This document shows positions 1 to 64,000 of a stretch of 64,000 nt of DNA, in pieces. The notes under the pieces are model-generated. The model searched no databases. It had not been told where the DNA came from and was given only the letters and a program-made list of their open reading frames with translations. This DNA is from Alphaproteobacteria bacterium MedPE-SWcel (GTDB taxonomy: Bacteria > Pseudomonadota > Alphaproteobacteria > Rhodobacterales > Rhodobacteraceae), in the NCBI GenBank assembly GCA_001874255.1, contig MPDC01000014.1, positions 1 to 64,000 on the forward strand. Reading direction: 5' to 3'. The stretch's first letter is position 1. Each line of letters opens with the position of its first letter. The position numbers were made by a program, and so were the translations under genes.

Positions 1-201
1 CTTCGCTGGCTCGTCCAGAGACGCCCTCGTCCGATAGGGTGCCCACCAGATCATCAATATGCGCGCGGTAAAGGGCAGGGAGGTCCTGGGGCAAGAAGAT
101 GGGTTCTGGGGCTGCCGCGTCCCGTTTGGCCCGTGCTTGGGTCAGTTCAGCATCCACCTTGTTGAGCTGCGCGATAATAGGGGCAGAATAGTCCCCATCC
201 T
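1..201 (-). pseudogene. C-terminal fragment of a serine site-specific recombinase (partial, runs off the left edge)
   Basis: Reverse strand reads openly as DEDGDYSAPIIAQLNKVDAELTQARAKRDAAAPEPIFLPQDLPALYRAHIDDLVGTLSDEGVSGRASE, resembling the C-terminal coiled region of large serine recombinases; no start codon, joined abruptly to IS-like sequence. Confidence 0.5.
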
Positions 202-300
202 CATCCGGACCGCACGTGCGCGGACCTCAGGCGAGTAGCGATTTGCCATTTTGCTTTTCGTCATAACCATCATCCTTACTTAAGTTGATGGTCTCCGACA
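202..300 (-). mobile_element. 5' remnant of an IS3-family insertion sequence (orfA N-terminus plus probable terminal repeat)
   Basis: Reverse strand from 264 encodes MTKSKMANRYSPEVRARAVRM, typical of IS3-family OrfA N-termini; frame is lost at about 201; upstream end TGTCGGAGACCATC (300..287) looks like an IS terminus. Confidence 0.55.
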
Positions 301-363
301 AACCCGGGGCGGTTCAATCTTGAGATTTCATACACCGTGGCACACGCGATAAAGGAGAAGGGC

Positions 364-1968
364 TTATACCGTCGCCCTTGCCCGGATGTAGGTATCCACC
401 TCCGCTCGCTCGGCCTCGTTCAGTCGCAGGCCGAGCTTGGTGCGGCGCCACAGGTAATCTTCTCCGGTGCGGACCCATTCCCTGTCTATTGCCCAGTTCA
501 GTTCCCGTGCGGTGATCGTGGCCCCAAAGCGCTGACCCAAGTCGCTTTCTTCGCGGGCGTCGCCCAGGACGGTCCAGGCCTCCGTTCCATAGGCGCGGAT
601 CAGACGGCGGGTGGCATAGGCCGAGAGGAAGGGGTAGTCCGCTGCCAGCTTGTCTTGCAAATGGACCACATCGTTCACGGGAAAATCGCCCCCCGGCAGC
701 GCCACTCCGGCAGTCCAGTCCGCAGGCAAATCCGGGAAGACCTCGGCCACCTTCGCCAGCGCAGCCTCGGCGAGTTTGCGATATGTGGTGATCTTGCCGC
801 CAAACACATTCAGCAAAGGCGCCCGACTGGTGTCGAGCGTCAGCACATATTCGCGCGTGGCCGCCGTGGCTGAGCTGGCCCCGTCATCATAGAGCGGCCG
901 CACCCCGGAATAGGTCCAGACAATCTGCTCGCGCGCAACGGGCCGGTGGAAATAGGTGGAGGCAAAATCCACCAGATAGTCCTGTTCTTCGGGGGTACAT
1001 TCCGGTCGAGTTTGAGGGTCCGGATGGTCAGCGTCGGTGGTGCCGATGAGGGTGAAATCCTCCTCGTAGGGGATGGCAAAAATGATGCGCCCGTCCTGAC
1101 CCTGGAAGAAATAGCACCGCCCGTGGTCATAGAGCTTCGGCACCACGATATGACTGCCGCGCACCAGACGCACGTTCTCTCGGCTGTTCTGTCCCAGCTT
1201 CTGGCGCAACACATCGGCAACCCAAGGCCCGCCTGCATTGACCAGCATCCTGGCCCGTCGCACGGTTTCCGCCCCGCTGTGCAAGTCCTTGATGTGGACC
1301 TCCCAGTGGTCCGCATGCCGATCGGCACGGGTGACTTCGGTGCGGGTCAATATCTCGGCGCCGCGGGCCTCGGCGTCGCGGGCATTCAACACGACAAGCC
1401 GCGCGTCCTCGACCCAGCAATCGGAGTATTCAAACGCGGTTTGAAACTTGTCTTTCAACGGCTTGCCGGCCTCATCTTTGGTCAGGTCGAGGCTCCGCGT
1501 TCCGGGCAGGATGCCGCGTTTGCCCAATGTATCGTACATGAACAGGCCAAGTCGGATCAGCCAGGCCGGGCGACGGCCCTTCATCCATGGCATGATGGTG
1601 GTCAAGAGCTTTGACGTCGGGGTGGTATTGTCGAACCGCATATCCTTGTGAAAGGGCAATACAAACCGCATCGGCCAGGAGATATGGGGCATCGCCCTGA
1701 GCAGGACCTCGCGTTCGATCAGCGCCTCTTGCACCAGCCGGAATTCGAAATACTCCAGATAGCGCAGGCCGCCGTGAAACAGTTTGGTCGAGGCGGAGGA
1801 GGTCGCAGAGGCGAGATCTTTCATTTCAGCCAGCGTCACCGACAGTCCGCGACCGGCCGCATCGCGCGCGATGCCGCAGCCGTTGATGCCACCGCCGATC
1901 ACAAACAGATCGACGATCGGGGCGGTGTCCGCGCTGGTGTGGGGAGGTATATCGGAGGAGTCAGTCAT
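364..1968 (-). CDS. glpD: Glycerol-3-phosphate dehydrogenase
   Basis: FAD motif DLFVIGGGINGCGIARDAAGRG, HGGLRYLEYFEFRLVQEAL; start MTDSSDIPP within the longer ORF, overlapping the glpR end. Confidence 0.95.
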   Translation of the reverse strand: MTDSSDIPPHTSADTAPIVDLFVIGGGINGCGIARDAAGRGLSVTLAEMKDLASATSSASTKLFHGGLRYLEYFEFRLVQEALIEREVLLRAMPHISWPMRFVLPFHKDMRFDNTTPTSKLLTTIMPWMKGRRPAWLIRLGLFMYDTLGKRGILPGTRSLDLTKDEAGKPLKDKFQTAFEYSDCWVEDARLVVLNARDAEARGAEILTRTEVTRADRHADHWEVHIKDLHSGAETVRRARMLVNAGGPWVADVLRQKLGQNSRENVRLVRGSHIVVPKLYDHGRCYFFQGQDGRIIFAIPYEEDFTLIGTTDADHPDPQTRPECTPEEQDYLVDFASTYFHRPVAREQIVWTYSGVRPLYDDGASSATAATREYVLTLDTSRAPLLNVFGGKITTYRKLAEAALAKVAEVFPDLPADWTAGVALPGGDFPVNDVVHLQDKLAADYPFLSAYATRRLIRAYGTEAWTVLGDAREESDLGQRFGATITARELNWAIDREWVRTGEDYLWRRTKLGLRLNEAERAEVDTYIRARATV

Positions 1969-2755
1969 TTTCGCTGCTTTCGTTTGCAACCGGGGCGTCG
2001 GCCACGAGGATTCGGGTTCCGGCCACGGCGGCGGCTTCGGCGAATTCCTGGGGCACCGGGCGGTCGGTGATGACAATGTCGAGCTCGTTCAGGGCGCAGA
2101 TCCGCACCGGGGCCGAGCGTTCAAATTTGCTGCCGTCGCAGATCAGAATGCGTGCACGGGCATTCTTGAGCAATGCGCGGGCGACGGAGACCTCCCGTGC
2201 ATCATGGTCGAGAATAGCGCCGTCAGGGTCCATCGCCGACGCGCCAATGACCGCATAGTCCAGTTTGTAGCGGCTGATGAAATCGACAGCCTCCTCGCCG
2301 ACGATGGCTCCGTCGCTTTGACGAATGCTGCCCCCCACAAGGATGAGGTCGCGGGTCTCGACCTCCATCATCATAATGATAATGTTTATATTGTTGGAAA
2401 GGATGGTCAGGCCTGTGTGCCCTGTAAGCGCCCGTGCGACCTGTTCGGTGGAAGTTCCGATATTGAGCGCAAGAGAACAGTTTTCGGGGATGATTTCAGC
2501 GGCGAGACCGGCCATCGCGCGTTTGCCGCCTGCATTGAGCATCCGTCGTTCCGCATAGCCGCGATTGGCGGCAGAGGCGATGCGGACCGCGCCGCCATGG
2601 ACCCGGCTGAGCTGACCGCGCCCGGACAGGTCACGCAGGTCGGTCCGCACGGTCTGCAGGGATACGCGAAACCGCCGTGCCAGATCCTCAACCTCTACAC
2701 GGTCCTGTAGGTTCAGCAGCGACAAGATTTCGTTTTGGCGGTCATTCGCATCCAT
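1961..2755 (-). CDS. glpR: DeoR-family transcriptional regulator
   Basis: N-terminal RQNEILSLLNLQDRVEVEDLARRFRVSLQTVRTDLRDL HTH and DeoR sensor domain; directly upstream of glpD. Confidence 0.9.
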   Translation of the reverse strand: MDANDRQNEILSLLNLQDRVEVEDLARRFRVSLQTVRTDLRDLSGRGQLSRVHGGAVRIASAANRGYAERRMLNAGGKRAMAGLAAEIIPENCSLALNIGTSTEQVARALTGHTGLTILSNNINIIIMMMEVETRDLILVGGSIRQSDGAIVGEEAVDFISRYKLDYAVIGASAMDPDGAILDHDAREVSVARALLKNARARILICDGSKFERSAPVRICALNELDIVITDRPVPQEFAEAAAVAGTRILVADAPVANESSEND

Positions 2756-2846
2756 TGGCTTTCCTTTTCAGGGAGCTAGATAGGCTATTTTCCGGATTTT
2801 GTCATGGGTTGTTTTCGTAATTGTTCCAACGATGCGCAAAACGAAA

Positions 2847-2869
2847 CCCCTTCCGATGCGAAAGGGGTC
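2847..2869 (-). terminator. Rho-independent terminator of the DUF1513 transcription unit
   Basis: ACCCCTTTCGCATCGGAAGGGGT followed by TTCGTTTT on the reverse strand. Confidence 0.65.
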
Positions 2870-2892
2870 GCTCACGAAGGCAGGCAGGGGCG

Positions 2893-4026
2893 TCAGCCCA
2901 GGGGGATCAGGTGGTTGTCCCAGGCCAGCGGCGCAGTGGCGAGATGTGCCACGGTCGGGCCTATGCGCAGTATTGCGCCGGTGCCGGTGCTGGCCAGCAG
3001 GCCGGATGCGGTCGGGGCGAGGCCACAGACGTCGGGCAAATGATGCTCTGCAACCAGGCGGCCCGTGCTGCACTCCATCACCTGCACCATACCGCCCCGC
3101 GGCGACGTGACGGCTATCTGCGTTTCGGTGCCCGAGAACGCGATGGAGCCGCCATAGCCGTGGAGGTTGCGGATGCGCGGGTCGTCCTCGGCCAGCAGGC
3201 GCGGGGTATGGCCGGGGCGGTGCAGGCCGACAATCGGCACCTCGTCGCCGGGATCGCCTTGCCATTGCATGGCAAAGCCGACCGTTCCGTCGCCACGCAC
3301 GGCAATATGGCGGATGGAGTTCTTGTGAAGCTCGGCGGGCAGTTCCATGATCTCTTCGATCTCACCCTCAAGGGTCAGGTAGCTGAGGCTCGGGCGCATG
3401 AAGGGAATGTTGAGCTTGGCGCGGCCGGAGTCCGGGTGGGTCTCAATGCCGCCGTTTGCGATCACCAGACCGGGCGCATCGCGACGCAGCAGGACCTCGT
3501 GCGGTCCGATGGCGCCGGAGGGGAACTGGCCGATGCGGGCGTAGGTGTTCGCGTCCCAGAGGCCGATCATGCCTTCGGCTGTTTCATAGGCATTCTCGGT
3601 GGTGAAGAGGACGGATGCATCGGGCGAAAACACCCCGTGCCCGTAGAAGTGGTGCCCCAGCGGCGGCTCCAGCCGGGCGAGCTGCGCGCCGCTGCAGCAG
3701 TCGATGACATCGGCGAAGCGCCCGGGGCGGCGGGCAAAGGCGACGGCCTCCGGGCGGGTGGGATGAGCACTGGCAGCATGGCCGCGACCCGGCAGGGGAT
3801 GTCGAAACAGAACCTGGCCGGTGTCAGAGAGGCCCGCGATGACAAAGAGGTCCAGCTCATCCTTGCCGGCCGCCAGAAAGGCAGGCGTCCCGGCATCGGC
3901 CCAGGTCGCTTTGGGCGCCATGCTGCTGGCCATCAGCCCCGCAAGAAATCCGCGTCTGGATTGCATGTGAACGTCTCCCTTTTTTTGCTCAATCCCCGTC
4001 GAGCGCGTTGAACCCGGCTTCGACAC
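2893..4026 (-). CDS. DUF1513 domain-containing (beta-propeller-like) protein, iron-uptake associated
   Basis: Tat-like N-terminus MQSRRGFLAGLMASSMAP internal to the ORF, FARRPGRFADVIDCCSG; position downstream of imelysin and di-haem protein genes. True start may be MQSRRG (3966). Confidence 0.8.
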   Translation of the reverse strand: MSKPGSTRSTGIEQKKGDVHMQSRRGFLAGLMASSMAPKATWADAGTPAFLAAGKDELDLFVIAGLSDTGQVLFRHPLPGRGHAASAHPTRPEAVAFARRPGRFADVIDCCSGAQLARLEPPLGHHFYGHGVFSPDASVLFTTENAYETAEGMIGLWDANTYARIGQFPSGAIGPHEVLLRRDAPGLVIANGGIETHPDSGRAKLNIPFMRPSLSYLTLEGEIEEIMELPAELHKNSIRHIAVRGDGTVGFAMQWQGDPGDEVPIVGLHRPGHTPRLLAEDDPRIRNLHGYGGSIAFSGTETQIAVTSPRGGMVQVMECSTGRLVAEHHLPDVCGLAPTASGLLASTGTGAILRIGPTVAHLATAPLAWDNHLIPLG

Positions 4027-5017
4027 CCAGTTTGGGACCGATGCCGGTGTCGGCGAGCGATTTTATGTCGCGGATATCCTGCTGCAGCGCCTCGATCTGA
4101 AACCGCTTCTGCGGGTCGCTGACGCCTGCAAGGGCTGGATCGCCGGACAGGCGCTCGGCGTGACGGTCGGCTTTGTCAAAGACGTGGCGCACCTGCTCGG
4201 TCAGGGCTTTGTCACCCTCGGACAGCAGCAGCGCGAGAGACCGCAAGGCCGCAAGCTGGATCTGAATGTGACGCAGGCTTCGGCCCGAGCGTCGCGCCTC
4301 TGCCCGATTTGGGCGCGGATGATCAAAGGTGCCAAGTGGCCGCCCGAGCCGCATGTCGGTCAGGATCTCAAGACCGGTCGTGAGCGCCTTGAATACTTCC
4401 TGATGCGCTTCTTCAACCGTGCGGTAGCGGTCACCGGTTTCAGGGCCGGGATGGCGCAGGCTGTCGGCGAAACCGGTCTGCCAGTCGGTCAGGATGGCGG
4501 CGGTGTTGGCTGCGAGGTCGCGGGAAATGGCCCGGATCAGATTGCAGGTATAGTCCGGCGTGGCGAGAGTGGCATAGGCAGGATCGTAGAACAGAAACTC
4601 CAGCGCGTAGAACCCTCGCACGGCGACCGAAGCCGTGGCGAAGGTTTCGGCGGTGGCGATCACCGGATCCGCATCGCGCAGCAGGCCGACCAGCGCCTTT
4701 GGGGTCTTGGAGCGGCTGTCTGGCCAGAATGCGATGGCGAAGGCGCGGTTCTCAGTCTCGGACGGGCCAAAGCGCAGATGGCTGGCCGCGACCCATGCAT
4801 CAAACGCGCGGCCCCAGGCCGCCTGCAGCGGCGCGGAGGTCGGCGCGCAGTCGGCTTGCGCAATCTCGGCGAAGGCGGCGGTCCGTGAGGCCAGGGCTTC
4901 GTAGGTGGGCAGGATATGGCCATCGACCACCGCATCCGTCAGGGCGTCTGCTCGGGCAAAGCCGCCAAGGGCAACGCAGGCACATGCGGTGAGGGTGAGA
5001 CGCGAGAGCAGTGACAT
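3989..5017 (-). CDS. Imelysin-family protein
   Basis: Start MSLLSRLTLTACACVALGGFARA (signal peptide); imelysin-like sequence with RFGPSETENRAFAIAFWPD; overlaps neighbours. Confidence 0.85.
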   Translation of the reverse strand: MSLLSRLTLTACACVALGGFARADALTDAVVDGHILPTYEALASRTAAFAEIAQADCAPTSAPLQAAWGRAFDAWVAASHLRFGPSETENRAFAIAFWPDSRSKTPKALVGLLRDADPVIATAETFATASVAVRGFYALEFLFYDPAYATLATPDYTCNLIRAISRDLAANTAAILTDWQTGFADSLRHPGPETGDRYRTVEEAHQEVFKALTTGLEILTDMRLGRPLGTFDHPRPNRAEARRSGRSLRHIQIQLAALRSLALLLSEGDKALTEQVRHVFDKADRHAERLSGDPALAGVSDPQKRFQIEALQQDIRDIKSLADTGIGPKLGVEAGFNALDGD

Positions 5018-5018
5018 G

Positions 5019-6620
5019 TCAGAGGGACTCCAGAAATGAAATGAGAGCGTGTCGTTCAGCCCCCGACAGCGCAACAACCCGATCACGGGCGGGCTGGGCC
5101 TCGCCGCCGTGCCATAAAATAGCCTCGAGCAGGGTGCGGGCACGGCCATCATGCAGATAGGTGGCCCGGTCGGACACCTGCTCCGTGAGGCCAATCCCCC
5201 AGAGCGGGGCAGTGCGCCATTCGCGGCCGGTGGCCCGGCCTTCGGGCCGGTCGTCGGCGAGGCCCGGCCCCATGTCGTGCAACAGCAGATCAGTATAGGG
5301 CCAGATCAGTTGAAAACTCTGCTCTGACCGATCGGTCAGGGCATGGGTGACAAATTTCGGCCGGTGGCAGCCGGTGCATCCGACCTGATAAAAGACCGCC
5401 TTGCCGCGCAGCACGTCGGGGTCTGCAACGGCGCGGCGGGCCGGGACGGCGACGTTGCGGCTGTAGAAGGTGACGAGATCCATATTGGGTTGATCGATCT
5501 CGGTCTTGCGGCGGTCCTGATCCCCATGAGGCGCGCTGCGGCAGGCCACCTGCCGGGCCGTGCAATCGCCCCATGGCAGCGGAAACAGGGGCGTGGATAT
5601 GCCAATGTCGCCAGAAAATGCCGCCGCGGATTGTTCATGCAGCGTGGCCTTGCCTGCCTTGAGCCCGAACCGGCCGAGCATGATGCGCTGAAATTCAGCG
5701 GACCACACGAGGTTCGCACGCCCCGAAATACCATCCCCATTGGTGTCTTCGGGGTCGGCCAGTGCGACAATGTCAGCGGCGGGGATGGCCTCCAGCAGGC
5801 CGAGGCCGATCATGGGAGGGGCCACCCGCGGCGAGAGCATGGCATCGGGATGAAGCGGGCCGTATCTCAGATCGGTGGCCCTGAAATCGGGCCTGCGAAG
5901 GGAAACCCGCTCGCCACCGTTCAACGCGACCTCCTGTTCGCGATAGGTGACCGAGAGCCGGTATTCCGGGTCAATCCCCAGGGCCGAGAAATCCTGCAGT
6001 TGCCAGCCGTAGGTGGGGTCGGGGGCCATGCCAATATAATCGGGAACTGCGCTCAATTCGGCCGGGACGGGGCCCGGGATCGACACTCGCAGGAAGGCCG
6101 AGGCCGAGCGATAGTCCGGCCCCTCCGGCAGGTGGCCACGCCCGTCCCGAATGTGGCACCGCTGACAGGAGCGCGCATTGTAGACTGGCCCCAGCCCGTC
6201 GGAGGCAAGTGTGGACGAGGGGGAAAAGGCCCAGAGCTTGTCGAACAAAGCCTCGCCCAGATGGAACGCCAGCCCCTGTTCGAACGTCAGATTTGCAGAG
6301 GGTTTGCTGAAGGCGTCGCGATCCTTCTGCGCTGCAACGGTGGCCGCCCCTGCGGGGTTCCCTTCGAAGGGTTCGGCCTGCGCGAAGGCGGTAGCGGGCG
6401 CCGTCACTTTGGCCACACGGTCGGCGTCTTCGATGGAGCGGGGGAGGAAAGACAGATGTGGCTCTGTCAGGCCCGGGCGGTCTTCGGATGCCTGAAGGGG
6501 GGCGGCCAATCCCAGAACACAGGCCGCTCCCAGAGACGCGACGGATCTAGCCGACTTCGTCCATTTTGGAGGCGTTGAGATGGGCGTAATTCTCTGCGCC
6601 AACGCGGTCGTGCAGTTCAA
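5019..6620 (-). CDS. Di-haem oxidoreductase family protein (c-type cytochrome, putative thiol oxidoreductase)
   Basis: CQRCH and CTGCH haem motifs, [18 protein letters not shown]; start uncertain (overlaps bfr 3' end). Confidence 0.88.
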
Positions 6621-7032
6621 GCTGGGTCTCCAGGAAATCGATATGGCCTTCTTCGTCCGTCAGGAGCTCCTTGAACAGGTCCATGGTGACATAGTCACCT
6701 GACGTCCTACAGTACTCGGAGGCTTCCTTGTAGAGGGCACGGGCTTCCTGCTCTGCGGCCAAATCGCACTCCAGCGTTTCTTTCGGCGTCTGGCCGATGC
6801 GCAGGGCGTCAAGGGTCTGCAGATTTGGATGGCCTTCAAGGAAGATGATCCGATCCATCAGCCTGTCCGCGTGGTTCATCTCTTCGATGCTCTCCTCGCG
6901 GCTCTTTTTGGCCATATGTCCGAGGCCCCAGTCGTCCTGAAGGCGGTAGTGTAGCCAGTACTGGCTGATGGCGGTCAACTCGCTCCTAAGTGCTTTGTTG
7001 AGATACTCGATGACTTTGGGGTCGCCCTTCAT
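6547..7032 (-). CDS. bfr: Bacterioferritin
   Basis: [59 protein letters not shown] ferroxidase signature. Confidence 0.96.
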
Positions 7033-7273
7033 ATTCGCTCTCCGAGGAAATGGCTGTACGTAAGTTCTGCAGATGTGCAGGTACGCTTACCTTAGCGTTG
7101 GAACGCATAGTGTCCAGAAAGAGCGTCATACAGCCGCCACAATCTGCTTTTTTACCGAGGGCACGGTAAATTTTCCCAGGAGTTATAATGGTTTGCGGGT
7201 CAGACGCCCGCATCCAGTCTATGGCCGAATGGATGTCATGATCCGAGATTTTAGTGCAGTGGCAGATGATCAT
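6986..7273 (-). CDS. bfd: Bacterioferritin-associated ferredoxin ((2Fe-2S)-binding)
   Basis: [14 protein letters not shown]...GKKADCGGC, CxC..CxxC arrangement; overlaps bfr start. Confidence 0.85.
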
Positions 7274-7483
7274 GACCAGTCACCGATCCCAAGAGATTCT
7301 GTAGGCTACTTGCTGACGTCCAATATCTGACTAAAAGACTTGGATTGCAAGTGCCAGATAAAGTGAAATGCTCAGGAAATTGTGGCCACTGGGAACTGGC
7401 GCAGGGTCGGTGCCGTTTCCGTTCCCGTTCCAGTTGTCGGGGAAGGGGTCATGGCTCGGGAGGGACATGGGCTGAAACACGCA

Positions 7484-7508
7484 AGGCCGCGCATCAGATG
7501 CACGGCCT
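7484..7508 (-). terminator. Putative terminator of the hemP-imelysin unit
   Basis: AAGGCCG-loop-CGGCCTT inverted repeat just downstream of the imelysin stop (reverse strand). Confidence 0.5.
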
Positions 7509-7530
7509 TGAAATGTCGATTGGACGAGAT

Positions 7531-8799
7531 TTATTCGAAAATAGAGGACGGATTGTCCAGCGAGTCGGAGCCTTCGATCGCAACGCCGTCGAGGTCCAGC
7601 GCGGTGACGATGCGTTCGATGGAGCGGGTCTGGTCAACCAGCGCTTCGACGCCGCCCATGACCAGCGCCTCGCCAGCCGCATTGCCCTGTTCCAGCATCT
7701 GGTCGTAGGAGAAGCCCGCTTCGGCCGCGGTCTTGATCCGGCCCAGCTTCAGCATGGTGGTGGAGAGTTTGCCGGTCATCTCGGCATTCAGGCCCGCGTC
7801 TTTTGCTTCGACGAGATCCGCAAGTGAGGCCCCCGAGACCAATTCGCCGTTCACCCGCACATATTCCCCGAGGTAGACGTTCTGGACGCCGAGGCCGTCG
7901 AAATAATGGCTGTTGTGCGTGTTGTCGGAGAAGCAGTCATGCTCTTCTTCGGGGTCGTTCAGCATCAGACCGAGACGCATACGCTCGCCCGCGGTTTCGC
8001 CATAGGACAGCGAGCCCATGCCGGTGAGCATTGCGGTGATGCCTGCGGACTCGTCCGCCAACACGGTCTCGCGGGCGTCGCCGCCGTCGGCCCACTGGGC
8101 GGTCATCCATTCCAGATCGGAGACCAGCAGATCCGTCGCCGCCTTCAGGTAGGCGCCGCGGCGGTCACAGTTGCCATTGGTGCAGTCATCGCCGGTGGCA
8201 TAATCCGTCCAGGAGCGGTCGCCGGCGCCATGGTCGGTGCCGTTCAGATCCTGCCCCCACAGCAGGAATTCGATGGCGTGGTAGCCGGTGGCGACATTGG
8301 ACTCGACGCCGTCGGCCTCCTGCAGGGTTTCTTCCAGCAGAGCCGGGGTGATCTCGCGCGCGTCGATGGCCTTGCCGGAGAGGGTGAACTCGGGGTTGGC
8401 AATGACATTCAGCGCAGCGGCGGCGTTTTCATCGGTCGCCCCACCATAGGAGGCGTCCACATAATCGATCAGGCCTTCGTCCAGCGGCCAGGCGTTCACC
8501 TTGCCTTCCCAGTCGTCAACAATGGCGTTGCCAAAACGATAGACTTCGGTCTGCTGATAGGGAACACGCGCCGCCAGCCAGGCTTCCTTGGCGGCCTCGA
8601 GGGCCTCGGCGGAGGGCTCTGCAATCAGCGCATCCACGGCGGCCTGCAGACCCTTTGCAGTCATCAGGCTGTCTTCGAAATTGGCCGCTGCAATATTGGC
8701 GTAGGTGGTCAGAACCTCGGCCTTTGACGCTGCGAAAGCGGCCGTTGTGCCTACGGTCAAAGCCGCGATTGCGGCACCGGCGAGAAGCGGCGTTTTCAT
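7531..8799 (-). CDS. Imelysin-family iron-regulated protein (IrpA-like)
   Basis: Signal peptide MKTPLLAGAAIAALTVGTTAAFA; GYHAIEFLLWGQDLNGTDHGAGDRSWTDY (imelysin GxHxxE motif). Confidence 0.93.
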   Translation of the reverse strand: MKTPLLAGAAIAALTVGTTAAFAASKAEVLTTYANIAAANFEDSLMTAKGLQAAVDALIAEPSAEALEAAKEAWLAARVPYQQTEVYRFGNAIVDDWEGKVNAWPLDEGLIDYVDASYGGATDENAAAALNVIANPEFTLSGKAIDAREITPALLEETLQEADGVESNVATGYHAIEFLLWGQDLNGTDHGAGDRSWTDYATGDDCTNGNCDRRGAYLKAATDLLVSDLEWMTAQWADGGDARETVLADESAGITAMLTGMGSLSYGETAGERMRLGLMLNDPEEEHDCFSDNTHNSHYFDGLGVQNVYLGEYVRVNGELVSGASLADLVEAKDAGLNAEMTGKLSTTMLKLGRIKTAAEAGFSYDQMLEQGNAAGEALVMGGVEALVDQTRSIERIVTALDLDGVAIEGSDSLDNPSSIFE

Positions 8800-8857
8800 A
8801 GTGTGGATCCTTGTTGGGGCAGTCTCAATTTGCGGAAAATCGCCAGGGTGATCAGCT

Positions 8858-9079
8858 TTACTTGGTCAGGATCAGCTTGCCCGCGCGGGTGATGCGCAGC
8901 GAATAGATCTGACCATTGAGCAAAATACGGGCCTGCACGCCGCCGCGGGTCAGATCCTCGGCGTGATAGGTCGGATAGGTCTCCGGCTGGGTCGCGGCGG
9001 CCATGTCTTCTTGGGAAATTGGTTTCAGGTTGGTCATCGGGCGGGCCTCTGTGTCTGCTCGGCCTTGTCGAACAACCAT
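8858..9079 (-). CDS. hemP: Haemin uptake protein HemP/HmuP
   Basis: Small protein ending GVQARILLNGQIYSLRITRAGKLILTK, HemP signature. Confidence 0.88.
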   Translation of the reverse strand: MVVRQGRADTEARPMTNLKPISQEDMAAATQPETYPTYHAEDLTRGGVQARILLNGQIYSLRITRAGKLILTK

Positions 9080-9270
9080 TCAAGACAGAAACTCGGCTGT
9101 GGGAGCGCCTCAGAGAGGACGCAGGTCCACAGGTCCGACAGCGGCAGGCGGTCTGCGTCCTGATCGGTGTGCACGGGGTTTGGGCCAGATGGGGTCAACA
9201 TGGGGCATGAGCAGTGTTCGGGTTGTCGGCTGGCCTGTGCTCGGACAGGTTGGCTGGATTAATCTATACC

Positions 9271-9285
9271 TGATTTATTTTGTCA
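9271..9285. promoter_or_regulatory. Candidate iron-responsive operator (IRO-box-like TGA-N9-TCA)
   Basis: TGATTTATTTTGTCA in AT-rich DNA between the metG terminator and hemP. Confidence 0.5.
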
Positions 9286-9347
9286 GATATGTCAATCCGA
9301 TAATTTTGCTAGGTTTATGCTGATGCGGCGGTCGCTGCAGCGTTCGA

Positions 9348-9377
9348 AAGGCCGCCCCGGATCGGAACGGCCTTTGA
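9348..9377 (-). terminator. metG terminator
   Basis: AAAGGCCG-CCCCGGATCGGA-ACGGCCTTT hairpin downstream of the metG stop. Confidence 0.65.
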
Positions 9378-9406
9378 TCTGAACAGGTTAGGCGGATTGG
9401 CCGGGA

Positions 9407-11128
9407 TCAGTCCTTGCGCACCCCGGCAAAGCGGTCTTGCCACTCTTCGCGCTGCTCGTCGGTGATCTTGGCAAAGAGCACCTCCGGAACGGTAAACCCG
9501 TGACCCGCTGGCAGCGCCGAGAGTGCCGCGGCAATGTCGTCGGGCCAGCTGCGGTCCGTGGTCTTGAGGGCCGCAAACATGCGGTCCGCCGCATCCGGAA
9601 TGAAGGGGGCCGACAACACGGCATAAAGACGGATCAGGTTGAGGCCGAGGCGGACCTGCGCGGCGGCCTGTTCGGGATCGGTCTTGAAGGTGGACCAAGG
9701 CGCGGCGGATTGCAGGTACTCGTTGCCCGCGACCCAGATCGCGCGCAGCTCCTGCGCGGATTTGCGGACGTCCATGGCCTCCATGTGACGTTCATAGGCG
9801 CCGATTCGGGTGGTCAGCTCCTCGATCAAGGCCTGTTCCTGTTCGGTCCAGGTGCCGCCCGCGGGCACGTCTTCGCCGAATTTAGACCGGCAGAATTTGG
9901 TGATCCGGGATATGAAATTGCCCAGAACATCGGCCAGATCCTTGTTCGCCGCTTGTTGGAAATTCTCCCAGGTGAATTCGGAATCGCTGCTCTCTGGCGC
10001 GTGCGACAAGAGCCACCACCGCCAGTAATCCGCAGGCAGGATCTCGAGCGCCTGATCCATGAAGACGCCGCGACCCTGGCTGGTAGAGAACTGGCCGCCA
10101 TCGTAATTCAGGTAGTTGAAGGATTTCAGGTGATCCACCATCTTCCACGGCTCGCCCGATCCAAGGATCGTGGCGGGAAAGGACAGGGTGTGGAAGGGGA
10201 CGTTGTCCTTGCCCATGAACTGGACGTATTTCACGTCATCCGCGCCTTTGTCGGTGCGCCACCAGCGCTCCCATGCGGCATCGTCCAGCCCGTTTTTCTC
10301 GGCCCATTCCCCGGCCGCTGCGATATATTCGATCGGGGCGTCGAACCAGACGTAGAACACCTTGCCTTCCATGCCGGGCCAATCGGCATCGCCGCGCTTG
10401 ACCGGCACGCCCCAATCGAGATCGCGGGTTATGCCCCGGTCCTGCAGGCCGTCGCCGTCGTGCAGCCATTTCTTGGCAATCGATGTGGTCAGAACCGGCC
10501 AGTCCTGTTTGCTGTCGATCCAGGCATCGAGCTGGTCGCGCATCGCGGATTGGCGCAGGAACAGGTGCTTGGTCTCGCGCACCTCCAGATCGGTGGAGCC
10601 GGAAATGGCCGAGCGCGGGTTGATCAGGTCGGTCGGGTCCAGCTGCTTTGTGCATTCTTCGCATTGGTCGCCGCGCGCCTTGTCGTAGCCGCAGTTGGGG
10701 CAGGTGCCCTCGATGTAGCGGTCCGGCAGAAAACGGCCATCGGCATTGGAATACACCTGTTTTTCAGAGACTTCAGAGATCAGCCCGGCCTCGGCCAGCT
10801 TGCCTGCAAAATGCTGGGTCAGCGCGTGGTTCTGCGGGCTGGAGGAGCGGCCGTAGTGGTCGAAGGACAGGCCAAACCGGGCGGCAATGTCGGTTTGGAC
10901 GGCGTGCATCTCGGCGCAATATTCGGCCACCGGTTTGCCTGCCTTGGCGGCGGCGAGCTCGGCTGGGGTGCCATGCTCGTCGGTGGCGCAGAGGAACAGG
11001 ACCTCATTGCCGCGGCCACGGTTGTAGCGGGCATAGAGATCGGCCGGCAGCTGGCTGCCGACGAGGTTGCCGAGGTGCTTGATCCCATTGATGTAGGGAA
11101 GTGCCGAGGTGATCAGAATTCGGGCCAT
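9407..11128 (-). CDS. metG: Methionyl-tRNA synthetase
   Basis: [35 protein letters not shown]; zinc cysteines [17 protein letters not shown]. Confidence 0.97.
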
Positions 11129-11290
11129 GTCGTCCATCCACGTCGCTTGTCTGGCCGTTCGTCTATCCCATGCAGCAGGGCACGAAAACCCCTCATGGCA
11201 CCGGGACGGTCAAACCGGTGTTCCGAAGCTGTCTCGCGACCGGCGGGAAGGCTGTCTTGCGACCGGCGGGCGAACGGGGGCGGGGCGGCG

Positions 11291-12517
11291 CTACTGCCGG
11301 CCTTCCCGCGCCCGCTTCAGCATCTTGCCGATGGTGAAGGAGGTGCGCGGGGCATAGACATAGCGGGTGCGTTCCTCGGGGGCGGGGCGCGACCGCATGC
11401 GGGCGATGCCAAAGATGATGAGCCCGGCGTGCCCGAGGGCAACAAAGACGAAGAGAGCAACGGGTCCAAAGGCTTCGATCAGGGCCGAGGCCACCAAGGG
11501 CGCCGCGATGGCGCCGACGGCGTAGAAGAACATCAGGGCGGCCGACAGCTCCACCCGCTCTTCCGAGGTGGCAAAGTCGTTGGCGTGGGCGGCCGATACG
11601 GAAAAGATGGGCACCGTGGTCAGGCCGAAAAACGCGGCGGAGCCCATGATGGCAAAGGTGCCGCCTCCGCTGGCCGGCAGGGTCAGGGCGCAGGCCATCA
11701 TGGAGACGCCGGAAAGCCAGATCAACACCCAGCGGCGGTCGTATTTATCCGCCAGCCAGCCCACCGGATATTGCGCCAGCGCCCCGCCGAGAACAAAGGC
11801 CGCGAGAAAGAATGCGATCTGGTCCGCTCCGAGGCCGACCTCCTGGCCGTAGATGGGGCCGACCATCCGAAAGGAAGCGCCGCTGAGGGCCGCGACAATC
11901 ACCCCCGCAACCCCGAGCGGTGAACAGCGCCACGCAAGCGCCGGGCGCAGCCGCGCCGCAGAGGGCAGGGCGGGCTGGCTGGCGCTGGTCATCATCAGCG
12001 GCAGCAGGGTCGCGCAGCACAGGATCGCCAGCAGGTTGTACGACACATAGGACGCAGGTGGCAGAACCGCGATCAGCAGCTGCGCGGCAAAGGACGCCCC
12101 GGTATCGGCAATGCGGTACACGCCGGAGGTGCGGCCACGGTTCTCATTGGTCACCTTGGCGTTGATCCAGGCCTCGATCACCGTGTAGCAGCCCGCGACA
12201 CAGAGGCCTGAGGCGATCCGCATCGCGGCCCAGGCATAGGGGTCTTCGATCAAGGTGTGCCCCAGGAGCCCCATTGCGCCAAGGGCGGTGCAGACGGCAA
12301 AGGCCCGCGAGTGTCCCACCCGGCCCATCAGCCGGGGCGCCCACCAGCAACCGATGAAGAAACCGAGGAAATGCGCCGAGCCGAGCAGGCCGATCTGGCG
12401 GTTGTCAAATCCCATCGCGGCGCCGGACAGGGCGTCCAGCGGCCCTACGCCTCCGGTTGAAAGCTGCAGCAGGATGACGGACAAAAACAGGGCGGCAAAG
12501 GAAAGGAGTGTACGCAT
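11291..12517 (-). CDS. MFS transporter
   Basis: 12-TM-like hydrophobic profile, LLGSAHFLGFFIGCWWAPRLMGRVGHSRAFA. Confidence 0.88.
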   Translation of the reverse strand: MRTLLSFAALFLSVILLQLSTGGVGPLDALSGAAMGFDNRQIGLLGSAHFLGFFIGCWWAPRLMGRVGHSRAFAVCTALGAMGLLGHTLIEDPYAWAAMRIASGLCVAGCYTVIEAWINAKVTNENRGRTSGVYRIADTGASFAAQLLIAVLPPASYVSYNLLAILCCATLLPLMMTSASQPALPSAARLRPALAWRCSPLGVAGVIVAALSGASFRMVGPIYGQEVGLGADQIAFFLAAFVLGGALAQYPVGWLADKYDRRWVLIWLSGVSMMACALTLPASGGGTFAIMGSAAFFGLTTVPIFSVSAAHANDFATSEERVELSAALMFFYAVGAIAAPLVASALIEAFGPVALFVFVALGHAGLIIFGIARMRSRPAPEERTRYVYAPRTSFTIGKMLKRAREGRQ

Positions 12518-12541
12518 GTCAGGCCCGACCATAGGGTAAGT

Positions 12542-13339
12542 TTAGTCGGTCGCAGTATTCTTTTCGACGCGGGATGTCGTTTTAGGGTCGTGATGCGGAT
12601 TTTCCTCATGTCTCTTGTCCGGGAGCAGCTGCAACGCCGCGCCCGCAGCGGGGTGTCGGACACGCCAGGCCTTGACGGGCTGGGTGCGGGCGCGCAGGCG
12701 CTCCAGCCGCCATTGGCGGAGCGGTGCGGCAGTTGGGCCGACAGTCGGCTCAGCAGCCAGATCAGCAGTCGGGTCGGCATGAGACCGGGGCGCAGGCAGC
12801 GGGTGGGGCGCGGGCGATGAACCCGCGGAGAGGGCGACTGGTGAGCCGGGGGCATTGTGTTCGGCGGCCAGATGCCAGCGGCTCTCGATTCCCGGGGCGC
12901 CGCCCTGGTCTGGGGTCAGCAGCAGCGCCAGCGGAGCAGGAAGGGCTGCGCCACCGGATTCAGCCGCCAGATGCAGGCGGCGCACCGGGGTGAGCGCGGG
13001 AGGGGCGGGAAGATCGACCACCACCAGCGGCACCGCTCTGCTGCGCAGGCTTTCTTCGCAGGCCCACAGAAGGTCTTCGGCGCGGGTGGCGCGCAAGAAC
13101 AGGAAGCGGCCCGGATCGACAAAGTCGACCATTCCGTCGGGATTGAGCTGATCGGGGGTCCAGGCCGGGCTGATCCAGAGCACGGGGCCTTTGGTCGCGG
13201 CTGCCAGCCAGAGCGCAAAGGTCCGGCGCGCAGGCCCGCAGGCTTCGTGGGCGCGTCCCTTTGCCAGAGTCAGGGTCGGCAGTGGGGAAATCCCATCGCG
13301 GGCAGGATGGGTTTTGCGGGCAAGCAGGTGAGATGACAT
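12542..13339 (-). CDS. ImuA-like (RecA-fold) protein, stand-alone
   Basis: LPTLTLAKGRAHEACGPARRTFALWLAA...GPVLWISPAW...DLLWACEESLRS...LTPVRRLHLAAE...WRLERLRARTQPVKAWRV, resembling ImuA architecture; no imuB/dnaE2 nearby. Confidence 0.6.
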   Translation of the reverse strand: MSSHLLARKTHPARDGISPLPTLTLAKGRAHEACGPARRTFALWLAAATKGPVLWISPAWTPDQLNPDGMVDFVDPGRFLFLRATRAEDLLWACEESLRSRAVPLVVVDLPAPPALTPVRRLHLAAESGGAALPAPLALLLTPDQGGAPGIESRWHLAAEHNAPGSPVALSAGSSPAPHPLPAPRSHADPTADLAAEPTVGPTAAPLRQWRLERLRARTQPVKAWRVRHPAAGAALQLLPDKRHEENPHHDPKTTSRVEKNTATD

Positions 13340-13356
13340 GCCCGCAGTATAGGGAT

Positions 13357-13371
13357 GTTCCTAGTTCGTTC
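13357..13371. promoter_or_regulatory. LexA SOS box GTTC-N7-GTTC
   Basis: GTTCCTAGTTCGTTC, exact alphaproteobacterial SOS-box consensus, 18 nt upstream of the ImuA-like start. Confidence 0.75.
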
Positions 13372-13416
13372 CAAGGCCAGGTTTTTCCAAGGCCGAGTTT
13401 TTCCAAGATCAAGTTT
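13369..13416. repeat. Tandem repeat, 3 x 16 bp
   Basis: ttccaaggccaggttt / ttccaaggccgagttt / ttccaagatcaagttt. Confidence 0.8.
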
Positions 13417-13483
13417 GCAGTCAGTTTTGCCACCCCTGCGCGGATATCAAAGATATGGAGGGCGCAGGGAGGGCAGGGAGCGC

Positions 13484-13885
13484 TTACCAGTGGTATGGGT
13501 TCAAGGGACCCTGCGCTGCCATCCAGGCCTCAAGGCCACCGCGCAGGCAATGTACATCCTGCAGCCCCATATCCTGAGCCAGCCGGGTGCTGAGCGCGGA
13601 CCGCCAGCCGTTGTCGCAGTAAAAGATGAACGTCGCCTCTTTCCCAAAGACTTCGCGGGCAAAGGGACTGTTCTGATCTAGCCAGAACTCCAGCAATCCG
13701 CGTGGGCAGGAGTGCGCGCCGGGAATGACGCCGGTCTTTTGCAGTTCGCGGAAGACACGGAGGTCAACGAATTCCACTTTCGTTGTATCGTGCAGCGCCA
13801 GACCATCCTCGACAGAGATGAAGGAAATCACGGATTCGGCATCCGCAACAAGGTCCTGATAGCTCTTGGTGGTGATGAAAGTCAT
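13484..13885 (-). CDS. Rhodanese-like domain protein
   Basis: VEFVDLRVFRELQKTGVIPGAHSCPRGLLEFWLD, FIFYCDNGWRSALSTRLAQDMG (active Cys). Confidence 0.9.
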   Translation of the reverse strand: MTFITTKSYQDLVADAESVISFISVEDGLALHDTTKVEFVDLRVFRELQKTGVIPGAHSCPRGLLEFWLDQNSPFAREVFGKEATFIFYCDNGWRSALSTRLAQDMGLQDVHCLRGGLEAWMAAQGPLNPYHW

Positions 13886-14082
13886 GAAGTGCCTCCTTTT
13901 AAATCTGTGATCGTGAGATCATTAGTCGGGAGTAGATGTTCTTTGTATACCATTGCGCACCGACTTTGTGTGACAGAAAACGACGCAATGGTTAATGATG
14001 CGGAGGGCAAGGCGGGCGGTGGCTTGCATTGGTGTCGCTAAGGGCTAGGGTCCTGCCAAGCATGACATGAGGAGACTACGTG

Positions 14083-15129
14083 ATGAAAATGAACCGGCTT
14101 GGCCGCACGGACATGATGGTATCGGAGCTGTGTCTCGGGACCATGACCTATGGAACGCAGACCGATGAGGCCGATGCCCATGCCCAGATCGACATGGCGC
14201 TGGATGCGGGACTCAACTTTCTCGATACGGCCGAGATGTATCCGGTCAACCCGGTCCGGGCCGAGACCATGGGGCGCAGTGAGGAATACATCGGCAGCTG
14301 GAACGCCAAAACCGGCCGCCGGGGCGCCTATATCCTGGCGACGAAACATTCCGGAGAGGGCTCTGTGGCGCGGGACGGGGCACCGATCTCGAGTGCCACC
14401 ATAGCAGCCACGATCGAGGCATCGCTGAAGCGTCTCCGGACCGATTATATCGACCTTTACCAGTTCCACTGGCCAAACCGGGGCAGCTATATGTTCCGCA
14501 AGAACTGGACATATGACCCGACCTCCTCAACCCAGAGCCGCGCGGATGTGATCGCGGATATGGAAGATTGTCTGGGCGCATTACAGCGCGAGGTGGACAG
14601 GGGCACGATCCGCGCGTTCGGCCTGTCGAACGAAAGCGCCTGGGGCACGGCGCAATGGTTGCGGCTGTCTGATGCGGGCAAGGGCCCTCGGGTGGCTTCG
14701 ATCCAGAACGAATATTCGTTTCTATGCCGCCTCTACGACACCGATCTGGCCGAGCTGAGCCATTACGAGGATGTTGGTCTATTGTCGTTCTCGCCGCTGG
14801 CTGCGGGATATCTGACTGGCAAGTATCAGAATGGTGCGGTGCCGGAAGGATCGCGCAAATCTCTCAACGCCGAGATGGGGGGGCGGCAGTCCGAGCGGGT
14901 GCTGGGCGCCGTTGCGGCCTATTTGCAGATCGCGGCGGATCATGGGCTGGATCCGGTGCATATGGCGCTGGCGTGGTGCAAGACGCGGCCCTTTATGACC
15001 TCGGCGATCTTTGGTGCCACCAATGTCACACAGCTGACGCATCTGCTGAACGGCGTGGATCTGGAGCTGAGCGATGCGGTCCTCGCCGATATCGATGCAG
15101 CCCACCGGGCCAACCCGATGCCCTATTGA
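14083..15129 (+). CDS. Aldo/keto reductase (Tas-like)
   Basis: MNRLGRTDMMVSELCLGTMTYG, LDTAEMYPV, YIDLYQFHWPNR. Confidence 0.93.
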   Translation: MKMNRLGRTDMMVSELCLGTMTYGTQTDEADAHAQIDMALDAGLNFLDTAEMYPVNPVRAETMGRSEEYIGSWNAKTGRRGAYILATKHSGEGSVARDGAPISSATIAATIEASLKRLRTDYIDLYQFHWPNRGSYMFRKNWTYDPTSSTQSRADVIADMEDCLGALQREVDRGTIRAFGLSNESAWGTAQWLRLSDAGKGPRVASIQNEYSFLCRLYDTDLAELSHYEDVGLLSFSPLAAGYLTGKYQNGAVPEGSRKSLNAEMGGRQSERVLGAVAAYLQIAADHGLDPVHMALAWCKTRPFMTSAIFGATNVTQLTHLLNGVDLELSDAVLADIDAAHRANPMPY

Positions 15130-15206
15130 ATGTCGTGGGCGGGTTAAATGTCGCGTGGGGCTCCCGCCCGTGTCGCCTGCATTGAAATGCAGCCTCCCCA
15201 GTTGGG

Positions 15207-15237
15207 CCCGGCGCCGCTGGCGCGGCGCGGCGCCGGG
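15207..15237. repeat. Long GC-rich inverted repeat
   Basis: cccggcgccgc-tggcgcggc-gcggcgccggg, 11-bp arms, between convergent genes. Confidence 0.75.
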
Positions 15238-15375
15238 CCGCACGTGCGGTGGTGAACCCGGTGGGGCCTGTGGGTGTACCAGGGGCGGCTCTGGATGGGA
15301 TTGGCGGCTGTCGTCACCGGGCTGCTGTCTGGCCGACGGATGTGTGATCGCCGAGGTTTGCCCCCGGACGCGCCT

Positions 15376-15410
15376 GCGCCGCGCATTCGCGCGGCGCTAT
15401 GCCCAACGGG
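15376..15410 (-). repeat. REP-like palindromic element, copy A
   Basis: Hairpin gcgccgcgc-attc-gcgcggcgc followed by tat and gcccaacggg; matches copy B at 23215..23248 in reverse orientation. Confidence 0.7.
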
Positions 15411-15472
15411 AGCGGATCGTGAGATCCGGCGACGGGCGGGAGCCTTCCCCTTGCCAAACAGCACCGTCGAGT

Positions 15473-16504
15473 TCAGTTGGGGCTGTGGCTCGCATGGCGG
15501 TTGGCCTGCACTGCCGTATAGGAGGACATCGCTGTGGCCTCCCGCGCCTGCCGCAGTTCCCGCGCCGATGTGTCATGCGCGGTGCGGAAGGCGCGCGCGA
15601 AGCTTGACTGCGAGGTGAAGCCGGTGGCCACGGCAACCTCCATCAACGGCAGGTCGGTATCTGTCACCAGTCGCCGTGCCTCGGCCAGTCGCAGCTGCAG
15701 GTAGTGGTCCTGCGGCGTGGTATTCAGGCGCAGACGGAACTGTTGCTGTAAACTGCGGGGGCTGGTGCCCAAGGCCTCTGCGATTTCTGCGAGGGGTTTG
15801 GGATCGTCCAGCGCCGCCTCCATGATGGCATTGGCCTTTGCGGTCAGCGCGTTGTGCTTGTGGTGGCCGAGGCGGCTCTGTGCCCGCTGGGGCGCGGCAA
15901 TCCCGTCATAGAGGAACAGCCCGGCCACACGGGAGGCAAAGCCGTGCCCGTGCCGTGCGCTGATGATATGCAGCATCATCTCGATCGCCGGTGTTGCGCC
16001 GCCGGAGGTCAGCCGCCCGTCGGACACGGTAAAGCGGTCCGTCCGGCAATGAATGTCGGGGAAGCGGGCAGAAAAATTCTCCAGGTCTTCCCAATGGGTG
16101 GTCGCCGGATGACCATCCAGCAGCCCGGCCTCCGCCATCAGCCAGGGGCCGCCATCAATACCCGCGATGGTCGCGCCGGTGCCCGCAATCCGCCGCAGGC
16201 CGGCCAGCAGGCTGGGGGTGGCATGACGAGCGAGCTGGAACCCCGCGATCACCAGCAACAGGTCACAGCCGTCAAGCCGTGCCAGAGGCGCGGCGGGCAC
16301 GGTCAGCCCGCTGGTCAGCATCGGCGGCTCGGCCGTGGCGCTGATGTAGTCCCAGTCGAATGCGGGACGCCCTGCGAGGCGGTTCGCCGCCCGCATCGGA
16401 TCGACCGCGGCGGCAAAGGACAACGTATTGCACTCGTCCATCACCAGAACGGCGGTCTTGAGCGGGCGGTTCTCCGGCTGGAGTATGTTTTTTGCGGATT
16501 TCAT
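15473..16504 (-). CDS. GlxA-family AraC-type transcriptional regulator, probable carnitine catabolism regulator (CdhR-like)
   Basis: DJ-1/PfpI-like N-terminus, AraC HTH (EIAEALGTSPRSLQQQFRLRLNTTPQDHYLQLRLAEARRLV); divergent from the BKACE/carnitine dehydrogenase genes. Confidence 0.85.
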   Translation of the reverse strand: MKSAKNILQPENRPLKTAVLVMDECNTLSFAAAVDPMRAANRLAGRPAFDWDYISATAEPPMLTSGLTVPAAPLARLDGCDLLLVIAGFQLARHATPSLLAGLRRIAGTGATIAGIDGGPWLMAEAGLLDGHPATTHWEDLENFSARFPDIHCRTDRFTVSDGRLTSGGATPAIEMMLHIISARHGHGFASRVAGLFLYDGIAAPQRAQSRLGHHKHNALTAKANAIMEAALDDPKPLAEIAEALGTSPRSLQQQFRLRLNTTPQDHYLQLRLAEARRLVTDTDLPLMEVAVATGFTSQSSFARAFRTAHDTSARELRQAREATAMSSYTAVQANRHASHSPN

Positions 16505-16638
16505 CAACTTCGATTCGCCTGAGGTAAACTCTTGTCCGCAAGGCTGGGCCAAGGTCGATGTCAGCGCAAATTGGAATCCGGGGAGAAGCCTGGGGATAAC
16601 CCGAGGCACAACCCTGTACATCAGAGGGAAAAACAAAA

Positions 16639-17556
16639 ATGCCGCTTTCCATGAACCGCGAGGTCTTTATCACCTGTGCCGTGACCGGTTCCGGAGGGAC
16701 CCAGGATCGCAGCCCGCATGTGCCCCGCTCCCCCAGAGAGATTGCCGAGAGCGCCATCGCTGCGGCCAAAGCCGGGGCGGCCGTGGTGCATTGCCATGTG
16801 CGCGATCCGGAAACCGGAGCGCCCTCTCGGGACCTCGCCCTCTACCGGGAATTGACCGACCGGGTCCGCGACAGCGACACCGATGTGGTGCTGAACCTGA
16901 CGGCCGGCATGGGCGGCGACATCATCTTTGGTGGGGTCGAGAGCCCCCTGCCGGTGAACGCGGCCGGCACCGATATGATCGGTGCCACGGAACGTGTGGC
17001 CCATGTGGCCGAATGCCTGCCCGAAATCTGCACGCTGGATTGCGGCACCATGAACTTTGCCGAGGCCGACTATGTCATGACCAACACGCCGGGCATGTTG
17101 CAGGCGATGGGCCGGATGATGACCGAGCTGGGCGTGAAGCCCGAAATCGAAGCCTTTGACACCGGCCACCTCTGGTATGCCAAACAGCTGGTAAAGGATG
17201 GCATCCTCGACAGCCCTGCGCTGGTGCAGCTGTGCATGGGGGTGCCCTGGGGCGCGCCGGATGACCTCAATACCTTCATGGCGATGGTCAACAATGTGCC
17301 CGACGACTGGAGCTTTTCTGCCTTTGGGCTGGGGCGCAACCAGATGGCCTATGTGGCGGCCTCGGTGCTGGCGGGCGGCAATGTGCGGGTCGGGCTTGAG
17401 GACAACCTCTACCTGGACAAGGGCGTGCTGGCGCAAAACTGGCAGCTGGTCGAACGGGCGGGCGCGATCATCGAAAACCTCGGCGCCCGGGTCATCACCC
17501 CGGCGGAGGTGCGCGCGCAGCTGGGCCTGACGAAACAGGCGCCACTGGCGACGTGA
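16639..17556 (+). CDS. Beta-keto acid cleavage enzyme (BKACE family; probable dehydrocarnitine cleavage)
   Basis: [61 protein letters not shown] signature. Confidence 0.9.
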
Positions 17557-17728
17557 CCCATCCGGGCATCCGGCGCAGGGGCGGGGCATTTTTCGGCCCC
17601 GCGCCCCTGCGCCAGAAGGGGACGAAGGTGTCGGCGGGCGTGCCGGTCTGCAGGCCGCAGATCACGGTCCGGGCTGGTGCGTTGACAGGGGCCGGTTTGC
17701 ACGGCCCGAGGAATTGGAAGGATAGGGT

Positions 17729-19201
17729 ATGAAAACAGCGGCAATCATTGGCGGCGGTGTGATTGGTGGCGGCTGGGCCGCGCGGTTCCTGCTGAACGGT
17801 TGGGATGTGCGGGTGTTCGACCCGGACCCGCAGGCGGAACGCAAGATCGGCGAAGTGCTGGCCAATGCGCGCCGGTCCCTGCCGGGGCTGGGCAATGTGG
17901 CGCTGCCCGCCGAGGGGGCGCTGACGTTTCACGCCACTGTTGCGGAGGCGGTTCAGGGTGCTGTCTGGATCCAGGAAAGCGTGCCGGAGCGGCTGGACCT
18001 GAAACAGAAGATATATGGCGCGTTGCAGGCCCATGCGCCGGCAGATGCGGTGATCGGGTCCTCGACCTCTGGCTACAAGCCGTCGCAATTGCAGGAGGGG
18101 TTCGACAACGCGGCGCAGATCGTGGTGGCGCACCCGTTCAACCCGGTCTACCTGATGCCGCTGGTCGAGGTGGTCACCACCGCCGCCAACCCGCCCGAGA
18201 TGATCGAGGCGGCAAAGGCCATCATCACCTCGGTCGGCATGTACCCCCTTCATCTGAAAAAGGAAATCGACGCCCATGTGGCGGACCGCTTCCTCGAGGC
18301 GGTCTGGCGCGAGGCACTGTGGCTGGTCAAGGACGGCATCGCCACCACCGAGGAAATCGACAATGCCATCCGCTATGGTTTCGGCATCCGCTGGGCGCAG
18401 ATGGGTCTGTTCGAGACCTACCGCGTTGCCGGCGGCGAGGCAGGCATGAAGCATTTTCTCGCTCAGTTCGGCCCCTGCCTCAGCTGGCCCTGGACCAAGC
18501 TGATGGATGTGCCGGAGTATAACGACGAACTGGTCGATCTGATTGCGGGCCAGTCGGATGCACAGTCGGGCCACCATTCGATCCGCGACCTGGAGCGGAT
18601 CCGGGACGACAATTTGGTGGGGATGATGCGGGCCCTGTCGGCCAATGACTGGGGGGCAGGGGCCTTGCAGAACGCCCATGACGTCTCCCGGATGGGCGCG
18701 GCCGGTCTGGCCCGCAGCATGGAAGAGGTCGCCGATATCGCCCAGCCGGTGCTGACCCAGGCCCGCGTGGTGCCGCTGGACTGGACCGACTACAATGGCC
18801 ATATGACCGAGAGCCGTTACCTCGATGCCTTTGCGCAATCGACCGACCGGCTGATGGAGATCATCGGTTGTGACGCGGACTATATTGCCTCCGGCGGCAG
18901 CTACTTTACCGCCGAGACGCATATCCGCCACATCGACGAGGTGCATGCCGGCCAGGCGATTCAGGTCAAGACGCGGGTCATCCTGGGACAGGGCAAGAAA
19001 ATGCACCTGTGGCACGAGATGTATGAAGGCGACAGGCTGCTGGCGACCGGCGAACATATGCTGTTGCATGTGGATCTGAAGACCCGGCGCTCGGCTCCGC
19101 CTGCCGCCCATATCGAGGCTAATCTGGTCAGGTTGGCCACAGCCCAGGCGGCATTGCCTGCGCCTGAGGGGCTGGGCCGCGCCATCGGAGCCCCCCGGTG
19201 A
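17729..19201 (+). CDS. Carnitine 3-dehydrogenase fused to a C-terminal thioesterase domain
   Basis: AAIIGGGVIGGGWAARFLLNGWDVRVFDP; C-terminal VVPLDWTDYNGHMTESRYLDAFAQSTDRLM hot-dog thioesterase. Confidence 0.92.
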   Translation: MKTAAIIGGGVIGGGWAARFLLNGWDVRVFDPDPQAERKIGEVLANARRSLPGLGNVALPAEGALTFHATVAEAVQGAVWIQESVPERLDLKQKIYGALQAHAPADAVIGSSTSGYKPSQLQEGFDNAAQIVVAHPFNPVYLMPLVEVVTTAANPPEMIEAAKAIITSVGMYPLHLKKEIDAHVADRFLEAVWREALWLVKDGIATTEEIDNAIRYGFGIRWAQMGLFETYRVAGGEAGMKHFLAQFGPCLSWPWTKLMDVPEYNDELVDLIAGQSDAQSGHHSIRDLERIRDDNLVGMMRALSANDWGAGALQNAHDVSRMGAAGLARSMEEVADIAQPVLTQARVVPLDWTDYNGHMTESRYLDAFAQSTDRLMEIIGCDADYIASGGSYFTAETHIRHIDEVHAGQAIQVKTRVILGQGKKMHLWHEMYEGDRLLATGEHMLLHVDLKTRRSAPPAAHIEANLVRLATAQAALPAPEGLGRAIGAPR

Positions 19202-19953
19202 GCCGCGTCCTGATCACCGCGGGCGCGTCCGGGATCGGGCGTGCCATGGCGGCGGGCTTTGCGGCCACCGGCGCCGAGGTCTGGGTGACGGATGTCAACG
19301 CCGCTGCATTGGCGGATCTGCCCGACGCGTGGCAGGCGCGGCAGGTCAATGCGGCGGACGAGCCTGCCGTCGCAGCGCTGTTTGCCGAAATCGAGGCGGC
19401 GGGGGGATTGGACGTGCTCTGTGCCAATGCCGGTATCGCCGGGCCGACGGCGCGGGTCGAGGATGTGGCGCTGGCGGATTGGCGTGCCTGCGTCAGCGTC
19501 AATCTGGAAGGGGCGTTTCTGGCCGCGAAATACGCCGCACCGCTGATGAAACAGGCGGGGCAGGGCAGCCTTGTGCTGACCTCCTCGACGGCCGGGATCT
19601 ACGGCTATCCCAACCGTGCGCCCTATGCGGCGGCAAAATGGGCGGTGATCGGCCTGATGAAGACATTGGCGATGGAGCTGGGCCCCTTTGGCGTCCGCGC
19701 CAACGCCATCTGCCCCGGAGCGGTCGAAGGCCCCCGGATGGAAGCTGTGCTGGACCGGGAGGCCGCATTGAAGGGCATGAGCCGGGATCAGGTCTACGCG
19801 GGATACGCGGCGGGCACGTCGATGCGGAGTTGGGTCACGGCAGAGGATATTGCCAATATGGCCGTCTTTCTCGGCTCCGAGGCCGCGCGCCGGGTGTCCG
19901 GTCAGGTGATCGCCGTGGATGGCCATACCGAAAACCCCGATCCCAAGGTCTGA
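19198..19953 (+). CDS. SDR-family oxidoreductase
   Basis: VLITAGASGIGRAMAAGFAATG, YPNRAPYAAAKWAVIGLMKTLAMELG; GTG start overlapping the previous stop. Confidence 0.92.
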   Translation: MSRVLITAGASGIGRAMAAGFAATGAEVWVTDVNAAALADLPDAWQARQVNAADEPAVAALFAEIEAAGGLDVLCANAGIAGPTARVEDVALADWRACVSVNLEGAFLAAKYAAPLMKQAGQGSLVLTSSTAGIYGYPNRAPYAAAKWAVIGLMKTLAMELGPFGVRANAICPGAVEGPRMEAVLDREAALKGMSRDQVYAGYAAGTSMRSWVTAEDIANMAVFLGSEAARRVSGQVIAVDGHTENPDPKV

Positions 19954-20001
19954 TCGCGACTAGGGAAGGCTGGCGCATGGTTCTGCGTGGCGCTCCTGCG
20001 C

Positions 20002-20871
20002 TCACGTCGGCTGGCTGATCTGCGCCCGCAGAGCCCTGACCCGGCGCGGCAACTGGCGGGCGGTAATATCGGCCTCGCGCACCAGCCTGTCGAAATGGCC
20101 GGTAAAGGTTTCCACCCGTTCGCGATCCCGAAAGGCCATATAGTGGCTGCCTGCGTAAAACACGCAAAACAACGGGCCAAAAATCGTCATGGGCGAGGAA
20201 TAAAGCCGCTTGGCGTCGTAGAGATAAATCCGGAGCCTGGGGTAGAGCTGTGTGCTCAATCGCTCCAGATGATCCAATTGTTCGATCCGCAGCGCGACAG
20301 GCAGCCCTTCGTAATATCCGACGCCTTTGGCAAAGCTGTCGACCTCGTAGATCGGCAGGGCGATTTCGTAGTCCGATCCGGATGTGCGCATCCATGACAG
20401 TCGGTCCTCTGACGCGCCAATGGCCTGATGCGCGGTTCGGCCCAGATGCGGTGCGTATTCCCATTCCAGAACCGCCCGCGTCTTGAGCATGTCGGGCAGG
20501 GTGGTCGGCACGTGGCGGATCTTGTAGCCCGCAGCTTCCTGATGCCAGGCGTAGATACGTGCGTCCACCAGCGCCCGCGGCGCTTCGGACATCGAGATCG
20601 AAGAGGCCAGCAGTTCAGCCGCACTTTCCGGCCGTTCCGACAGACTGAGCAGCCAGTCTGCCGATACTCCGAGTGCAGATGCGCAGGCCCCGACCACATG
20701 GGCATTCGGCAACCGCGCACCCTCATCCGTCAGGAGCTGCGAAATGGTCGAGCGGTCGACGCTGGTGGCCCGGGCCAGCGCGCTCTGGCTCAGGCCACTG
20801 TCGCGCAGGGCCCGGTTCAGGCGCTCCCGAAACTGCGAGGCCCGCAGTCGTTTGTCGATATTTTCCATCAT
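20002..20871 (-). CDS. XRE-family helix-turn-helix transcriptional regulator
   Basis: FRERLNRALRDSGLSQSALARATSVDRSTISQLLTDEGARLPNAHVVGACASALGVSADWLL. Confidence 0.88.
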   Translation of the reverse strand: MMENIDKRLRASQFRERLNRALRDSGLSQSALARATSVDRSTISQLLTDEGARLPNAHVVGACASALGVSADWLLSLSERPESAAELLASSISMSEAPRALVDARIYAWHQEAAGYKIRHVPTTLPDMLKTRAVLEWEYAPHLGRTAHQAIGASEDRLSWMRTSGSDYEIALPIYEVDSFAKGVGYYEGLPVALRIEQLDHLERLSTQLYPRLRIYLYDAKRLYSSPMTIFGPLFCVFYAGSHYMAFRDRERVETFTGHFDRLVREADITARQLPRRVRALRAQISQPT

Positions 20872-20874
20872 GAG

Positions 20875-20888
20875 GTGATTATAATCAC
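20875..20888. promoter_or_regulatory. Perfect palindrome, candidate XRE operator
   Basis: GTGATTATAATCAC, self-complementary over 14 bp, 3 nt from the XRE start; second half-site GTTAATCAC nearby (20903..20911). Confidence 0.6.
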
Positions 20889-20976
20889 AATTGTTGGATT
20901 TTGTTAATCACATACAGAATTCTGCACAGGTCGCCACTGAACTAGTCTGAGGTCAGATCAAAACATCGGAGGCGAT

Positions 20977-21195
20977 ATGGAAACGCGTGGGCGCTCCCTC
21001 GTGAAGGCGGTTGTGTGGAATATGATCGGCTTGACGGTAATGACGGCCGTGGGCTTTGCCGCCACCGGGTCAGCCAGTGTCGGCGGCGCCATGGCGCTGA
21101 TCAATACCGTGATCGGTTTTGTCACCTATGTCATGTACGAGCGGATCTGGGAGCAGATCGCCTGGGGCCGGACAGGCGTGCCGCAACATGCGTGA
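20977..21195 (+). CDS. DUF2061 domain-containing small membrane protein
   Basis: RSLVKAVVWNMIGLTVMTAVGFAATGSASVGGAMALINTVIGFVTYVMYERIWEQIAWGR. Confidence 0.85.
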   Translation: METRGRSLVKAVVWNMIGLTVMTAVGFAATGSASVGGAMALINTVIGFVTYVMYERIWEQIAWGRTGVPQHA

Positions 21196-22195
21196 CCTGA
21201 CCGAGGAAGAGCGGCGCGCTTTTGCGACGGCTGCCGCTGATGCGCCGCTTCCGGACATCCGGTGCGCCGATATCGACGCCCGTTGCGCGCTTCCAGAGCG
21301 GTGTGAGTGGGGTACATTTGGCCTCATCGTGGTCTGCTATCTGATCTGGGGCGCGGCGGTTTTTGGCCTGGCGCAGGTCTCGCTGCTGCTTGCGATCCCT
21401 GTGGCGGGGCTGATGGTGGTGTTGCATTCGTCCCTGAGCCATGAGGTTCTGCACGGCCATCCGTTCAGCCGCAGATCGGTGAATGAGGCGCTGGTGTTTC
21501 TGCCGCTGAACCTCTGTGTGCCCTATGGGCGTTTTCGCGACACCCATCTGCAGCACCATCAGGACGAAAATCTGACGGATCCCTATGACGATCCCGAGAG
21601 CAATTTTCAGGACCCGCAGGTCTGGGCACGGCTGCCCGCCTGGCACCAGCGTTTGCTGCGGCTGAACAATACGCTGCTGGGACGGATGGTGGTGGGGCCG
21701 CTGATCGGGCAGTTCAGCTTTATGCAGGCGGATTGGACCCTCATCCGGCAGGGCCAGACCGCAGTCCTCCGCGACTGGACCCTGCATGCGGTCGGTGCGG
21801 TGGTCGTGCTGGGGCTCGTGTCCCTGTCCGCGATGCCGATCTGGGCCTATGGTGCGGCGGCCTATCTTGGTCTGTCAGTATTGAAGATCCGCACCTATCT
21901 GGAGCACCGCGCCCATCCGGAGACGGATGGCCGAACCGCCATCGTCGAGAGCCGTGGTCTGATCGGCCCCATTCTGGGTTTTCTGTTCCTGCACAACAAC
22001 CTGCATGTTGTGCACCATCTCTATCCGGGGGTGCCGTGGCATCAGTTGCCGGCGCTGTATGATCGGCATCGACGCGCATTTCAGTCGCGCAACGACGGCT
22101 ATGTGCTGAAGAGCTACGCCAGCGTATTCCGCCAGTACTTTCTGAAGGCAAAGGATCCGGTGCCACATCCGCTCTGGAAACCTCCGGCGGAATAG
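21188..22195 (+). CDS. Fatty acid desaturase
   Basis: Histidine boxes HEVLHGH, HLQHHQDE, HVVHHLYP; start MRDLTEEE overlaps the DUF2061 gene. Confidence 0.92.
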   Translation: MRDLTEEERRAFATAAADAPLPDIRCADIDARCALPERCEWGTFGLIVVCYLIWGAAVFGLAQVSLLLAIPVAGLMVVLHSSLSHEVLHGHPFSRRSVNEALVFLPLNLCVPYGRFRDTHLQHHQDENLTDPYDDPESNFQDPQVWARLPAWHQRLLRLNNTLLGRMVVGPLIGQFSFMQADWTLIRQGQTAVLRDWTLHAVGAVVVLGLVSLSAMPIWAYGAAAYLGLSVLKIRTYLEHRAHPETDGRTAIVESRGLIGPILGFLFLHNNLHVVHHLYPGVPWHQLPALYDRHRRAFQSRNDGYVLKSYASVFRQYFLKAKDPVPHPLWKPPAE

Positions 22196-22237
22196 GTCAT
22201 ATGTTTGGTATGCAATAGTATGCCCTGAGGCCATCCC

Positions 22238-23140
22238 ATGCCACTCTGGATTGTTGTCACCTTTTTCGCCGCCACATTCCAGACCGTGCGGTTCATGCTG
22301 CAAAAGATACTGAGTTCGGTATCGCTGAGCCCGGCGGGGGCGACGTTTTCACGGTTCATCTATTCGGCGCCGCTGATCCTGCTGCTGCTTCTGGCCTATG
22401 CCCGGACAACCGGGGCAGAGATGCCGACCTTGTCCCCCCGGTTCTGGGGCTTTGCGGCTATTGGTGGGCTGTCTCAGATCCTTGCGACGATATGCGTGGT
22501 GGCACTCTTCAAGGCGCGGAATTTCGCGGTGGGCATCACGTTCAAGAAAACCGAAGTCATCCAGACAGCATTGGTCGGACTGGTGGTTCTCGGCGATGAG
22601 GTGTCGGTGCTGGGCTGGCTGGCAATCGCCATTGGTCTGGGGGCGGTTCTGGTGTTGTCAAAGACCAGCGATAGCGCGATGGGGCTATGGCAGCAACTGA
22701 CCGGGCGCGCGCCGCTTCTGGGTCTGGGGTCGGGCGTGCTTTTTGCTTTTTCTGCGGTCAGCTATCGTGGCGCCTCACTGGAATTGCAGGTCCCCGACGC
22801 GGTATTGCGGGCCGCGGTGACACTGGCGGTGGTGGTCTGCTTGCAGACGGCGATGATGCTTGTTTGGCTGGCCATGAGAGACCCGGCCGAGATCCGTCGG
22901 GTCTGGGCGGCGCGGCGGGTTGCGGTCTGGGTCGGACTGACCAGCATGGGGGGGTCATTTTGTTGGTTCCTGGCGTTCACATTACAGAACGCAGCCTATG
23001 TAAAGGCGCTGGGGCAAGTTGAATTGCTTCTGTCGCTGGTGGCCTCTTTGGTGTTTTTCAAGGAAACTGTCACCCGGCGCGAGATCCTTGGGATGGGGCT
23101 TCTTGTCCTGTCGATACTCGCCCTGATCCTGTCGCTTTGA
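22238..23140 (+). CDS. EamA/DMT-family transporter
   Basis: Ten-TM-like protein with duplicated EamA repeats; GQVELLLSLVASLVFFKETVTRREILGMGLL. Confidence 0.88.
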   Translation: MPLWIVVTFFAATFQTVRFMLQKILSSVSLSPAGATFSRFIYSAPLILLLLLAYARTTGAEMPTLSPRFWGFAAIGGLSQILATICVVALFKARNFAVGITFKKTEVIQTALVGLVVLGDEVSVLGWLAIAIGLGAVLVLSKTSDSAMGLWQQLTGRAPLLGLGSGVLFAFSAVSYRGASLELQVPDAVLRAAVTLAVVVCLQTAMMLVWLAMRDPAEIRRVWAARRVAVWVGLTSMGGSFCWFLAFTLQNAAYVKALGQVELLLSLVASLVFFKETVTRREILGMGLLVLSILALILSL

Positions 23141-23214
23141 TTGCGCCGTATCGTTTGGCCTCGTCGGCGGGGGGGGGCTCCCGCCGAGCGCTGGTGCGCG
23201 AAACGCACACCGCG

Positions 23215-23248
23215 CCCGTTGGGCGTGGCGCCGCGCGATGCGCGGCGC
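23215..23248 (+). repeat. REP-like palindromic element, copy B
   Basis: cccgttgggc-gtg-gcgccgcgc-gat-gcgcggcgc; reverse complement of copy A core. Confidence 0.7.
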
Positions 23249-23249
23249 A

Positions 23250-23275
23250 GCCGCCTGCCCCATAAGGCAGGCGGC
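23250..23275. repeat. Inverted repeat adjoining copy B
   Basis: gccgcctgcc-ccataa-ggcaggcggc, 10-bp perfect arms. Confidence 0.75.
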
Positions 23276-23404
23276 CGGGACCAGGACCCGCAGGGGGTGG
23301 GCTGCCCATAGGGTGCAATCCGGGGCGACCGGGGGGTGATCCCTGGTTCGGTCGATCCCGGCGGGAAATGCCTGGCGCCACCCAAGATGGCGCGCGCGTG
23401 GTTT

Positions 23405-24133
23405 TCAATCCGCCTGCGGCATTGAGTGGCCATGCAGGCGCAGGAACAGGCTTTCCTCGTCATCGTTGCGGAAGAAGGGTGTGCTATCCGGGGATTTTCC
23501 GGAACGCAGGGTCGCGCTCACTTCGGCCAGGACGACTTCGGTGATGAAGGGCAGATCGAAGCTGCGGACCTGGCTGAGCGGAATCCATTGCAGGTGGGAC
23601 AACTCGTCCGACGCCCGGGAGAAATCATCGAGATCACCAACGAGGGCCTCGGCCTCCAGCAGAAAGAACCGTGCATCGAACCGGCGCGGTCGCCCCGGCG
23701 GGGTCAGGGCGCGGAACACGAAGGTCAGGGCCGACGCATCCGGCACGTGCCCGGCGGCAGCATAGCTTTGCCAATCGGCGGGCACCGCGCTGGGCCATTG
23801 TCCCGGGCGACCGAGGACAAGGCCTGTCTCTTCCCACAGTTCACGCACGGCCGCGATGCAGAGGGCCTGCCAGATCCGGTCGCCGCCGTCTGCCTTCAGG
23901 CGATCACGACAGGGTTGGGGGATATCCGAATGCAGCGCAATGTCGAGATCGCCTGTGTCCATCGCGCCACCGGGAAAGACAAATTTATTCGGCATGAAGG
24001 CGGCCCTGGACCCGCGCTGCCCCATCAGGACACGGGGGTCGGTGCTGTCGCGGTCGCGAACGGCGATGACGGTGGCGGCATCGCGAATAGCTGTCTTGTC
24101 TGCGGTCTGCACCGTGCCGGTCGTACCCGTCAT
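23405..24133 (-). CDS. NUDIX hydrolase
   Basis: FPGGAMDTGD...CIAAVRELWEETGLVLG Nudix box-like motif. Confidence 0.85.
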   Translation of the reverse strand: MTGTTGTVQTADKTAIRDAATVIAVRDRDSTDPRVLMGQRGSRAAFMPNKFVFPGGAMDTGDLDIALHSDIPQPCRDRLKADGGDRIWQALCIAAVRELWEETGLVLGRPGQWPSAVPADWQSYAAAGHVPDASALTFVFRALTPPGRPRRFDARFFLLEAEALVGDLDDFSRASDELSHLQWIPLSQVRSFDLPFITEVVLAEVSATLRSGKSPDSTPFFRNDDEESLFLRLHGHSMPQAD

Positions 24134-24235
24134 GGCTGTGTCCTCCTGCCTGCATCGGCCTGCACGTGGGCAGGCCGGATCACAGTGTCACGTCTTTCGC
24201 TCAGAAAGGAAAGAGCCGACCTGAGCCGATGCGCG

Positions 24236-24682
24236 TCATTCTGGCATCTCGGCGTCGGCTATTGCCCGAGATCCCGGAGCGGCCGTTTCAAAGCCGTACA
24301 TCCGGCGGGCCCATTGATAGGCCACAACGGCCCCCTTCAGGCGCGGCAACAGGTAGAGGGAGGCCGCCAGACAGCCGGCGGAGAAAACAGTGGCCATGAT
24401 CCAGGGCGACGGGCGCCATTCAAACGCGGTGTAGTGCATCAGCGGTGCCATCAGATGCCCGACGACCAGAATGGTCAGATAGGCCGGACCGTCATCGGCT
24501 CGATGATGATGAAAGGCTTCGCCACAGACGGTGCACTGGTCGTTCACCTTCAGATAGCTGTGCAGCAGGCGGCCTTCGCCGCAGTTCGGGCATCGGCGAC
24601 GCCAGCCTTTCCACAGCGCGGGCTTGGTCGGACGGTCGCCCGGGGCCACATCTTGCTGTACGAGGCCTGGGGTCTGGGTCAT
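24236..24682 (-). CDS. DUF983 domain-containing protein
   Basis: RRRCPNCGEGRLLHSYLKVNDQCTVCGEAFHHHRADDGPAYLTILVVGH. Confidence 0.9.
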   Translation of the reverse strand: MTQTPGLVQQDVAPGDRPTKPALWKGWRRRCPNCGEGRLLHSYLKVNDQCTVCGEAFHHHRADDGPAYLTILVVGHLMAPLMHYTAFEWRPSPWIMATVFSAGCLAASLYLLPRLKGAVVAYQWARRMYGFETAAPGSRAIADAEMPE

Positions 24683-24988
24683 CTGATGCTCCGTCGCTGT
24701 GTCTGGGCCGTCATTTTGTCTGGACCGTCACGAGTTGACAGGACCGCCCCCGGGGCTGGATCTGTCACACAGGTCATGCGGTCACCAGTTCATTTCAACC
24801 TACATAGGGAAATATGCAAACCAAAGGGTGAATGCGCTGTGACCGGGTGACGCGGCCCGAACGGTCAGCTGCGATTTGCGATGCATGGAAAAAAAATGCC
24901 ATACCGGCGACGGAAACCCGGGGGGCGGTCGTTTTACTCCTACATCGGGCAGCACAGTGCTGCTGAGGCTGAACAAAGGAACGACGTT

Positions 24989-25486
24989 ATGAAAAAACAG
25001 ATCCTGATCGCGACTCTCCTGTCCTTGTCCACCGCGGCCGCGGCGACCATCGCAGTGGCCAAGCCCGGCTTTGACCCTGACCGCCAAAAGCCCACATTCG
25101 AGCAACTGGATGCAGATGGTGACGGCGCATTGACGCAGGCAGAAATCGCGGCCATGGGCCAGAAGCGCTTTGACGAGGCTGACGCCAATGGTGACGGGCT
25201 GTTGACGGCTGAAGAAATGACTGCCAAGGCGCAGGAACGGATGGCCAAACGGACCGATGCTATGATCGAACGGTTCGACAAGAACGACGACGGTGCGCTC
25301 AGCGTTGAGGAAATGCCCCAGCGCCCCGGACCACACAAGCTGCTGGAGAAGGCAGATACCAATGGGGACGGGTCGATCTCCAAGGCGGAGTTCGATACCG
25401 CTCAGGCGATCATCGAAGCCGTGATGAAAAAGAAACATCGCCGCGGTGGGCCCGACCACAGGGGTCATGGCGCCGACTCGGAGTAA
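24989..25486 (+). CDS. EF-hand calcium-binding protein with signal peptide
   Basis: Repeated DxDGDG-type loops: DADGDGALTQAE, DANGDGLLTAEE, DKNDDGALSVEE, DTNGDGSISKAE. Confidence 0.9.
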   Translation: MKKQILIATLLSLSTAAAATIAVAKPGFDPDRQKPTFEQLDADGDGALTQAEIAAMGQKRFDEADANGDGLLTAEEMTAKAQERMAKRTDAMIERFDKNDDGALSVEEMPQRPGPHKLLEKADTNGDGSISKAEFDTAQAIIEAVMKKKHRRGGPDHRGHGADSE

Positions 25487-25511
25487 GTCCGATCTGGGCA
25501 GAACAGTGCAT

Positions 25512-26177
25512 ATGTTTGCCGATCAACCTGCGCCTCCCTCACGGGGGGAGGCGCGCATGATGGGGCTGCGCCGCGGGGGCGCCGCAGCGGCCGTCACTGT
25601 CGAGCCGGAACCCGAGGTGACTGATGAGGCGCTTCTGGTGCTGTTCGCCAATGGCGATCCCACGGTTGCCGCAGAGCTGACCCGTCGTCTCGGCCCGCGC
25701 GTGTTGGGCGTGGCCACGCGGGTACTCGGAAATAGGGCGGAGGCCGAAGATGTCACCCAGGAGACGATGATCCGGCTGTGGAAGATGGCGCCGGACTGGC
25801 GTCAGGGGGAGGCGCGGGTCTCGACCTGGCTCTATCGGGTGACAATGAACCTATGTATCGATATCAAGCGCCGCGCCCGGGGCGGGACGGTGGATCTTGA
25901 TGCGGTGCCGGAGCCGCCGGACCCTGCCGCCAGCGCTGCAGAGACCCTGCAGAACCAGGCGCGTGCCGATGCGCTGCAGGCCGCGTTGATGACCTTGCCA
26001 GAGCGCCAGCGCCAGGCGGTCGTCCTGCGGCACATCGAAGAGCTTACGAACCCGGAGATTGCCGGGATCATGGAGATCGGCGTGGAAGCAGTAGAGAGCC
26101 TGACGGCACGGGGCAAACGGTCCCTTGCCAGGGCGCTGGCCGGGCGACGAGATGAATTGGGGTATCAGGATGGCTGA
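25512..26177 (+). CDS. ECF-type RNA polymerase sigma factor
   Basis: RVLGNRAEAEDVTQETMIRLWKMAPDWR (region 2), LPERQRQAVVLRHIEELTNPEIAGIMEIGVEAVESLTARGKRSLA (region 4). Confidence 0.92.
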   Translation: MFADQPAPPSRGEARMMGLRRGGAAAAVTVEPEPEVTDEALLVLFANGDPTVAAELTRRLGPRVLGVATRVLGNRAEAEDVTQETMIRLWKMAPDWRQGEARVSTWLYRVTMNLCIDIKRRARGGTVDLDAVPEPPDPAASAAETLQNQARADALQAALMTLPERQRQAVVLRHIEELTNPEIAGIMEIGVEAVESLTARGKRSLARALAGRRDELGYQDG

Positions 26178-26583
26178 TCATCACGACAATTTTGACGAAA
26201 CCGAAGCCCTGTTTCGCGAGGCGCGCAACGCGCGTCCCGCCGTATCCGAACGGCTGGTCTCCGCGATCCTCGCTGATGCGGCGGCACAACAGGCACAGTG
26301 GCAGGTGCCCGCAATCACGCTCCCGATCACATCGCAGGACGGCACCGACAGGCGCGGCCCCGTTGCGGCTCTGGTTTCCGCATTGGGCGGGTGGGTTTCG
26401 GTCGGTGGGCTGGTGGCGGCAAGCTGCACCGGTCTGTGGATCGGGATTGCCGGGCCGGAGGTGGTTATGACTGCGACCGGCCTCGGCGCGTTCGGCGATG
26501 CCTCCGCCATGGTCAGCGGCGACGATTACGCGGCTTATGAAACTTTTGATCTGGCCACGGTTCTGGCAGAGGATATGCAATGA
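26170..26583 (+). CDS. Putative anti-sigma/membrane protein
   Basis: Single predicted TM (VSVGGLVAASCTGLWIGIAGP), overlapping the sigma gene by 8 nt. Confidence 0.6.
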   Translation: MADHHDNFDETEALFREARNARPAVSERLVSAILADAAAQQAQWQVPAITLPITSQDGTDRRGPVAALVSALGGWVSVGGLVAASCTGLWIGIAGPEVVMTATGLGAFGDASAMVSGDDYAAYETFDLATVLAEDMQ

Positions 26584-27125
26584 CTGATCGCTCCGATACC
26601 AAACCCCTTTCCCGCACGCCGCGCTGGCTCAAGCTGGCGTTTGCGCTCTCGCTGGGGGCTAACCTGGCGGTGGTCGGTGTGGTTGCAGGGGCCGCCCTGC
26701 GGGAGGCACCGCGTGGGGACAAGCGCTATCACAAGGCGCCGCCGCCGCCAGCGGCTGCCGATGCCATTGGGGGCGTCATGTACCGCAGCCTTCCCCGGGA
26801 GCAGCGGAGAATGCTGCGCGATCTGGGCGAAGGCGAGTTCGACACTATTGTCGCGCGTCGCATCGCAGAGCTGAAGGCGCTGTTGGAGCTGATCCGGCAG
26901 GAGCCGCTGGATGTTGGCCGGTTGCGCGACCGTATTGCCGAACAGGCGGCCGAGAGCGAGAGCTTCAAGTCCACCCTGCAGGATGCCTGGATCGGCAAGC
27001 TGGAACAGATGACCCCGGAAGAACGGGCGACTTTTGCCGATCGGGTCGAGCGCCATATCGCCCGGTTCCGCAAGCCGAAATCGGCTGATGGGCGCGGTGA
27101 GGGCCCCCAAAGAGCCGCGGATTGA
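26580..27125 (+). CDS. Periplasmic heavy-metal-sensor-like protein (CnrX/CpxP-type)
   Basis: One N-terminal TM followed by a helical periplasmic domain (MYRSLPREQRRMLRDLGEGEF...MTPEERATFADRVERHIARFRKP); ATGA overlap with the previous gene. Confidence 0.75.
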   Translation: MTDRSDTKPLSRTPRWLKLAFALSLGANLAVVGVVAGAALREAPRGDKRYHKAPPPPAAADAIGGVMYRSLPREQRRMLRDLGEGEFDTIVARRIAELKALLELIRQEPLDVGRLRDRIAEQAAESESFKSTLQDAWIGKLEQMTPEERATFADRVERHIARFRKPKSADGRGEGPQRAAD

Positions 27126-27312
27126 CGCCGACGGATGTACCGTGTCCGATCGCTGCCCCGCTAGAGGTCAGGGATGAAAGGCGGGGTCATGGCGGGGTCA
27201 TACAGGGCTGATCTGTGGCCCGATCTTCTGACGATGCCTATGCCGGTGCACCGGCGCAAGGGGGGACTGGCGAAAGGGTGCCAGACGCGAAAATCGGGGC
27301 AGGTGTCGCTGT

Positions 27313-28713
27313 TCAGGCCGCTGCCGGACGCGACGCCGCGCCCAGCGAGGTCTGGTTACGTCCGGCACGTTTGGCATCATAGAGTGCCCGGTCCGCGGCG
27401 GCGAAGAGGCCATCGACCGAGGTCTCGCCCGTATGGGATCCGCCGATGACCGCGCCGATGCTGATGGTCACCTCGATCGGGATCGGAGCACCGGAAATGG
27501 TGAAGGGGGCCGCGTTGATTGCGCTGCACAACCGGGTTGCCATGCTGTCGGCTTCGGCGGCGGAGACGCCGGGTATGACGACCATGAACTCCTCGCCTCC
27601 GATACGGGCCAGCAGGTCGCAGTTGCGCAGCTCAGCCTGCAGCCGCCGGGCCGCTTCGACCAGAACCGCATCACCGACCGGGTGGCCGAACTGATCGTTG
27701 ATCCGCTTGAAATGGTCCAGATCCGCAACCATCACTGCAAATTGCTGACCGGACTGCGTTGCATCACAGGCCACCCGCGACAGGAACGGTTTTGCGTACC
27801 GCCGGTTGTAAAGTCCGGTCATCGGGTCCTCCATCGCCGCGCGCAAGCTGTTGCGCACTTCGTCCCGGGCCCGTTCGGCACGGCTTTTATATTGAAGCTG
27901 TGTGTTGATCCGCAGCACCAGTTCGTCCACCTGAAACCCGCAGTGCAGCACGTCATGCGCACCGCGGTCCAGCGCTTCGGCGGCGATCATGGCATCAGCC
28001 GGGTTGGGCACCGCGATCACCACGCAGTCACGGGTGCTGGCCCGCGCCCGGAGGTCGGCGAGAAGGCGCAGTGCCATGCCGGCAGAGAGTTCGTTCAATT
28101 CGATCACGATCACATCCGGTACCGGAGACCGCATCAGGTTCTGGAGGGCGTCGATGGTATAGGCGCGCAGGTCATCGCTGACCTGTGTGGAGAGTCGGCT
28201 TTTCCATTTGTGCGCGGTTTGCAGGTCGTGACACAGCAGCGCGATCCGGGCGTCCGGCCTTTGCGGCAGGCGCGTCGCTTCGGCACGGGGCATCACCAGC
28301 CCATGCGGGCCGTCTTCGCACAGATGCAGGCCTTCGTCCTGGGGGCGCATGCGGAGCAGGCTGCGGATACGGGCCTGAAGGATCATATCGTCCACGGGCT
28401 GCGGCAATACTTCGTCAATTCCCGCCGACAGAGCCTTGATCCGGGTCGCCCGGTCATTCTGTGCACTGAGAGCGATCACCGGCACATCCGCGACCTGCGC
28501 GATGCGGGCCAGGGCCTGCTTCACAGCCGCCGCGTCGCCGTCAGGAAGGGACATCGCCGTCAGGATCAGATCGGGCCGGTTGCCTGCTGCCAGCTCTGTG
28601 GCGACGGCAACGGAGTCGGCCTGCAGCACCTGGAAACAGGCCGCCGTCAGCTGCACCTTCAAAATGATGCGATTGATGGAGACCCCATCTATGATCAGGA
28701 TCGTACCTTGCAA
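27313..28713 (-). CDS. PleD-like diguanylate cyclase (REC-REC-GGDEF)
   Basis: DPMTGLYNRRYAKPFL...RNCDLLARIGGEEFMVVIPG (I-site RNCD and GGEEF); two N-terminal receiver-like domains. Confidence 0.92.
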   Translation of the reverse strand: MQGTILIIDGVSINRIILKVQLTAACFQVLQADSVAVATELAAGNRPDLILTAMSLPDGDAAAVKQALARIAQVADVPVIALSAQNDRATRIKALSAGIDEVLPQPVDDMILQARIRSLLRMRPQDEGLHLCEDGPHGLVMPRAEATRLPQRPDARIALLCHDLQTAHKWKSRLSTQVSDDLRAYTIDALQNLMRSPVPDVIVIELNELSAGMALRLLADLRARASTRDCVVIAVPNPADAMIAAEALDRGAHDVLHCGFQVDELVLRINTQLQYKSRAERARDEVRNSLRAAMEDPMTGLYNRRYAKPFLSRVACDATQSGQQFAVMVADLDHFKRINDQFGHPVGDAVLVEAARRLQAELRNCDLLARIGGEEFMVVIPGVSAAEADSMATRLCSAINAAPFTISGAPIPIEVTISIGAVIGGSHTGETSVDGLFAAADRALYDAKRAGRNQTSLGAASRPAAA

Positions 28714-28828
28714 GTCCGAACACCCTTATATCTGTCTTATGACGTGATCCGAGTGTCGATTAGACTGGTTAACAAACTCTTTCGTATTTACAGCAATTTG
28801 ACCTAAAAGTGTCGACAAGGAGTCTGCT

Positions 28829-29113
28829 ATGCCATTTTCCGCCGATCAGGCCGAGGTTCTGAGTTTGAAAGCGCTAAGCTGGCTGGCGGGCAGTGACGAG
28901 TTGCTGCCGGTCTTCCTCGGTGCCAGCGGGGCGTCCCTGTCGGACCTGCGCGACAGGGTGAACGATCCGGCATTCCTCGGAGCCGTGCTGGATTTCCTGC
29001 TGATGGATGACGCCTGGGTGATGGCGTTTTGTGATATCGAAGCTCTGCCCTACAGCGCCCTGGTCGAGGCGCGCGCCGCGTTGCCGGGGGGTGAACAGGT
29101 CCACTGGACGTGA
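28829..29113 (+). CDS. DUF3572 domain-containing protein
   Basis: ALSWLAGSDELLPVFLGASGASLSDLRDRVNDPAFLGAVLDFLLMDD. Confidence 0.85.
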   Translation: MPFSADQAEVLSLKALSWLAGSDELLPVFLGASGASLSDLRDRVNDPAFLGAVLDFLLMDDAWVMAFCDIEALPYSALVEARAALPGGEQVHWT

Positions 29114-29152
29114 TAGGGCTGCGAAACGCCCTGAACTCTCCGAGGATCCTCC

Positions 29153-29842
29153 ATGACACTTTCCGCGCTTCTGTTTGACAAGGACGGTACGCTGTTCGAC
29201 TTCTCCCGGACCTGGGATGGCTGGTCGATGACGATGCTGGAGGACTTGGCAGAGGGCAACACCGACCGGTTGATGGCCATGGCCGATGCCATCAGCTACG
29301 ATCTGCAGCAACGCACCTTCCGTCCGGACAGTATTGCCATCGCGGGCACGAATGGTGAAGTCGCCGCGCGGCTGTCGCCGCATGTGCCGGGCCAGACCCC
29401 GGCGGAACTCGCGACCTATCTGACCCGGACAGCCGCAGAGGCGGAATTGGCGCAGGCGGTGCCTCTGGCGCCGTTTCTCGACGGGTTGCGCGGACAGGGA
29501 TACAGGTTGGGCGTGATGACCAATGACGGCGAACATTCGGCCCGCCGCCACCTGTCTCGGTCCGGCGTGCTGGATCTCTTTCACATGGTGATTGGCTCCG
29601 ACAGTGGCTATGGCGCCAAGCCAGATCCCGACCCCCTGCTGGCTTTCTGCAAGGTCACCTCGGTTGCGCCGTCGCAAACTGCCATGGTGGGGGACAGCCT
29701 GCACGACCTGATCGCGGGACGCGCGGCAGGCATGCAGACCATTGGCGTTCTGACCGGCATGGCCAGCGCCGCTGATCTTGCGCCGCACGCAGATGTGGTG
29801 CTGCCGGATATCGGACACATCCCGGCCTGGCTGGCCAGTTGA
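29153..29842 (+). CDS. HAD-family hydrolase (phosphoglycolate phosphatase-like)
   Basis: LLFDKDGTLFDF, MVGDSLHDLIAGRAAGM. Confidence 0.92.
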   Translation: MTLSALLFDKDGTLFDFSRTWDGWSMTMLEDLAEGNTDRLMAMADAISYDLQQRTFRPDSIAIAGTNGEVAARLSPHVPGQTPAELATYLTRTAAEAELAQAVPLAPFLDGLRGQGYRLGVMTNDGEHSARRHLSRSGVLDLFHMVIGSDSGYGAKPDPDPLLAFCKVTSVAPSQTAMVGDSLHDLIAGRAAGMQTIGVLTGMASAADLAPHADVVLPDIGHIPAWLAS

Positions 29843-29977
29843 ACTCCAAAGGGTCGGCGCCAAGCGGCATCCTGCGACGGGAAAGCGACATGCCGTGTCG
29901 GTAATGGACAGGTGTGTCTGGAGGCCGGTGAGGCAATATCGACGGAGCATTCGGTTCAAAGTCTGAGAGGGAGCATC

Positions 29978-31537
29978 ATGTCGGAGACAGTTGCGCGCAA
30001 ACGGCGTGGCGGCGGCAGGGCGGGGGCTGCGGCCCGTCGCGGCACGGCAACGCTGGAACAGATGCCGTGGAATCCTCCGACGAATATCGACCGGCCGATC
30101 GAGCCTTTGACCGCCGAAGGCATTGCTGCAATCCATGATGGCGCCATGCGCATCCTCGAGGAAATCGGGGTGCAGTTCCTGAATGCCGAAGCGTTGAAGA
30201 TCTTTCGGGAGGCCGGCGTCAAGGTGGACGGGGAGCTGGTCCGGATGGACCGCGACTTTGTCATGGAAATGGTGGCCAAGGCGCCGTCGGAATTCACTCT
30301 GACCCCGCGCAACCCGGATCGAAAAATCCGCATCGGTGGGGACACGATGGTTTTCGGCAATGTGTCCTCGCCGCCGAACTACTGGGACATGGAGCTGAAC
30401 AAGAAGGTCCCCGGCACCCGCACGCAATGTCAGAACCTGCTGAAACTGACCCAGTATTTCAATTGTATCCACTTCGCCGGCGGCTATCCGGTGGAGCCTG
30501 TGGACATTCATGCATCGGTGCGCCACCTGGATGTGCTTCTTGACAAGCTGACGATCACAGACAAGGTGATGCACGCCTATTCGCTCGGCAAGGAGCGGGT
30601 GGAAGATGTGATGGAAATGGTGCGGATCGCCGGCGGGCTGAGTCATGCGGACTTCGAGGCGGCACCGCATATGTACACCAATATCAACTCCACCTCGCCG
30701 TTGAAACATGACGAGCCGATGATCGACGGCTCGCTGCGGCTGATCCGGCGGGGTCAGCCGGTCATCGTGTCGCCCTTTACGCTGGCAGGGGCGATGGCGC
30801 CGGTCACCATGGCGGGCGCGGTCGCCCAGTCTCTGGCAGAATCGCTCTGCGCGATTGCGCTGTTTCAATACGTCCGCCCCGGGGCCCCCTGCGCCATTGG
30901 CACCTTCACGTCGAACGTGGATATGAAGTCCGGTGCGCCTGCCTTTGGCACCCCGGAATACATGCGGGCGACCCAGATGACCGGCCAGATGGCCCGGTTT
31001 TACGGGCTGCCGATGCGGTCTTCGGGGGTCTGTGCCGCCAATGTGCCGGATGGTCAGGCCATGTGGGAGACCTCGAATTCGCTCTGGGCCGCCGTGCAAT
31101 CGGGAACCAACATGGTCTATCACGCGGCTGGGTGGCTCGAGGGGGGGCTGATCGCCAGCCCCGAAAAATTCATCATGGATTGCGAGGTGCTGCAGATGAT
31201 CCAGCGCTATATGGATCCCGCGATCGTGGCGACCGGTCCCGATGAGATCGCGCTGGACGCCATTCGCGAGGTCGGCAATGAAGGTCATTTCTTTGGCATT
31301 CAGCACACCCAGGATCGCTATACGACGGCGTTCTATCAGCCATTCCTGAGCGACTGGCGCAACTATGAGGCCTGGGAGGCCGCAGGCGGCGTCTGGACTG
31401 CAGAACGTGCGCACAAGATCTACAAGCAGATCATTGCTGAATTTGAAGAGCCGCCGATGGATCCGGCCATCCGGGAGGAACTGGCGGCCTTTGTCGCGCG
31501 GCGAAAATCAGAAGGTGGCGCTCCTACCGACTTCTAA
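29978..31537 (+). CDS. MttB-superfamily (trimethylamine/betaine) methyltransferase, non-pyrrolysine type
   Basis: IHDGAMRILEEIGVQFLNAEALKIFREAGVKVDGE, TMVFGNVSSPPNYWDMELNKKVPGTRTQC; full-length ORF without internal amber codon. Confidence 0.9.
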   Translation: MSETVARKRRGGGRAGAAARRGTATLEQMPWNPPTNIDRPIEPLTAEGIAAIHDGAMRILEEIGVQFLNAEALKIFREAGVKVDGELVRMDRDFVMEMVAKAPSEFTLTPRNPDRKIRIGGDTMVFGNVSSPPNYWDMELNKKVPGTRTQCQNLLKLTQYFNCIHFAGGYPVEPVDIHASVRHLDVLLDKLTITDKVMHAYSLGKERVEDVMEMVRIAGGLSHADFEAAPHMYTNINSTSPLKHDEPMIDGSLRLIRRGQPVIVSPFTLAGAMAPVTMAGAVAQSLAESLCAIALFQYVRPGAPCAIGTFTSNVDMKSGAPAFGTPEYMRATQMTGQMARFYGLPMRSSGVCAANVPDGQAMWETSNSLWAAVQSGTNMVYHAAGWLEGGLIASPEKFIMDCEVLQMIQRYMDPAIVATGPDEIALDAIREVGNEGHFFGIQHTQDRYTTAFYQPFLSDWRNYEAWEAAGGVWTAERAHKIYKQIIAEFEEPPMDPAIREELAAFVARRKSEGGAPTDF

Positions 31538-31766
31538 TTTTCTGTCCCGGTTCGCCTCGGTGCGGCAACTTTCCGCATAAATCTTCCTGCTCTGGTCACG
31601 ATTTGATTGGAGTGGGCGCCCGTATTGGCCTATGCTGGCCGCGTAAAGATCGGACAATATGATAGGATACGAGTGAGGGAGACCCCGCCCGGAAGCTACG
31701 CATCACGCCTCGGATGTCAGCTCAAGAGGGAAGAAACCGCACGATTCGCATATGCAAGACCCTTGA

Positions 31767-31805
31767 GGCCGTGGGAAACTTTCCCCTCGGCTTTTGTTTT
31801 GCATG
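31767..31805 (+). terminator. Terminator-like hairpin in the mttB/H-NOX intergenic region
   Basis: GGCCGTGGGAAACTTTCCCCTCGGC followed by TTTTGTTTT. Confidence 0.45.
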
Positions 31806-31947
31806 GCGCCGGGATTATCCATTTTGCAAGCAAGCTCAGGAACCTGGCTTGTCGGCGAGACAGAAAGAATATGAAATCTTAGATATTCGGCCTTTCTTAA
31901 GCATGCGGACTTAATTTTGGCTAAAAGGTGAGATAGGGAACGACCGT

Positions 31948-32535
31948 ATGCACGGTTTGATCAATAGGGCAGTCCAGGCGTTTGTCAGTAGCACATATGG
32001 GAGCAAGCGCTGGAACGAGATCATGGACGCAAGCGAACTTGGATTTTCCGAGTTCGAGGCGATGCTCGTGTACCCTGAAGATCAATCAATGCGCATGATG
32101 CGTGCAGTAGAACGGAGCCTGGAACGCCCATTGCTCGAAATTCTGGAAGATGTCGGGACTTTCCTGGTCTCCAACCCCCAGGTGGAGGCACTGCGCCGTC
32201 TGCTGCGGTTTGGTGGCGTCAACTACGTCGAATTCCTGCATTCCCTGGATGACTTGCCCGACCGGGCGCGGCTGGCCGTCTCTGACCTGCATTTGCCGGG
32301 TTTGGAGCTGATCGAGCAGGCCCCCGGTCAGTTCGAACTCCTGTGTCAACCGGGGGTGCCGGGCTATGCGCAGGTCATGACGGGCGTGCTGCGGGCGATG
32401 GCTGATGATTATGGCGCCCTGGTGATCCTTGATCTCGCCGGAACACAGGACGGCGCCGATGTGATCTCCATTACGCTGATCGAAAGCGAATTTTCCGAGG
32501 GCCGGACCTTTGATCTGGGAGCGCATCCCCTATGA
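31948..32535 (+). CDS. H-NOX (haem NO-binding)-like domain protein, degenerate haem-binding residues
   Basis: MHGLINRAVQAFVSSTYGSKRWNEI...LLRFGGVNYVEFLHSLDDLPDRARLAV aligns by eye to soluble guanylate cyclase H-NOX; His and YxSxR not conserved. Confidence 0.85.
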   Translation: MHGLINRAVQAFVSSTYGSKRWNEIMDASELGFSEFEAMLVYPEDQSMRMMRAVERSLERPLLEILEDVGTFLVSNPQVEALRRLLRFGGVNYVEFLHSLDDLPDRARLAVSDLHLPGLELIEQAPGQFELLCQPGVPGYAQVMTGVLRAMADDYGALVILDLAGTQDGADVISITLIESEFSEGRTFDLGAHPL

Positions 32536-33548
32536 TGAGCTTGCAGGACCTCACCGGCTTGGCCAATCAGATCTGCCCTATGCATGTCATTATCGACATT
32601 GAGGGCAATCTGACAAGTTACGGCCCGACACTGGATAAGATCCGGGGTGACGAATCCTGGGAGGGGCGGTCCTTTTTCGATATTTTCGATCTGCAGCGAC
32701 CGCGCTGGGTGAAGACCATCGGGGATCTGATGGAGACGACCGGCAGTAAGCTTCACTTCCAATTGCGCTCTGCGCCGCATACCCGGATGAAGGGGGTGCT
32801 GGTGCCGCTGCCCGACGGCAAAGGGGCCTTTATCAACCTGTCCTTCGGGATATCCGTGCTGGACGCGGTTCGCGATTTTGATCTGACCAGTCAGGATTTC
32901 TCGCCGACGGATCTGACCATCGAGATGCTGTATCTTGTCGAAGCCAAATCTGCTGCGATGGAGGCGTCGCGCCAGTTGAACCTGCGCCTGCAAGGGGCGA
33001 AGATCGCCGCCGAAGAACAGGCCTTTACCGATACGCTGACCGGCGTCAAGAACCGTCGCGCAATGGATCACGTGCTCAATCGTTTGATCAACAGCGGCCG
33101 GGATTTCGCACTGATGCATGTGGATCTCGATTTCTTCAAGCAGGTCAATGACACCTATGGCCACGCTGCGGGCGATGCGGTGTTGCAGCGGGTGGCCGCG
33201 ATCATGGTCGATTGCACCCGGAAATCCGATACCGTCGCACGGATCGGGGGCGATGAATTCGTCCTCATCTTTGAAGGCCTGATGGACATCGGGCGGCTGG
33301 GCGAACTGGCCCAACGCCTGATCCAGAGGCTGGAGGACCCGATGATGTACGGTGCTCAGACCTGCAGGATCTCGGCCTCTGCGGGCACGACATTGTCGTC
33401 CTCCATGTCCCAGCCCGATGCGGCGCAATTGCTTCATCAGGCGGATGTGGCGCTTTATGGCGCAAAACGGGCAGGGCGGGCGCAGCACATGTTCTTTGCG
33501 CCTCATCTCGAAGCCGAGATGGCGCCTCCCGACAGCAAATCTGCCTGA
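32532..33548 (+). CDS. GGDEF diguanylate cyclase with HNOBA/PAS-like N-terminus
   Basis: DTLTGVKNRRAMDHVLNRL...ARIGGDEFVLIFEG; overlaps the H-NOX gene (ATGATG). Confidence 0.92.
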   Translation: MMSLQDLTGLANQICPMHVIIDIEGNLTSYGPTLDKIRGDESWEGRSFFDIFDLQRPRWVKTIGDLMETTGSKLHFQLRSAPHTRMKGVLVPLPDGKGAFINLSFGISVLDAVRDFDLTSQDFSPTDLTIEMLYLVEAKSAAMEASRQLNLRLQGAKIAAEEQAFTDTLTGVKNRRAMDHVLNRLINSGRDFALMHVDLDFFKQVNDTYGHAAGDAVLQRVAAIMVDCTRKSDTVARIGGDEFVLIFEGLMDIGRLGELAQRLIQRLEDPMMYGAQTCRISASAGTTLSSSMSQPDAAQLLHQADVALYGAKRAGRAQHMFFAPHLEAEMAPPDSKSA

Positions 33549-33590
33549 CCTTTTCGCCTGACCTTTCTGCCTGACTCTGCCTGACCGTAG
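33543..33590. repeat. Short tandem repeat at the GGDEF gene stop
   Basis: gcctgaccttttc / gcctgacctttct / gcctgactct / gcctgaccgt. Confidence 0.65.
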
Positions 33591-33802
33591 TGAGGGCCAT
33601 GTTCTGTTGCCCGCAGCGCTGCCCGAAGGGCGCGCTGCTGTTTCGGCTGCGGTTGGCCGCCGATCGGGGCGCGCCGCTGGGGTTGCTGCGGCGCGGTGAT
33701 CCTGAATTGGTCTGGTTGAATTGGCGATTATTGGCGCTTTGTCCTGAGCTGCCCGTGATCTACGACGGAGCGAGCCACATCGCCAATGCGGAGCCATGTC
33801 AT

Positions 33803-35917
33803 ATGCCCCAGACCGATCTGAAACATCCCTCTGCCGCCGGACAGGAGCGTCAGCCGCGCCCCGGCACGCAGATCCGGCCGAGCGTCTGTCCGCTGGATTG
33901 CCCGGATACCTGCAGCCTCAGCGTCGAGGTCACCGACGGGCAAATCGTGGCCGTGCGCGGCTCGGAGGCCAACCCGTTCACCGCCGGGGTTGTCTGCAAC
34001 AAGGTGGCGCGGGCCTATCCAGATTTTGTGCACGGGCCGGCTCGGCTGACACATCCGCTGCGCCGGACCGGGCCGCGCGGGTCCGGACTGTATGAGCGTA
34101 TCTCCTGGGACCGCGCGCTTGATCTGGTGCATGACGGGATGCAGAACGCCATCGAACAGTTCGGACCGCAATCCATCTTGCCCCTGAATTACGCGGGGCC
34201 CCATGGTGAACTGGCGGGCGGGTCGCTGGACCGGCGATTTTTCTACCGTCTTGGTGCAACCCGCATGAACCGGGGGCCGTTGTGTGGCGGTGTCCGGGGG
34301 CTGGCCTACGAGAGCCTCTACGGGGATGCGCCGGGCATGCCGCCGGAGCAGGCGACCCAGTCCGATCTGATCGTGGTCTGGGGCAACAATGTGACCGTCT
34401 CCAACCTGCATCTGACCCGTGTCGTCAAAGCCGCCCGGGCGCAGGGCGCGCGCCTTGTGGTCATTGATCCGAAACGGATCAAGATTGCCCAGCAGGCGGA
34501 TCTGTACTTGCAGCTCCGCCCCGGAACCGATGTGGTGCTGGCGCAGGGCCTGGCAGCGGAACTTGAACGGCGGGGCGCCTTTGACAGGGCCTTCATTGAG
34601 CGCTGGACCGAAGGCTGCGCCCCCTACATGGAGGAGGCGCGCCGCTACAGTCTGGCTGCGACCGCGGATATCTGCGGCCTGTCGCTGGCGGATCTCGGGC
34701 AACTGGCCGATTGGATGCAGGCGGCAGAGCGTATGGCCACGTCGCTGGGCAATGGAATCGAGCGCGGGCGCTCGGGGGGATCGGGGCTGCGCGCGGCGAT
34801 GGCGCTGAATGCGCTGCTGGGCCAACATGGCCGCCCCGGAGCCGGTATCATTGCCAAATCCGGTCTGGCCGCGCCCAAGACCCGAGCGCGTCTTCAGGGC
34901 GACCACTTGATCGATCCCGAAACGCGGGTCGTCAACATTCTGGATGTCGCGCGGTTGATGCTGGACCGGGATCAGGCGGTGCCGGTCGGGGCCGTGATGA
35001 TATACAACCACAACCCGGTGGCCACGCATCCGGATCAGCTCCGCATGATCAAAGCCCTGAGTCAGGAGGAGATGTTCGTGGTCGGATGTGACGTCGTCAT
35101 GACCGACAGCATGGCCTATTGTGATGTCATCCTGCCGGCTGCGACCCATTTCGAACATGATGAGATCTTTGCCGCCTATGGGCAGAACTATGTTCAGCGG
35201 GCGGAGCCGGTGATTGCGCCTCTGGGCGAGAGCCTGCCCAACACGGAGATCTTTCGCCGTCTGGCGAGGCGTTTCGGCTATGTCGAAGCCGCGCATCAGG
35301 CCAGCGACGTCACCTTGATGAACGAAGCCATGGATGGCAGCCATCCGCAATTTTCCGGCCGTCCCCCCAGCGAGATGCCGACGGACCGGGCGCTTGAGAT
35401 GCAGGCTGAGGGAGGCGCGCCTCTGGTTCTTTGCGCCACGGTCCATCCCGCCACGGCCTCGGGCCGGATCGAATTGTTCAGCTCTGCTCTGGAACAGGCC
35501 GGGGGATTTGGCGTGCCGCGTTATGATCCCGTGCAACAGGACCTGCCATTGGTGTTGATCACGCCCAGCTCTGACAAGCGGATCAACGCAACATTCGGCA
35601 GCTCCCCTCTGTCAAGCGGGCCGGAAACTCTTGAGGTGCACCCGGCGGATGCCGCCGCGCGGGGGCTGAGCGACGGTGATCTTGTCGCGTTGGAGAACCA
35701 GCGGGGCAGCGTTACATTTCGGCTGCGTCTCTCGGATGCGATGCAGCAGGGGGTGGTCTATGCGGCCAAAGGAACCTGGCGGCAGAGTTCCGAAACCGGG
35801 CTGACGGCCAATGCTCTGATGTCGTCGTCGCTGCGCACCGATATTGGCGATGGGGCATGCTATAATGAAACCTTTGTTGAGCTGCGTCGCCACAGCGGGG
35901 CTGGGGCCGGAGCCTAG
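33803..35917 (+). CDS. Molybdopterin-dependent oxidoreductase (formate dehydrogenase/BisC superfamily)
   Basis: SVCPLDCPDTCSLSVEVTDGQIVAVRG Fe-S motif; NNVTVSNLHLTRVVKAARAQGARLVVIDPKR. Confidence 0.92.
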   Translation: MPQTDLKHPSAAGQERQPRPGTQIRPSVCPLDCPDTCSLSVEVTDGQIVAVRGSEANPFTAGVVCNKVARAYPDFVHGPARLTHPLRRTGPRGSGLYERISWDRALDLVHDGMQNAIEQFGPQSILPLNYAGPHGELAGGSLDRRFFYRLGATRMNRGPLCGGVRGLAYESLYGDAPGMPPEQATQSDLIVVWGNNVTVSNLHLTRVVKAARAQGARLVVIDPKRIKIAQQADLYLQLRPGTDVVLAQGLAAELERRGAFDRAFIERWTEGCAPYMEEARRYSLAATADICGLSLADLGQLADWMQAAERMATSLGNGIERGRSGGSGLRAAMALNALLGQHGRPGAGIIAKSGLAAPKTRARLQGDHLIDPETRVVNILDVARLMLDRDQAVPVGAVMIYNHNPVATHPDQLRMIKALSQEEMFVVGCDVVMTDSMAYCDVILPAATHFEHDEIFAAYGQNYVQRAEPVIAPLGESLPNTEIFRRLARRFGYVEAAHQASDVTLMNEAMDGSHPQFSGRPPSEMPTDRALEMQAEGGAPLVLCATVHPATASGRIELFSSALEQAGGFGVPRYDPVQQDLPLVLITPSSDKRINATFGSSPLSSGPETLEVHPADAAARGLSDGDLVALENQRGSVTFRLRLSDAMQQGVVYAAKGTWRQSSETGLTANALMSSSLRTDIGDGACYNETFVELRRHSGAGAGA

Positions 35918-36014
35918 ACCGGATGGAGGCTGTGTGGTCTTTGGTCCCGGGCTTGCGCAGCGCGAGTCCCGGGCCTAGCGTTGGACTTTGCGAAACCTCA
36001 ACGGGCCAAATCTC

Positions 36015-37472
36015 ATGACAGTTGCTGCGCTGGGTTTTATGCCCGACCGGGGATCGGACACGCCGATCTTTGAACAAATCTGCACCGCGATCCGCAGTCG
36101 GATCCGCTCGGGCGCGTTGGCGCCGAACGAGCGGCTGCCTGCCACCCGTGCGCTGGCGACGGACCTTGGCGTGGCGCGGGCCACTGTGGTGACGGCCTAC
36201 GAACAGCTGGTGGCCGAGGGGTATCTCAGATCGCGGCGCGGCTCTGGCTACACGGTCTGCACCATGGGAGAGGTGGAGCTGCCGCCGGGCGGTGAAACCC
36301 TCCCGGCACAGGATCTGACCGAACGCCCCCCTTTGTTGCTGGAGGCAGGTCAGCCGGATATGCGGCTGTTTCCCTATCGGGCCTGGGCGAAATGCGTATC
36401 CCGCCTGTGCCGCACCCGGCCTGCGGACATGCTGACGGGATGCGGGCGTTTCGGCCACCCGGAGCTGCGGCAGGCCATTGCCAGCCATGTGCGCGACTGG
36501 CGTGGTCTACCGGCCCGCCCGGAGCAGGTGCTGGTGACCTCCGGCGCGACAGAGGCGCTGGATATCTGCCTGCATGCTCTGGCCACCAAGGGAGGCGCCG
36601 TCGCTGTCGAAAACCCGGGCTTCCCTCCGATCCGCAGGTTCGCCGAAGCGCAGGGGCTGCGGGTGCGCGATCTTTCTCTGGACGCACAGGGGGCCGAAGT
36701 GCCGGTTGTCGGCGATGGGTCAGATGTAGTGGTTTTGACGCCGTCGCACCAATATCCGCTTGGAGGCGCGATGAGTGCCGGACGGCGGCAGTCGTTCCTG
36801 GCCTGGGCGGCCGAGGCCCGGGGGTGGATTGTCGAAGACGACTACGATTCCGAATTCCGCTATGCCGGGCATCCGATTCCCGCGATGGCCGGCGTAGATG
36901 CGCTGGGCCGGACAGTCTACATCGGCAGCTTTTCCAAGATCTTCTCAAACAGCCTGCGGATGGGCTATATCGTGGCGCCGGACAGTCTGGTTGAGGCCTT
37001 GGGCGCCGCAATGCGTGCCAAGGGCGCACGCGCCAGCGCCATGCCTCAGGCCGCTCTGGCGGAGTTCATGCATCAGGGCGAATTCTATCGCCATCTGCGT
37101 CGTGTGCGGCGCATCTATGCAGAGCGCCACCGCACCCTGATTGATCGTTTGCGCAGTGGTTTTTCAGAGTTTGGCCAGGTGGAGGATCATCAGGCGGGTA
37201 TGCAGGTGGTTTTGCACCTTCGTTCGGACCTCAACGATCTGCGGCTCGCTGAGCGCGCGCGCGCCCTTGGTCTGGGTGTCGATGCATTGTCGAGCTATTG
37301 TCGCGGCTCCAGTGCCTCCAGTGCCTCCAGTGGCTCTGCTGGCCTGAACGGTCTGGTTCTGGGGGCTTGCCTCAACGATCTTGATGAGCAGAAAGAGGCT
37401 CTGGAACGCCTGCGGCGGGCGATTTCATCAACAGAGAAATCCCCGCCGCAGGCGCGTATCTTACAAACGTGA
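36015..37472 (+). CDS. MocR/PdxR-family regulator (GntR HTH plus aminotransferase domain)
   Basis: SDTPIFEQICTAIRSRIRSGALAPNERLPATRALATDLGVARATVVTAYEQLVAEGYLRSRRGSG; IVEDDYDSEFRY PLP site. Confidence 0.93.
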   Translation: MTVAALGFMPDRGSDTPIFEQICTAIRSRIRSGALAPNERLPATRALATDLGVARATVVTAYEQLVAEGYLRSRRGSGYTVCTMGEVELPPGGETLPAQDLTERPPLLLEAGQPDMRLFPYRAWAKCVSRLCRTRPADMLTGCGRFGHPELRQAIASHVRDWRGLPARPEQVLVTSGATEALDICLHALATKGGAVAVENPGFPPIRRFAEAQGLRVRDLSLDAQGAEVPVVGDGSDVVVLTPSHQYPLGGAMSAGRRQSFLAWAAEARGWIVEDDYDSEFRYAGHPIPAMAGVDALGRTVYIGSFSKIFSNSLRMGYIVAPDSLVEALGAAMRAKGARASAMPQAALAEFMHQGEFYRHLRRVRRIYAERHRTLIDRLRSGFSEFGQVEDHQAGMQVVLHLRSDLNDLRLAERARALGLGVDALSSYCRGSSASSASSGSAGLNGLVLGACLNDLDEQKEALERLRRAISSTEKSPPQARILQT

Positions 37473-37505
37473 GTGGTGGTTGGCACAAGCGTTTCTAAAT
37501 AATAA

Positions 37506-37580
37506 TGGCAGCCCGTAGGGGAATCGAACCCCTCTTTCCAGGTTGAAAACCTGGCGTCCTAACCGATAGACGAACGGGCC
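37506..37580 (-). tRNA. tRNA-Glu (anticodon UUC), copy 1
   Basis: Cloverleaf GGCCCGTTCGTCTATCGGTTAGGACGCCAGGTTTTCAACCTGGAAAGAGGGGTTCGATTCCCCTACGGGCTG + encoded CCA; anticodon TTC. Confidence 0.96.
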
Positions 37581-37784
37581 GCGCTGTGCGTGAGGGGGTG
37601 TTTACTCAGTCCCCCATGCCTGCGCAAGAGGGAAACTGCAGAAAGTGCAAAGTTTTTGCGACAGTTGGGAACGTGATGAAATCATATAAATTTCAGTCTC
37701 TTACCATGCTTGGGCGCAAGATCATCACCCGCGACGACGCAGGTTCCGGGCGTTAAAAGCCTGAGCTTGAATGAAAGGGAGACG

Positions 37785-37859
37785 TGGCAGCCCGTAGGGG
37801 AATCGAACCCCTCTTTCCAGGTTGAAAACCTGGCGTCCTAACCGATAGACGAACGGGCC
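37785..37859 (-). tRNA. tRNA-Glu (anticodon UUC), copy 2
   Basis: Identical cloverleaf to copy 1 with encoded CCA. Confidence 0.96.
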
Positions 37860-37970
37860 ACGCTGTGTGAGCGCGTGTCTAGGGATTTGCGCCCGACCCC
37901 GCAAGCGAAAAAGCGTTGTGCCGCAGAAATTTGTTATCCACAGGACCTGCGCGCCGTATAAACCGCAGGC

Positions 37971-39713
37971 TCAGGCCTCGGCCGCATCTTCCAATCGCAA
38001 TTGCGCGCTTTGACGGCCGCCCCATGTGTTGACCTCCAGGCGACCGGCGACATGAAACCGCGCGCCGCCATGATCCAGCAGACGTGGTCCCAGAGCCGTA
38101 TCAAAGGCGCCAAAGCTGATGGCGTCGATCGTGTTCCCCATGCCATCGGTGAAACTGACCTTCAGATGCGACTCGCCCACACGTTTGGCAAAGCGGACAG
38201 CCAAGTCGGGAAAACCATAGCGTGGGGCAGGGGCCCCGGCGCCAAAAGGGCCCGCCTGTTCGATCTGCCCGATCAGGTCAACAGTTGCGGCACCCGGCAT
38301 CAACATCCCGTCCAGCTTCAGGTCAGATGGCCCCAGATCGCCCGCCCCCTGCTTTTCCAACAACTCCGACAGGCGGGCCATGGCCGGTTCCAGTTGATCT
38401 CGGGCCACGGTCAGCCCCGCCGCCATCTTGTGGCCACCGCCTTTTATGAGATGGCCGTCCAGCGCCATTCTCTGGATCGAAGCGCCAAGGTCGATGCCGG
38501 AGACGGAGCGCCCCGACCCCTTGCCTTCGTCGCCATCGAGCCCGATCACGACCGCCGGTCGGCCGGTGGCCTCCTTCAGGCGGGAGGCAACGATCCCGAC
38601 AACGCCAGGGTGCCATCCCTCGCCTGCAGCCCAGACCAGCGGCGCGTCAAACCCCCGCGCTTCTGCCTGTTCCAGGGCCGCAGCGCGCACGGCGTTTTCG
38701 ATATCCCGTCGCTCGGTGTTCAGCTGGTCGAGGCGTTCCGCCAGCGCGGCGGCCTCATGCGGATCATCGGTGGCCAAAAGCCGCGCGCCAAGATCGGCCT
38801 TGCCGATACGCCCCCCGGCGTTGACACGTGGCCCCAGCAAGAACCCGAGGTGATAGGTCGAAGGGGCAGAATCCATGCGGCTGATATCCGCCAGTGCCAC
38901 AAGACCGGGGCGGGCGCGGCGCCCCATGACCTTCAGGCCCTGACGCACCAATGCCCGATTGGCCTCGATCAGAGGGGCCACGTCGGCGACCGTGGCCAGT
39001 GCCACCAGATCCAGCAGCCCCATCAGATCCGGTCCGCTCCCCAGCCCCTTGTCCCGGGCCTGCCGCCGGACATCCACCAGCATCAGAAACACCACGCCCG
39101 CCGCGCAAAGGTACCCAAGTTCTCCGTCTTCGTCCTGCCGGTTGGGATTCACCACGGCGACACAGGCGGGCAGAGTTTCACCACCAAGGTGGTGATCCAG
39201 AACCACGACGTCAGCGCCCTGTGCCGCCGCTATCGGGCCATGCGACAATGTTCCGCAATCGACGCAGACAATCAGATCATGATCCCGTGCCAAACCGGCC
39301 ATTGCCGCGTCGTTGGGGCCATAGCCTTCGTCGATGCGGTCCGGAATATAGAGGGTCGCATCCTGCCCCATCTGGCGCAGATACACCAATAGCAAGGCCG
39401 CCGAAGCGCCGCCATCGACGTCATAATCCGCAAAAATTGCCACCCTTTGCCGTTTCTCAATGGCCTCAAGAAAGCGCGCCGCAGCGATTTCCATATCTTT
39501 CATGCGGCGCGGATCGGGCAACAGCTCCCTGAGCTGCGGCGCCAGAAAACCACTGGCCTCATGGGCGGGGACGCCGCGGCGCGCAAGAACCTGGCAAACC
39601 GCATTGGGCAGGCCGGTTTCCTGCGCCAGATGCTCACCGGCACGGGTCTGATCTATGCCCGGCCCAATCCAGCGCCGTCCGGTCAATGAGGTCTCGACAC
39701 CCAGAAAACTCAA
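37971..39713 (-). CDS. recJ: Single-stranded-DNA-specific exonuclease RecJ
   Basis: VAIFADYDVDGGASAALLLVYLRQMG, VVVLDHHLGGE, GGHKMAAGLTV; TTG start. Confidence 0.96.
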   Translation of the reverse strand: MSFLGVETSLTGRRWIGPGIDQTRAGEHLAQETGLPNAVCQVLARRGVPAHEASGFLAPQLRELLPDPRRMKDMEIAAARFLEAIEKRQRVAIFADYDVDGGASAALLLVYLRQMGQDATLYIPDRIDEGYGPNDAAMAGLARDHDLIVCVDCGTLSHGPIAAAQGADVVVLDHHLGGETLPACVAVVNPNRQDEDGELGYLCAAGVVFLMLVDVRRQARDKGLGSGPDLMGLLDLVALATVADVAPLIEANRALVRQGLKVMGRRARPGLVALADISRMDSAPSTYHLGFLLGPRVNAGGRIGKADLGARLLATDDPHEAAALAERLDQLNTERRDIENAVRAAALEQAEARGFDAPLVWAAGEGWHPGVVGIVASRLKEATGRPAVVIGLDGDEGKGSGRSVSGIDLGASIQRMALDGHLIKGGGHKMAAGLTVARDQLEPAMARLSELLEKQGAGDLGPSDLKLDGMLMPGAATVDLIGQIEQAGPFGAGAPAPRYGFPDLAVRFAKRVGESHLKVSFTDGMGNTIDAISFGAFDTALGPRLLDHGGARFHVAGRLEVNTWGGRQSAQLRLEDAAEA

Positions 39714-39747
39714 TTCTTGTGGCTCCTGCTGATGGGCTAAGACGAAG

Positions 39748-39776
39748 GGCCGGACCCGTTGGGACCCGGCCTTTCA
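39748..39776 (-). terminator. Terminator downstream of glpX
   Basis: AAGGCCGGGTCCCAACGGGTCCGGCCCTT hairpin on the reverse strand. Confidence 0.5.
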
Positions 39777-39842
39777 TCTTTTCATAAATACCTAATTCCC
39801 GACCTCACCTGCAAGCCATGCGGACGGGCAGGGCGGAGGCGG

Positions 39843-40826
39843 TTACTGATGGGCGCTCAGCGGCGTGCGATAGGTCATGCGCCGCACGGAACCTGTCTTG
39901 GACCGCATCAGCAGTGTGGTGGTCTCCACCCAGCCTGGCTGGCGCCGGATGCTTGGCAGGAGCGATCCGCCGGTGACGCCGGTCGCAGCAAAGATCACGT
40001 CCTGCGTGACCATTTCATCTCGGGTATAGATACGGTCCAGATCGGTGATGCCTGCTTTGGCGGCCCGGGCTTTTTCGTCGTCATTGCGAAACACCAGACG
40101 GCCAAAGATCTGACCGCCCATGCATTTCAACGCAGCCGCGGCAAGCACGCCTTCCGGGGCGCCGCCCTGACCCATATACATGTCGATGCCGGTGATTTCG
40201 GCTTCGGCGCAATGCATGACGCCTGCGACATCGCCGTCGGTGATCAGGCGGATGGAGGCGCCGGTTTCGCGGACTTCCGCGATCATCGGCTCGTGGCGAG
40301 GGCGCTCCAGAATGCAGACGGTGATGTCAGCAGGGCTGCAGCCTTTGGCCGCTGCCAGCGCTTCGACCCGTTCCCGCGGGGACATATCCAACGATACCAC
40401 ACCCTCGGCGTAGCCGGGGCCAATCGCCAGTTTATCCATATAGGTGTCGGGCGCGTGCAGCATCGAACCGCGTGGCCCCATGGCGATCACGGTGAGCGCG
40501 TTTGGCATATCCTTGGCGGTGAGGGTCGTGCCTTCGAGCGGATCAAGTGCGATATCCACGCCGGGGCCGTTGCCGGTGCCGACTTCCTCACCGATGAACA
40601 GCATCGGCGCCTCGTCGCGTTCGCCTTCGCCGATCACCACGACACCTGCGATGTCCAGGAGGTTCAGCTGCTCGCGCATTGCATTCACGGCGGCCTGATC
40701 GGCGGCCTTTTCATCGCCGCGCCCTATCAGCGGCGCAGAGGCCAGCGCGGCCTGTTCGGCAACCCGGGCCAGGCCCAGGGACAGCATGCGGTCGTGAAAC
40801 GGCGCATCGGCAGGTGTCGAAGTCAT
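39843..40826 (-). CDS. glpX: Class II fructose-bisphosphatase
   Basis: IAGVVVIGEGERDEAPMLFIGEEVGTGNGPGVDIALDPLEGTTLTAKDMPNALTVIA. Confidence 0.96.
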   Translation of the reverse strand: MTSTPADAPFHDRMLSLGLARVAEQAALASAPLIGRGDEKAADQAAVNAMREQLNLLDIAGVVVIGEGERDEAPMLFIGEEVGTGNGPGVDIALDPLEGTTLTAKDMPNALTVIAMGPRGSMLHAPDTYMDKLAIGPGYAEGVVSLDMSPRERVEALAAAKGCSPADITVCILERPRHEPMIAEVRETGASIRLITDGDVAGVMHCAEAEITGIDMYMGQGGAPEGVLAAAALKCMGGQIFGRLVFRNDDEKARAAKAGITDLDRIYTRDEMVTQDVIFAATGVTGGSLLPSIRRQPGWVETTTLLMRSKTGSVRRMTYRTPLSAHQ

Positions 40827-40983
40827 TCCCAAATTCCTATCTCAATCTCTTGCGATCCCAACCGGCATAGCCTGCCCTTGCCCGCCGGGGCAAGGGAGCG
40901 ACGGCGATGGTGCCGCTAACGGTTGTCGTTTCGGTGGCGATCTGTTCAATCCCCGCCCGCGTGATGCCTATAAAGACCAAATG

Positions 40984-42270
40984 TCACAGTTCTTCGATGC
41001 GCAATGCGACCGGGGCCCCTTCGACAACACCGGTTGCCTCCAGCCCGTCCAGAGCATGGTCCAGCATCGCCGACGTGCATTTGTGGGTCACGACCAGAAC
41101 CGGTGCGATGGTGGTCGAATGGTCATACTGGCGCATGCGGTGGATTGAAACGCCGGCGTCGCCGAGCGCCGCCGCCACCTTTGCCATCGCCCCCGGTTTG
41201 TCCTGCAATGACATGCGCACGTAATGGGCGGCCGGCAGGCCGGTTTGCGCAGAGGGGGCTTCGTCCAGCGTTGTGGCGGGCTGACCAAAGGTCGCGATCC
41301 GGATGCCACGCGCAATATCGAGGATATCGCCCATCACCGCACTGGCCGTCGGGCCTTCGCCAGCGCCGGGACCGCGCAGAACCACCTGTTCGATCGCGTC
41401 ACCTTCGATCACCACCATGTTGGTGCCGCCTTCCAACTGCCCCAGAGGAGAGTTCGCGGGAACAAGGCAGGGTGTCATACGCTGCTCCAGACCGCGGGCC
41501 GATCGCTGGGCTACACCGAGCAGCTTGATCCGGTAGCCCATGTCGGCAGCGTGGCGAATGTCTTCGATGGCGATCCGCTGGATCCCTTCGAGCTTCACGT
41601 CGTCAAAGGCCGGTTTGGTGCCGAAGGCGATGGCTGCCAGCAGCGCCAGCTTGTGGCCTGCGTCGATACCGCCGACATCCAGCGTCGGATCCGCCTCGAG
41701 ATAGCCGAGGTCGTCCGCTTCCTTGAAAACGGTGGCATAGGGCAGGCCCGCAGTTTCCATGCGCGTCAGAATATAGTTGCAGGTGCCGTTCATCACCCCC
41801 ATGACGCGGGTGATCTCGTTGCCGGCCAGCCCCTCGGTCAGAGATTTGATCACCGGAATACCACCGGCAACGGCGGCCTCGAACCGGATGACGCGACCTT
41901 TGGCCTCGGCCTGTTCAGCCAGCGCCTGTCCGTGGATTGCCAGGAGCGCCTTGTTGGCGGTGACCACATCCTTGCCCGCGGCCAGAGCGGCCTCGGTCGC
42001 GGCTTTGGCGGGGCCGTCATGCCCGCCCATCAGTTCGACAAAGACATCGACATCATCGCGGGTGGCCAGTGCCACCGGATCGGTTTCCCAGGCATAGTCC
42101 TTGAGGGAAACGCCGCGATCCTTGGAGGCATCGCGGGCACAGACCGCCGAGATCACCACGGGGCGGCCGGTTCGGGCCTCCAGCAGGGCGGCGTGGCGTC
42201 GGATGATTTTCACCACGCCAATGCCAACCGTGCCCAAACCTGCAATCCCCAGTCGAAGCGGTTCAGTCAT
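40984..42270 (-). CDS. hom: Homoserine dehydrogenase
   Basis: LRLGIAGLGTVGIGVVKIIRRHA, GGIPVIKSLTEGLAGNEITRVMGVMNGTCNYILT, C-terminal ACT domain. Confidence 0.96.
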   Translation of the reverse strand: MTEPLRLGIAGLGTVGIGVVKIIRRHAALLEARTGRPVVISAVCARDASKDRGVSLKDYAWETDPVALATRDDVDVFVELMGGHDGPAKAATEAALAAGKDVVTANKALLAIHGQALAEQAEAKGRVIRFEAAVAGGIPVIKSLTEGLAGNEITRVMGVMNGTCNYILTRMETAGLPYATVFKEADDLGYLEADPTLDVGGIDAGHKLALLAAIAFGTKPAFDDVKLEGIQRIAIEDIRHAADMGYRIKLLGVAQRSARGLEQRMTPCLVPANSPLGQLEGGTNMVVIEGDAIEQVVLRGPGAGEGPTASAVMGDILDIARGIRIATFGQPATTLDEAPSAQTGLPAAHYVRMSLQDKPGAMAKVAAALGDAGVSIHRMRQYDHSTTIAPVLVVTHKCTSAMLDHALDGLEATGVVEGAPVALRIEEL

Positions 42271-42375
42271 AGCGGGAGGTCCTTTTAAATGAGGTCGAAA
42301 GGTTCGATGACGCCTTAGCGGCTCTGGCCCGGTGGTGCAACGCCTCGTGGCTTGCACATCAGTCCCCGGCCTGGG

Positions 42376-42717
42376 TCAGGGGGTGCGGCGGCGCAGGTCC
42401 TCGGCCCTTCTGCGCAATCTTGCGGCGCGGGTCTCGAGGGTTTCGGCCAACGCGGCGCTTTCCTCTTCGGGCAGCGGCCCGGCGGCGAGGGCGGTGCCCA
42501 GCGGCAGCAAACGGGGGTAGGGCTGGCCTTGCAGGTCTTTGGGCAGGCGGTCCTCGAGCTGCGGCACGCGGGTGCAGGCGGTGAGGGCGAGAGCGCAGAG
42601 CAAAGCCACGCTGCCGAGCCGCGCAACCAGATCCATTGCGCGCGGTTGCGAGGCGGCGCAGAGCCGATCGGCAGGCAGCTCTGTGGACGGCGGCGTCGGG
42701 GTCTGTCGGCGGGGCAT
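42376..42717 (-). CDS. Hypothetical, putative lipoprotein
   Basis: Lipobox-like LLCALALTACTRVPQLEDRLP; start uncertain (MPRRQ at 42717 or MDLVA at 42636). Confidence 0.5.
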   Translation of the reverse strand: MPRRQTPTPPSTELPADRLCAASQPRAMDLVARLGSVALLCALALTACTRVPQLEDRLPKDLQGQPYPRLLPLGTALAAGPLPEEESAALAETLETRAARLRRRAEDLRRRTP

Positions 42718-42802
42718 GGCAATGGTCCTTGTTCCTGCCCTTGATGCACAAATGTGCCTATGGGTACAAGACATCGTGAAGCCTGTGGGAGGTGGGTTTT
42801 AT

Positions 42803-42818
42803 CTGAACAAATGTTCAG
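42803..42818. promoter_or_regulatory. Candidate TetR operator
   Basis: CTGAACA-AA-TGTTCAG inverted repeat 15 nt upstream of the TetR start. Confidence 0.65.
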
Positions 42819-42832
42819 TTAGCTTGGGCCGC

Positions 42833-43420
42833 ATGGCACGTACTCAAGGGTCCCATTCCGACATTACCGGCCCCCGCATCCGTGCGGCGGCGCTAGAGCT
42901 GTTTGCGCGTCATGGTTTTGCCGCCGTGTCGATGCGCCAGATCGCGGCCCATGTGGGGGTGCAGGCAGGGGCGCTCTATAATTACACGCCCGACAAGCAG
43001 AGCTTGCTGGTGGATCTGATGCAGGCCCATATGGAGGATCTGATGGCGGCCTGGGCCAATCAGCAGGTCGCAGGAGACGTGGTCGCCCGCCTGGAAGCCT
43101 TCGTGCGCTTTCACATTCGCTACAATCTGGAGCGATCGGACGCGGTTTTTATCGCCTATATGGAACTGCGCAATCTGACAGAAGAGAATTTCATCCGCAT
43201 CGAGGACCACCGCAGGGCCTATGAGGATCAGCTGGAAGGTATCCTGAAGGAGGGCGTTGCCGAGGGGGTGTTCCAGGTTCCGGACACCAAGATCGCGGCG
43301 CTTGCGGTGATCGCGATGCTGAACGGTGTATTGACCTGGTATCGTGATGGCGGACGTCTGTCGCTGACCGAGGTGGAGACCCTCTATTGGGACATGGTGC
43401 GAAAATCCGTCGCAGTCTGA
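42833..43420 (+). CDS. TetR-family transcriptional regulator
   Basis: IRAAALELFARHGFAAVSMRQIAAHVGVQAGALYNYTPDKQSLLVDLM. Confidence 0.93.
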   Translation: MARTQGSHSDITGPRIRAAALELFARHGFAAVSMRQIAAHVGVQAGALYNYTPDKQSLLVDLMQAHMEDLMAAWANQQVAGDVVARLEAFVRFHIRYNLERSDAVFIAYMELRNLTEENFIRIEDHRRAYEDQLEGILKEGVAEGVFQVPDTKIAALAVIAMLNGVLTWYRDGGRLSLTEVETLYWDMVRKSVAV

Positions 43421-43566
43421 TCGGTTCCGACGGCAAGCGGGTTCAAAAAGGAGCGCTACCGCGCGCTCTTATTCTGCAGGGTCGGCGGCGATGGAACGGT
43501 TGGCTGCTTCGGGATGGGCCGCCCCCGGTGTTTGGGGACGCGCCCGGAGGGGCCGACCTGTTGTGA

Positions 43567-44478
43567 TCAATGGGCGGGCTTGATGAAGGTCCCATTGCGC
43601 AGTTCGGCAAAGGCCTTTTGCAGCTCAGCCTGGGTATTCATGACGATCGGGCCGTGCCAGGCCACAGGTTCCTGGATCGGGGCGCCGGAAATCAGCAGGA
43701 ACCGGACGCCCTCCGGGCCTGCCTGCACGGTGATTTCATCGCCGGTGCCAAAGCGGACCAGCGTGCGGTCCCCGGACATGTCACGGATATTGACTTCCTG
43801 GCCTGCGACCTCTTTTTCCAGCAGCACACCTTGCGGCCGGGAGGCATCGGCGAAGGCGGCGGAGCCGTCAAATATATAGGCAAAGGCGCGTCGGTACGTG
43901 TCGATCCGGAAGGTCTTTTTCACCCCGGCGGGAACGTGGATGTCGAGGTATTGCGGATCTGCCGCAATGCCGTCCACGGGGCCGGTCTTGCCCCAGAAGG
44001 TGCCGACGATCACTTTGACGCGGGTGCCGTCGTCGTCGATGACCTCAGGGATCTCTTTGCCCTGCACGTCCTGATAGCGGGGGGCGCACATTTTCTGGCT
44101 ACCGGGCAGATTGCCCCAGAGTTGGAAACCATGCATCTGCCCGTTGATATTCCCGGAGGGCATTTCCTGATGCAGGATGCCTGATCCTGCTGTCATCCAT
44201 TGCACATCGCCCGCGCCCAGTGTTCCGGTGTTGCCGAGGTTGTCACCATGTTCGACCGTGCCGGCAAGCACATAGGTGATGGTCTCGATACCGCGGTGAG
44301 GATGCCAGGGGAAACCCTGTTGGTACAGCTCCGGGTAGTCATTGCGAAAGTCGTCAAACAACAGGAAGGGATCCAGCTCGCTGGGATCCTGAAATCCAAA
44401 GGCGCGGTGCAGGTGGACACCGGCGCCTTCCATTGTCGGCTGGGCGGCACGGGTTTCAAGGACGGGGCGCAGGGACAT
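43567..44478 (-). CDS. Pirin-family protein
   Basis: LDPFLLFDDFRNDYPELYQQGFPWHPHRGIETITYVLAGTVEHGDNLGNTGTLGAGDVQWMTAGSGILHQE. Confidence 0.96.
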   Translation of the reverse strand: MSLRPVLETRAAQPTMEGAGVHLHRAFGFQDPSELDPFLLFDDFRNDYPELYQQGFPWHPHRGIETITYVLAGTVEHGDNLGNTGTLGAGDVQWMTAGSGILHQEMPSGNINGQMHGFQLWGNLPGSQKMCAPRYQDVQGKEIPEVIDDDGTRVKVIVGTFWGKTGPVDGIAADPQYLDIHVPAGVKKTFRIDTYRRAFAYIFDGSAAFADASRPQGVLLEKEVAGQEVNIRDMSGDRTLVRFGTGDEITVQAGPEGVRFLLISGAPIQEPVAWHGPIVMNTQAELQKAFAELRNGTFIKPAH

Positions 44479-44767
44479 TTGGATTCTCCTGATGAGGTGA
44501 TCTCTCTGCGAGTTTAGGCCGAACCGGGGGAAACGGAAATCTGCACAGTCTCACGCTCCCTGTGCGCGGGTGCAGAGGCGCGGACGATGTCTCCGAGTGG
44601 GGCACATTCGGAGCGCAGCTGGCCAGGGTGGTTGTGATCCGGCGCGCGCGGGATTTGAATTGGCGTCCCCATCGGCCGCAAAAGGGGCTGTTAGCGAGAG
44701 AGGTTTTTCGATACCTCTGCCGCACCGGTCCCGATGCGGGTCCTGACCAACAAAGGGAGAGCAATCC

Positions 44768-45280
44768 ATGAACAGCCCCTATGGCGCCGATGAAGTTCTG
44801 GCCACCATCGAGGCCTCGCCCGCCCGTCGGGTGTTGGGGGTGGCGATGCTCGCCGGACTGGGGCTCTTGTCGCTTTACGTGGCGTTGACCAGCGCGCCGG
44901 GCTTTGGATGGTGGCTCTTTTTGGTTGCGGTTGCCGGGGCGGCGTTGTGGATGGGATACCGCATGTGGCAGGCCACCGCGCATCGGCTGGAGCTGACACC
45001 GCAGGTGTTGCGCTGTTCTGACGGGGTCGAACTGGTGAGGATTGCGGATCTGGAGCATCTGGATCGTGGCTTCTTTGCCTTCAAGCCCTCCAACGGGTTT
45101 CTGATGCGCAGTCGCAAACGGGACGTCGGCCAGTGGTATCCGGGTTTGTGGTGGCGTATGGGGCGCCGGGTTGGCATCGGTGGGGTGACACCGGGATCAC
45201 AAACCAAAACGGCGTCTGAAATTCTCGCAGCCCTGATGGCCGAGCAGAATGCGGAGGCAGGGCCCGGGCTTCCTCGTTGA
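44768..45280 (+). CDS. Conserved hypothetical membrane protein
   Basis: Two predicted TM segments, followed by a PH-like region (GFLMRSRKRDVGQWYPGLWWRMGRRVGIGGVTPGSQTK). Confidence 0.75.
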   Translation: MNSPYGADEVLATIEASPARRVLGVAMLAGLGLLSLYVALTSAPGFGWWLFLVAVAGAALWMGYRMWQATAHRLELTPQVLRCSDGVELVRIADLEHLDRGFFAFKPSNGFLMRSRKRDVGQWYPGLWWRMGRRVGIGGVTPGSQTKTASEILAALMAEQNAEAGPGLPR

Positions 45281-45492
45281 GGTCAAGGGCAAGGCGATCG
45301 GGACGGCATTCCAAGAGCGATGATGTGCAATATGACTGGGCCGGATGCGCTGCTCTGTGACCACAGGCGCAAGCACAGCGCTTTGAATGGGGCTGGTGCC
45401 TGAAAGGCGAGCCAGCCGCGTGTCTATGCAATCAAGGCATCATACCGCCTGCCCATCACGCCCTCTGCCCATCACATCGCCGGGCCATCACA

Positions 45493-46098
45493 TCACATCA
45501 CGGAGTCATCGATGTCGTCGTCGTGAGCGGTGCCGTCGCTGAATATTTCCCCCTCGAAGGCGACGAGAGAGGCAAAGCGCGGCCGGGTGAATACGAAGTT
45601 GTAGATATTGCGGGTGGAGAAACCGATATTGAAAGCGGGTTCCACATCGTTCCATGTCTCGACAAGGATCACGCGCTCCTGATCCGGCATCGCGGGCAGG
45701 TCGCCTGCGACAGTGGCAATCGTGCCATCGGTCCAGACGTCCAGCAAGTCGCCCCGCTCCACCGACCAATCCACGAAATACCGGTTGTCCTCTTCGTCCC
45801 AACGGATCACCGACACCCGCATCGACAGGCTGGAATCCGACCGCACCAGGAGCTGCGCCAGAGTGAACATGCTGGTGATGAAGTCATCGTTCAGGGCAGT
45901 GGTTTCGCGCGAGATCAGATCAGAGATGGTGTAGGCGGCCTTTGTGTTGACGGTCTCTTGCCGAAACAGATCAAACAACGTGTAGGTGGCCGCAAAGATC
46001 CCGAGAAGGAACGGCAGATAAAAGGCGACCTCAACCGAAACGTTGCCCTCTTCGCGGCGCCGAAAGCGGCGCAGTATATCAATGAGAAACTGGCTCAT
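45493..46098 (-). CDS. TadE-like pilus assembly protein
   Basis: RRREEGNVSVEVAFYLPFLLGIFAATYTLFDLFRQETVNTKAAY. Confidence 0.8.
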   Translation of the reverse strand: MSQFLIDILRRFRRREEGNVSVEVAFYLPFLLGIFAATYTLFDLFRQETVNTKAAYTISDLISRETTALNDDFITSMFTLAQLLVRSDSSLSMRVSVIRWDEEDNRYFVDWSVERGDLLDVWTDGTIATVAGDLPAMPDQERVILVETWNDVEPAFNIGFSTRNIYNFVFTRPRFASLVAFEGEIFSDGTAHDDDIDDSVM

Positions 46099-46101
46099 GG
46101 C

Positions 46102-46644
46102 TTATTTCGGCTCCTGAACAAATGCGCTGGCGGCATACAGGCGAATGCGGCCTTCCGAGTCCTTTTGCATGCTGTCGGCGAGGCCCCAGTGCGGAAACAC
46201 AGGATCAAAGCTCATGCAGGCGCGCAGGAACATCAGATCGTTTGATCCGCCGTTTTCAAATGTGGTGACGGCCTCGACCTCTTCGATGGCGGAAACGCAG
46301 TCAGGTTCGGAGTTGACCCCGCCCCAGGCAAAGGGGTCGAGCTGCACCATTTCCAGACGCAGCGAGGTTGCGCAATCGTCGATGAACCCGGATCTGGCAC
46401 AGATACTGTCGCGGATGTCATCATGCTGCATGTTGCCTCCGGTGCCGAGGCGGATATCGCGGACCGTCAGGTCCATGGCGCGTTCCAGCATGATCTGGCG
46501 CACGGTGATCAGCCCCAGTTCAACCGAGGCGAAGAGAACCAGCAACATCAGCGGAAACAGGATCGCAAATTCGATTGTCGCGTTGCCATCGTCGGCCTCG
46601 CGGAACCGGCGCAAACGCGTGATCAGGGTCCGGGAGCGCATCAT
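46102..46644 (-). CDS. TadE-family protein
   Basis: ADDGNATIEFAILFPLMLLVLFASVELGLITVRQIMLERAMD. Confidence 0.88.
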   Translation of the reverse strand: MMRSRTLITRLRRFREADDGNATIEFAILFPLMLLVLFASVELGLITVRQIMLERAMDLTVRDIRLGTGGNMQHDDIRDSICARSGFIDDCATSLRLEMVQLDPFAWGGVNSEPDCVSAIEEVEAVTTFENGGSNDLMFLRACMSFDPVFPHWGLADSMQKDSEGRIRLYAASAFVQEPK

Positions 46645-48344
46645 TCTGTCAGCCTCAGTTGGCGAATCGCCGAGGCGATGGAATTGAAGGCCTCGGATAT
46701 TTCCAGCCCCTCGACGTCATAATAATGCGAGTCGGAACTCGCGCAGTCGCGCAGGACGGTCTGCCCGCCCTGGGGCGCTTCAAAGCCGATGGTGAAGACG
46801 ATGATGCCCTGATCCTTGGCCGCATTGCAGATCGACTTGGTGCGGAGATCCTTGCTGGTGGCCCCGACGGCATCATAGACGTCATAGTACCATTCATCAC
46901 GGGCGTCGTAGTAGTCCATCCAGTCATAGAACAGGTAGTAGAAGATGTACTGCAGCGAGGTATCGGCAAAGAGATCGGCAAAGCTGAGCTCTTCGGAGCT
47001 GCCGCTCTCACGCAGTGTGGTCTCGCGCGAGCAGCTGCCGTTGTGGTTCCAACGGTAGCAATAGGTCTTTGACAAATCGCCGTCGCCAAAGGGATGCGGG
47101 CCCCAGGTGCCGGACCCGGTGTCGGGGTCATGCCAGAAGTAGTTTCCGGTGTTCTCGTTGTAGGTTGAATAGATTTGCTCGTCCGCATTGTACCAGACCT
47201 GCGAGCCACCCTCGCGGCGGTCGCTGTTGACATAATATTGGTCTGTGTTCTGGCCATCCGTCATCAATACAATGACCTTCAGCGTTTCATGATCTGAATA
47301 GTTGACCGGGCGGCTGGCATATTGCGCGTCTATTTCCGGGTCGGCGCCGCTCGTCAGGGTCGAGACGACCGGCTGCATCGACGGGTCCAGCAGGGCCACG
47401 CCCCATTTCATACCGACGTCAATCGAGGTATTTTCACTGGCCTCAAAGGCATCGATGTAGTCCTGCAGGGTGTCTACATCGTCTTCCAGCAACAGCGCTG
47501 TGCGTTCGGGATTATTCGTATGCGAGGCGCAGGTTGCCTGTCTCACCAGATCGGAATGATTGCGGTAGTCGCTGCTGCCCCAGATGGAAAAATGCATGGT
47601 CCGTTCGTATTCGTCGACCATGCTCATCGCGGTCGTTGAATAGTCGTCGCTGTCAAAGTTGATGCAATGAGAATAGCTGTGCTCGTCGCTCACCGGCAAT
47701 TGCTCCAGCACCGAGGCGGGCATTGAAACCTGGGTTGAATATGGCACGATGGAGATCGTCATCTTGCCGTCTTCGGTGTTGTCATCCATGGTCTGGACGA
47801 ATTCCTTGGCGGCCGTTTTCAGGTTTCTCAGGCGGCTGTTGCGTCCCATGGAGCCAGAGACATCCAGCACCAGCGAAATCTCGACATTGCCGATGCTCTC
47901 CACGGCCGTCGCCGAGGCCTTGAGCGGTAGCGGTTTTTCATAGCTGGCGATTTTCATCCAATAGGTTTCGAAGTCGGCGTCCACAGTGGCCGTGACCCTC
48001 CGCGAGGTCGGCGTGACCTCGGCAAAGGGTGTCTTGTAATATCTGTCCAGTCCGGCCTTGGCCATGTAGTCCTGAACCACCGCCGCCGGGGTCAAGGGCT
48101 GATCAAGGTCAGCCGCCGCCAGGACTGCGCGATCAAGAGTATATTGCAACTCTGTCCGGTCCCGTTCGAGCCGGACCAGGTCCATGCCAATCCCGCCCAC
48201 GGCCAGCATGCACAGCAGGGTGGCAATCATCGGCTTTTCCAGCACGCCACTCTCGTCGGCGCGGAACCGCGCTCCGGCTGCCCGAAATCCCCTCCAGAGG
48301 CCGGGAGCAGCCAACGATGTCGTTGTCCAGAAATTGCCGTTCAT
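46641..48344 (-). CDS. TadG-like protein with VWA domain
   Basis: N-terminal TadG segment, VEISLVLDVSGSMGRNSRLRNLKTAAKEFVQTM (MIDAS DxSxS), KVIVLMTDGQNTDQYYVNSDRREGG. Confidence 0.88.
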   Translation of the reverse strand: MNGNFWTTTSLAAPGLWRGFRAAGARFRADESGVLEKPMIATLLCMLAVGGIGMDLVRLERDRTELQYTLDRAVLAAADLDQPLTPAAVVQDYMAKAGLDRYYKTPFAEVTPTSRRVTATVDADFETYWMKIASYEKPLPLKASATAVESIGNVEISLVLDVSGSMGRNSRLRNLKTAAKEFVQTMDDNTEDGKMTISIVPYSTQVSMPASVLEQLPVSDEHSYSHCINFDSDDYSTTAMSMVDEYERTMHFSIWGSSDYRNHSDLVRQATCASHTNNPERTALLLEDDVDTLQDYIDAFEASENTSIDVGMKWGVALLDPSMQPVVSTLTSGADPEIDAQYASRPVNYSDHETLKVIVLMTDGQNTDQYYVNSDRREGGSQVWYNADEQIYSTYNENTGNYFWHDPDTGSGTWGPHPFGDGDLSKTYCYRWNHNGSCSRETTLRESGSSEELSFADLFADTSLQYIFYYLFYDWMDYYDARDEWYYDVYDAVGATSKDLRTKSICNAAKDQGIIVFTIGFEAPQGGQTVLRDCASSDSHYYDVEGLEISEAFNSIASAIRQLRLTE

Positions 48345-48746
48345 ATGTAATGTCTTTCCAGCGGTCAAAAGAGCCCAGAAGCCGAGGGCAAGGCCTGAGT
48401 TGAAGCCCAAAGCACATGTTCGCCCTCTTTAGGAATGATTGACAAAGATGGCCGAACTGGGGCGCGATTTGGCCTGAAACCGCTCTTTTCAAGACAGTTT
48501 GACGCTAATCGCGCCAAGCGATCCCGGTTGTCGGGGCTGGTGAAACAATGGGGCGCCAACAGCGTCGGACCGGTGGGCGGGCTTGGCTCTTCGGTTCGCG
48601 ATCCGGGGGCGTCAACCCCCAGAGTTTTCGCGTTGCTGATTTTTTGTGCAATTTCTGTGTATAAAAGGTCGCGGGACGTAACGTTCTCTGAATAGATGGA
48701 AGGCAGTATCGCAACTTGAGTCGTTTCAGGAGGACGGGAATAGCCG

Positions 48747-50177
48747 ATGAGCAATCTCAAAGAACCGAGCTTTCGCGAAAGTGTGGACCTCATGTTCAAT
48801 CGCGCCGTGGCGCTGATGGACCTGCCGCCCGGACTGGAAGAGAAAATCCGTGTCTGCAACGCAACCTATACCGTGCGGTTCGGCGTCAGGCTGCGTGGAA
48901 AGCTGCAGACCTTCACGGGTTATCGCTCCGTGCACTCGGAACACATGGAACCGGTCAAGGGCGGCATTCGCTATGCGATGGGGGTCAACCAGGATGAGGT
49001 CGAGGCGCTGGCGGCGTTGATGACCTATAAATGCGCCCTCGTCGAAGCACCTTTCGGCGGCTCGAAAGGCGGCTTGTGTATCGACCCGCGCGAATATGAC
49101 GAGCAGGAGCTGGAACTGATCACCCGTCGCTTTGCCTACGAACTGGCGAAACGCGATTTGATCCACCCCTCGCAGAACGTGCCCGCGCCCGACATGGGAA
49201 CCGGCGAGCGCGAGATGGCGTGGATTGCAGATCAATACGCCCGCATGAACACCACCGACATCAATGCAAAGGCCTGCGTTACCGGCAAGCCGCTGAACGC
49301 GGGCGGGATTGCCGGTCGGGTCGAGGCGACCGGACGCGGTGTCCAATACGCCCTGCAGGAGTTCTTTCGCTACGAGGAAGACAAGGCCAAGGCGGGGCTC
49401 ACTGGGACGCTGGATGGCAAGCGCATCATCGTGCAGGGCCTTGGCAATGTGGGCTATCACGCGGCAAAATTCCTGTCGGAAGAGGACGGTTGCCGGATTA
49501 TTGGAGTGATCGAACGCGATGGCGGCCTGCTTGATGAGAACGGGCTCGACATCGAGGACCTGCGCGCCTGGATCGCGAAACATGGCGGCGTCGACGGATA
49601 CCCCTCCGGCCGCTACGTCAAGGACGGGTCCAAATATCTCGAGGAAGACTGCGATATTCTGGTTCCGGCGGCGCTGGAAGGGGTTATCAACCTGGGCAAC
49701 GCAGATCGGATCAAGGCCAAGCTGATCATCGAGGCTGCAAACGGCCCGGTTACGGCGGGCGCGGATGAGATCCTGCGCAAGAAGGGGACGGTGATCATCC
49801 CCGACATGTATGCCAATGCCGGGGGCGTGACCGTGTCCTATTTCGAGTGGGTCAAGAATCTGTCGCACATCCGGTTTGGTCGCATGCAACGACGTCAGGA
49901 AGAAGCGCGCCACCAGCTTGTTGTGGATCAGTTCGAGGCACTGTCCGAAAGCATGGGTAAAACCTGGTCGCTGGAGCCGAAGTTCAAGGAAAAATACCTC
50001 AAGGGTGCGGGCGAGTTGGAGCTGGTGCGCTCGGGTCTGGATGACACCATGCGCACGGCCTATCAATCCATGCGCGAGGTCTGGCACGAACGCGATGACG
50101 TGACGGATCTGCGGACGGCCGCCTATCTGGTTTCTATCGGCAAAGTGGCGGGCAGCTACCGGACCAAGGGTCTCTGA
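48747..50177 (+). CDS. Glu/Leu/Phe/Val dehydrogenase (glutamate dehydrogenase)
   Basis: GGIRYAMGVNQDEVEALAALMTYKCALVEAPFGGSKGGLCIDP; GKRIIVQGLGNVGYHAAKFL. Confidence 0.94.
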   Translation: MSNLKEPSFRESVDLMFNRAVALMDLPPGLEEKIRVCNATYTVRFGVRLRGKLQTFTGYRSVHSEHMEPVKGGIRYAMGVNQDEVEALAALMTYKCALVEAPFGGSKGGLCIDPREYDEQELELITRRFAYELAKRDLIHPSQNVPAPDMGTGEREMAWIADQYARMNTTDINAKACVTGKPLNAGGIAGRVEATGRGVQYALQEFFRYEEDKAKAGLTGTLDGKRIIVQGLGNVGYHAAKFLSEEDGCRIIGVIERDGGLLDENGLDIEDLRAWIAKHGGVDGYPSGRYVKDGSKYLEEDCDILVPAALEGVINLGNADRIKAKLIIEAANGPVTAGADEILRKKGTVIIPDMYANAGGVTVSYFEWVKNLSHIRFGRMQRRQEEARHQLVVDQFEALSESMGKTWSLEPKFKEKYLKGAGELELVRSGLDDTMRTAYQSMREVWHERDDVTDLRTAAYLVSIGKVAGSYRTKGL

Positions 50178-50212
50178 CGCCGTATTTCACGGTTTTGCGA
50201 TGGCTCCCTTTC

Positions 50213-50243
50213 AACAGGCTCTCCCGATATGGGAGGGCCTGTT
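50213..50243 (+). terminator. Terminator downstream of the glutamate dehydrogenase gene
   Basis: AACAGGCTCTCCC-GATAT-GGGAGGGCCTGTT. Confidence 0.7.
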
Positions 50244-50313
50244 TCGCATCATCCGCCGCGAACTTGCCCCCGATCAGAACGAGGCTAGGTCATGATCCGG
50301 CAGATCCGGAACC

Positions 50314-50940
50314 ATGCAGGGGGTGGAGGACTTGAAGCATGCGATTTTGTTCGATTGCGAGTTCTTGACTGCCGAGGGTTCTCCCTCCCGGTTCTGGTGT
50401 GGTCCCTATGATCCCGATCCCGTGATCGCCCAGATCGGTCTTGTGAAACTGGGGCTGGAAGAGGATTTCCCCATCCTCGGGACCGAACGGATCCATGTGT
50501 TGCCGGTGGACCGACAGGGGGCGCGGCAACCGATCGATCCGTTTTTTGCCAGGCTGACCGGAATTACCGAAGAGACCCTTGACCGCGACGCTGTGCCGCT
50601 TGGATCGGCGCTGAAGGCGGTCGAGGCCTATACCGATGGCGTCCGGCTGTGGTCCTGGGGCAAGGATGAATTCAATATGATTGCGATCAGCTGCTACGTG
50701 GCAGGTATCGCGCCACCCCTGCCGGTGACCCGCTTCGGCAATGCCTGCGACCTGTTGCTGAAGGCGGGCATGCCATATGATGATTTGAAGGTCACCCGCA
50801 GCAATACGCTGGCCAGCTACTACAGGATCGACCATCCGCCGCTGCGGGGGCATGACGCTCTTGATGACGCAATGTCAGTCACCTATGCGGTGCAGCATCT
50901 TTTGCGCCGCGGGGCCCTTGCGGCGTCTGATTTCCACTAG
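50314..50940 (+). CDS. 3'-5' exonuclease (DEDD-type)
   Basis: AILFDCEFLT, ILGTERIHVLPVDRQGARQPIDPFFARLTGITEETLDRDAVPL, HDALDDAMSVTYAVQHLL. Confidence 0.8.
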   Translation: MQGVEDLKHAILFDCEFLTAEGSPSRFWCGPYDPDPVIAQIGLVKLGLEEDFPILGTERIHVLPVDRQGARQPIDPFFARLTGITEETLDRDAVPLGSALKAVEAYTDGVRLWSWGKDEFNMIAISCYVAGIAPPLPVTRFGNACDLLLKAGMPYDDLKVTRSNTLASYYRIDHPPLRGHDALDDAMSVTYAVQHLLRRGALAASDFH

Positions 50941-51016
50941 CCTTGCCGCATCCCCGGCGTCAAAGTCTGGCGCATTGGGTCAAACCGGGCGAAAAGGCCT
51001 CTGTCCTGTCGCAAAT

Positions 51017-51042
51017 CGAACTAGACACAGGTGCCTAGTTCG
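51017..51042. repeat. Inverted repeat
   Basis: cgaactag-acacaggtgc-ctagttcg, 8-bp perfect arms. Confidence 0.65.
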
Positions 51043-51170
51043 TGGCCATCTGGGCAAAACACTGCCCGACTGTGGCGGTCAGGGCTAGGAGCCTCGGGCC
51101 AAACCCGCTAGCACTGGGCGCAAGGCGGTTCTGCCCGGTTCTGCCCGGACTGGGCGACGGGGTGACCGAT

Positions 51171-51226
51171 CGACAGGGCAATAGTGCGACAGGGCGATGG
51201 CGCGACAGGGCGATAGCGCGACAGGA
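51171..51226. repeat. Tandem repeat, 3.5 x 16 bp
   Basis: cgacagggcaatagtg / cgacagggcgatggcg / cgacagggcgatagcg / cgacagga. Confidence 0.85.
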
Positions 51227-51248
51227 ACAGAGCTTGGGGAGACGAGCC

Positions 51249-52502
51249 ATGCGATTTTCAGGCTGGCGGGTGCTGAAGGAAGGGCTGACCGGCAACAAGG
51301 GCTGGGGGTCCCATTGGCGCGACCCGGAGCCGAAGCGGGATTACGATGTGGTGATTGTCGGTGGCGGCGGTCATGGGCTGGCCACCGCATATTACCTCGC
51401 CAAGGAGCATGGGCTTCGCAACATCGCGGTGCTGGAAAAAGGCTACCTTGGGGGGGGCAATGTTGGCCGCAACACCACCATCGTGCGGGCGAATTACTAT
51501 CTGCCGGGAAATTCGGAGTTCTATTCGCACTCGCTGAAGCTCTGGGAGGGGATGGAGCAGGATCTCAACTACAATGCGATGATGTCGCAGCGCGGTATTC
51601 TCAATGTGTTTCATAACGATGGCCAGCGCGATGCGACCGTTCGACGGGCAAATGCGATCGTCAATCAGGGCGATGACGCGGAGATCCTGTCCCGCGATCA
51701 CCTGAAGAAGCTGGTGCCGTTTCTCAACTATGACACCAACCGGTTTCCGATCATGGGCGCGCTGCTGCAGCGCCGCGCGGGGACCGCGCGCCATGATGCA
51801 GTCGCCTGGGGCTATGCGCGGGGTGCCGATCAGTTCGGTGTGGATCTGATCCAGAATTGTGAAGTCACCGGCCTCGACGTAGAGGGCGGCAGGGTCCTGG
51901 GGGTTCAGACGGCGCGGGGCCCGATCCGGGCCAGAAAAGTCGCGCTGGCTGCTGCCGGACGTTCCGGACAGGTGGCGGCGATGGCGGGGCTGACCCTGCC
52001 GATCGAGAGCCATGTTTTGCAGGCGTTTGTATCGGAAGGTCTGAAGCCGGTGCTCGACCATGTGGTGACCTTTGCGGAGGGGCATCTCTACATCAGCCAA
52101 TCGGACAAGGGAGGGTTGGTGTTCGGCAGCTATCTGGATTTCTATAGCTCCTATGCGGCGCGGGGAAACCTGCCGATGGTGGAACATACGATGGAATCCA
52201 TCGCGGCAATGGTGCCCGCTGTTACCAAGGCGCGGCTGCTGCGGAGCTGGGGCGGGATCATGGATATGACCCCCGATGGCTCGCCCATTATTGATCACAC
52301 GCCCATCGAGGGGCTCTATCTGAATGCGGGCTGGTGCTATGGCGGCTTCAAGGCGACGCCGGCGTCCGGCCACTGCTTTGCCCATCTGATCGCCACGGAT
52401 CGCCCGCATGATGCGGCCACCAGGTTCAAGCTGGATCGGTTTCGAACCGGCCATGGGCTGATGGATGAGGAGGGCACCGGTGCACAACATAACCTGCACT
52501 AA
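51249..52502 (+). CDS. soxB: Sarcosine oxidase beta subunit
   Basis: MRFSGWRVLKEGLTGNKGWGSHWRDPEPKRDYDVVIVGGGGHGLATAYYLAKEHG. Confidence 0.95.
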   Translation: MRFSGWRVLKEGLTGNKGWGSHWRDPEPKRDYDVVIVGGGGHGLATAYYLAKEHGLRNIAVLEKGYLGGGNVGRNTTIVRANYYLPGNSEFYSHSLKLWEGMEQDLNYNAMMSQRGILNVFHNDGQRDATVRRANAIVNQGDDAEILSRDHLKKLVPFLNYDTNRFPIMGALLQRRAGTARHDAVAWGYARGADQFGVDLIQNCEVTGLDVEGGRVLGVQTARGPIRARKVALAAAGRSGQVAAMAGLTLPIESHVLQAFVSEGLKPVLDHVVTFAEGHLYISQSDKGGLVFGSYLDFYSSYAARGNLPMVEHTMESIAAMVPAVTKARLLRSWGGIMDMTPDGSPIIDHTPIEGLYLNAGWCYGGFKATPASGHCFAHLIATDRPHDAATRFKLDRFRTGHGLMDEEGTGAQHNLH

Positions 52503-52568
52503 GCGCTTGGGGCGCGTTGGAGGAGCCTCCGGCGGAGGTATTTTGGAAAAGATGAAAGGGCGCCGGTC

Positions 52569-52859
52569 ATGAGGATCACCTGTCCGATCTGCGGCGAACG
52601 GGATCGTCGTGAATTCACCTATCGTGGCGCGGCGCTGAAGACGCCCGCTTTGGAGGCTGGGATCGAGGCCTGGCATGCGCAGGTTCACCTGCGCGGGAAC
52701 CCGGCCGGGCCATTGGCCGAGCTTTGGCATCACGAGATGGGGTGTGGTGCGTGGGTCCAGGTCACGCGGAATACCGCGACGCACGAGATGCTGGGGTCGG
52801 TTCTGGCCGAGGATGCGGGCCTTGCGGTATCTGCGTCAGAAACAGAGGTGGAGACATGA
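52569..52859 (+). CDS. soxD: Sarcosine oxidase delta subunit
   Basis: MRITCPICGERDRREFTYRGAA...WHHEMGCGAWVQVTRNTATHEM. Confidence 0.95.
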   Translation: MRITCPICGERDRREFTYRGAALKTPALEAGIEAWHAQVHLRGNPAGPLAELWHHEMGCGAWVQVTRNTATHEMLGSVLAEDAGLAVSASETEVET

Positions 52860-55801
52860 GGATCTCAGGTCTGGGGCAGGTGTCGAGAAATCGTCCGGTC
52901 AGTTTTGCCTTCAACGGCAAGCACTATATGGGCGTGGAAGGCGATACGCTGGCCTCCGCCCTGCTGGCCAATGATGTGCATCTGGTGGCCCGCTCGTTCA
53001 AATACCATCGTCCGCGCGGTATCCTGACCGCAGGATCGGAAGAGCCCAATGCTCTGGTCACTGTTGGGGAAGGCGTGGCGGCGGACCCCAATATTCGTGC
53101 GACCCAGCAGGAGATATTCGAGGGGCTCGTGGCGCGCAGTCAGAATTGTTGGCCTTCGGTGGACCGGGACCTGATGGCGGTGAATGATCTTGCGGCACCC
53201 TTTCTGGGGGCGGGGTTTTACTACAAGACCTTCATGTGGCCTGCACCGCTTTGGGAAAAACTCTATGAGCCCATCATTCGCCGTGCTGCGGGTCTGGGTG
53301 CTTTGCCCGGGGCTGCCAATACGGATGTCTATGAGAAAGCCTTTGCGTTTTGCGATCTTCTGGTGATCGGGTCGGGGCCTGCGGGTCTGATGGCGGCGCT
53401 GACGGCCGGGCGCGCGGGTGCCGATGTCATCCTTGCCGAAGAGGACAGCCGCATGGGGGGGCGTCTTCTGGCTGAGGTGGAAGAGATTGATGGTCGGCCT
53501 GCCCATATGTGGGCGGCAGAGGTGATTGCCGAGCTGGAGCAGCTGGACAATGTCCGCCTGATGACCCGCACGGCGATCACAGGCGCCTATGATCAAGGCA
53601 CATTTTCAGCGCTGGAGCGTGTGTCGCATCACCTGCCGCCGAGCCAGTCCCTGAAGACCGCGCATCGCCCCCGCGAGTGTTTCTGGCGGATCGTGGCCAA
53701 GGCGTCGGTTCTGGCTGCGGGTGCAATCGAGCGACCGATTGCCTTTTGCAACAATGATCGACCGGGGATCATGACCGCAGGTGCCGTGCGCGCCTATCTC
53801 AACCGTTGGGGCGTGGCGCCGGGGGAGCGGATCACGGTTTTTGCCAATAACGACGATGCCCATCGGACTGCGCAGGATCTGGTGGCTGCCGGGGTTCAAG
53901 TGACTGCCGTGGTCGACAGCCGTCACGACGCGCCAGATGGCGACGGTTTTCCGGTGATCAAGGGGGCCGTGGTGTGTGACACTGCCGGGCGGCGCCGGTT
54001 GGAGAGCGTTACCGTGCGCAGCGTTCGGGGTGAGGAAAAAATCCAGACAGATTGCCTCGCGATGTCGGGGGGCTGGAATCCGTCGGTGCATCTGACCTGC
54101 CACATGAATGGCCGACCGCGCTGGAACCGGGAGCTGGCGGCCTTTGTGCCGGTTGACGGTGTCGTGCCGGGCATGGAGGTGGCGGGGGCGGCCAACGGCG
54201 CCTTTTCTACCAGCGCTGCCCTGCGGGAAGGGGCGGCTGCCGCAAGGGCCGCGCTGGCAGATCTCGGTCTGAAAGGGCAGGTGCCGCCTCTGCCGGTGGC
54301 CTCGGAGGAGGTCTATCGGATCAGCCCGCTTTGGGCGGTGCCGGGCAAGGGGCGCGCGTGGCTGGATTTCCAGAACGATGTCACCGTCAAGGACGTCAAT
54401 CAGGCCGCGCAGGAGAATTTCCGCTCGGTCGAGCATATGAAGCGCTACACCACACAGGGTATGGCGACAGATCAGGGCAAGAATTCCAACGTGGCGGCGC
54501 TTGCGGTGCTGGCCGATGCCACCGGGCGCAGCATTCCGGAGACCGGCGTCACCACTTTTCGCGCGCCCTTCGTGCCGACGTCGATTGCGGCGATGGGAGC
54601 GGGCGCCGAGGATCAGGGGTTCAAGCCTCGGCGGTACCTGACAACGCATGCGGCGGGACTGGAGCAGGGTGCGTCCAATGTCGAGGTCGGGCTTTGGTAT
54701 CGGGCCAGCTATTTTCCAAAGCAAGGGGAGACGAACTGGCGGCAGTCCTGTGATCGCGAGGTAATGATGGTGCGCAATGCGGTTGGCGTATGCGATGTCT
54801 CGACCCTCGGGAAGATCGACATCAAGGGCCGCGATGCGGCGAGGCTGCTGGATCTTGTCTATACCAACATGTTCTCCACGCTGAAGATCGGACGGGTACG
54901 CTATGGTTTGATGCTGCGCGAGGATGGTTTCGTCATGGATGATGGCACCACGGCGCGGTTGGGCGAGGATCACTATGTGATGACGACCACCACCGCGGCA
55001 GCGGGACAGGTCATGGCGCATCTGGAGTTCCTGATCCAGGTTGTCCGGCCCGATCTTGATGTGCGTTTCACCTCGGTGACCGATCACTGGGCGCAGTTTG
55101 CCATCGCGGGCCCCAAGGCGCGCGCATTGGTCGACGCACTGGTCGAGGAAACAGTGGATGGCGACAGCTGGCCCTTCATGGGCTGCGGCGAGATCACGGT
55201 CAAAGGTGTCCGGGGGCGCTTGTTCCGGATCTCTTTCTCTGGCGAGCATGCCTATGAAATTGCCGTTCCGGCGCGCTATGGCGACGCGCTCTACCGTGCG
55301 CTGGTTGCGCAGGCCGAGAGCCTCGGCGGCGGGGCATACGGTATGGAGGCGCTCAATGTGCTGCGGATAGAGAAGGGGTTCATCACCCACGCGGAGATCA
55401 ATGGGACGGTGACGGCCTTTGACCTTGGTATGCAGGGGCTGATTTCGAAGAAAAAGTCATGTTGGGGCAAGGCGCTGTCGGAACGTGCCGGGCTGATGGA
55501 TGAAGACCGGATGCAGCTTGTCGGGCTAAAACCCGCAGAGACGGCGCAGGATATCAGCGCCGGAGCGCATCTGTTTGACCCGGATGCGACGGTCGAGCGG
55601 GTCAACGATCTCGGGTATGTGACATCGGTCGGGTTTTCGCCGACCTTGGGTCATATGATCGGCTTTGCCATGGTATCGGCAGGGGCGGACCGTATGGGGG
55701 ACACTGTCCGCCTGGTCGATCACACGCGGGGCATTGATACGCTGTGCGAGATTGTGAACCCGGTGTTTTTTGATCCCGAGGGAGGGCGTGTCCGTGGTTG
55801 A
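52856..55801 (+). CDS. soxA: Sarcosine oxidase alpha subunit
   Basis: MRISGLGQVSRNRPVSFAFNGKHYMGVEGDTLASALLANDVHLVARSFKYHRPRGILTAGSEEPNAL; C-terminal GcvT-like domain; ATGA overlap with soxD. Confidence 0.95.
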   Translation: MRISGLGQVSRNRPVSFAFNGKHYMGVEGDTLASALLANDVHLVARSFKYHRPRGILTAGSEEPNALVTVGEGVAADPNIRATQQEIFEGLVARSQNCWPSVDRDLMAVNDLAAPFLGAGFYYKTFMWPAPLWEKLYEPIIRRAAGLGALPGAANTDVYEKAFAFCDLLVIGSGPAGLMAALTAGRAGADVILAEEDSRMGGRLLAEVEEIDGRPAHMWAAEVIAELEQLDNVRLMTRTAITGAYDQGTFSALERVSHHLPPSQSLKTAHRPRECFWRIVAKASVLAAGAIERPIAFCNNDRPGIMTAGAVRAYLNRWGVAPGERITVFANNDDAHRTAQDLVAAGVQVTAVVDSRHDAPDGDGFPVIKGAVVCDTAGRRRLESVTVRSVRGEEKIQTDCLAMSGGWNPSVHLTCHMNGRPRWNRELAAFVPVDGVVPGMEVAGAANGAFSTSAALREGAAAARAALADLGLKGQVPPLPVASEEVYRISPLWAVPGKGRAWLDFQNDVTVKDVNQAAQENFRSVEHMKRYTTQGMATDQGKNSNVAALAVLADATGRSIPETGVTTFRAPFVPTSIAAMGAGAEDQGFKPRRYLTTHAAGLEQGASNVEVGLWYRASYFPKQGETNWRQSCDREVMMVRNAVGVCDVSTLGKIDIKGRDAARLLDLVYTNMFSTLKIGRVRYGLMLREDGFVMDDGTTARLGEDHYVMTTTTAAAGQVMAHLEFLIQVVRPDLDVRFTSVTDHWAQFAIAGPKARALVDALVEETVDGDSWPFMGCGEITVKGVRGRLFRISFSGEHAYEIAVPARYGDALYRALVAQAESLGGGAYGMEALNVLRIEKGFITHAEINGTVTAFDLGMQGLISKKKSCWGKALSERAGLMDEDRMQLVGLKPAETAQDISAGAHLFDPDATVERVNDLGYVTSVGFSPTLGHMIGFAMVSAGADRMGDTVRLVDHTRGIDTLCEIVNPVFFDPEGGRVRG

Positions 55802-56342
55802 TCTGAGTGCGAAATCTCCGTGTGATGGGATGCTGCCGGTGTCCGTCGGCAGCTGTTCGCTGAGTGAGGAGCCGCCGATGCGGCTGACGCTGATCGCGCC
55901 CTATGCGGGGCAGGAGGGCGCGGTCAGTGCGGCGATGGAGGCCGCGCATGGCCTGGCCTTTCCGGCGCCGAACCGTAGCTCTTTCGGCCCCGAGGGGGCG
56001 CGCGCGGTCTGGTTCGGCCGGGGGCAGGCTCTGTTGATGGGACCCGAGGCAAGCCCCGGGCTGGCGGAGCATGCGGCGTTGACCGACATCAGCGACGGCT
56101 GGGCGGTGGTCCGGCTGGAAGGGGAGCGCGCAGAGGATGTGTTGGCGCGTCTGGTGCCGCTGGATCTGCGCCCACAGGTGTTCGAACCGGGACACACAGC
56201 GCGCACCGAGCTCCGGCACATGATGGCGTCGCTCACACGGGTGTCTGCAAAATCCTTTCAAATCATGGTCTTCCGATCATTTGCGCAAACGCTTGTTCAC
56301 GATGTCAAAACAGCCATGGAAGCCGTGGCGGCACGGGGCTAG
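55794..56342 (+). CDS. soxG: Sarcosine oxidase gamma subunit
   Basis: C-terminal MMASLTRVSAKSFQIMVFRSFAQTLVHDVKTAMEAVAAR; position after soxA; likely GTG start. Confidence 0.88.
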   Translation: MVDLSAKSPCDGMLPVSVGSCSLSEEPPMRLTLIAPYAGQEGAVSAAMEAAHGLAFPAPNRSSFGPEGARAVWFGRGQALLMGPEASPGLAEHAALTDISDGWAVVRLEGERAEDVLARLVPLDLRPQVFEPGHTARTELRHMMASLTRVSAKSFQIMVFRSFAQTLVHDVKTAMEAVAARG

Positions 56343-56380
56343 ATTGACAGGGATCTCGAAACTGATTCCGGAGCTGATCC

Positions 56381-56740
56381 ATGATCCGCAAGATCCTTGC
56401 AGCCGCGCTTGTGGCCGCGCCCCTGACTGCCACATCTGTTCTGGCTGATGCCGATCTCGGCAAGGAAGACAGCTGCAAATACCAGGGTCAGGTGATGGCC
56501 GCCGTCCAGAAGGCGCGGCTGGACCGGGTGCCGCAGGCCCAGGTCGAGGATACGATCCGCGCGTCGTCGCCCGGCTGGCCTGCGAATTTCTCCAACGCCA
56601 TTCCGCAGCTGACGGCGCATGTCTATCAGATGAAGCGTCGCGACCTGAAGCAACATGACCTCGGCGAGGTGTTCGAGGCCCAATGCCTTGAAAATTGGGA
56701 ACAGATCCAGGCGATGAAGAAGTCTCTTGCCGACAACTGA
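56381..56740 (+). CDS. Secreted hypothetical protein
   Basis: Signal peptide MIRKILAAALVAAPLTATSVLA; two cysteines in the mature part. Confidence 0.7.
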   Translation: MIRKILAAALVAAPLTATSVLADADLGKEDSCKYQGQVMAAVQKARLDRVPQAQVEDTIRASSPGWPANFSNAIPQLTAHVYQMKRRDLKQHDLGEVFEAQCLENWEQIQAMKKSLADN

Positions 56741-56765
56741 ATTGCTTGATTGATCGGATCCCGAC

Positions 56766-58775
56766 ATGTCTCTGCCGCCTGGATTTCTGGATGAATTGCG
56801 TACCCGAGTCAGCCTGTCTGATGTTGTCGGGCGCAAGGTCGTTTGGGACCAGCGCAAGAGCCAGCAGGGCAAGGGGGATCTATGGTCGCCCTGTCCCTTC
56901 CACCATGAGAAAACGGCCTCATTCCATGTGGATGATCGCAAGGGGTTTTATTATTGCTTTGGCTGTCATGCCAAGGGAGATGCACTGAAATTCGTGCAGG
57001 AGACCGAGAATGTGTCCTTCATGGAGGCGGTGGAAATCCTCGCAGGTGAAGCCGGTCTGGAGATGCCCAAACGCGACCCGAAGGCGGCCGAAAAGCAGGA
57101 CCGGCGCACCCAGCTTGCAGAGGTCATGGAGCAGGCGGTGCGTTTCTTCCGCCTGCAACTGAATACGCAGGCGGCCGGCGAGGCGCGGGCCTATCTGTCA
57201 CGCCGAGGGCTCAGTGCGGAGGCATTGGAGCGTTGGGAAATCGGCTTTGCGCCGGACGGCTGGCAGATGCTTTGGGATGCGTTGAAGGGCAAGGGGATTG
57301 CCGATGAACTGATCCTCGGGGCTGGCCTTGCAAAGCCTTCGAACAAGGGCAAGAAACCCTATGACACGTTTCGTAATCGGATCATGTTTCCGATCCGGGA
57401 TGCCCGAGGGCGGGCCATTGCCTTTGGCGGTCGGGCGATGGATCCGAATGACAACGCCAAATATCTGAACTCGCCCGAAACCGAGCTGTTTGACAAGGGG
57501 CGGAACCTTTACAATCACGGCCCGGCGCGTGCCGCCTCCGGGCGGGGCAGTACATTGGTGGTGGCCGAGGGCTACATGGATGTGATTGCGCTGTCCGAGG
57601 CGGGGTTTGCGTCCTCGGTTGCGCCGCTGGGTACGGCGGTAACCGATACCCAGCTGCAGCTTCTGTGGCGGATTTCGGACGAGCCGATCATCGCACTCGA
57701 TGGCGATACGGCAGGCGTGCGGGCGGCGATGCGTCTGATTGATATGGCGCTGCCCTTGCTGGAAGCAGGCAAATCCCTGCGGTTTGCCGTGATGCCTGAC
57801 GGCAAGGATCCGGATGATCTGATCCGCGCGGAAGGGGCAGGCGCGGTGCAGGCGGTGTTGGATCAGGCGATCCCGATGGTGCGGCTTTTGTGGCAGCGAG
57901 AAACCGAAGGCCGGGTCTTTGACAGCCCCGAACGCAAGGCCGCGCTGGACAAGTCCCTGCGCGAGAAAATCAAGCTGATCCGCGATCCGTCAATTCGCCA
58001 GCATTATGCCGAGGATATCAAAGAGCTGCGGTTCCAGCTCTTCCGGGGCAGCCGGGGCGGCGCAGGGCAGGGGGGCTCCGGCTATGAGCCCCGTCAGGGG
58101 GGGTACAAATCGCGCTCCCGATCCCAGGGCGGATTTCGCGATGGCAGCCGCATGCCATGGGGGGCGCCGCCGTCGCCGCGCGCAACCACGCGATCATCGA
58201 TCGTTGCCGCCGCTGAGGACCAGGACTTTGCCCGGGTGCGTGAGGCGGTGATCCTGGCCACGGCTCTGACAACGCCCACCGTTATCCCGGAGTTCGAGAT
58301 CAACCTCGAACGGATGCAATGCCGGGATCCCGATCATGCCCACCTGCGCGATCTCGTCCTGCGCCACGGCATTGATGCGCCGGAGCGACTTCGCGATGAA
58401 ATTACGTATGCGCTCGGGCCCGATGCCCTTGAAAACCTGCTGGCCCTGCGCCATGTGGCAATCAGCCCCTGCGTGCGCAAACCCGGCGATCTGGAAATGG
58501 CCAGCCTCACTCTGGCCGAAGAATTCGCGAAACTCGAGAGCATGGCGGGGCTCAATGCTGAACTGGCGGAGGCCGAGGAGGATCTGGATGGTCTGGCCGA
58601 TGAGGCTCTGACCTGGCGGTTGCGTCAGGCGGCAGAGGCCCGCAACCGGGCTGTCCGCAGCGAGAATGAGGACAAGGCGACATATGATGTGGGCGAAAAC
58701 GGTGCGCGACTCAACAGGGATGAACGCGATGCCTTTGGCGCCCTGCTCAACCGAATCGGCTTCAGTGAAAAATGA
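56766..58775 (+). CDS. dnaG: DNA primase
   Basis: CPFHHEKTASFHVDDRKGFYYCFGCHAKGDALKFVQ zinc-binding domain; Toprim VVAEGYMDVIALSEAG. Confidence 0.97.
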   Translation: MSLPPGFLDELRTRVSLSDVVGRKVVWDQRKSQQGKGDLWSPCPFHHEKTASFHVDDRKGFYYCFGCHAKGDALKFVQETENVSFMEAVEILAGEAGLEMPKRDPKAAEKQDRRTQLAEVMEQAVRFFRLQLNTQAAGEARAYLSRRGLSAEALERWEIGFAPDGWQMLWDALKGKGIADELILGAGLAKPSNKGKKPYDTFRNRIMFPIRDARGRAIAFGGRAMDPNDNAKYLNSPETELFDKGRNLYNHGPARAASGRGSTLVVAEGYMDVIALSEAGFASSVAPLGTAVTDTQLQLLWRISDEPIIALDGDTAGVRAAMRLIDMALPLLEAGKSLRFAVMPDGKDPDDLIRAEGAGAVQAVLDQAIPMVRLLWQRETEGRVFDSPERKAALDKSLREKIKLIRDPSIRQHYAEDIKELRFQLFRGSRGGAGQGGSGYEPRQGGYKSRSRSQGGFRDGSRMPWGAPPSPRATTRSSIVAAAEDQDFARVREAVILATALTTPTVIPEFEINLERMQCRDPDHAHLRDLVLRHGIDAPERLRDEITYALGPDALENLLALRHVAISPCVRKPGDLEMASLTLAEEFAKLESMAGLNAELAEAEEDLDGLADEALTWRLRQAAEARNRAVRSENEDKATYDVGENGARLNRDERDAFGALLNRIGFSEK

Positions 58776-58942
58776 CTGAATGGAAACGGTTTTGACGTGC
58801 CCGACTGTGGCCGCCACGCCGCGAAATGACGTTTTGCTAAAGAAGCGCAAAGAAAAATTGGGTAAACGGGGTGACGAATCACACGACCCCACTAATGATT
58901 CGACCCACCCGAATCGCCCGCAGCCCCTTAGAGGAGCAATGA

Positions 58943-60937
58943 ATGGCCGCCAAAGATACTGATGACCGCAAGCCTGACGATCAGGACGCCGAAATCTCGC
59001 TCGACATGAGCCAGGCCCAGGTCAAGAAGATGATCGCCGAAGCCCGTGAGAAGGGCTACATCACCTACGATCAGCTTAATCAGGTTCTGCCGCCGGATCA
59101 GGTCTCCTCCGAACAGATCGAGGATGTCATGTCCATGCTGTCGGAGATGGGCATCAACATCATCGAGGACGAAGAGGCCGAAGAGGAGGAGAATAAAGGC
59201 TCCACCGAGCTGGTCTCTGCCGAAACGAACCGCGAAGTCTCTGTCGCGGGCGCGCAGGCCGAAAAACTCGATCGCACCGATGACCCGGTGCGGATGTATC
59301 TGCGCGAGATGGGGTCTGTCGAATTGCTGTCGCGCGAAGGCGAGATTGCCATCGCCAAACGCATCGAGGCAGGGCGCAACACGATGATCCTCGGGCTCTG
59401 CGAGAGCCCGCTGACCTTTCAGGCGATCACGATCTGGCACGATGAACTTCTGTCCGAAGATATTCTGTTGCGCGATGTCATCGACCTGGAGGCCACATTC
59501 GGAAACCAGATGGACGAAGAAGGCGGCGTCGAGCAGCCGGTAGTCGATCCGTCCGCCGTGAGTGCTGCCGCCCCGGAGAAAAGCAAGGAAGACAGCCCCG
59601 AACTGGACGCCGACGGCAATCCGATCCTCAACAATGACGATGATGAGGACGAGGACGACCAGGCCAACATGTCCCTCGCGGCCATGGAAGCGGCGCTGAA
59701 GGACCGTGTTCTGGAAACGCTGGAGCGGATTTCCAATGACTTTGCGATGTTGTCGGAAATGCAGGATCTGCGGATCTCGGCAACGCTGAACGAGGACGGA
59801 TCCTTCTCGGCCTCGGATGAGGCCAAGTATCAGCAGCTGCGCTCCGAGATCGTGGAACTGGTGAACGGTCTGCATCTGCACAACAACCGGATCGAAGCCC
59901 TGATCGATCAGCTCTACGGCATCAACCGCCGTGTGATGCAGATCGACAGCGCGATGGTCAAACTGGCCGATCAGGCGCGGATCAACCGCAAGGAATTCGT
60001 TGACGCCTATCGTGGACGCGAGCTGGACCCGAACTGGCTGTCCGATATGGGCGACAAACCGGGACGCGGCTGGCAGATGTTCATCGAACGCTCCACCGAG
60101 AAGGTCGAAGAGCTGCGGGCTGACATGGCTCAGGTGGGCCAATATGTCGGTCTCGATATTTCGGAATTCCGCCGTATCGTCCAGCAGGTGCAAAAGGGCG
60201 AGAAAGAAGCCCGTCAGGCCAAGAAGGAAATGGTCGAGGCGAACCTGCGTCTGGTGATCTCGATTGCCAAGAAGTACACCAACCGGGGCCTGCAGTTCCT
60301 CGATCTCATTCAGGAAGGCAACATCGGCCTGATGAAGGCGGTGGACAAGTTCGAATACCGCCGTGGCTACAAGTTCTCGACCTATGCCACCTGGTGGATC
60401 CGTCAGGCGATCACCCGCTCCATCGCGGATCAGGCTCGGACCATCCGGATCCCGGTTCACATGATCGAGACGATCAACAAACTGGTGCGGACCGGACGCC
60501 AGATGCTGCACGAGATCGGCCGCGAGCCGACGCCGGAAGAGCTGGCGGAAAAGCTGCAGATGCCGCTGGAAAAAGTCCGCAAGGTGATGAAGATCGCCAA
60601 GGAACCGATCAGCCTCGAAACACCGATCGGCGACGAAGAAGACAGCCAGCTGGGCGATTTCATCGAGGACAAGAATGCCGTGCTGCCGCTGGACAGTGCC
60701 ATTCAGGAAAACCTCAAGGAAACCACGACACGGGTTCTGGCCAGCCTGACTCCGCGGGAGGAACGGGTCTTGCGGATGCGGTTCGGCATCGGCATGAACA
60801 CGGATCACACGCTGGAAGAGGTCGGCCAACAGTTCTCTGTGACCCGCGAGCGTATTCGTCAGATCGAGGCGAAAGCCCTGCGCAAGCTGAAACATCCAAG
60901 CCGGTCGCGCAAACTGCGCAGCTTCCTGGATCAATAG
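58943..60937 (+). CDS. rpoD: RNA polymerase primary sigma factor
   Basis: [74 protein letters not shown]. Confidence 0.98.
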
Positions 60938-60997
60938 CGCCGGTCTGTTCCGGGGGCTCCCGGCGGGAATCGATCGCATCAGGCCCATGTTTCCAAG

Positions 60998-61027
60998 GCG
61001 CCCCGGATTGAGTTCGGGGCGCTTTTT
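60998..61027 (+). terminator. rpoD terminator
   Basis: GCGCCCCG-GATTGAGTT-CGGGGCGC-TTTTT. Confidence 0.85.
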
Positions 61028-61232
61028 CGTGCCTTTTGCCGGGGCATTCGCCACCCCGGTTCGCCGCCGACTGTCCAACTGTGCGCACCACACCAGGATT
61101 GGCGCCGCCCTTGTGTCAACCAATCAAGGTGTTAACCAATCAAGCGATCTGCATGTTGAATAAAGTTTTCGAAGAATTATCCTGTCCCGGGCGAGTGTGA
61201 TCGCTTCGAGCAGACAGAACCGGGGGGTGACG

Positions 61233-61541
61233 ATGAGCGGACGCAACGAGATGACCCATGCCATGACCGCGTTGGACAGACAGCTTGATGCGCTGGAGAC
61301 GATGACGGAAGTGAACTCTTTTCTCGTCATGGCAATGCGCGAGCATGAGCAGGACCTGATCCGTATGAGCCCGCAGGAAACCCGCGACATGCTGCGAACC
61401 AAGGCGCGGGCCATGTATCGGCCGGACGGGGGATTGAAGCCCAATGTCAGGGCGCTGGAGCTCCTGGAGGAAACCCTGGGGCGCGGACAATCGGCAGAGG
61501 TGATCCCTTTCCCGACGCCCGGGGCGGGGCATTCTTCCTGA
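61233..61541 (+). CDS. Hypothetical protein
   Basis: Intact ORF MSGRNEMTHAMTALDRQLDALETM downstream of rpoD. Confidence 0.55.
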   Translation: MSGRNEMTHAMTALDRQLDALETMTEVNSFLVMAMREHEQDLIRMSPQETRDMLRTKARAMYRPDGGLKPNVRALELLEETLGRGQSAEVIPFPTPGAGHSS

Positions 61542-61616
61542 TCGGGGCTTTCTGCACCCGTCGAAGACTTGTCCGTTTCAATTGAACGGCCTACATCAGG
61601 GAGAGTTCAAGGAAGG

Positions 61617-62078
61617 ATGCCCCTGATGCCGATCCCCAGCGTTTTCAACCGCTTTGCATGTGCCGTCTTGATCGGACTGTCGGGAATAGCCGCCTGCACC
61701 GAGCTCCCCACTGCCGGGCCGCAGGCGGATTTCTATGCAGCGCGCACGCAGGCGCGGGTCTATGTGCTGGATGCCCGCAGCTTTGAAGTCGTGCCGCAAA
61801 TCGGCGCCTATGGTGCTGCATATTGGTGCACCGCTGCGGATTTTGCCCGGCGGCGGCTTGGGGCAGGGTGGTCGCAAATGATCTACGTTCAGAAGGGGCG
61901 GGCGGATAGCGTTGTCAGCGGCCGTATTGATGCGGTGACCTTCACCTTGGACGAAGTTCCGCGCGCCGAAGAACATTCTCTGATCCGCCGGGCCTATGGC
62001 TTCAAACCCGGTGATGCCTTCAGCCTGTCCACGGCCGAGGGCTTCTGCCGCGAAATCGAACCGCTTCTTGTCTTTTAG
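61617..62078 (+). CDS. Hypothetical lipoprotein
   Basis: Lipobox-like CAVLIGLSGIAACTELPTAGPQ; start uncertain. Confidence 0.6.
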   Translation: MPLMPIPSVFNRFACAVLIGLSGIAACTELPTAGPQADFYAARTQARVYVLDARSFEVVPQIGAYGAAYWCTAADFARRRLGAGWSQMIYVQKGRADSVVSGRIDAVTFTLDEVPRAEEHSLIRRAYGFKPGDAFSLSTAEGFCREIEPLLVF

Positions 62079-62089
62079 GGGCGGAGCGC

Positions 62090-62509
62090 ATGTCGCAGCA
62101 CGAGTTTAAACTCGAAACGAGCGGTCAGGGGCTCTATGAATTCACGCGGGCGGTCTGCACCTGGGTCGCTCAGTCGGGGGTGTCGGCCGGGGTGCTGACG
62201 CTCTTTGTGCGCCACACGTCCTGCTCCTTGTTGGTGCAGGAAAACGCCGATCCCGAGGTTCGTGCGGACTTGCTGGCGTATTTTTCCCGCCTCGTGCCGC
62301 CATCCAGCGATCCTTCGATGGCCTATTTGCGCCACACCTATGAGGGACCGGACGATATGCCAGCTCATATCAGGGCGGCAATGATGCCAGTGAGCCTGTC
62401 GATCCCGATTTCCCAGGGGCAGCCGGTGCTTGGTACCTGGCAGGGCATCTATCTGTTCGAGCACCGCGACGCGCCACATCATCGCCGGGTCTTTGCACAT
62501 CTTGGCTAG
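62090..62509 (+). CDS. YjbQ-family protein (secondary thiamine-phosphate synthase enzyme)
   Basis: GVLTLFVRHTSCSLLVQENADPEVRADLLAYFSRLVP, YEGPDDMPAHIRAAMM, GTWQGIYLFEHRD. Confidence 0.93.
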   Translation: MSQHEFKLETSGQGLYEFTRAVCTWVAQSGVSAGVLTLFVRHTSCSLLVQENADPEVRADLLAYFSRLVPPSSDPSMAYLRHTYEGPDDMPAHIRAAMMPVSLSIPISQGQPVLGTWQGIYLFEHRDAPHHRRVFAHLG

Positions 62510-62540
62510 CCCGCTCCAATGTCTGAGTGCCAAGGGCCGC

Positions 62541-62596
62541 GGGCCCAGGGCTATGGACCAAGGACTACGGACCAAGGACTACGGGCCAAGGTGTTG
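62541..62596. repeat. Tandem repeat, 4 x 14 bp
   Basis: gggcccagggctat / ggaccaaggactac / ggaccaaggactac / gggccaaggtgttg. Confidence 0.8.
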
Positions 62597-62704
62597 CGGT
62601 GGCAATTCCCCTCTACCCAAACCCTAGCAGCTCCCCTATAGTTGTGGATAAATGCGCAAGACTGCGCACTAAAGCGATTTTGTGTCAGGAAAGGGAGCCC
62701 GCGG

Positions 62705-63172
62705 ATGCGCTGCCCGTTTTGCGGAAATGTCGATACCCAAGTGAAGGATTCACGCCCGGCAGAGGATCACGTCTCTATTCGTCGGCGCCGGTCCTGTCCG
62801 GCCTGCGGTGGCCGCTTCACCACCTATGAACGGGTCCAGCTGCGGGATCTTGTGGTGATCAAATCCAACGGCAAGCGTGAGGATTTCGACCGCGACAAGC
62901 TGGAACGCTCCATCCGGATCTCCATGCAGAAACGCCCTGTGGATCCGGAACGGATCGATCAGATGATCTCTGGCATCGTGAGGCGGCTGGAGAGCATGGG
63001 GGAAACCGATATCCGCTCCAAGATGATCGGCGAAATCGCGATGGAAGCGCTGGCCCGGATCGATACCGTGGCCTATGTGCGTTTCGCCAGCGTTTATAAA
63101 AACTTCCAGGCGGCCGACGATTTCGAGGACTTCGTTCACGAGCTGCGGCCACCGGTCCAGCCTGACAGCTGA
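62705..63172 (+). CDS. nrdR: Transcriptional repressor NrdR
   Basis: [49 protein letters not shown]. Confidence 0.97.
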
Positions 63173-63208
63173 TCTTCGGATCTGACGTGCAGGGAAAGGT
63201 CTGAGCCC

Positions 63209-64000
63209 ATGACCCAGAGTGATGATCGCTTCATGGCGATGGCCCTGTCGCTCGGACGCAGAGGGCAGGGCCGGACCTGGCCCAATCCTGCGGTCGGATG
63301 TGTCATCGTGCGCTCAGGCCGTATTGTCGGGCGTGGCTGGACCCAACCCGGTGGCAGACCCCACGCAGAGGTCGTGGCCCTGGCGCAGGCCGGAACCGCC
63401 GCCCAGGGCGCCACTGCCTATGTCAGCCTCGAACCCTGCGCTCATACCGGTCAGACCCCGCCCTGCGCCCAGGCGTTGATCGATGCCGGGGTTGCGCGGG
63501 TGGTGGCCGCGATTGGCGACAGTGACCCGCGGGTCAGCGGTCAGGGCTTTGCACTGTTGCACGCGGCGGGAATACCCGTCACCACCGGGGTTCGCGCCGA
63601 TGAGGCCGGCTGCGATCACGAAGGGTTCTTCCTCAGGACGGAACAGGGGCGGCCATTTGTAACGCTCAAGCTGGCAGCCAGTTTTGACGGCCGTATTGCG
63701 ACCGGATCAGGTCAGAGCAAATGGATCACCGGCGCCGAATCCCGCCGGGCGGTGCATGCCATGCGCGCCCGCCATGACGCCGTGATGGTTGGCGCGGGGA
63801 CGGCCCGGGCTGATGATCCCACACTGACCGTGCGGGAGCTTGGCATCCGGGATCAGCCTGCGCGGGTGGTTGTGTCACGTCATCTCGATTTGCCGCTGAT
63901 GAGCAGTCTGGCCCGTTCGGCGAAGGATGTGCCACTGTTCCTCTGTCATGGCCACAGTGCCGACGCAGAGCGCATCCGCGCATGGGAAGGGGTCGGAGCC
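63209..64000 (+). CDS. ribD: Bifunctional riboflavin deaminase/reductase RibD (partial, truncated by window end)
   Basis: Translation MTQSDDRFMAMALSLGRRGQGRTWPNPAVGCVIV...GGRPHAEVVAL...VSLEPCAHTGQTPPCAQALI; open to the window end. Confidence 0.95.
   Translation, partial: MTQSDDRFMAMALSLGRRGQGRTWPNPAVGCVIVRSGRIVGRGWTQPGGRPHAEVVALAQAGTAAQGATAYVSLEPCAHTGQTPPCAQALIDAGVARVVAAIGDSDPRVSGQGFALLHAAGIPVTTGVRADEAGCDHEGFFLRTEQGRPFVTLKLAASFDGRIATGSGQSKWITGAESRRAVHAMRARHDAVMVGAGTARADDPTLTVRELGIRDQPARVVVSRHLDLPLMSSLARSAKDVPLFLCHGHSADAERIRAWEGVGA

Follow-up and report, generated by a model that had tools for sequence, protein, structure and literature searches.

The imuA gene of the window (the whole 64,000-nt stretch of DNA analysed here, from a marine bacterium of the Roseobacter group, Rhodobacteraceae) very probably encodes the ImuA subunit of a complete ImuA–ImuB–DnaE2 translesion mutasome, the genes of which, to judge from their sequences and surroundings, are dispersed in the genome and united only as a LexA regulon. 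This reading would account for an otherwise puzzling lone imuA, and would make the family a case in which a mutagenic machine of several proteins keeps its genes together without linkage, apparently through shared regulation alone. Features of the locus and of the two partner genes are listed in Table 1.

Table 1. Features of the imuA locus (window positions) and partner genes in the same genome (positions on contig C54)
Feature	Position	Strand	Remarks
MFS transporter	11291–12532	-	Pfam MFS_1, E 7.9e-30; 3′ of imuA
imuA	12542–13339	-	265 aa; ImuA1-type, RecA fold (predicted), degenerate Walker A GPARRTFA, dispersed type
-10-like hexamer TATACT	13346–13351	-	putative; 17 nt from -35, 6 nt before ATG
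LexA operator (SOS box) GAACGAACTAGGAAC	13357–13371	-	exact match; kept in 27/27 orthologues
-35-like hexamer TTGGAA	13369–13374	-	putative promoter; overlaps box; family consensus TTGAGA
Rhodanese-domain protein	13484–13885	-	Pfam Rhodanese, 1.3e-15; 5′ neighbour, outside the system
Aldo/keto reductase	14080–15129	+	divergent; marks the imuA locus by synteny
imuB	C54:24929–26599		own LexA-type site
dnaE2	C54:51847–54747		own LexA-type site

The window protein is an ImuA with a predicted RecA fold

Read from its ATG at 13339–13337, the product of the window gene matched the NCBIfam ImuA model NF033429 over residues 47–131 (E = 7.8e-9). Its score of 35.7 bits lies below the curated cut-off of 150, as does that of a canonical cassette ImuA from the same genus (33.1 bits). 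A Pfam search with the window protein gave no ImuA match, a phmmer search against PDB sequences returned nothing, and identity to ImuA proteins encoded beside imuB was approximately 36–46%. The AlphaFold2 model (17 sequences) was confident in the core, with blocks of pLDDT 85–97, and disordered in the tail; Foldseek matched it best to RecA, RAD51-type and KaiC proteins (E approximately 1e-6, probability 1.00; TM approximately 0.45 relative to the query length, long disordered tail included). The RecA fold assigned by the model, together with the sub-cut-off NCBIfam match, bears out the description of this gene as ImuA/RecA-like in an earlier, sequence-only reading. That reading had also seen no Walker A motif, and rightly so: the position reads GPARRTFA instead of GPESSGKT, and the Walker motifs, as judged there, appear to have been lost. 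Since loss of Walker A and B has already been published for proteobacterial ImuA1 (PMC12926913, PMC6511836), the absence of Walker A is no anomaly.

Beyond about residue 160, the ImuA sequence is variable and partly disordered, as might suit a decaying remnant that had broken from a cassette and was losing function. Such decay is scarcely credible, given a core in which about 80 columns are invariant in eight orthologues, a promoter and box intact in all 27 stand-alone orthologues, and the retention of imuA in 79 of 80 genera, described below.

A LexA-type box is conserved within the predicted imuA promoter

Upstream of imuA lies an exact copy of the alphaproteobacterial LexA motif GTTC-N7-GTTC (PMC3323433), reading GTTCCTAGTTCGTTC on the forward strand and GAACGAACTAGGAAC in the direction of the gene. 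It had been placed 18 nt from the ATG; the box itself stands, and the distance from its end to the ATG was measured as 17 nt. A single exact match to this motif is weak evidence: the window contains two against 1.2 expected, and the 4.08 Mb genome contains 105 against 84 for a reversed control pattern, a genome-wide count that cannot prove function. The second match in the window (2443–2457) was rejected as an SOS box, lying within the coding sequence of a DeoR-type regulator and probably being due to chance.

The imuA box is considered real because of its conservation, rather than its single occurrence. A profile built from eight orthologues and scanned over genome contigs identified 47 imuA loci, of which 27 (L087–L113) had neither imuB nor dnaE2 in the fetched flanks (up to 10 kb per side) and 20 (L114–L133) were imuA-imuB-dnaE2 cassettes. 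Perfect GAAC-N7-GAAC sites, with differing spacers, were found 15–17 nt 5′ of the ATG in 27/27 stand-alone imuA genes, and at the equivalent site in 0/20 cassette-type imuA genes.

Alignment of 28 promoters on the box gave a consensus of TTGAGA over the left half of the box, a 17-nt spacer holding the remainder of the box, TAnnnT, approximately 6 nt and the ATG. Conservation was high in the -35 columns (T 0.89, T 0.93, G 0.82, A 0.82) and in the TAnnnT columns of the -10 (0.79/0.86/0.71). This placement of the -35 and -10 around the box predicts an operator inside the imuA promoter and a transcript beginning at or near the ATG, and therefore a leaderless imuA mRNA. The recA gene of the same genome has a pair of overlapping boxes, oriented like that at imuA. 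The genome's lexA gene was not located, which counts against the reading of the three genes as a LexA regulon.

The adjacent MFS gene is probably an incidental partner

The MFS transporter gene had been described as lying 24 nt downstream of imuA on the same strand. The strand is correct, and the distance applies only if translation starts at the second ATG (12517), being 9 nt from the first (12532). The shared strand, the gap of 9–24 nt and the presence of an MFS gene near imuA in 15/27 orthologous loci could suggest an SOS-induced efflux operon, in which the main role of imuA would be tied to the transporter. We give this next to no credence, because 12/27 loci had no MFS match in the fetched flank and in several further loci the distance between the MFS gene and imuA ran from hundreds to thousands of bases. 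Being a neighbour in no more than 15 of the 27 loci, the transporter gene tells little about function, and on this synteny it was rejected as a functional partner of imuA; it is probably an incidental read-through partner. Other neighbours were an aldo/keto reductase gene, found beside imuA in 24/27 loci, metG (17/27) and the gene for the rhodanese-domain protein (7/27).

Partner genes in the same genome have LexA-type sites of their own

As had been observed from the window, imuB and dnaE2 are not near imuA. A scan for imuAB-dnaE2, proposed as a check of the sequence-only reading, found all three genes in the genome and no contiguous set: imuA lies on contig C6, and imuB and dnaE2 lie 25 kb from each other on C54. 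The genome encodes only one ImuA, the sole other match to the ImuA model being recA; imuB is one of two Y-family genes, and dnaE2 one of two DnaE genes. A perfect box, GAACAAATACGGAAC, is present 5′ of imuB, and a 7/8 box, GAACAAAACGGGAAT, 10 nt before the dnaE2 ATG, so that both genes look LexA-controlled. The suggestion that imuA represents a separate, possibly uncharacterised SOS factor is not borne out by these findings, as the genome's only ImuA is accompanied by ImuB and DnaE2 elsewhere, each with its own box.

Among relatives, the imuB box was perfect in 26/26 scanned loci (including L144 upon rescan). The dnaE2 box matched in at least 7/8 positions in most loci (a few could not be scored, owing to start assignment or contig ends); GAACAAAANNNGAAT (7/8) was the commonest form, and four loci had a perfect box.

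A dispersed mutasome could be assembled as follows. LexA would occupy the GAAC-N7-GAAC operator between the -35 and -10 of the leaderless imuA promoter, and similar operators before imuB and dnaE2. Upon DNA damage, RecA filaments would provoke self-cleavage of LexA, and imuA, imuB and dnaE2 would be switched on in trans. ImuA, with its RecA fold and no working ATPase site, would then bind the RecA-NT motif of ImuB, an inactive Y-family protein, by the ImuA/ImuB contact published for such systems (PMC12926913, PMC6511836), and ImuB would bring error-prone DnaE2 to the damaged DNA. LexA binding, induction by damage, formation of the complex and mutagenesis by the dispersed set are thus expectations of the model, which builds on the observed gene set, boxes, fold and motifs and on the dispersal and co-retention described next.

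The three genes are retained together without linkage

Orthologues or homologues of imuA were present in 17 of 18 members of the genus. All 17 had the three genes and the eighteenth had none; eight of the complete genomes were of the dispersed type and nine of the cassette type. One cassette-type member (G010) has imuA and imuB-dnaE2 on separate contigs of a draft assembly. ImuB was found in 26/27, and DnaE2 in 27/27, of the named genomes with a stand-alone imuA, a set that overlaps with the dispersed members of the genus, several genomes being in both.

The pattern extended over the family. From 200 genera drawn, 180 had a DnaE2 relative, and 80 genera were then picked for the high-identity DnaE2 type; imuA and imuB were each present in 79/80. 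In 77/80 genera, imuA was >10 kb from both partners or on a different contig, and in 71/80 all three genes were apart, although the contigs are draft and, in many of these genomes, placement on different contigs gives no distance as such. Where dispersed imuA and imuB shared a contig, they were >100 kb apart in 13/13 genomes.

Some individual arrangements departed from this. G072 has a dispersed set plus a contiguous cassette in one genome. In G203, imuA and imuB are adjacent (704 bp) and dnaE2 is on another contig, possibly an intermediate arrangement. In G070, G128 and G193, dispersed-type imuB and dnaE2 are no more than 600 bp apart, divergent or convergent, and form no operon.

Dispersed and cassette mutasomes form separate lineages

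In trees of ImuA, ImuB and DnaE2, the dispersed and cassette types were separated by one change each, with support of 100; these trees are quick searches with SH-aLRT support only, midpoint rooted, and the ImuA tree came with long-branch warnings. The RecA-NT-like motif LEDLxGRLGARxGLE is kept in dispersed ImuB, and a RecA-NT-like motif is present in cassette ImuB too.

These results bear on the possibility that imuA acts as a stand-alone SOS factor that needs neither ImuB nor DnaE2, such as a modulator of RecA or an inhibitor of division like SulA. Its lack of linkage to either gene would fit such a role, as would weak SulA-model matches of the group's cassette ImuA, although the window ImuA itself gave no match to the SulA model up to E 10. 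This alternative is nonetheless quite improbable: imuA is the only ImuA gene of its genome, imuA, imuB and dnaE2 are retained or missing as a set throughout the genus and the 80 genera, the ImuB proteins of the same genomes keep the motif that would bind ImuA, and the three gene trees split identically. A subunit of a dispersed mutasome is much the better reading.

The two lineages also differ in their replicons. In PLSDB, 760 plasmid records had a DnaE2 relative, all at <60% identity, which is the range of the cassette type; none fell within the identity range of the dispersed type, and the window ImuA found only distant plasmid matches. Given these identity ranges, the dispersed type looks chromosomal and the cassette type often mobile. 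A canonical cassette is known from a 126-kb plasmid of Dinoroseobacter shibae (PMC9426580).

Differences were likewise seen within the proteins. The OB motif was absent from 25/25 dispersed DnaE2 sequences examined, compared with 0/29 cassette sequences. Where the conserved EEVVEDY motif could be located, dispersed DnaE2 terminated 22–84 residues past it, and cassette tails, where measured, were 154–169 residues long. Consistent with this, Pfam OB domain PF01336 was found in cassette DnaE2 and not in that of the window genome, which matches the NCBIfam profile for error-prone polymerases as far as position 938 of 1047, cassette DnaE2 covering the full 1047. In ImuB, the clamp-type site is I-L-x-L-F or I-A-A-L-F in the cassette type and mostly I-R-P-L-L in the dispersed type. 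Clamp and RecA-NT motifs are known to vary among ImuB groups (PMC12926913), and the altered motif may change clamp binding. Because the OB domain of DnaE2 and the LF-type motif of ImuB are both lost, we infer that docking of the mutasome is probably somewhat rewired.

It is possible, and we suggest it only tentatively, that the dispersed set constitutes a chromosomally fixed mutasome of distinct function, in which an OB-less DnaE2, an altered ImuB clamp motif and three separately tuned promoters would give a subunit stoichiometry and timing after damage different from those of the plasmid-prone cassette that takes its place, or stands beside it, in sister species. As close relatives carry either arrangement, the group is a natural comparison for how a protein complex profits from being encoded in an operon; it also allows one to ask whether damage-induced mutagenesis depends on the OB domain of DnaE2 and the clamp motif of ImuB.

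Relation to known systems

The closest known system is the imuA-imuB-dnaE2 cassette of Caulobacter (ImuA1-ImuB1-DnaE2A, Proteobacteria), which has the same three proteins, GTTC-N7-GTTC LexA-type sites, an ImuA without Walker A and an ImuB with a RecA-NT-like motif. That cassette is one operon, whereas the genes described here occupy three loci and fall in a separate clade in all three trees, with DnaE2 lacking the OB domain and the LF-type clamp motif of ImuB replaced. The mycobacterial split system, imuA′-imuB / dnaE2 (PMC6511836, PMC3901139), likewise occupies more than one LexA-controlled locus, but keeps imuA′ and imuB together; here all three genes are apart and the proteins are of the proteobacterial type.

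Separate placement has a precedent. According to a passage in PMC3901139 (which cites Erill 2006 and 2007), nearly every configuration occurs, among them one in which imuA, imuB and imuC each have a separate locus and a separate SOS box, as in the present case. That passage names no taxa and mentions neither OB loss nor a change of clamp motif; the cases it cites could possibly overlap with the Rhodobacteraceae. Similarly, the relevant part of PMC3919608 describes ‘several’ DnaE2 sequences as lacking the C-terminal OB domain and does not name the present lineage there, whereas here the loss marks the whole dispersed lineage examined. No earlier description of a family-wide, chromosomal dispersed lineage with OB-less DnaE2 and an altered ImuB LF motif was found in the searchable literature.

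Further features of imuB and dnaE2 promoters in relatives

In the clade nearest to the window (L164–L177, L184), the dnaE2 box consistently ends in GAAT, not GAAC (7/8), which might make for a weaker operator or a different timing of induction. In most relatives (L164–L169, L171–L176, L179, L181 and L184), the LexA box of dispersed-type dnaE2 is preceded at a fixed 11–12 nt by a GACTC-like site (GANTC, CcrM-type), raising the possibility of methylation-linked control.

In cassettes, a perfect LexA box lies within the 3′ coding end of imuA, about 15–40 nt before imuB, and was detected in 20/20 (L114–L133) and 8/8 (L010–L017) cassette loci. Upstream of cassette imuA there was no perfect box, save in L014, where a single match in reverse orientation overlaps the start. 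In the Tritonibacter/Thalassovita type, the internal box coincides with the N-K-S-G-T codons. The same stretch of DNA seems to be constrained both as ImuA protein and as operator.

Follow-up and report, generated by a model that had tools for sequence, protein, structure and literature searches.

An H-NOX protein without canonical haem-binding residues is paired with an HNOBA-GGDEF cyclase in Rhodobacteraceae

In Alphaproteobacteria bacterium MedPE-SWcel, a gene for an H-NOX protein overlaps a gene for a predicted diguanylate cyclase, yet the H-NOX protein lacks the residues that hold haem in its classical relatives, which raises the question of what such a pair does. We analyzed the 64,000-nucleotide stretch of contig MPDC01000014.1 that carries it (hereafter the window). 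The H-NOX gene (31948–32535, forward strand) encodes 195 amino acids, which matched the Pfam HNOB profile with an E-value of 3.5e-20 (73 bits, against a cut-off of 25.5). An AlphaFold2 model built from 113 family members (pLDDT 91.2, pTM 0.87) was superimposed by Foldseek on Nostoc H-NOX 3tf8 with a TM score of 0.82 at 2.3 Å, indicating that the assignment is not due to chance, and the H-NOX fold proposed by a first-pass annotation of this DNA is thus well founded. In HMMER comparisons with solved structures, most of the protein aligned with Nostoc H-NOX (alr2278), while the match to the beta1 subunit of soluble guanylate cyclase (sGC) was weaker. The genome encodes one HNOB and one HNOBA protein, namely the two members of the overlapping pair, and has nine GGDEF matches.

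The proximal haem ligand of alr2278, His105, paired with Pro104 of the window protein (codon CCC, 32257–32259, forward strand) without a gap nearby. This residue lies in helix F (residues 93–110). An alignment of 126 Rhodobacteraceae homologues, which are members of the window protein's own H-NOX group, gave the same register, with the structural proline that follows helix F (P118 in alr2278, P117 in the window protein) conserved in 126/126, so that both alignments agree with the first-pass placement of Pro104 at the proximal position. The haem-propionate motif YxSxR paired with C133-x-P135-x-V137, and all three motif residues were absent. The motif had already been called lost, and that call stood; its counterpart had been set one residue early, at LCQPG, and is in fact CQPGV (residues 133–137, 32344–32358, forward strand), a shift without consequence. 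In the genus, 16 distinct proteins carry Pro at position 104 and the 17th carries Ser, and the Pro codons were CCC, CCG, and CCA. A sequencing error or single-strain oddity was rejected on the basis of these 16 proteins and their three synonymous codons.

Both losses extended across the family. Position 104 in the 126 homologues was occupied by Pro (89), His (18), Ser (4), Asn (3), Gln (3), Arg (3), Gly (2), Ala (2), Glu (1), and Lys (1), so that the proximal His was gone in 108 of them, and YxSxR was gone in nearly the whole family. A second set of 80 named genomes, found via the HNOBA domain of the partner rather than via H-NOX, had Pro in 67, Ser in nine, and Ala in two, with two unscored; no His was found at this position among the 78 that were scored. 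The Ser cases were eight Ruegeria and one Bugula-associated Rhodobacteraceae, and both Ala cases were Ruegeria. Conservation of the two losses among orthologues, which the first-pass annotation had proposed to check, was thus confirmed. Of 298 genomes sampled from the family, 224 encode HNOB proteins, a count that also takes in a separate haem-type HNOB group, in which the proximal His was kept in all 28 proteins examined. Among 337 genomes sampled across the class, only the window's own family gave strong matches (>280 bits). A typical Rhodobacteraceae H-NOX/HNOBA-GGDEF locus was also present in a record titled Nocardioides marinus DP1N28-1 (L193), the name of which is probably wrong.

To trace the history of position 104, we used a tree of the partner cyclases only, the shape of which cannot be influenced by the H-NOX trait. 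By parsimony, the His/non-His label changed ten times on this tree, including at least four changes on well-supported branches, and 71 rows, among them the window, formed one group without any His, with a moderate branch support of 84. Because His was present in every haem-type relative examined, the changes are most simply read as losses. All four Pro codons occur at this position, which indicates that selection keeps Pro in most lineages. Over the family as a whole, however, column 104 was only average in conservation (rank 98 of 195), as would not be expected of a haem ligand. Ancestry-corrected analysis of residues changing together with His had only four independent pairs on supported branches. 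Trp or Phe at alr2278 position 136 was associated with the His state (10/17 vs. 13/107) in an uncorrected comparison, which ancestry may explain.

The partner gene (32532–33548, forward strand) encodes a predicted diguanylate cyclase of 338 amino acids, consisting of an HNOBA PAS domain, a signalling helix, and a GGDEF domain. Its start codon overlaps the stop codon of the H-NOX gene by 4 bp in a shared ATGA (32532–32535, forward strand), and the catalytic domain (33021–33482, forward strand; Pfam E-value 7.1e-42) has an intact GGDEF motif and an RxxD inhibitory site (RKSD), bearing out the overlap with an intact cyclase that had been noted from the sequence. The HNOBA match covers residues 10–83 (32559–32780, forward strand; Pfam E-value 7.2e-7), and homology on this side runs on through the signalling helix to about residue 155. 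When compared with PDB entries, the HNOBA-region profile matched the Nostoc H-NOXA PAS domain 2p04 (1.1e-6) and the PAS and coiled coil of sGC beta1 (3.8e-6). HNOBA is the H-NOX-associated PAS domain of sGC; it was overlooked in the first-pass annotation, and its presence on the cyclase explains the pairing of H-NOX with GGDEF.

This arrangement was widely shared. A separate partner gene was found at 124 of 126 homologues; the two others were a fusion (L101) and a locus near a contig end with no partner in the stretch examined (L118). All 124 partner cyclases had GGDEF and RxxD, 61 of the 124 pairs had the same −4 spacing, and HNOBA was detected in 50 of 52 partners tested. Two single-chain H-NOX-HNOBA-GGDEF fusions were found, L101 (528 amino acids) and L253 (536 amino acids), which were 63% identical. 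Both keep the His and come from a His-retaining branch, and therefore support the pairing in the family, not in the Pro clade itself. For an AlphaFold2 model of L101, the best PDB match along the full length was sGC beta1 (568 columns, E-value 6.6e-24); the domain folds were good, while their placement relative to each other was uncertain in the model (pTM 0.54) and did not match that in sGC (rmsd >20 Å).

Beside the pair are genes for a response regulator-GGDEF protein resembling PleD (27313–28713, reverse strand), a HAD hydrolase (29153–29842, forward strand), and an MTTB protein of the trimethylamine methyltransferase family (29912–31537, forward strand). An identical gene order was found on the 119.9 kb plasmid of Phaeobacter sp. 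G2, suggesting that these genes can move together as a unit. A molybdopterin oxidoreductase gene with Molybdopterin, Molydop_binding, and Fe4S4 domains lies directly downstream of the pair in the window (33590–35917, forward strand), and is absent after the pair on that plasmid. A gene for a sigma-70 family (ECF-like) factor (25446–26177) is closely followed by a heavy-metal resistance (Metal_resist) gene (26580–27125), both on the forward strand.

Without its haem residues, the H-NOX protein could be a remnant in decay that no longer regulates anything, and in-frame stops do occur occasionally among relatives: one TAA in genome G291 (L054), one TGA in G448 (G448:C98), and two TGA in G467 (G467:C236). 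These may represent occasional losses of H-NOX while the cyclase remains. Within the genus, however, the median dN/dS of H-NOX was 0.083 (an approximate value, taken from 90 usable pairs in which dS was high), indicating that the protein is maintained, and on this value a pseudogene was rejected. The gene was also present in all 17 genus genomes that were at least 90% complete, its overlap and partner are conserved, and a mutant phenotype is known in Paracoccus denitrificans (PMC5588039). A remnant is largely refuted by this purifying selection, and we regard it as very improbable.

What selection maintains appears to lie outside the haem site. The Pro members had invariant residues in common. 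Across the family, E67, D68, R83, R84, R87, R106, R149, D153, D154, Y155, and a C-terminal GRxFxLG were near invariant, and G70 and G146 were invariant. The set from E67 to Y155 and GRxFxLG are rare or absent in haem-type H-NOX proteins. Since they are present in members with and without the proximal His alike, selection holds something other than the haem site, and they form a candidate docking surface.

Haem could still be held, and NO sensed, through another ligand with weaker or distal coordination. His98, which had been described as one turn away from the ligand site, lies six residues before it and about 240 degrees round the helix, and is conserved in 61 of 89 Pro members; on this helix geometry and moderate conservation it was rejected as a replacement ligand. 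His2 (codon CAC, 31951–31953, forward strand) is better conserved, being present in 95% of the window-type family where haem-type H-NOX proteins have Tyr or Lys, and would be the possible candidate if another residue held haem. Ligation by His2 would also agree with the effect of P. denitrificans hnoX on NO consumption (PMC5588039) and with the common H-NOX fold kept by the Pro-type proteins. On the other hand, His2 is also found in most members with the proximal His and so is not a replacement that arose upon its loss, no Pro member retains YxSxR (the residue at alr2278 position 138 being mostly Leu, Val, or Ile, not Arg), and position 104 tolerates Ser, Asn, Gln, Arg, Gly, Ala, Glu, and Lys. 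A haem-bound NO sensor of this kind is therefore distinctly unlikely. Pro at the proximal site may, taken alone, be compatible with a weak or His2-ligated haem, and the partial conservation of the His98 column and of Cys133 (present in 62 of 89 Pro members; conserved, not invariant, in the genus) counts in part against a haem-independent protein. Absence of haem from the window H-NOX is nevertheless most likely.

This class of H-NOX proteins without the proximal His has been published, so the novelty is weaker than implied by the first-pass annotation (PMC8738867, PMC5588039). In the accessible part of a review (PMC8738867, Biosci Rep 2022), fewer than 10% of the members of "group 5" in a similarity network seeded with the P. 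denitrificans protein have this His, the majority carry Pro, and GGDEF genes are frequent neighbours; it is also asked there how sensing works without His. As far as that account goes, the window protein resembles group 5 in its fold, its conserved Gly hinges, its adjacent GGDEF gene, and the replacement of the proximal His mostly by Pro. Group 5 is reported there to have no conserved Cys, whereas the window group has Cys133 in most Pro members, a difference that is not decisive. The same part of the group 5 account makes no mention of an HNOBA partner, repeated losses, or fusions, the primary literature having been covered in part. Relative to the known class, we add the HNOBA domain of the partner, a count of how often the His changed independently, the Ruegeria group with Ser or Ala, two natural fusions, and a candidate docking surface.

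The H-NOX proteins of P. denitrificans and Rhodobacter sphaeroides were stated in 2017 to lack the axial His (PMC5588039), and the plasmid record of P. denitrificans gave Pro at the proximal position. Its HnoX/DgcA (Pden_3719/3720) is likewise an overlapping pair with an HNOBA-like N-terminus on the GGDEF partner, but HnoX shares ~38% identity with the window protein, and its gene lies on a secondary replicon. A P. denitrificans hnoX mutant was partly deficient in biofilm formation and consumed NO faster, a dgcAB mutant behaved in the opposite way, and the authors placed NO upstream of H-NOX (PMC5588039), a placement that speaks against an NO-independent protein. In Legionella (Hnox1/Lpg1057) and Shewanella woodyi (H-NOX/DGC), an H-NOX protein also controls an adjacent GGDEF protein; these H-NOX proteins contain haem and have the canonical residues, and the available parts of the sources do not call their partners HNOBA proteins.

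A His-retaining counterpart is found within the family itself. Genome G052, whose H-NOX (L049) lies at 2.97 Mb, is presumably that of Dinoroseobacter shibae DFL 12; this H-NOX keeps the proximal His and has CxWxR in place of YxSxR. The D. shibae pair (Dshi_2815 and its neighbour Dgc1) is of the same family and has an HNOBA-GGDEF partner, but it differs from the window pair in this His and in that its NO-bound H-NOX is reported, in the accessible portions of the sources, to inhibit Dgc1 (PMC7232146, PMC8846402). The window system also shares with sGC the order of H-NOX, H-NOXA PAS, signalling helix, and nucleotide cyclase, and a haem-free H-NOX occurs in sGC alpha1. The beta1 chain of sGC is a single polypeptide with a class III cyclase, whereas the window system is made of two genes with a GGDEF domain, the output of which is expected to be homodimeric.

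We propose that the window H-NOX is probably a haem-independent regulator of the overlapping cyclase, forming with it a split bacterial counterpart of sGC. The two genes would be one co-translated regulatory module, in which H-NOX would dock in trans on the HNOBA and signalling-helix part of the cyclase and set its activity. Having neither a haem ligand nor a propionate clamp, it would work without haem, as does the haem-free H-NOX of sGC alpha. A c-di-GMP module built on an H-NOX fold without classical haem/NO sensing, as the first-pass annotation had suggested, is the most likely reading of the losses among orthologues and the intact cyclase. In sGC-type H-NOX proteins, NO cuts the Fe–His link. 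The likeliest mode of the window protein would be inhibition of the cyclase independently of NO, as if it were permanently in the NO-bound, Fe–His-broken state that acts as the inhibitor in its His-keeping relatives. We favour such a fixed inhibitory state, by analogy, because inhibition is reported in D. shibae and was inferred for P. denitrificans, and because permanent loss of His would imitate a cut Fe–His link.

The main rival to a fixed haem-independent inhibitor is that the haem-free apolar pocket binds another small molecule or a lipid-like metabolite and signals this to the cyclase. The pocket positions L4, I/V5, L73, V74, L97, L100, L103, and P117 stay apolar and conserved, helix F is among the best-conserved parts of the protein, and a constitutive binder would have no need of an intact pocket. 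However, apolar conservation could equally be a folding requirement, and the residues at 104, 133, 135, and 137 vary across the family, unlike those of a specific binding site. We consider such a sensor rather unlikely, though still worth weighing.

HNOBA provides a structural reason for the pairing and ties the system to sGC alpha, whose haem-free H-NOX likewise persists. In a broader and more tentative reading, which we put forward as a possibility somewhat short of an even chance, the family may have repeatedly made a haem-independent subunit out of a gas sensor, one that either responds to a signal different from NO or keeps a constant brake on the cyclase. Related H-NOX/HNOBA-GGDEF pairs with and without His, among which the residue changed independently at least four times, occur in culturable bacteria of the Roseobacter group and offer a direct comparison for the question of sensing without His. 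If the proposed regulation is true, the family would provide naturally occurring His and Pro versions of one sGC-like machine.
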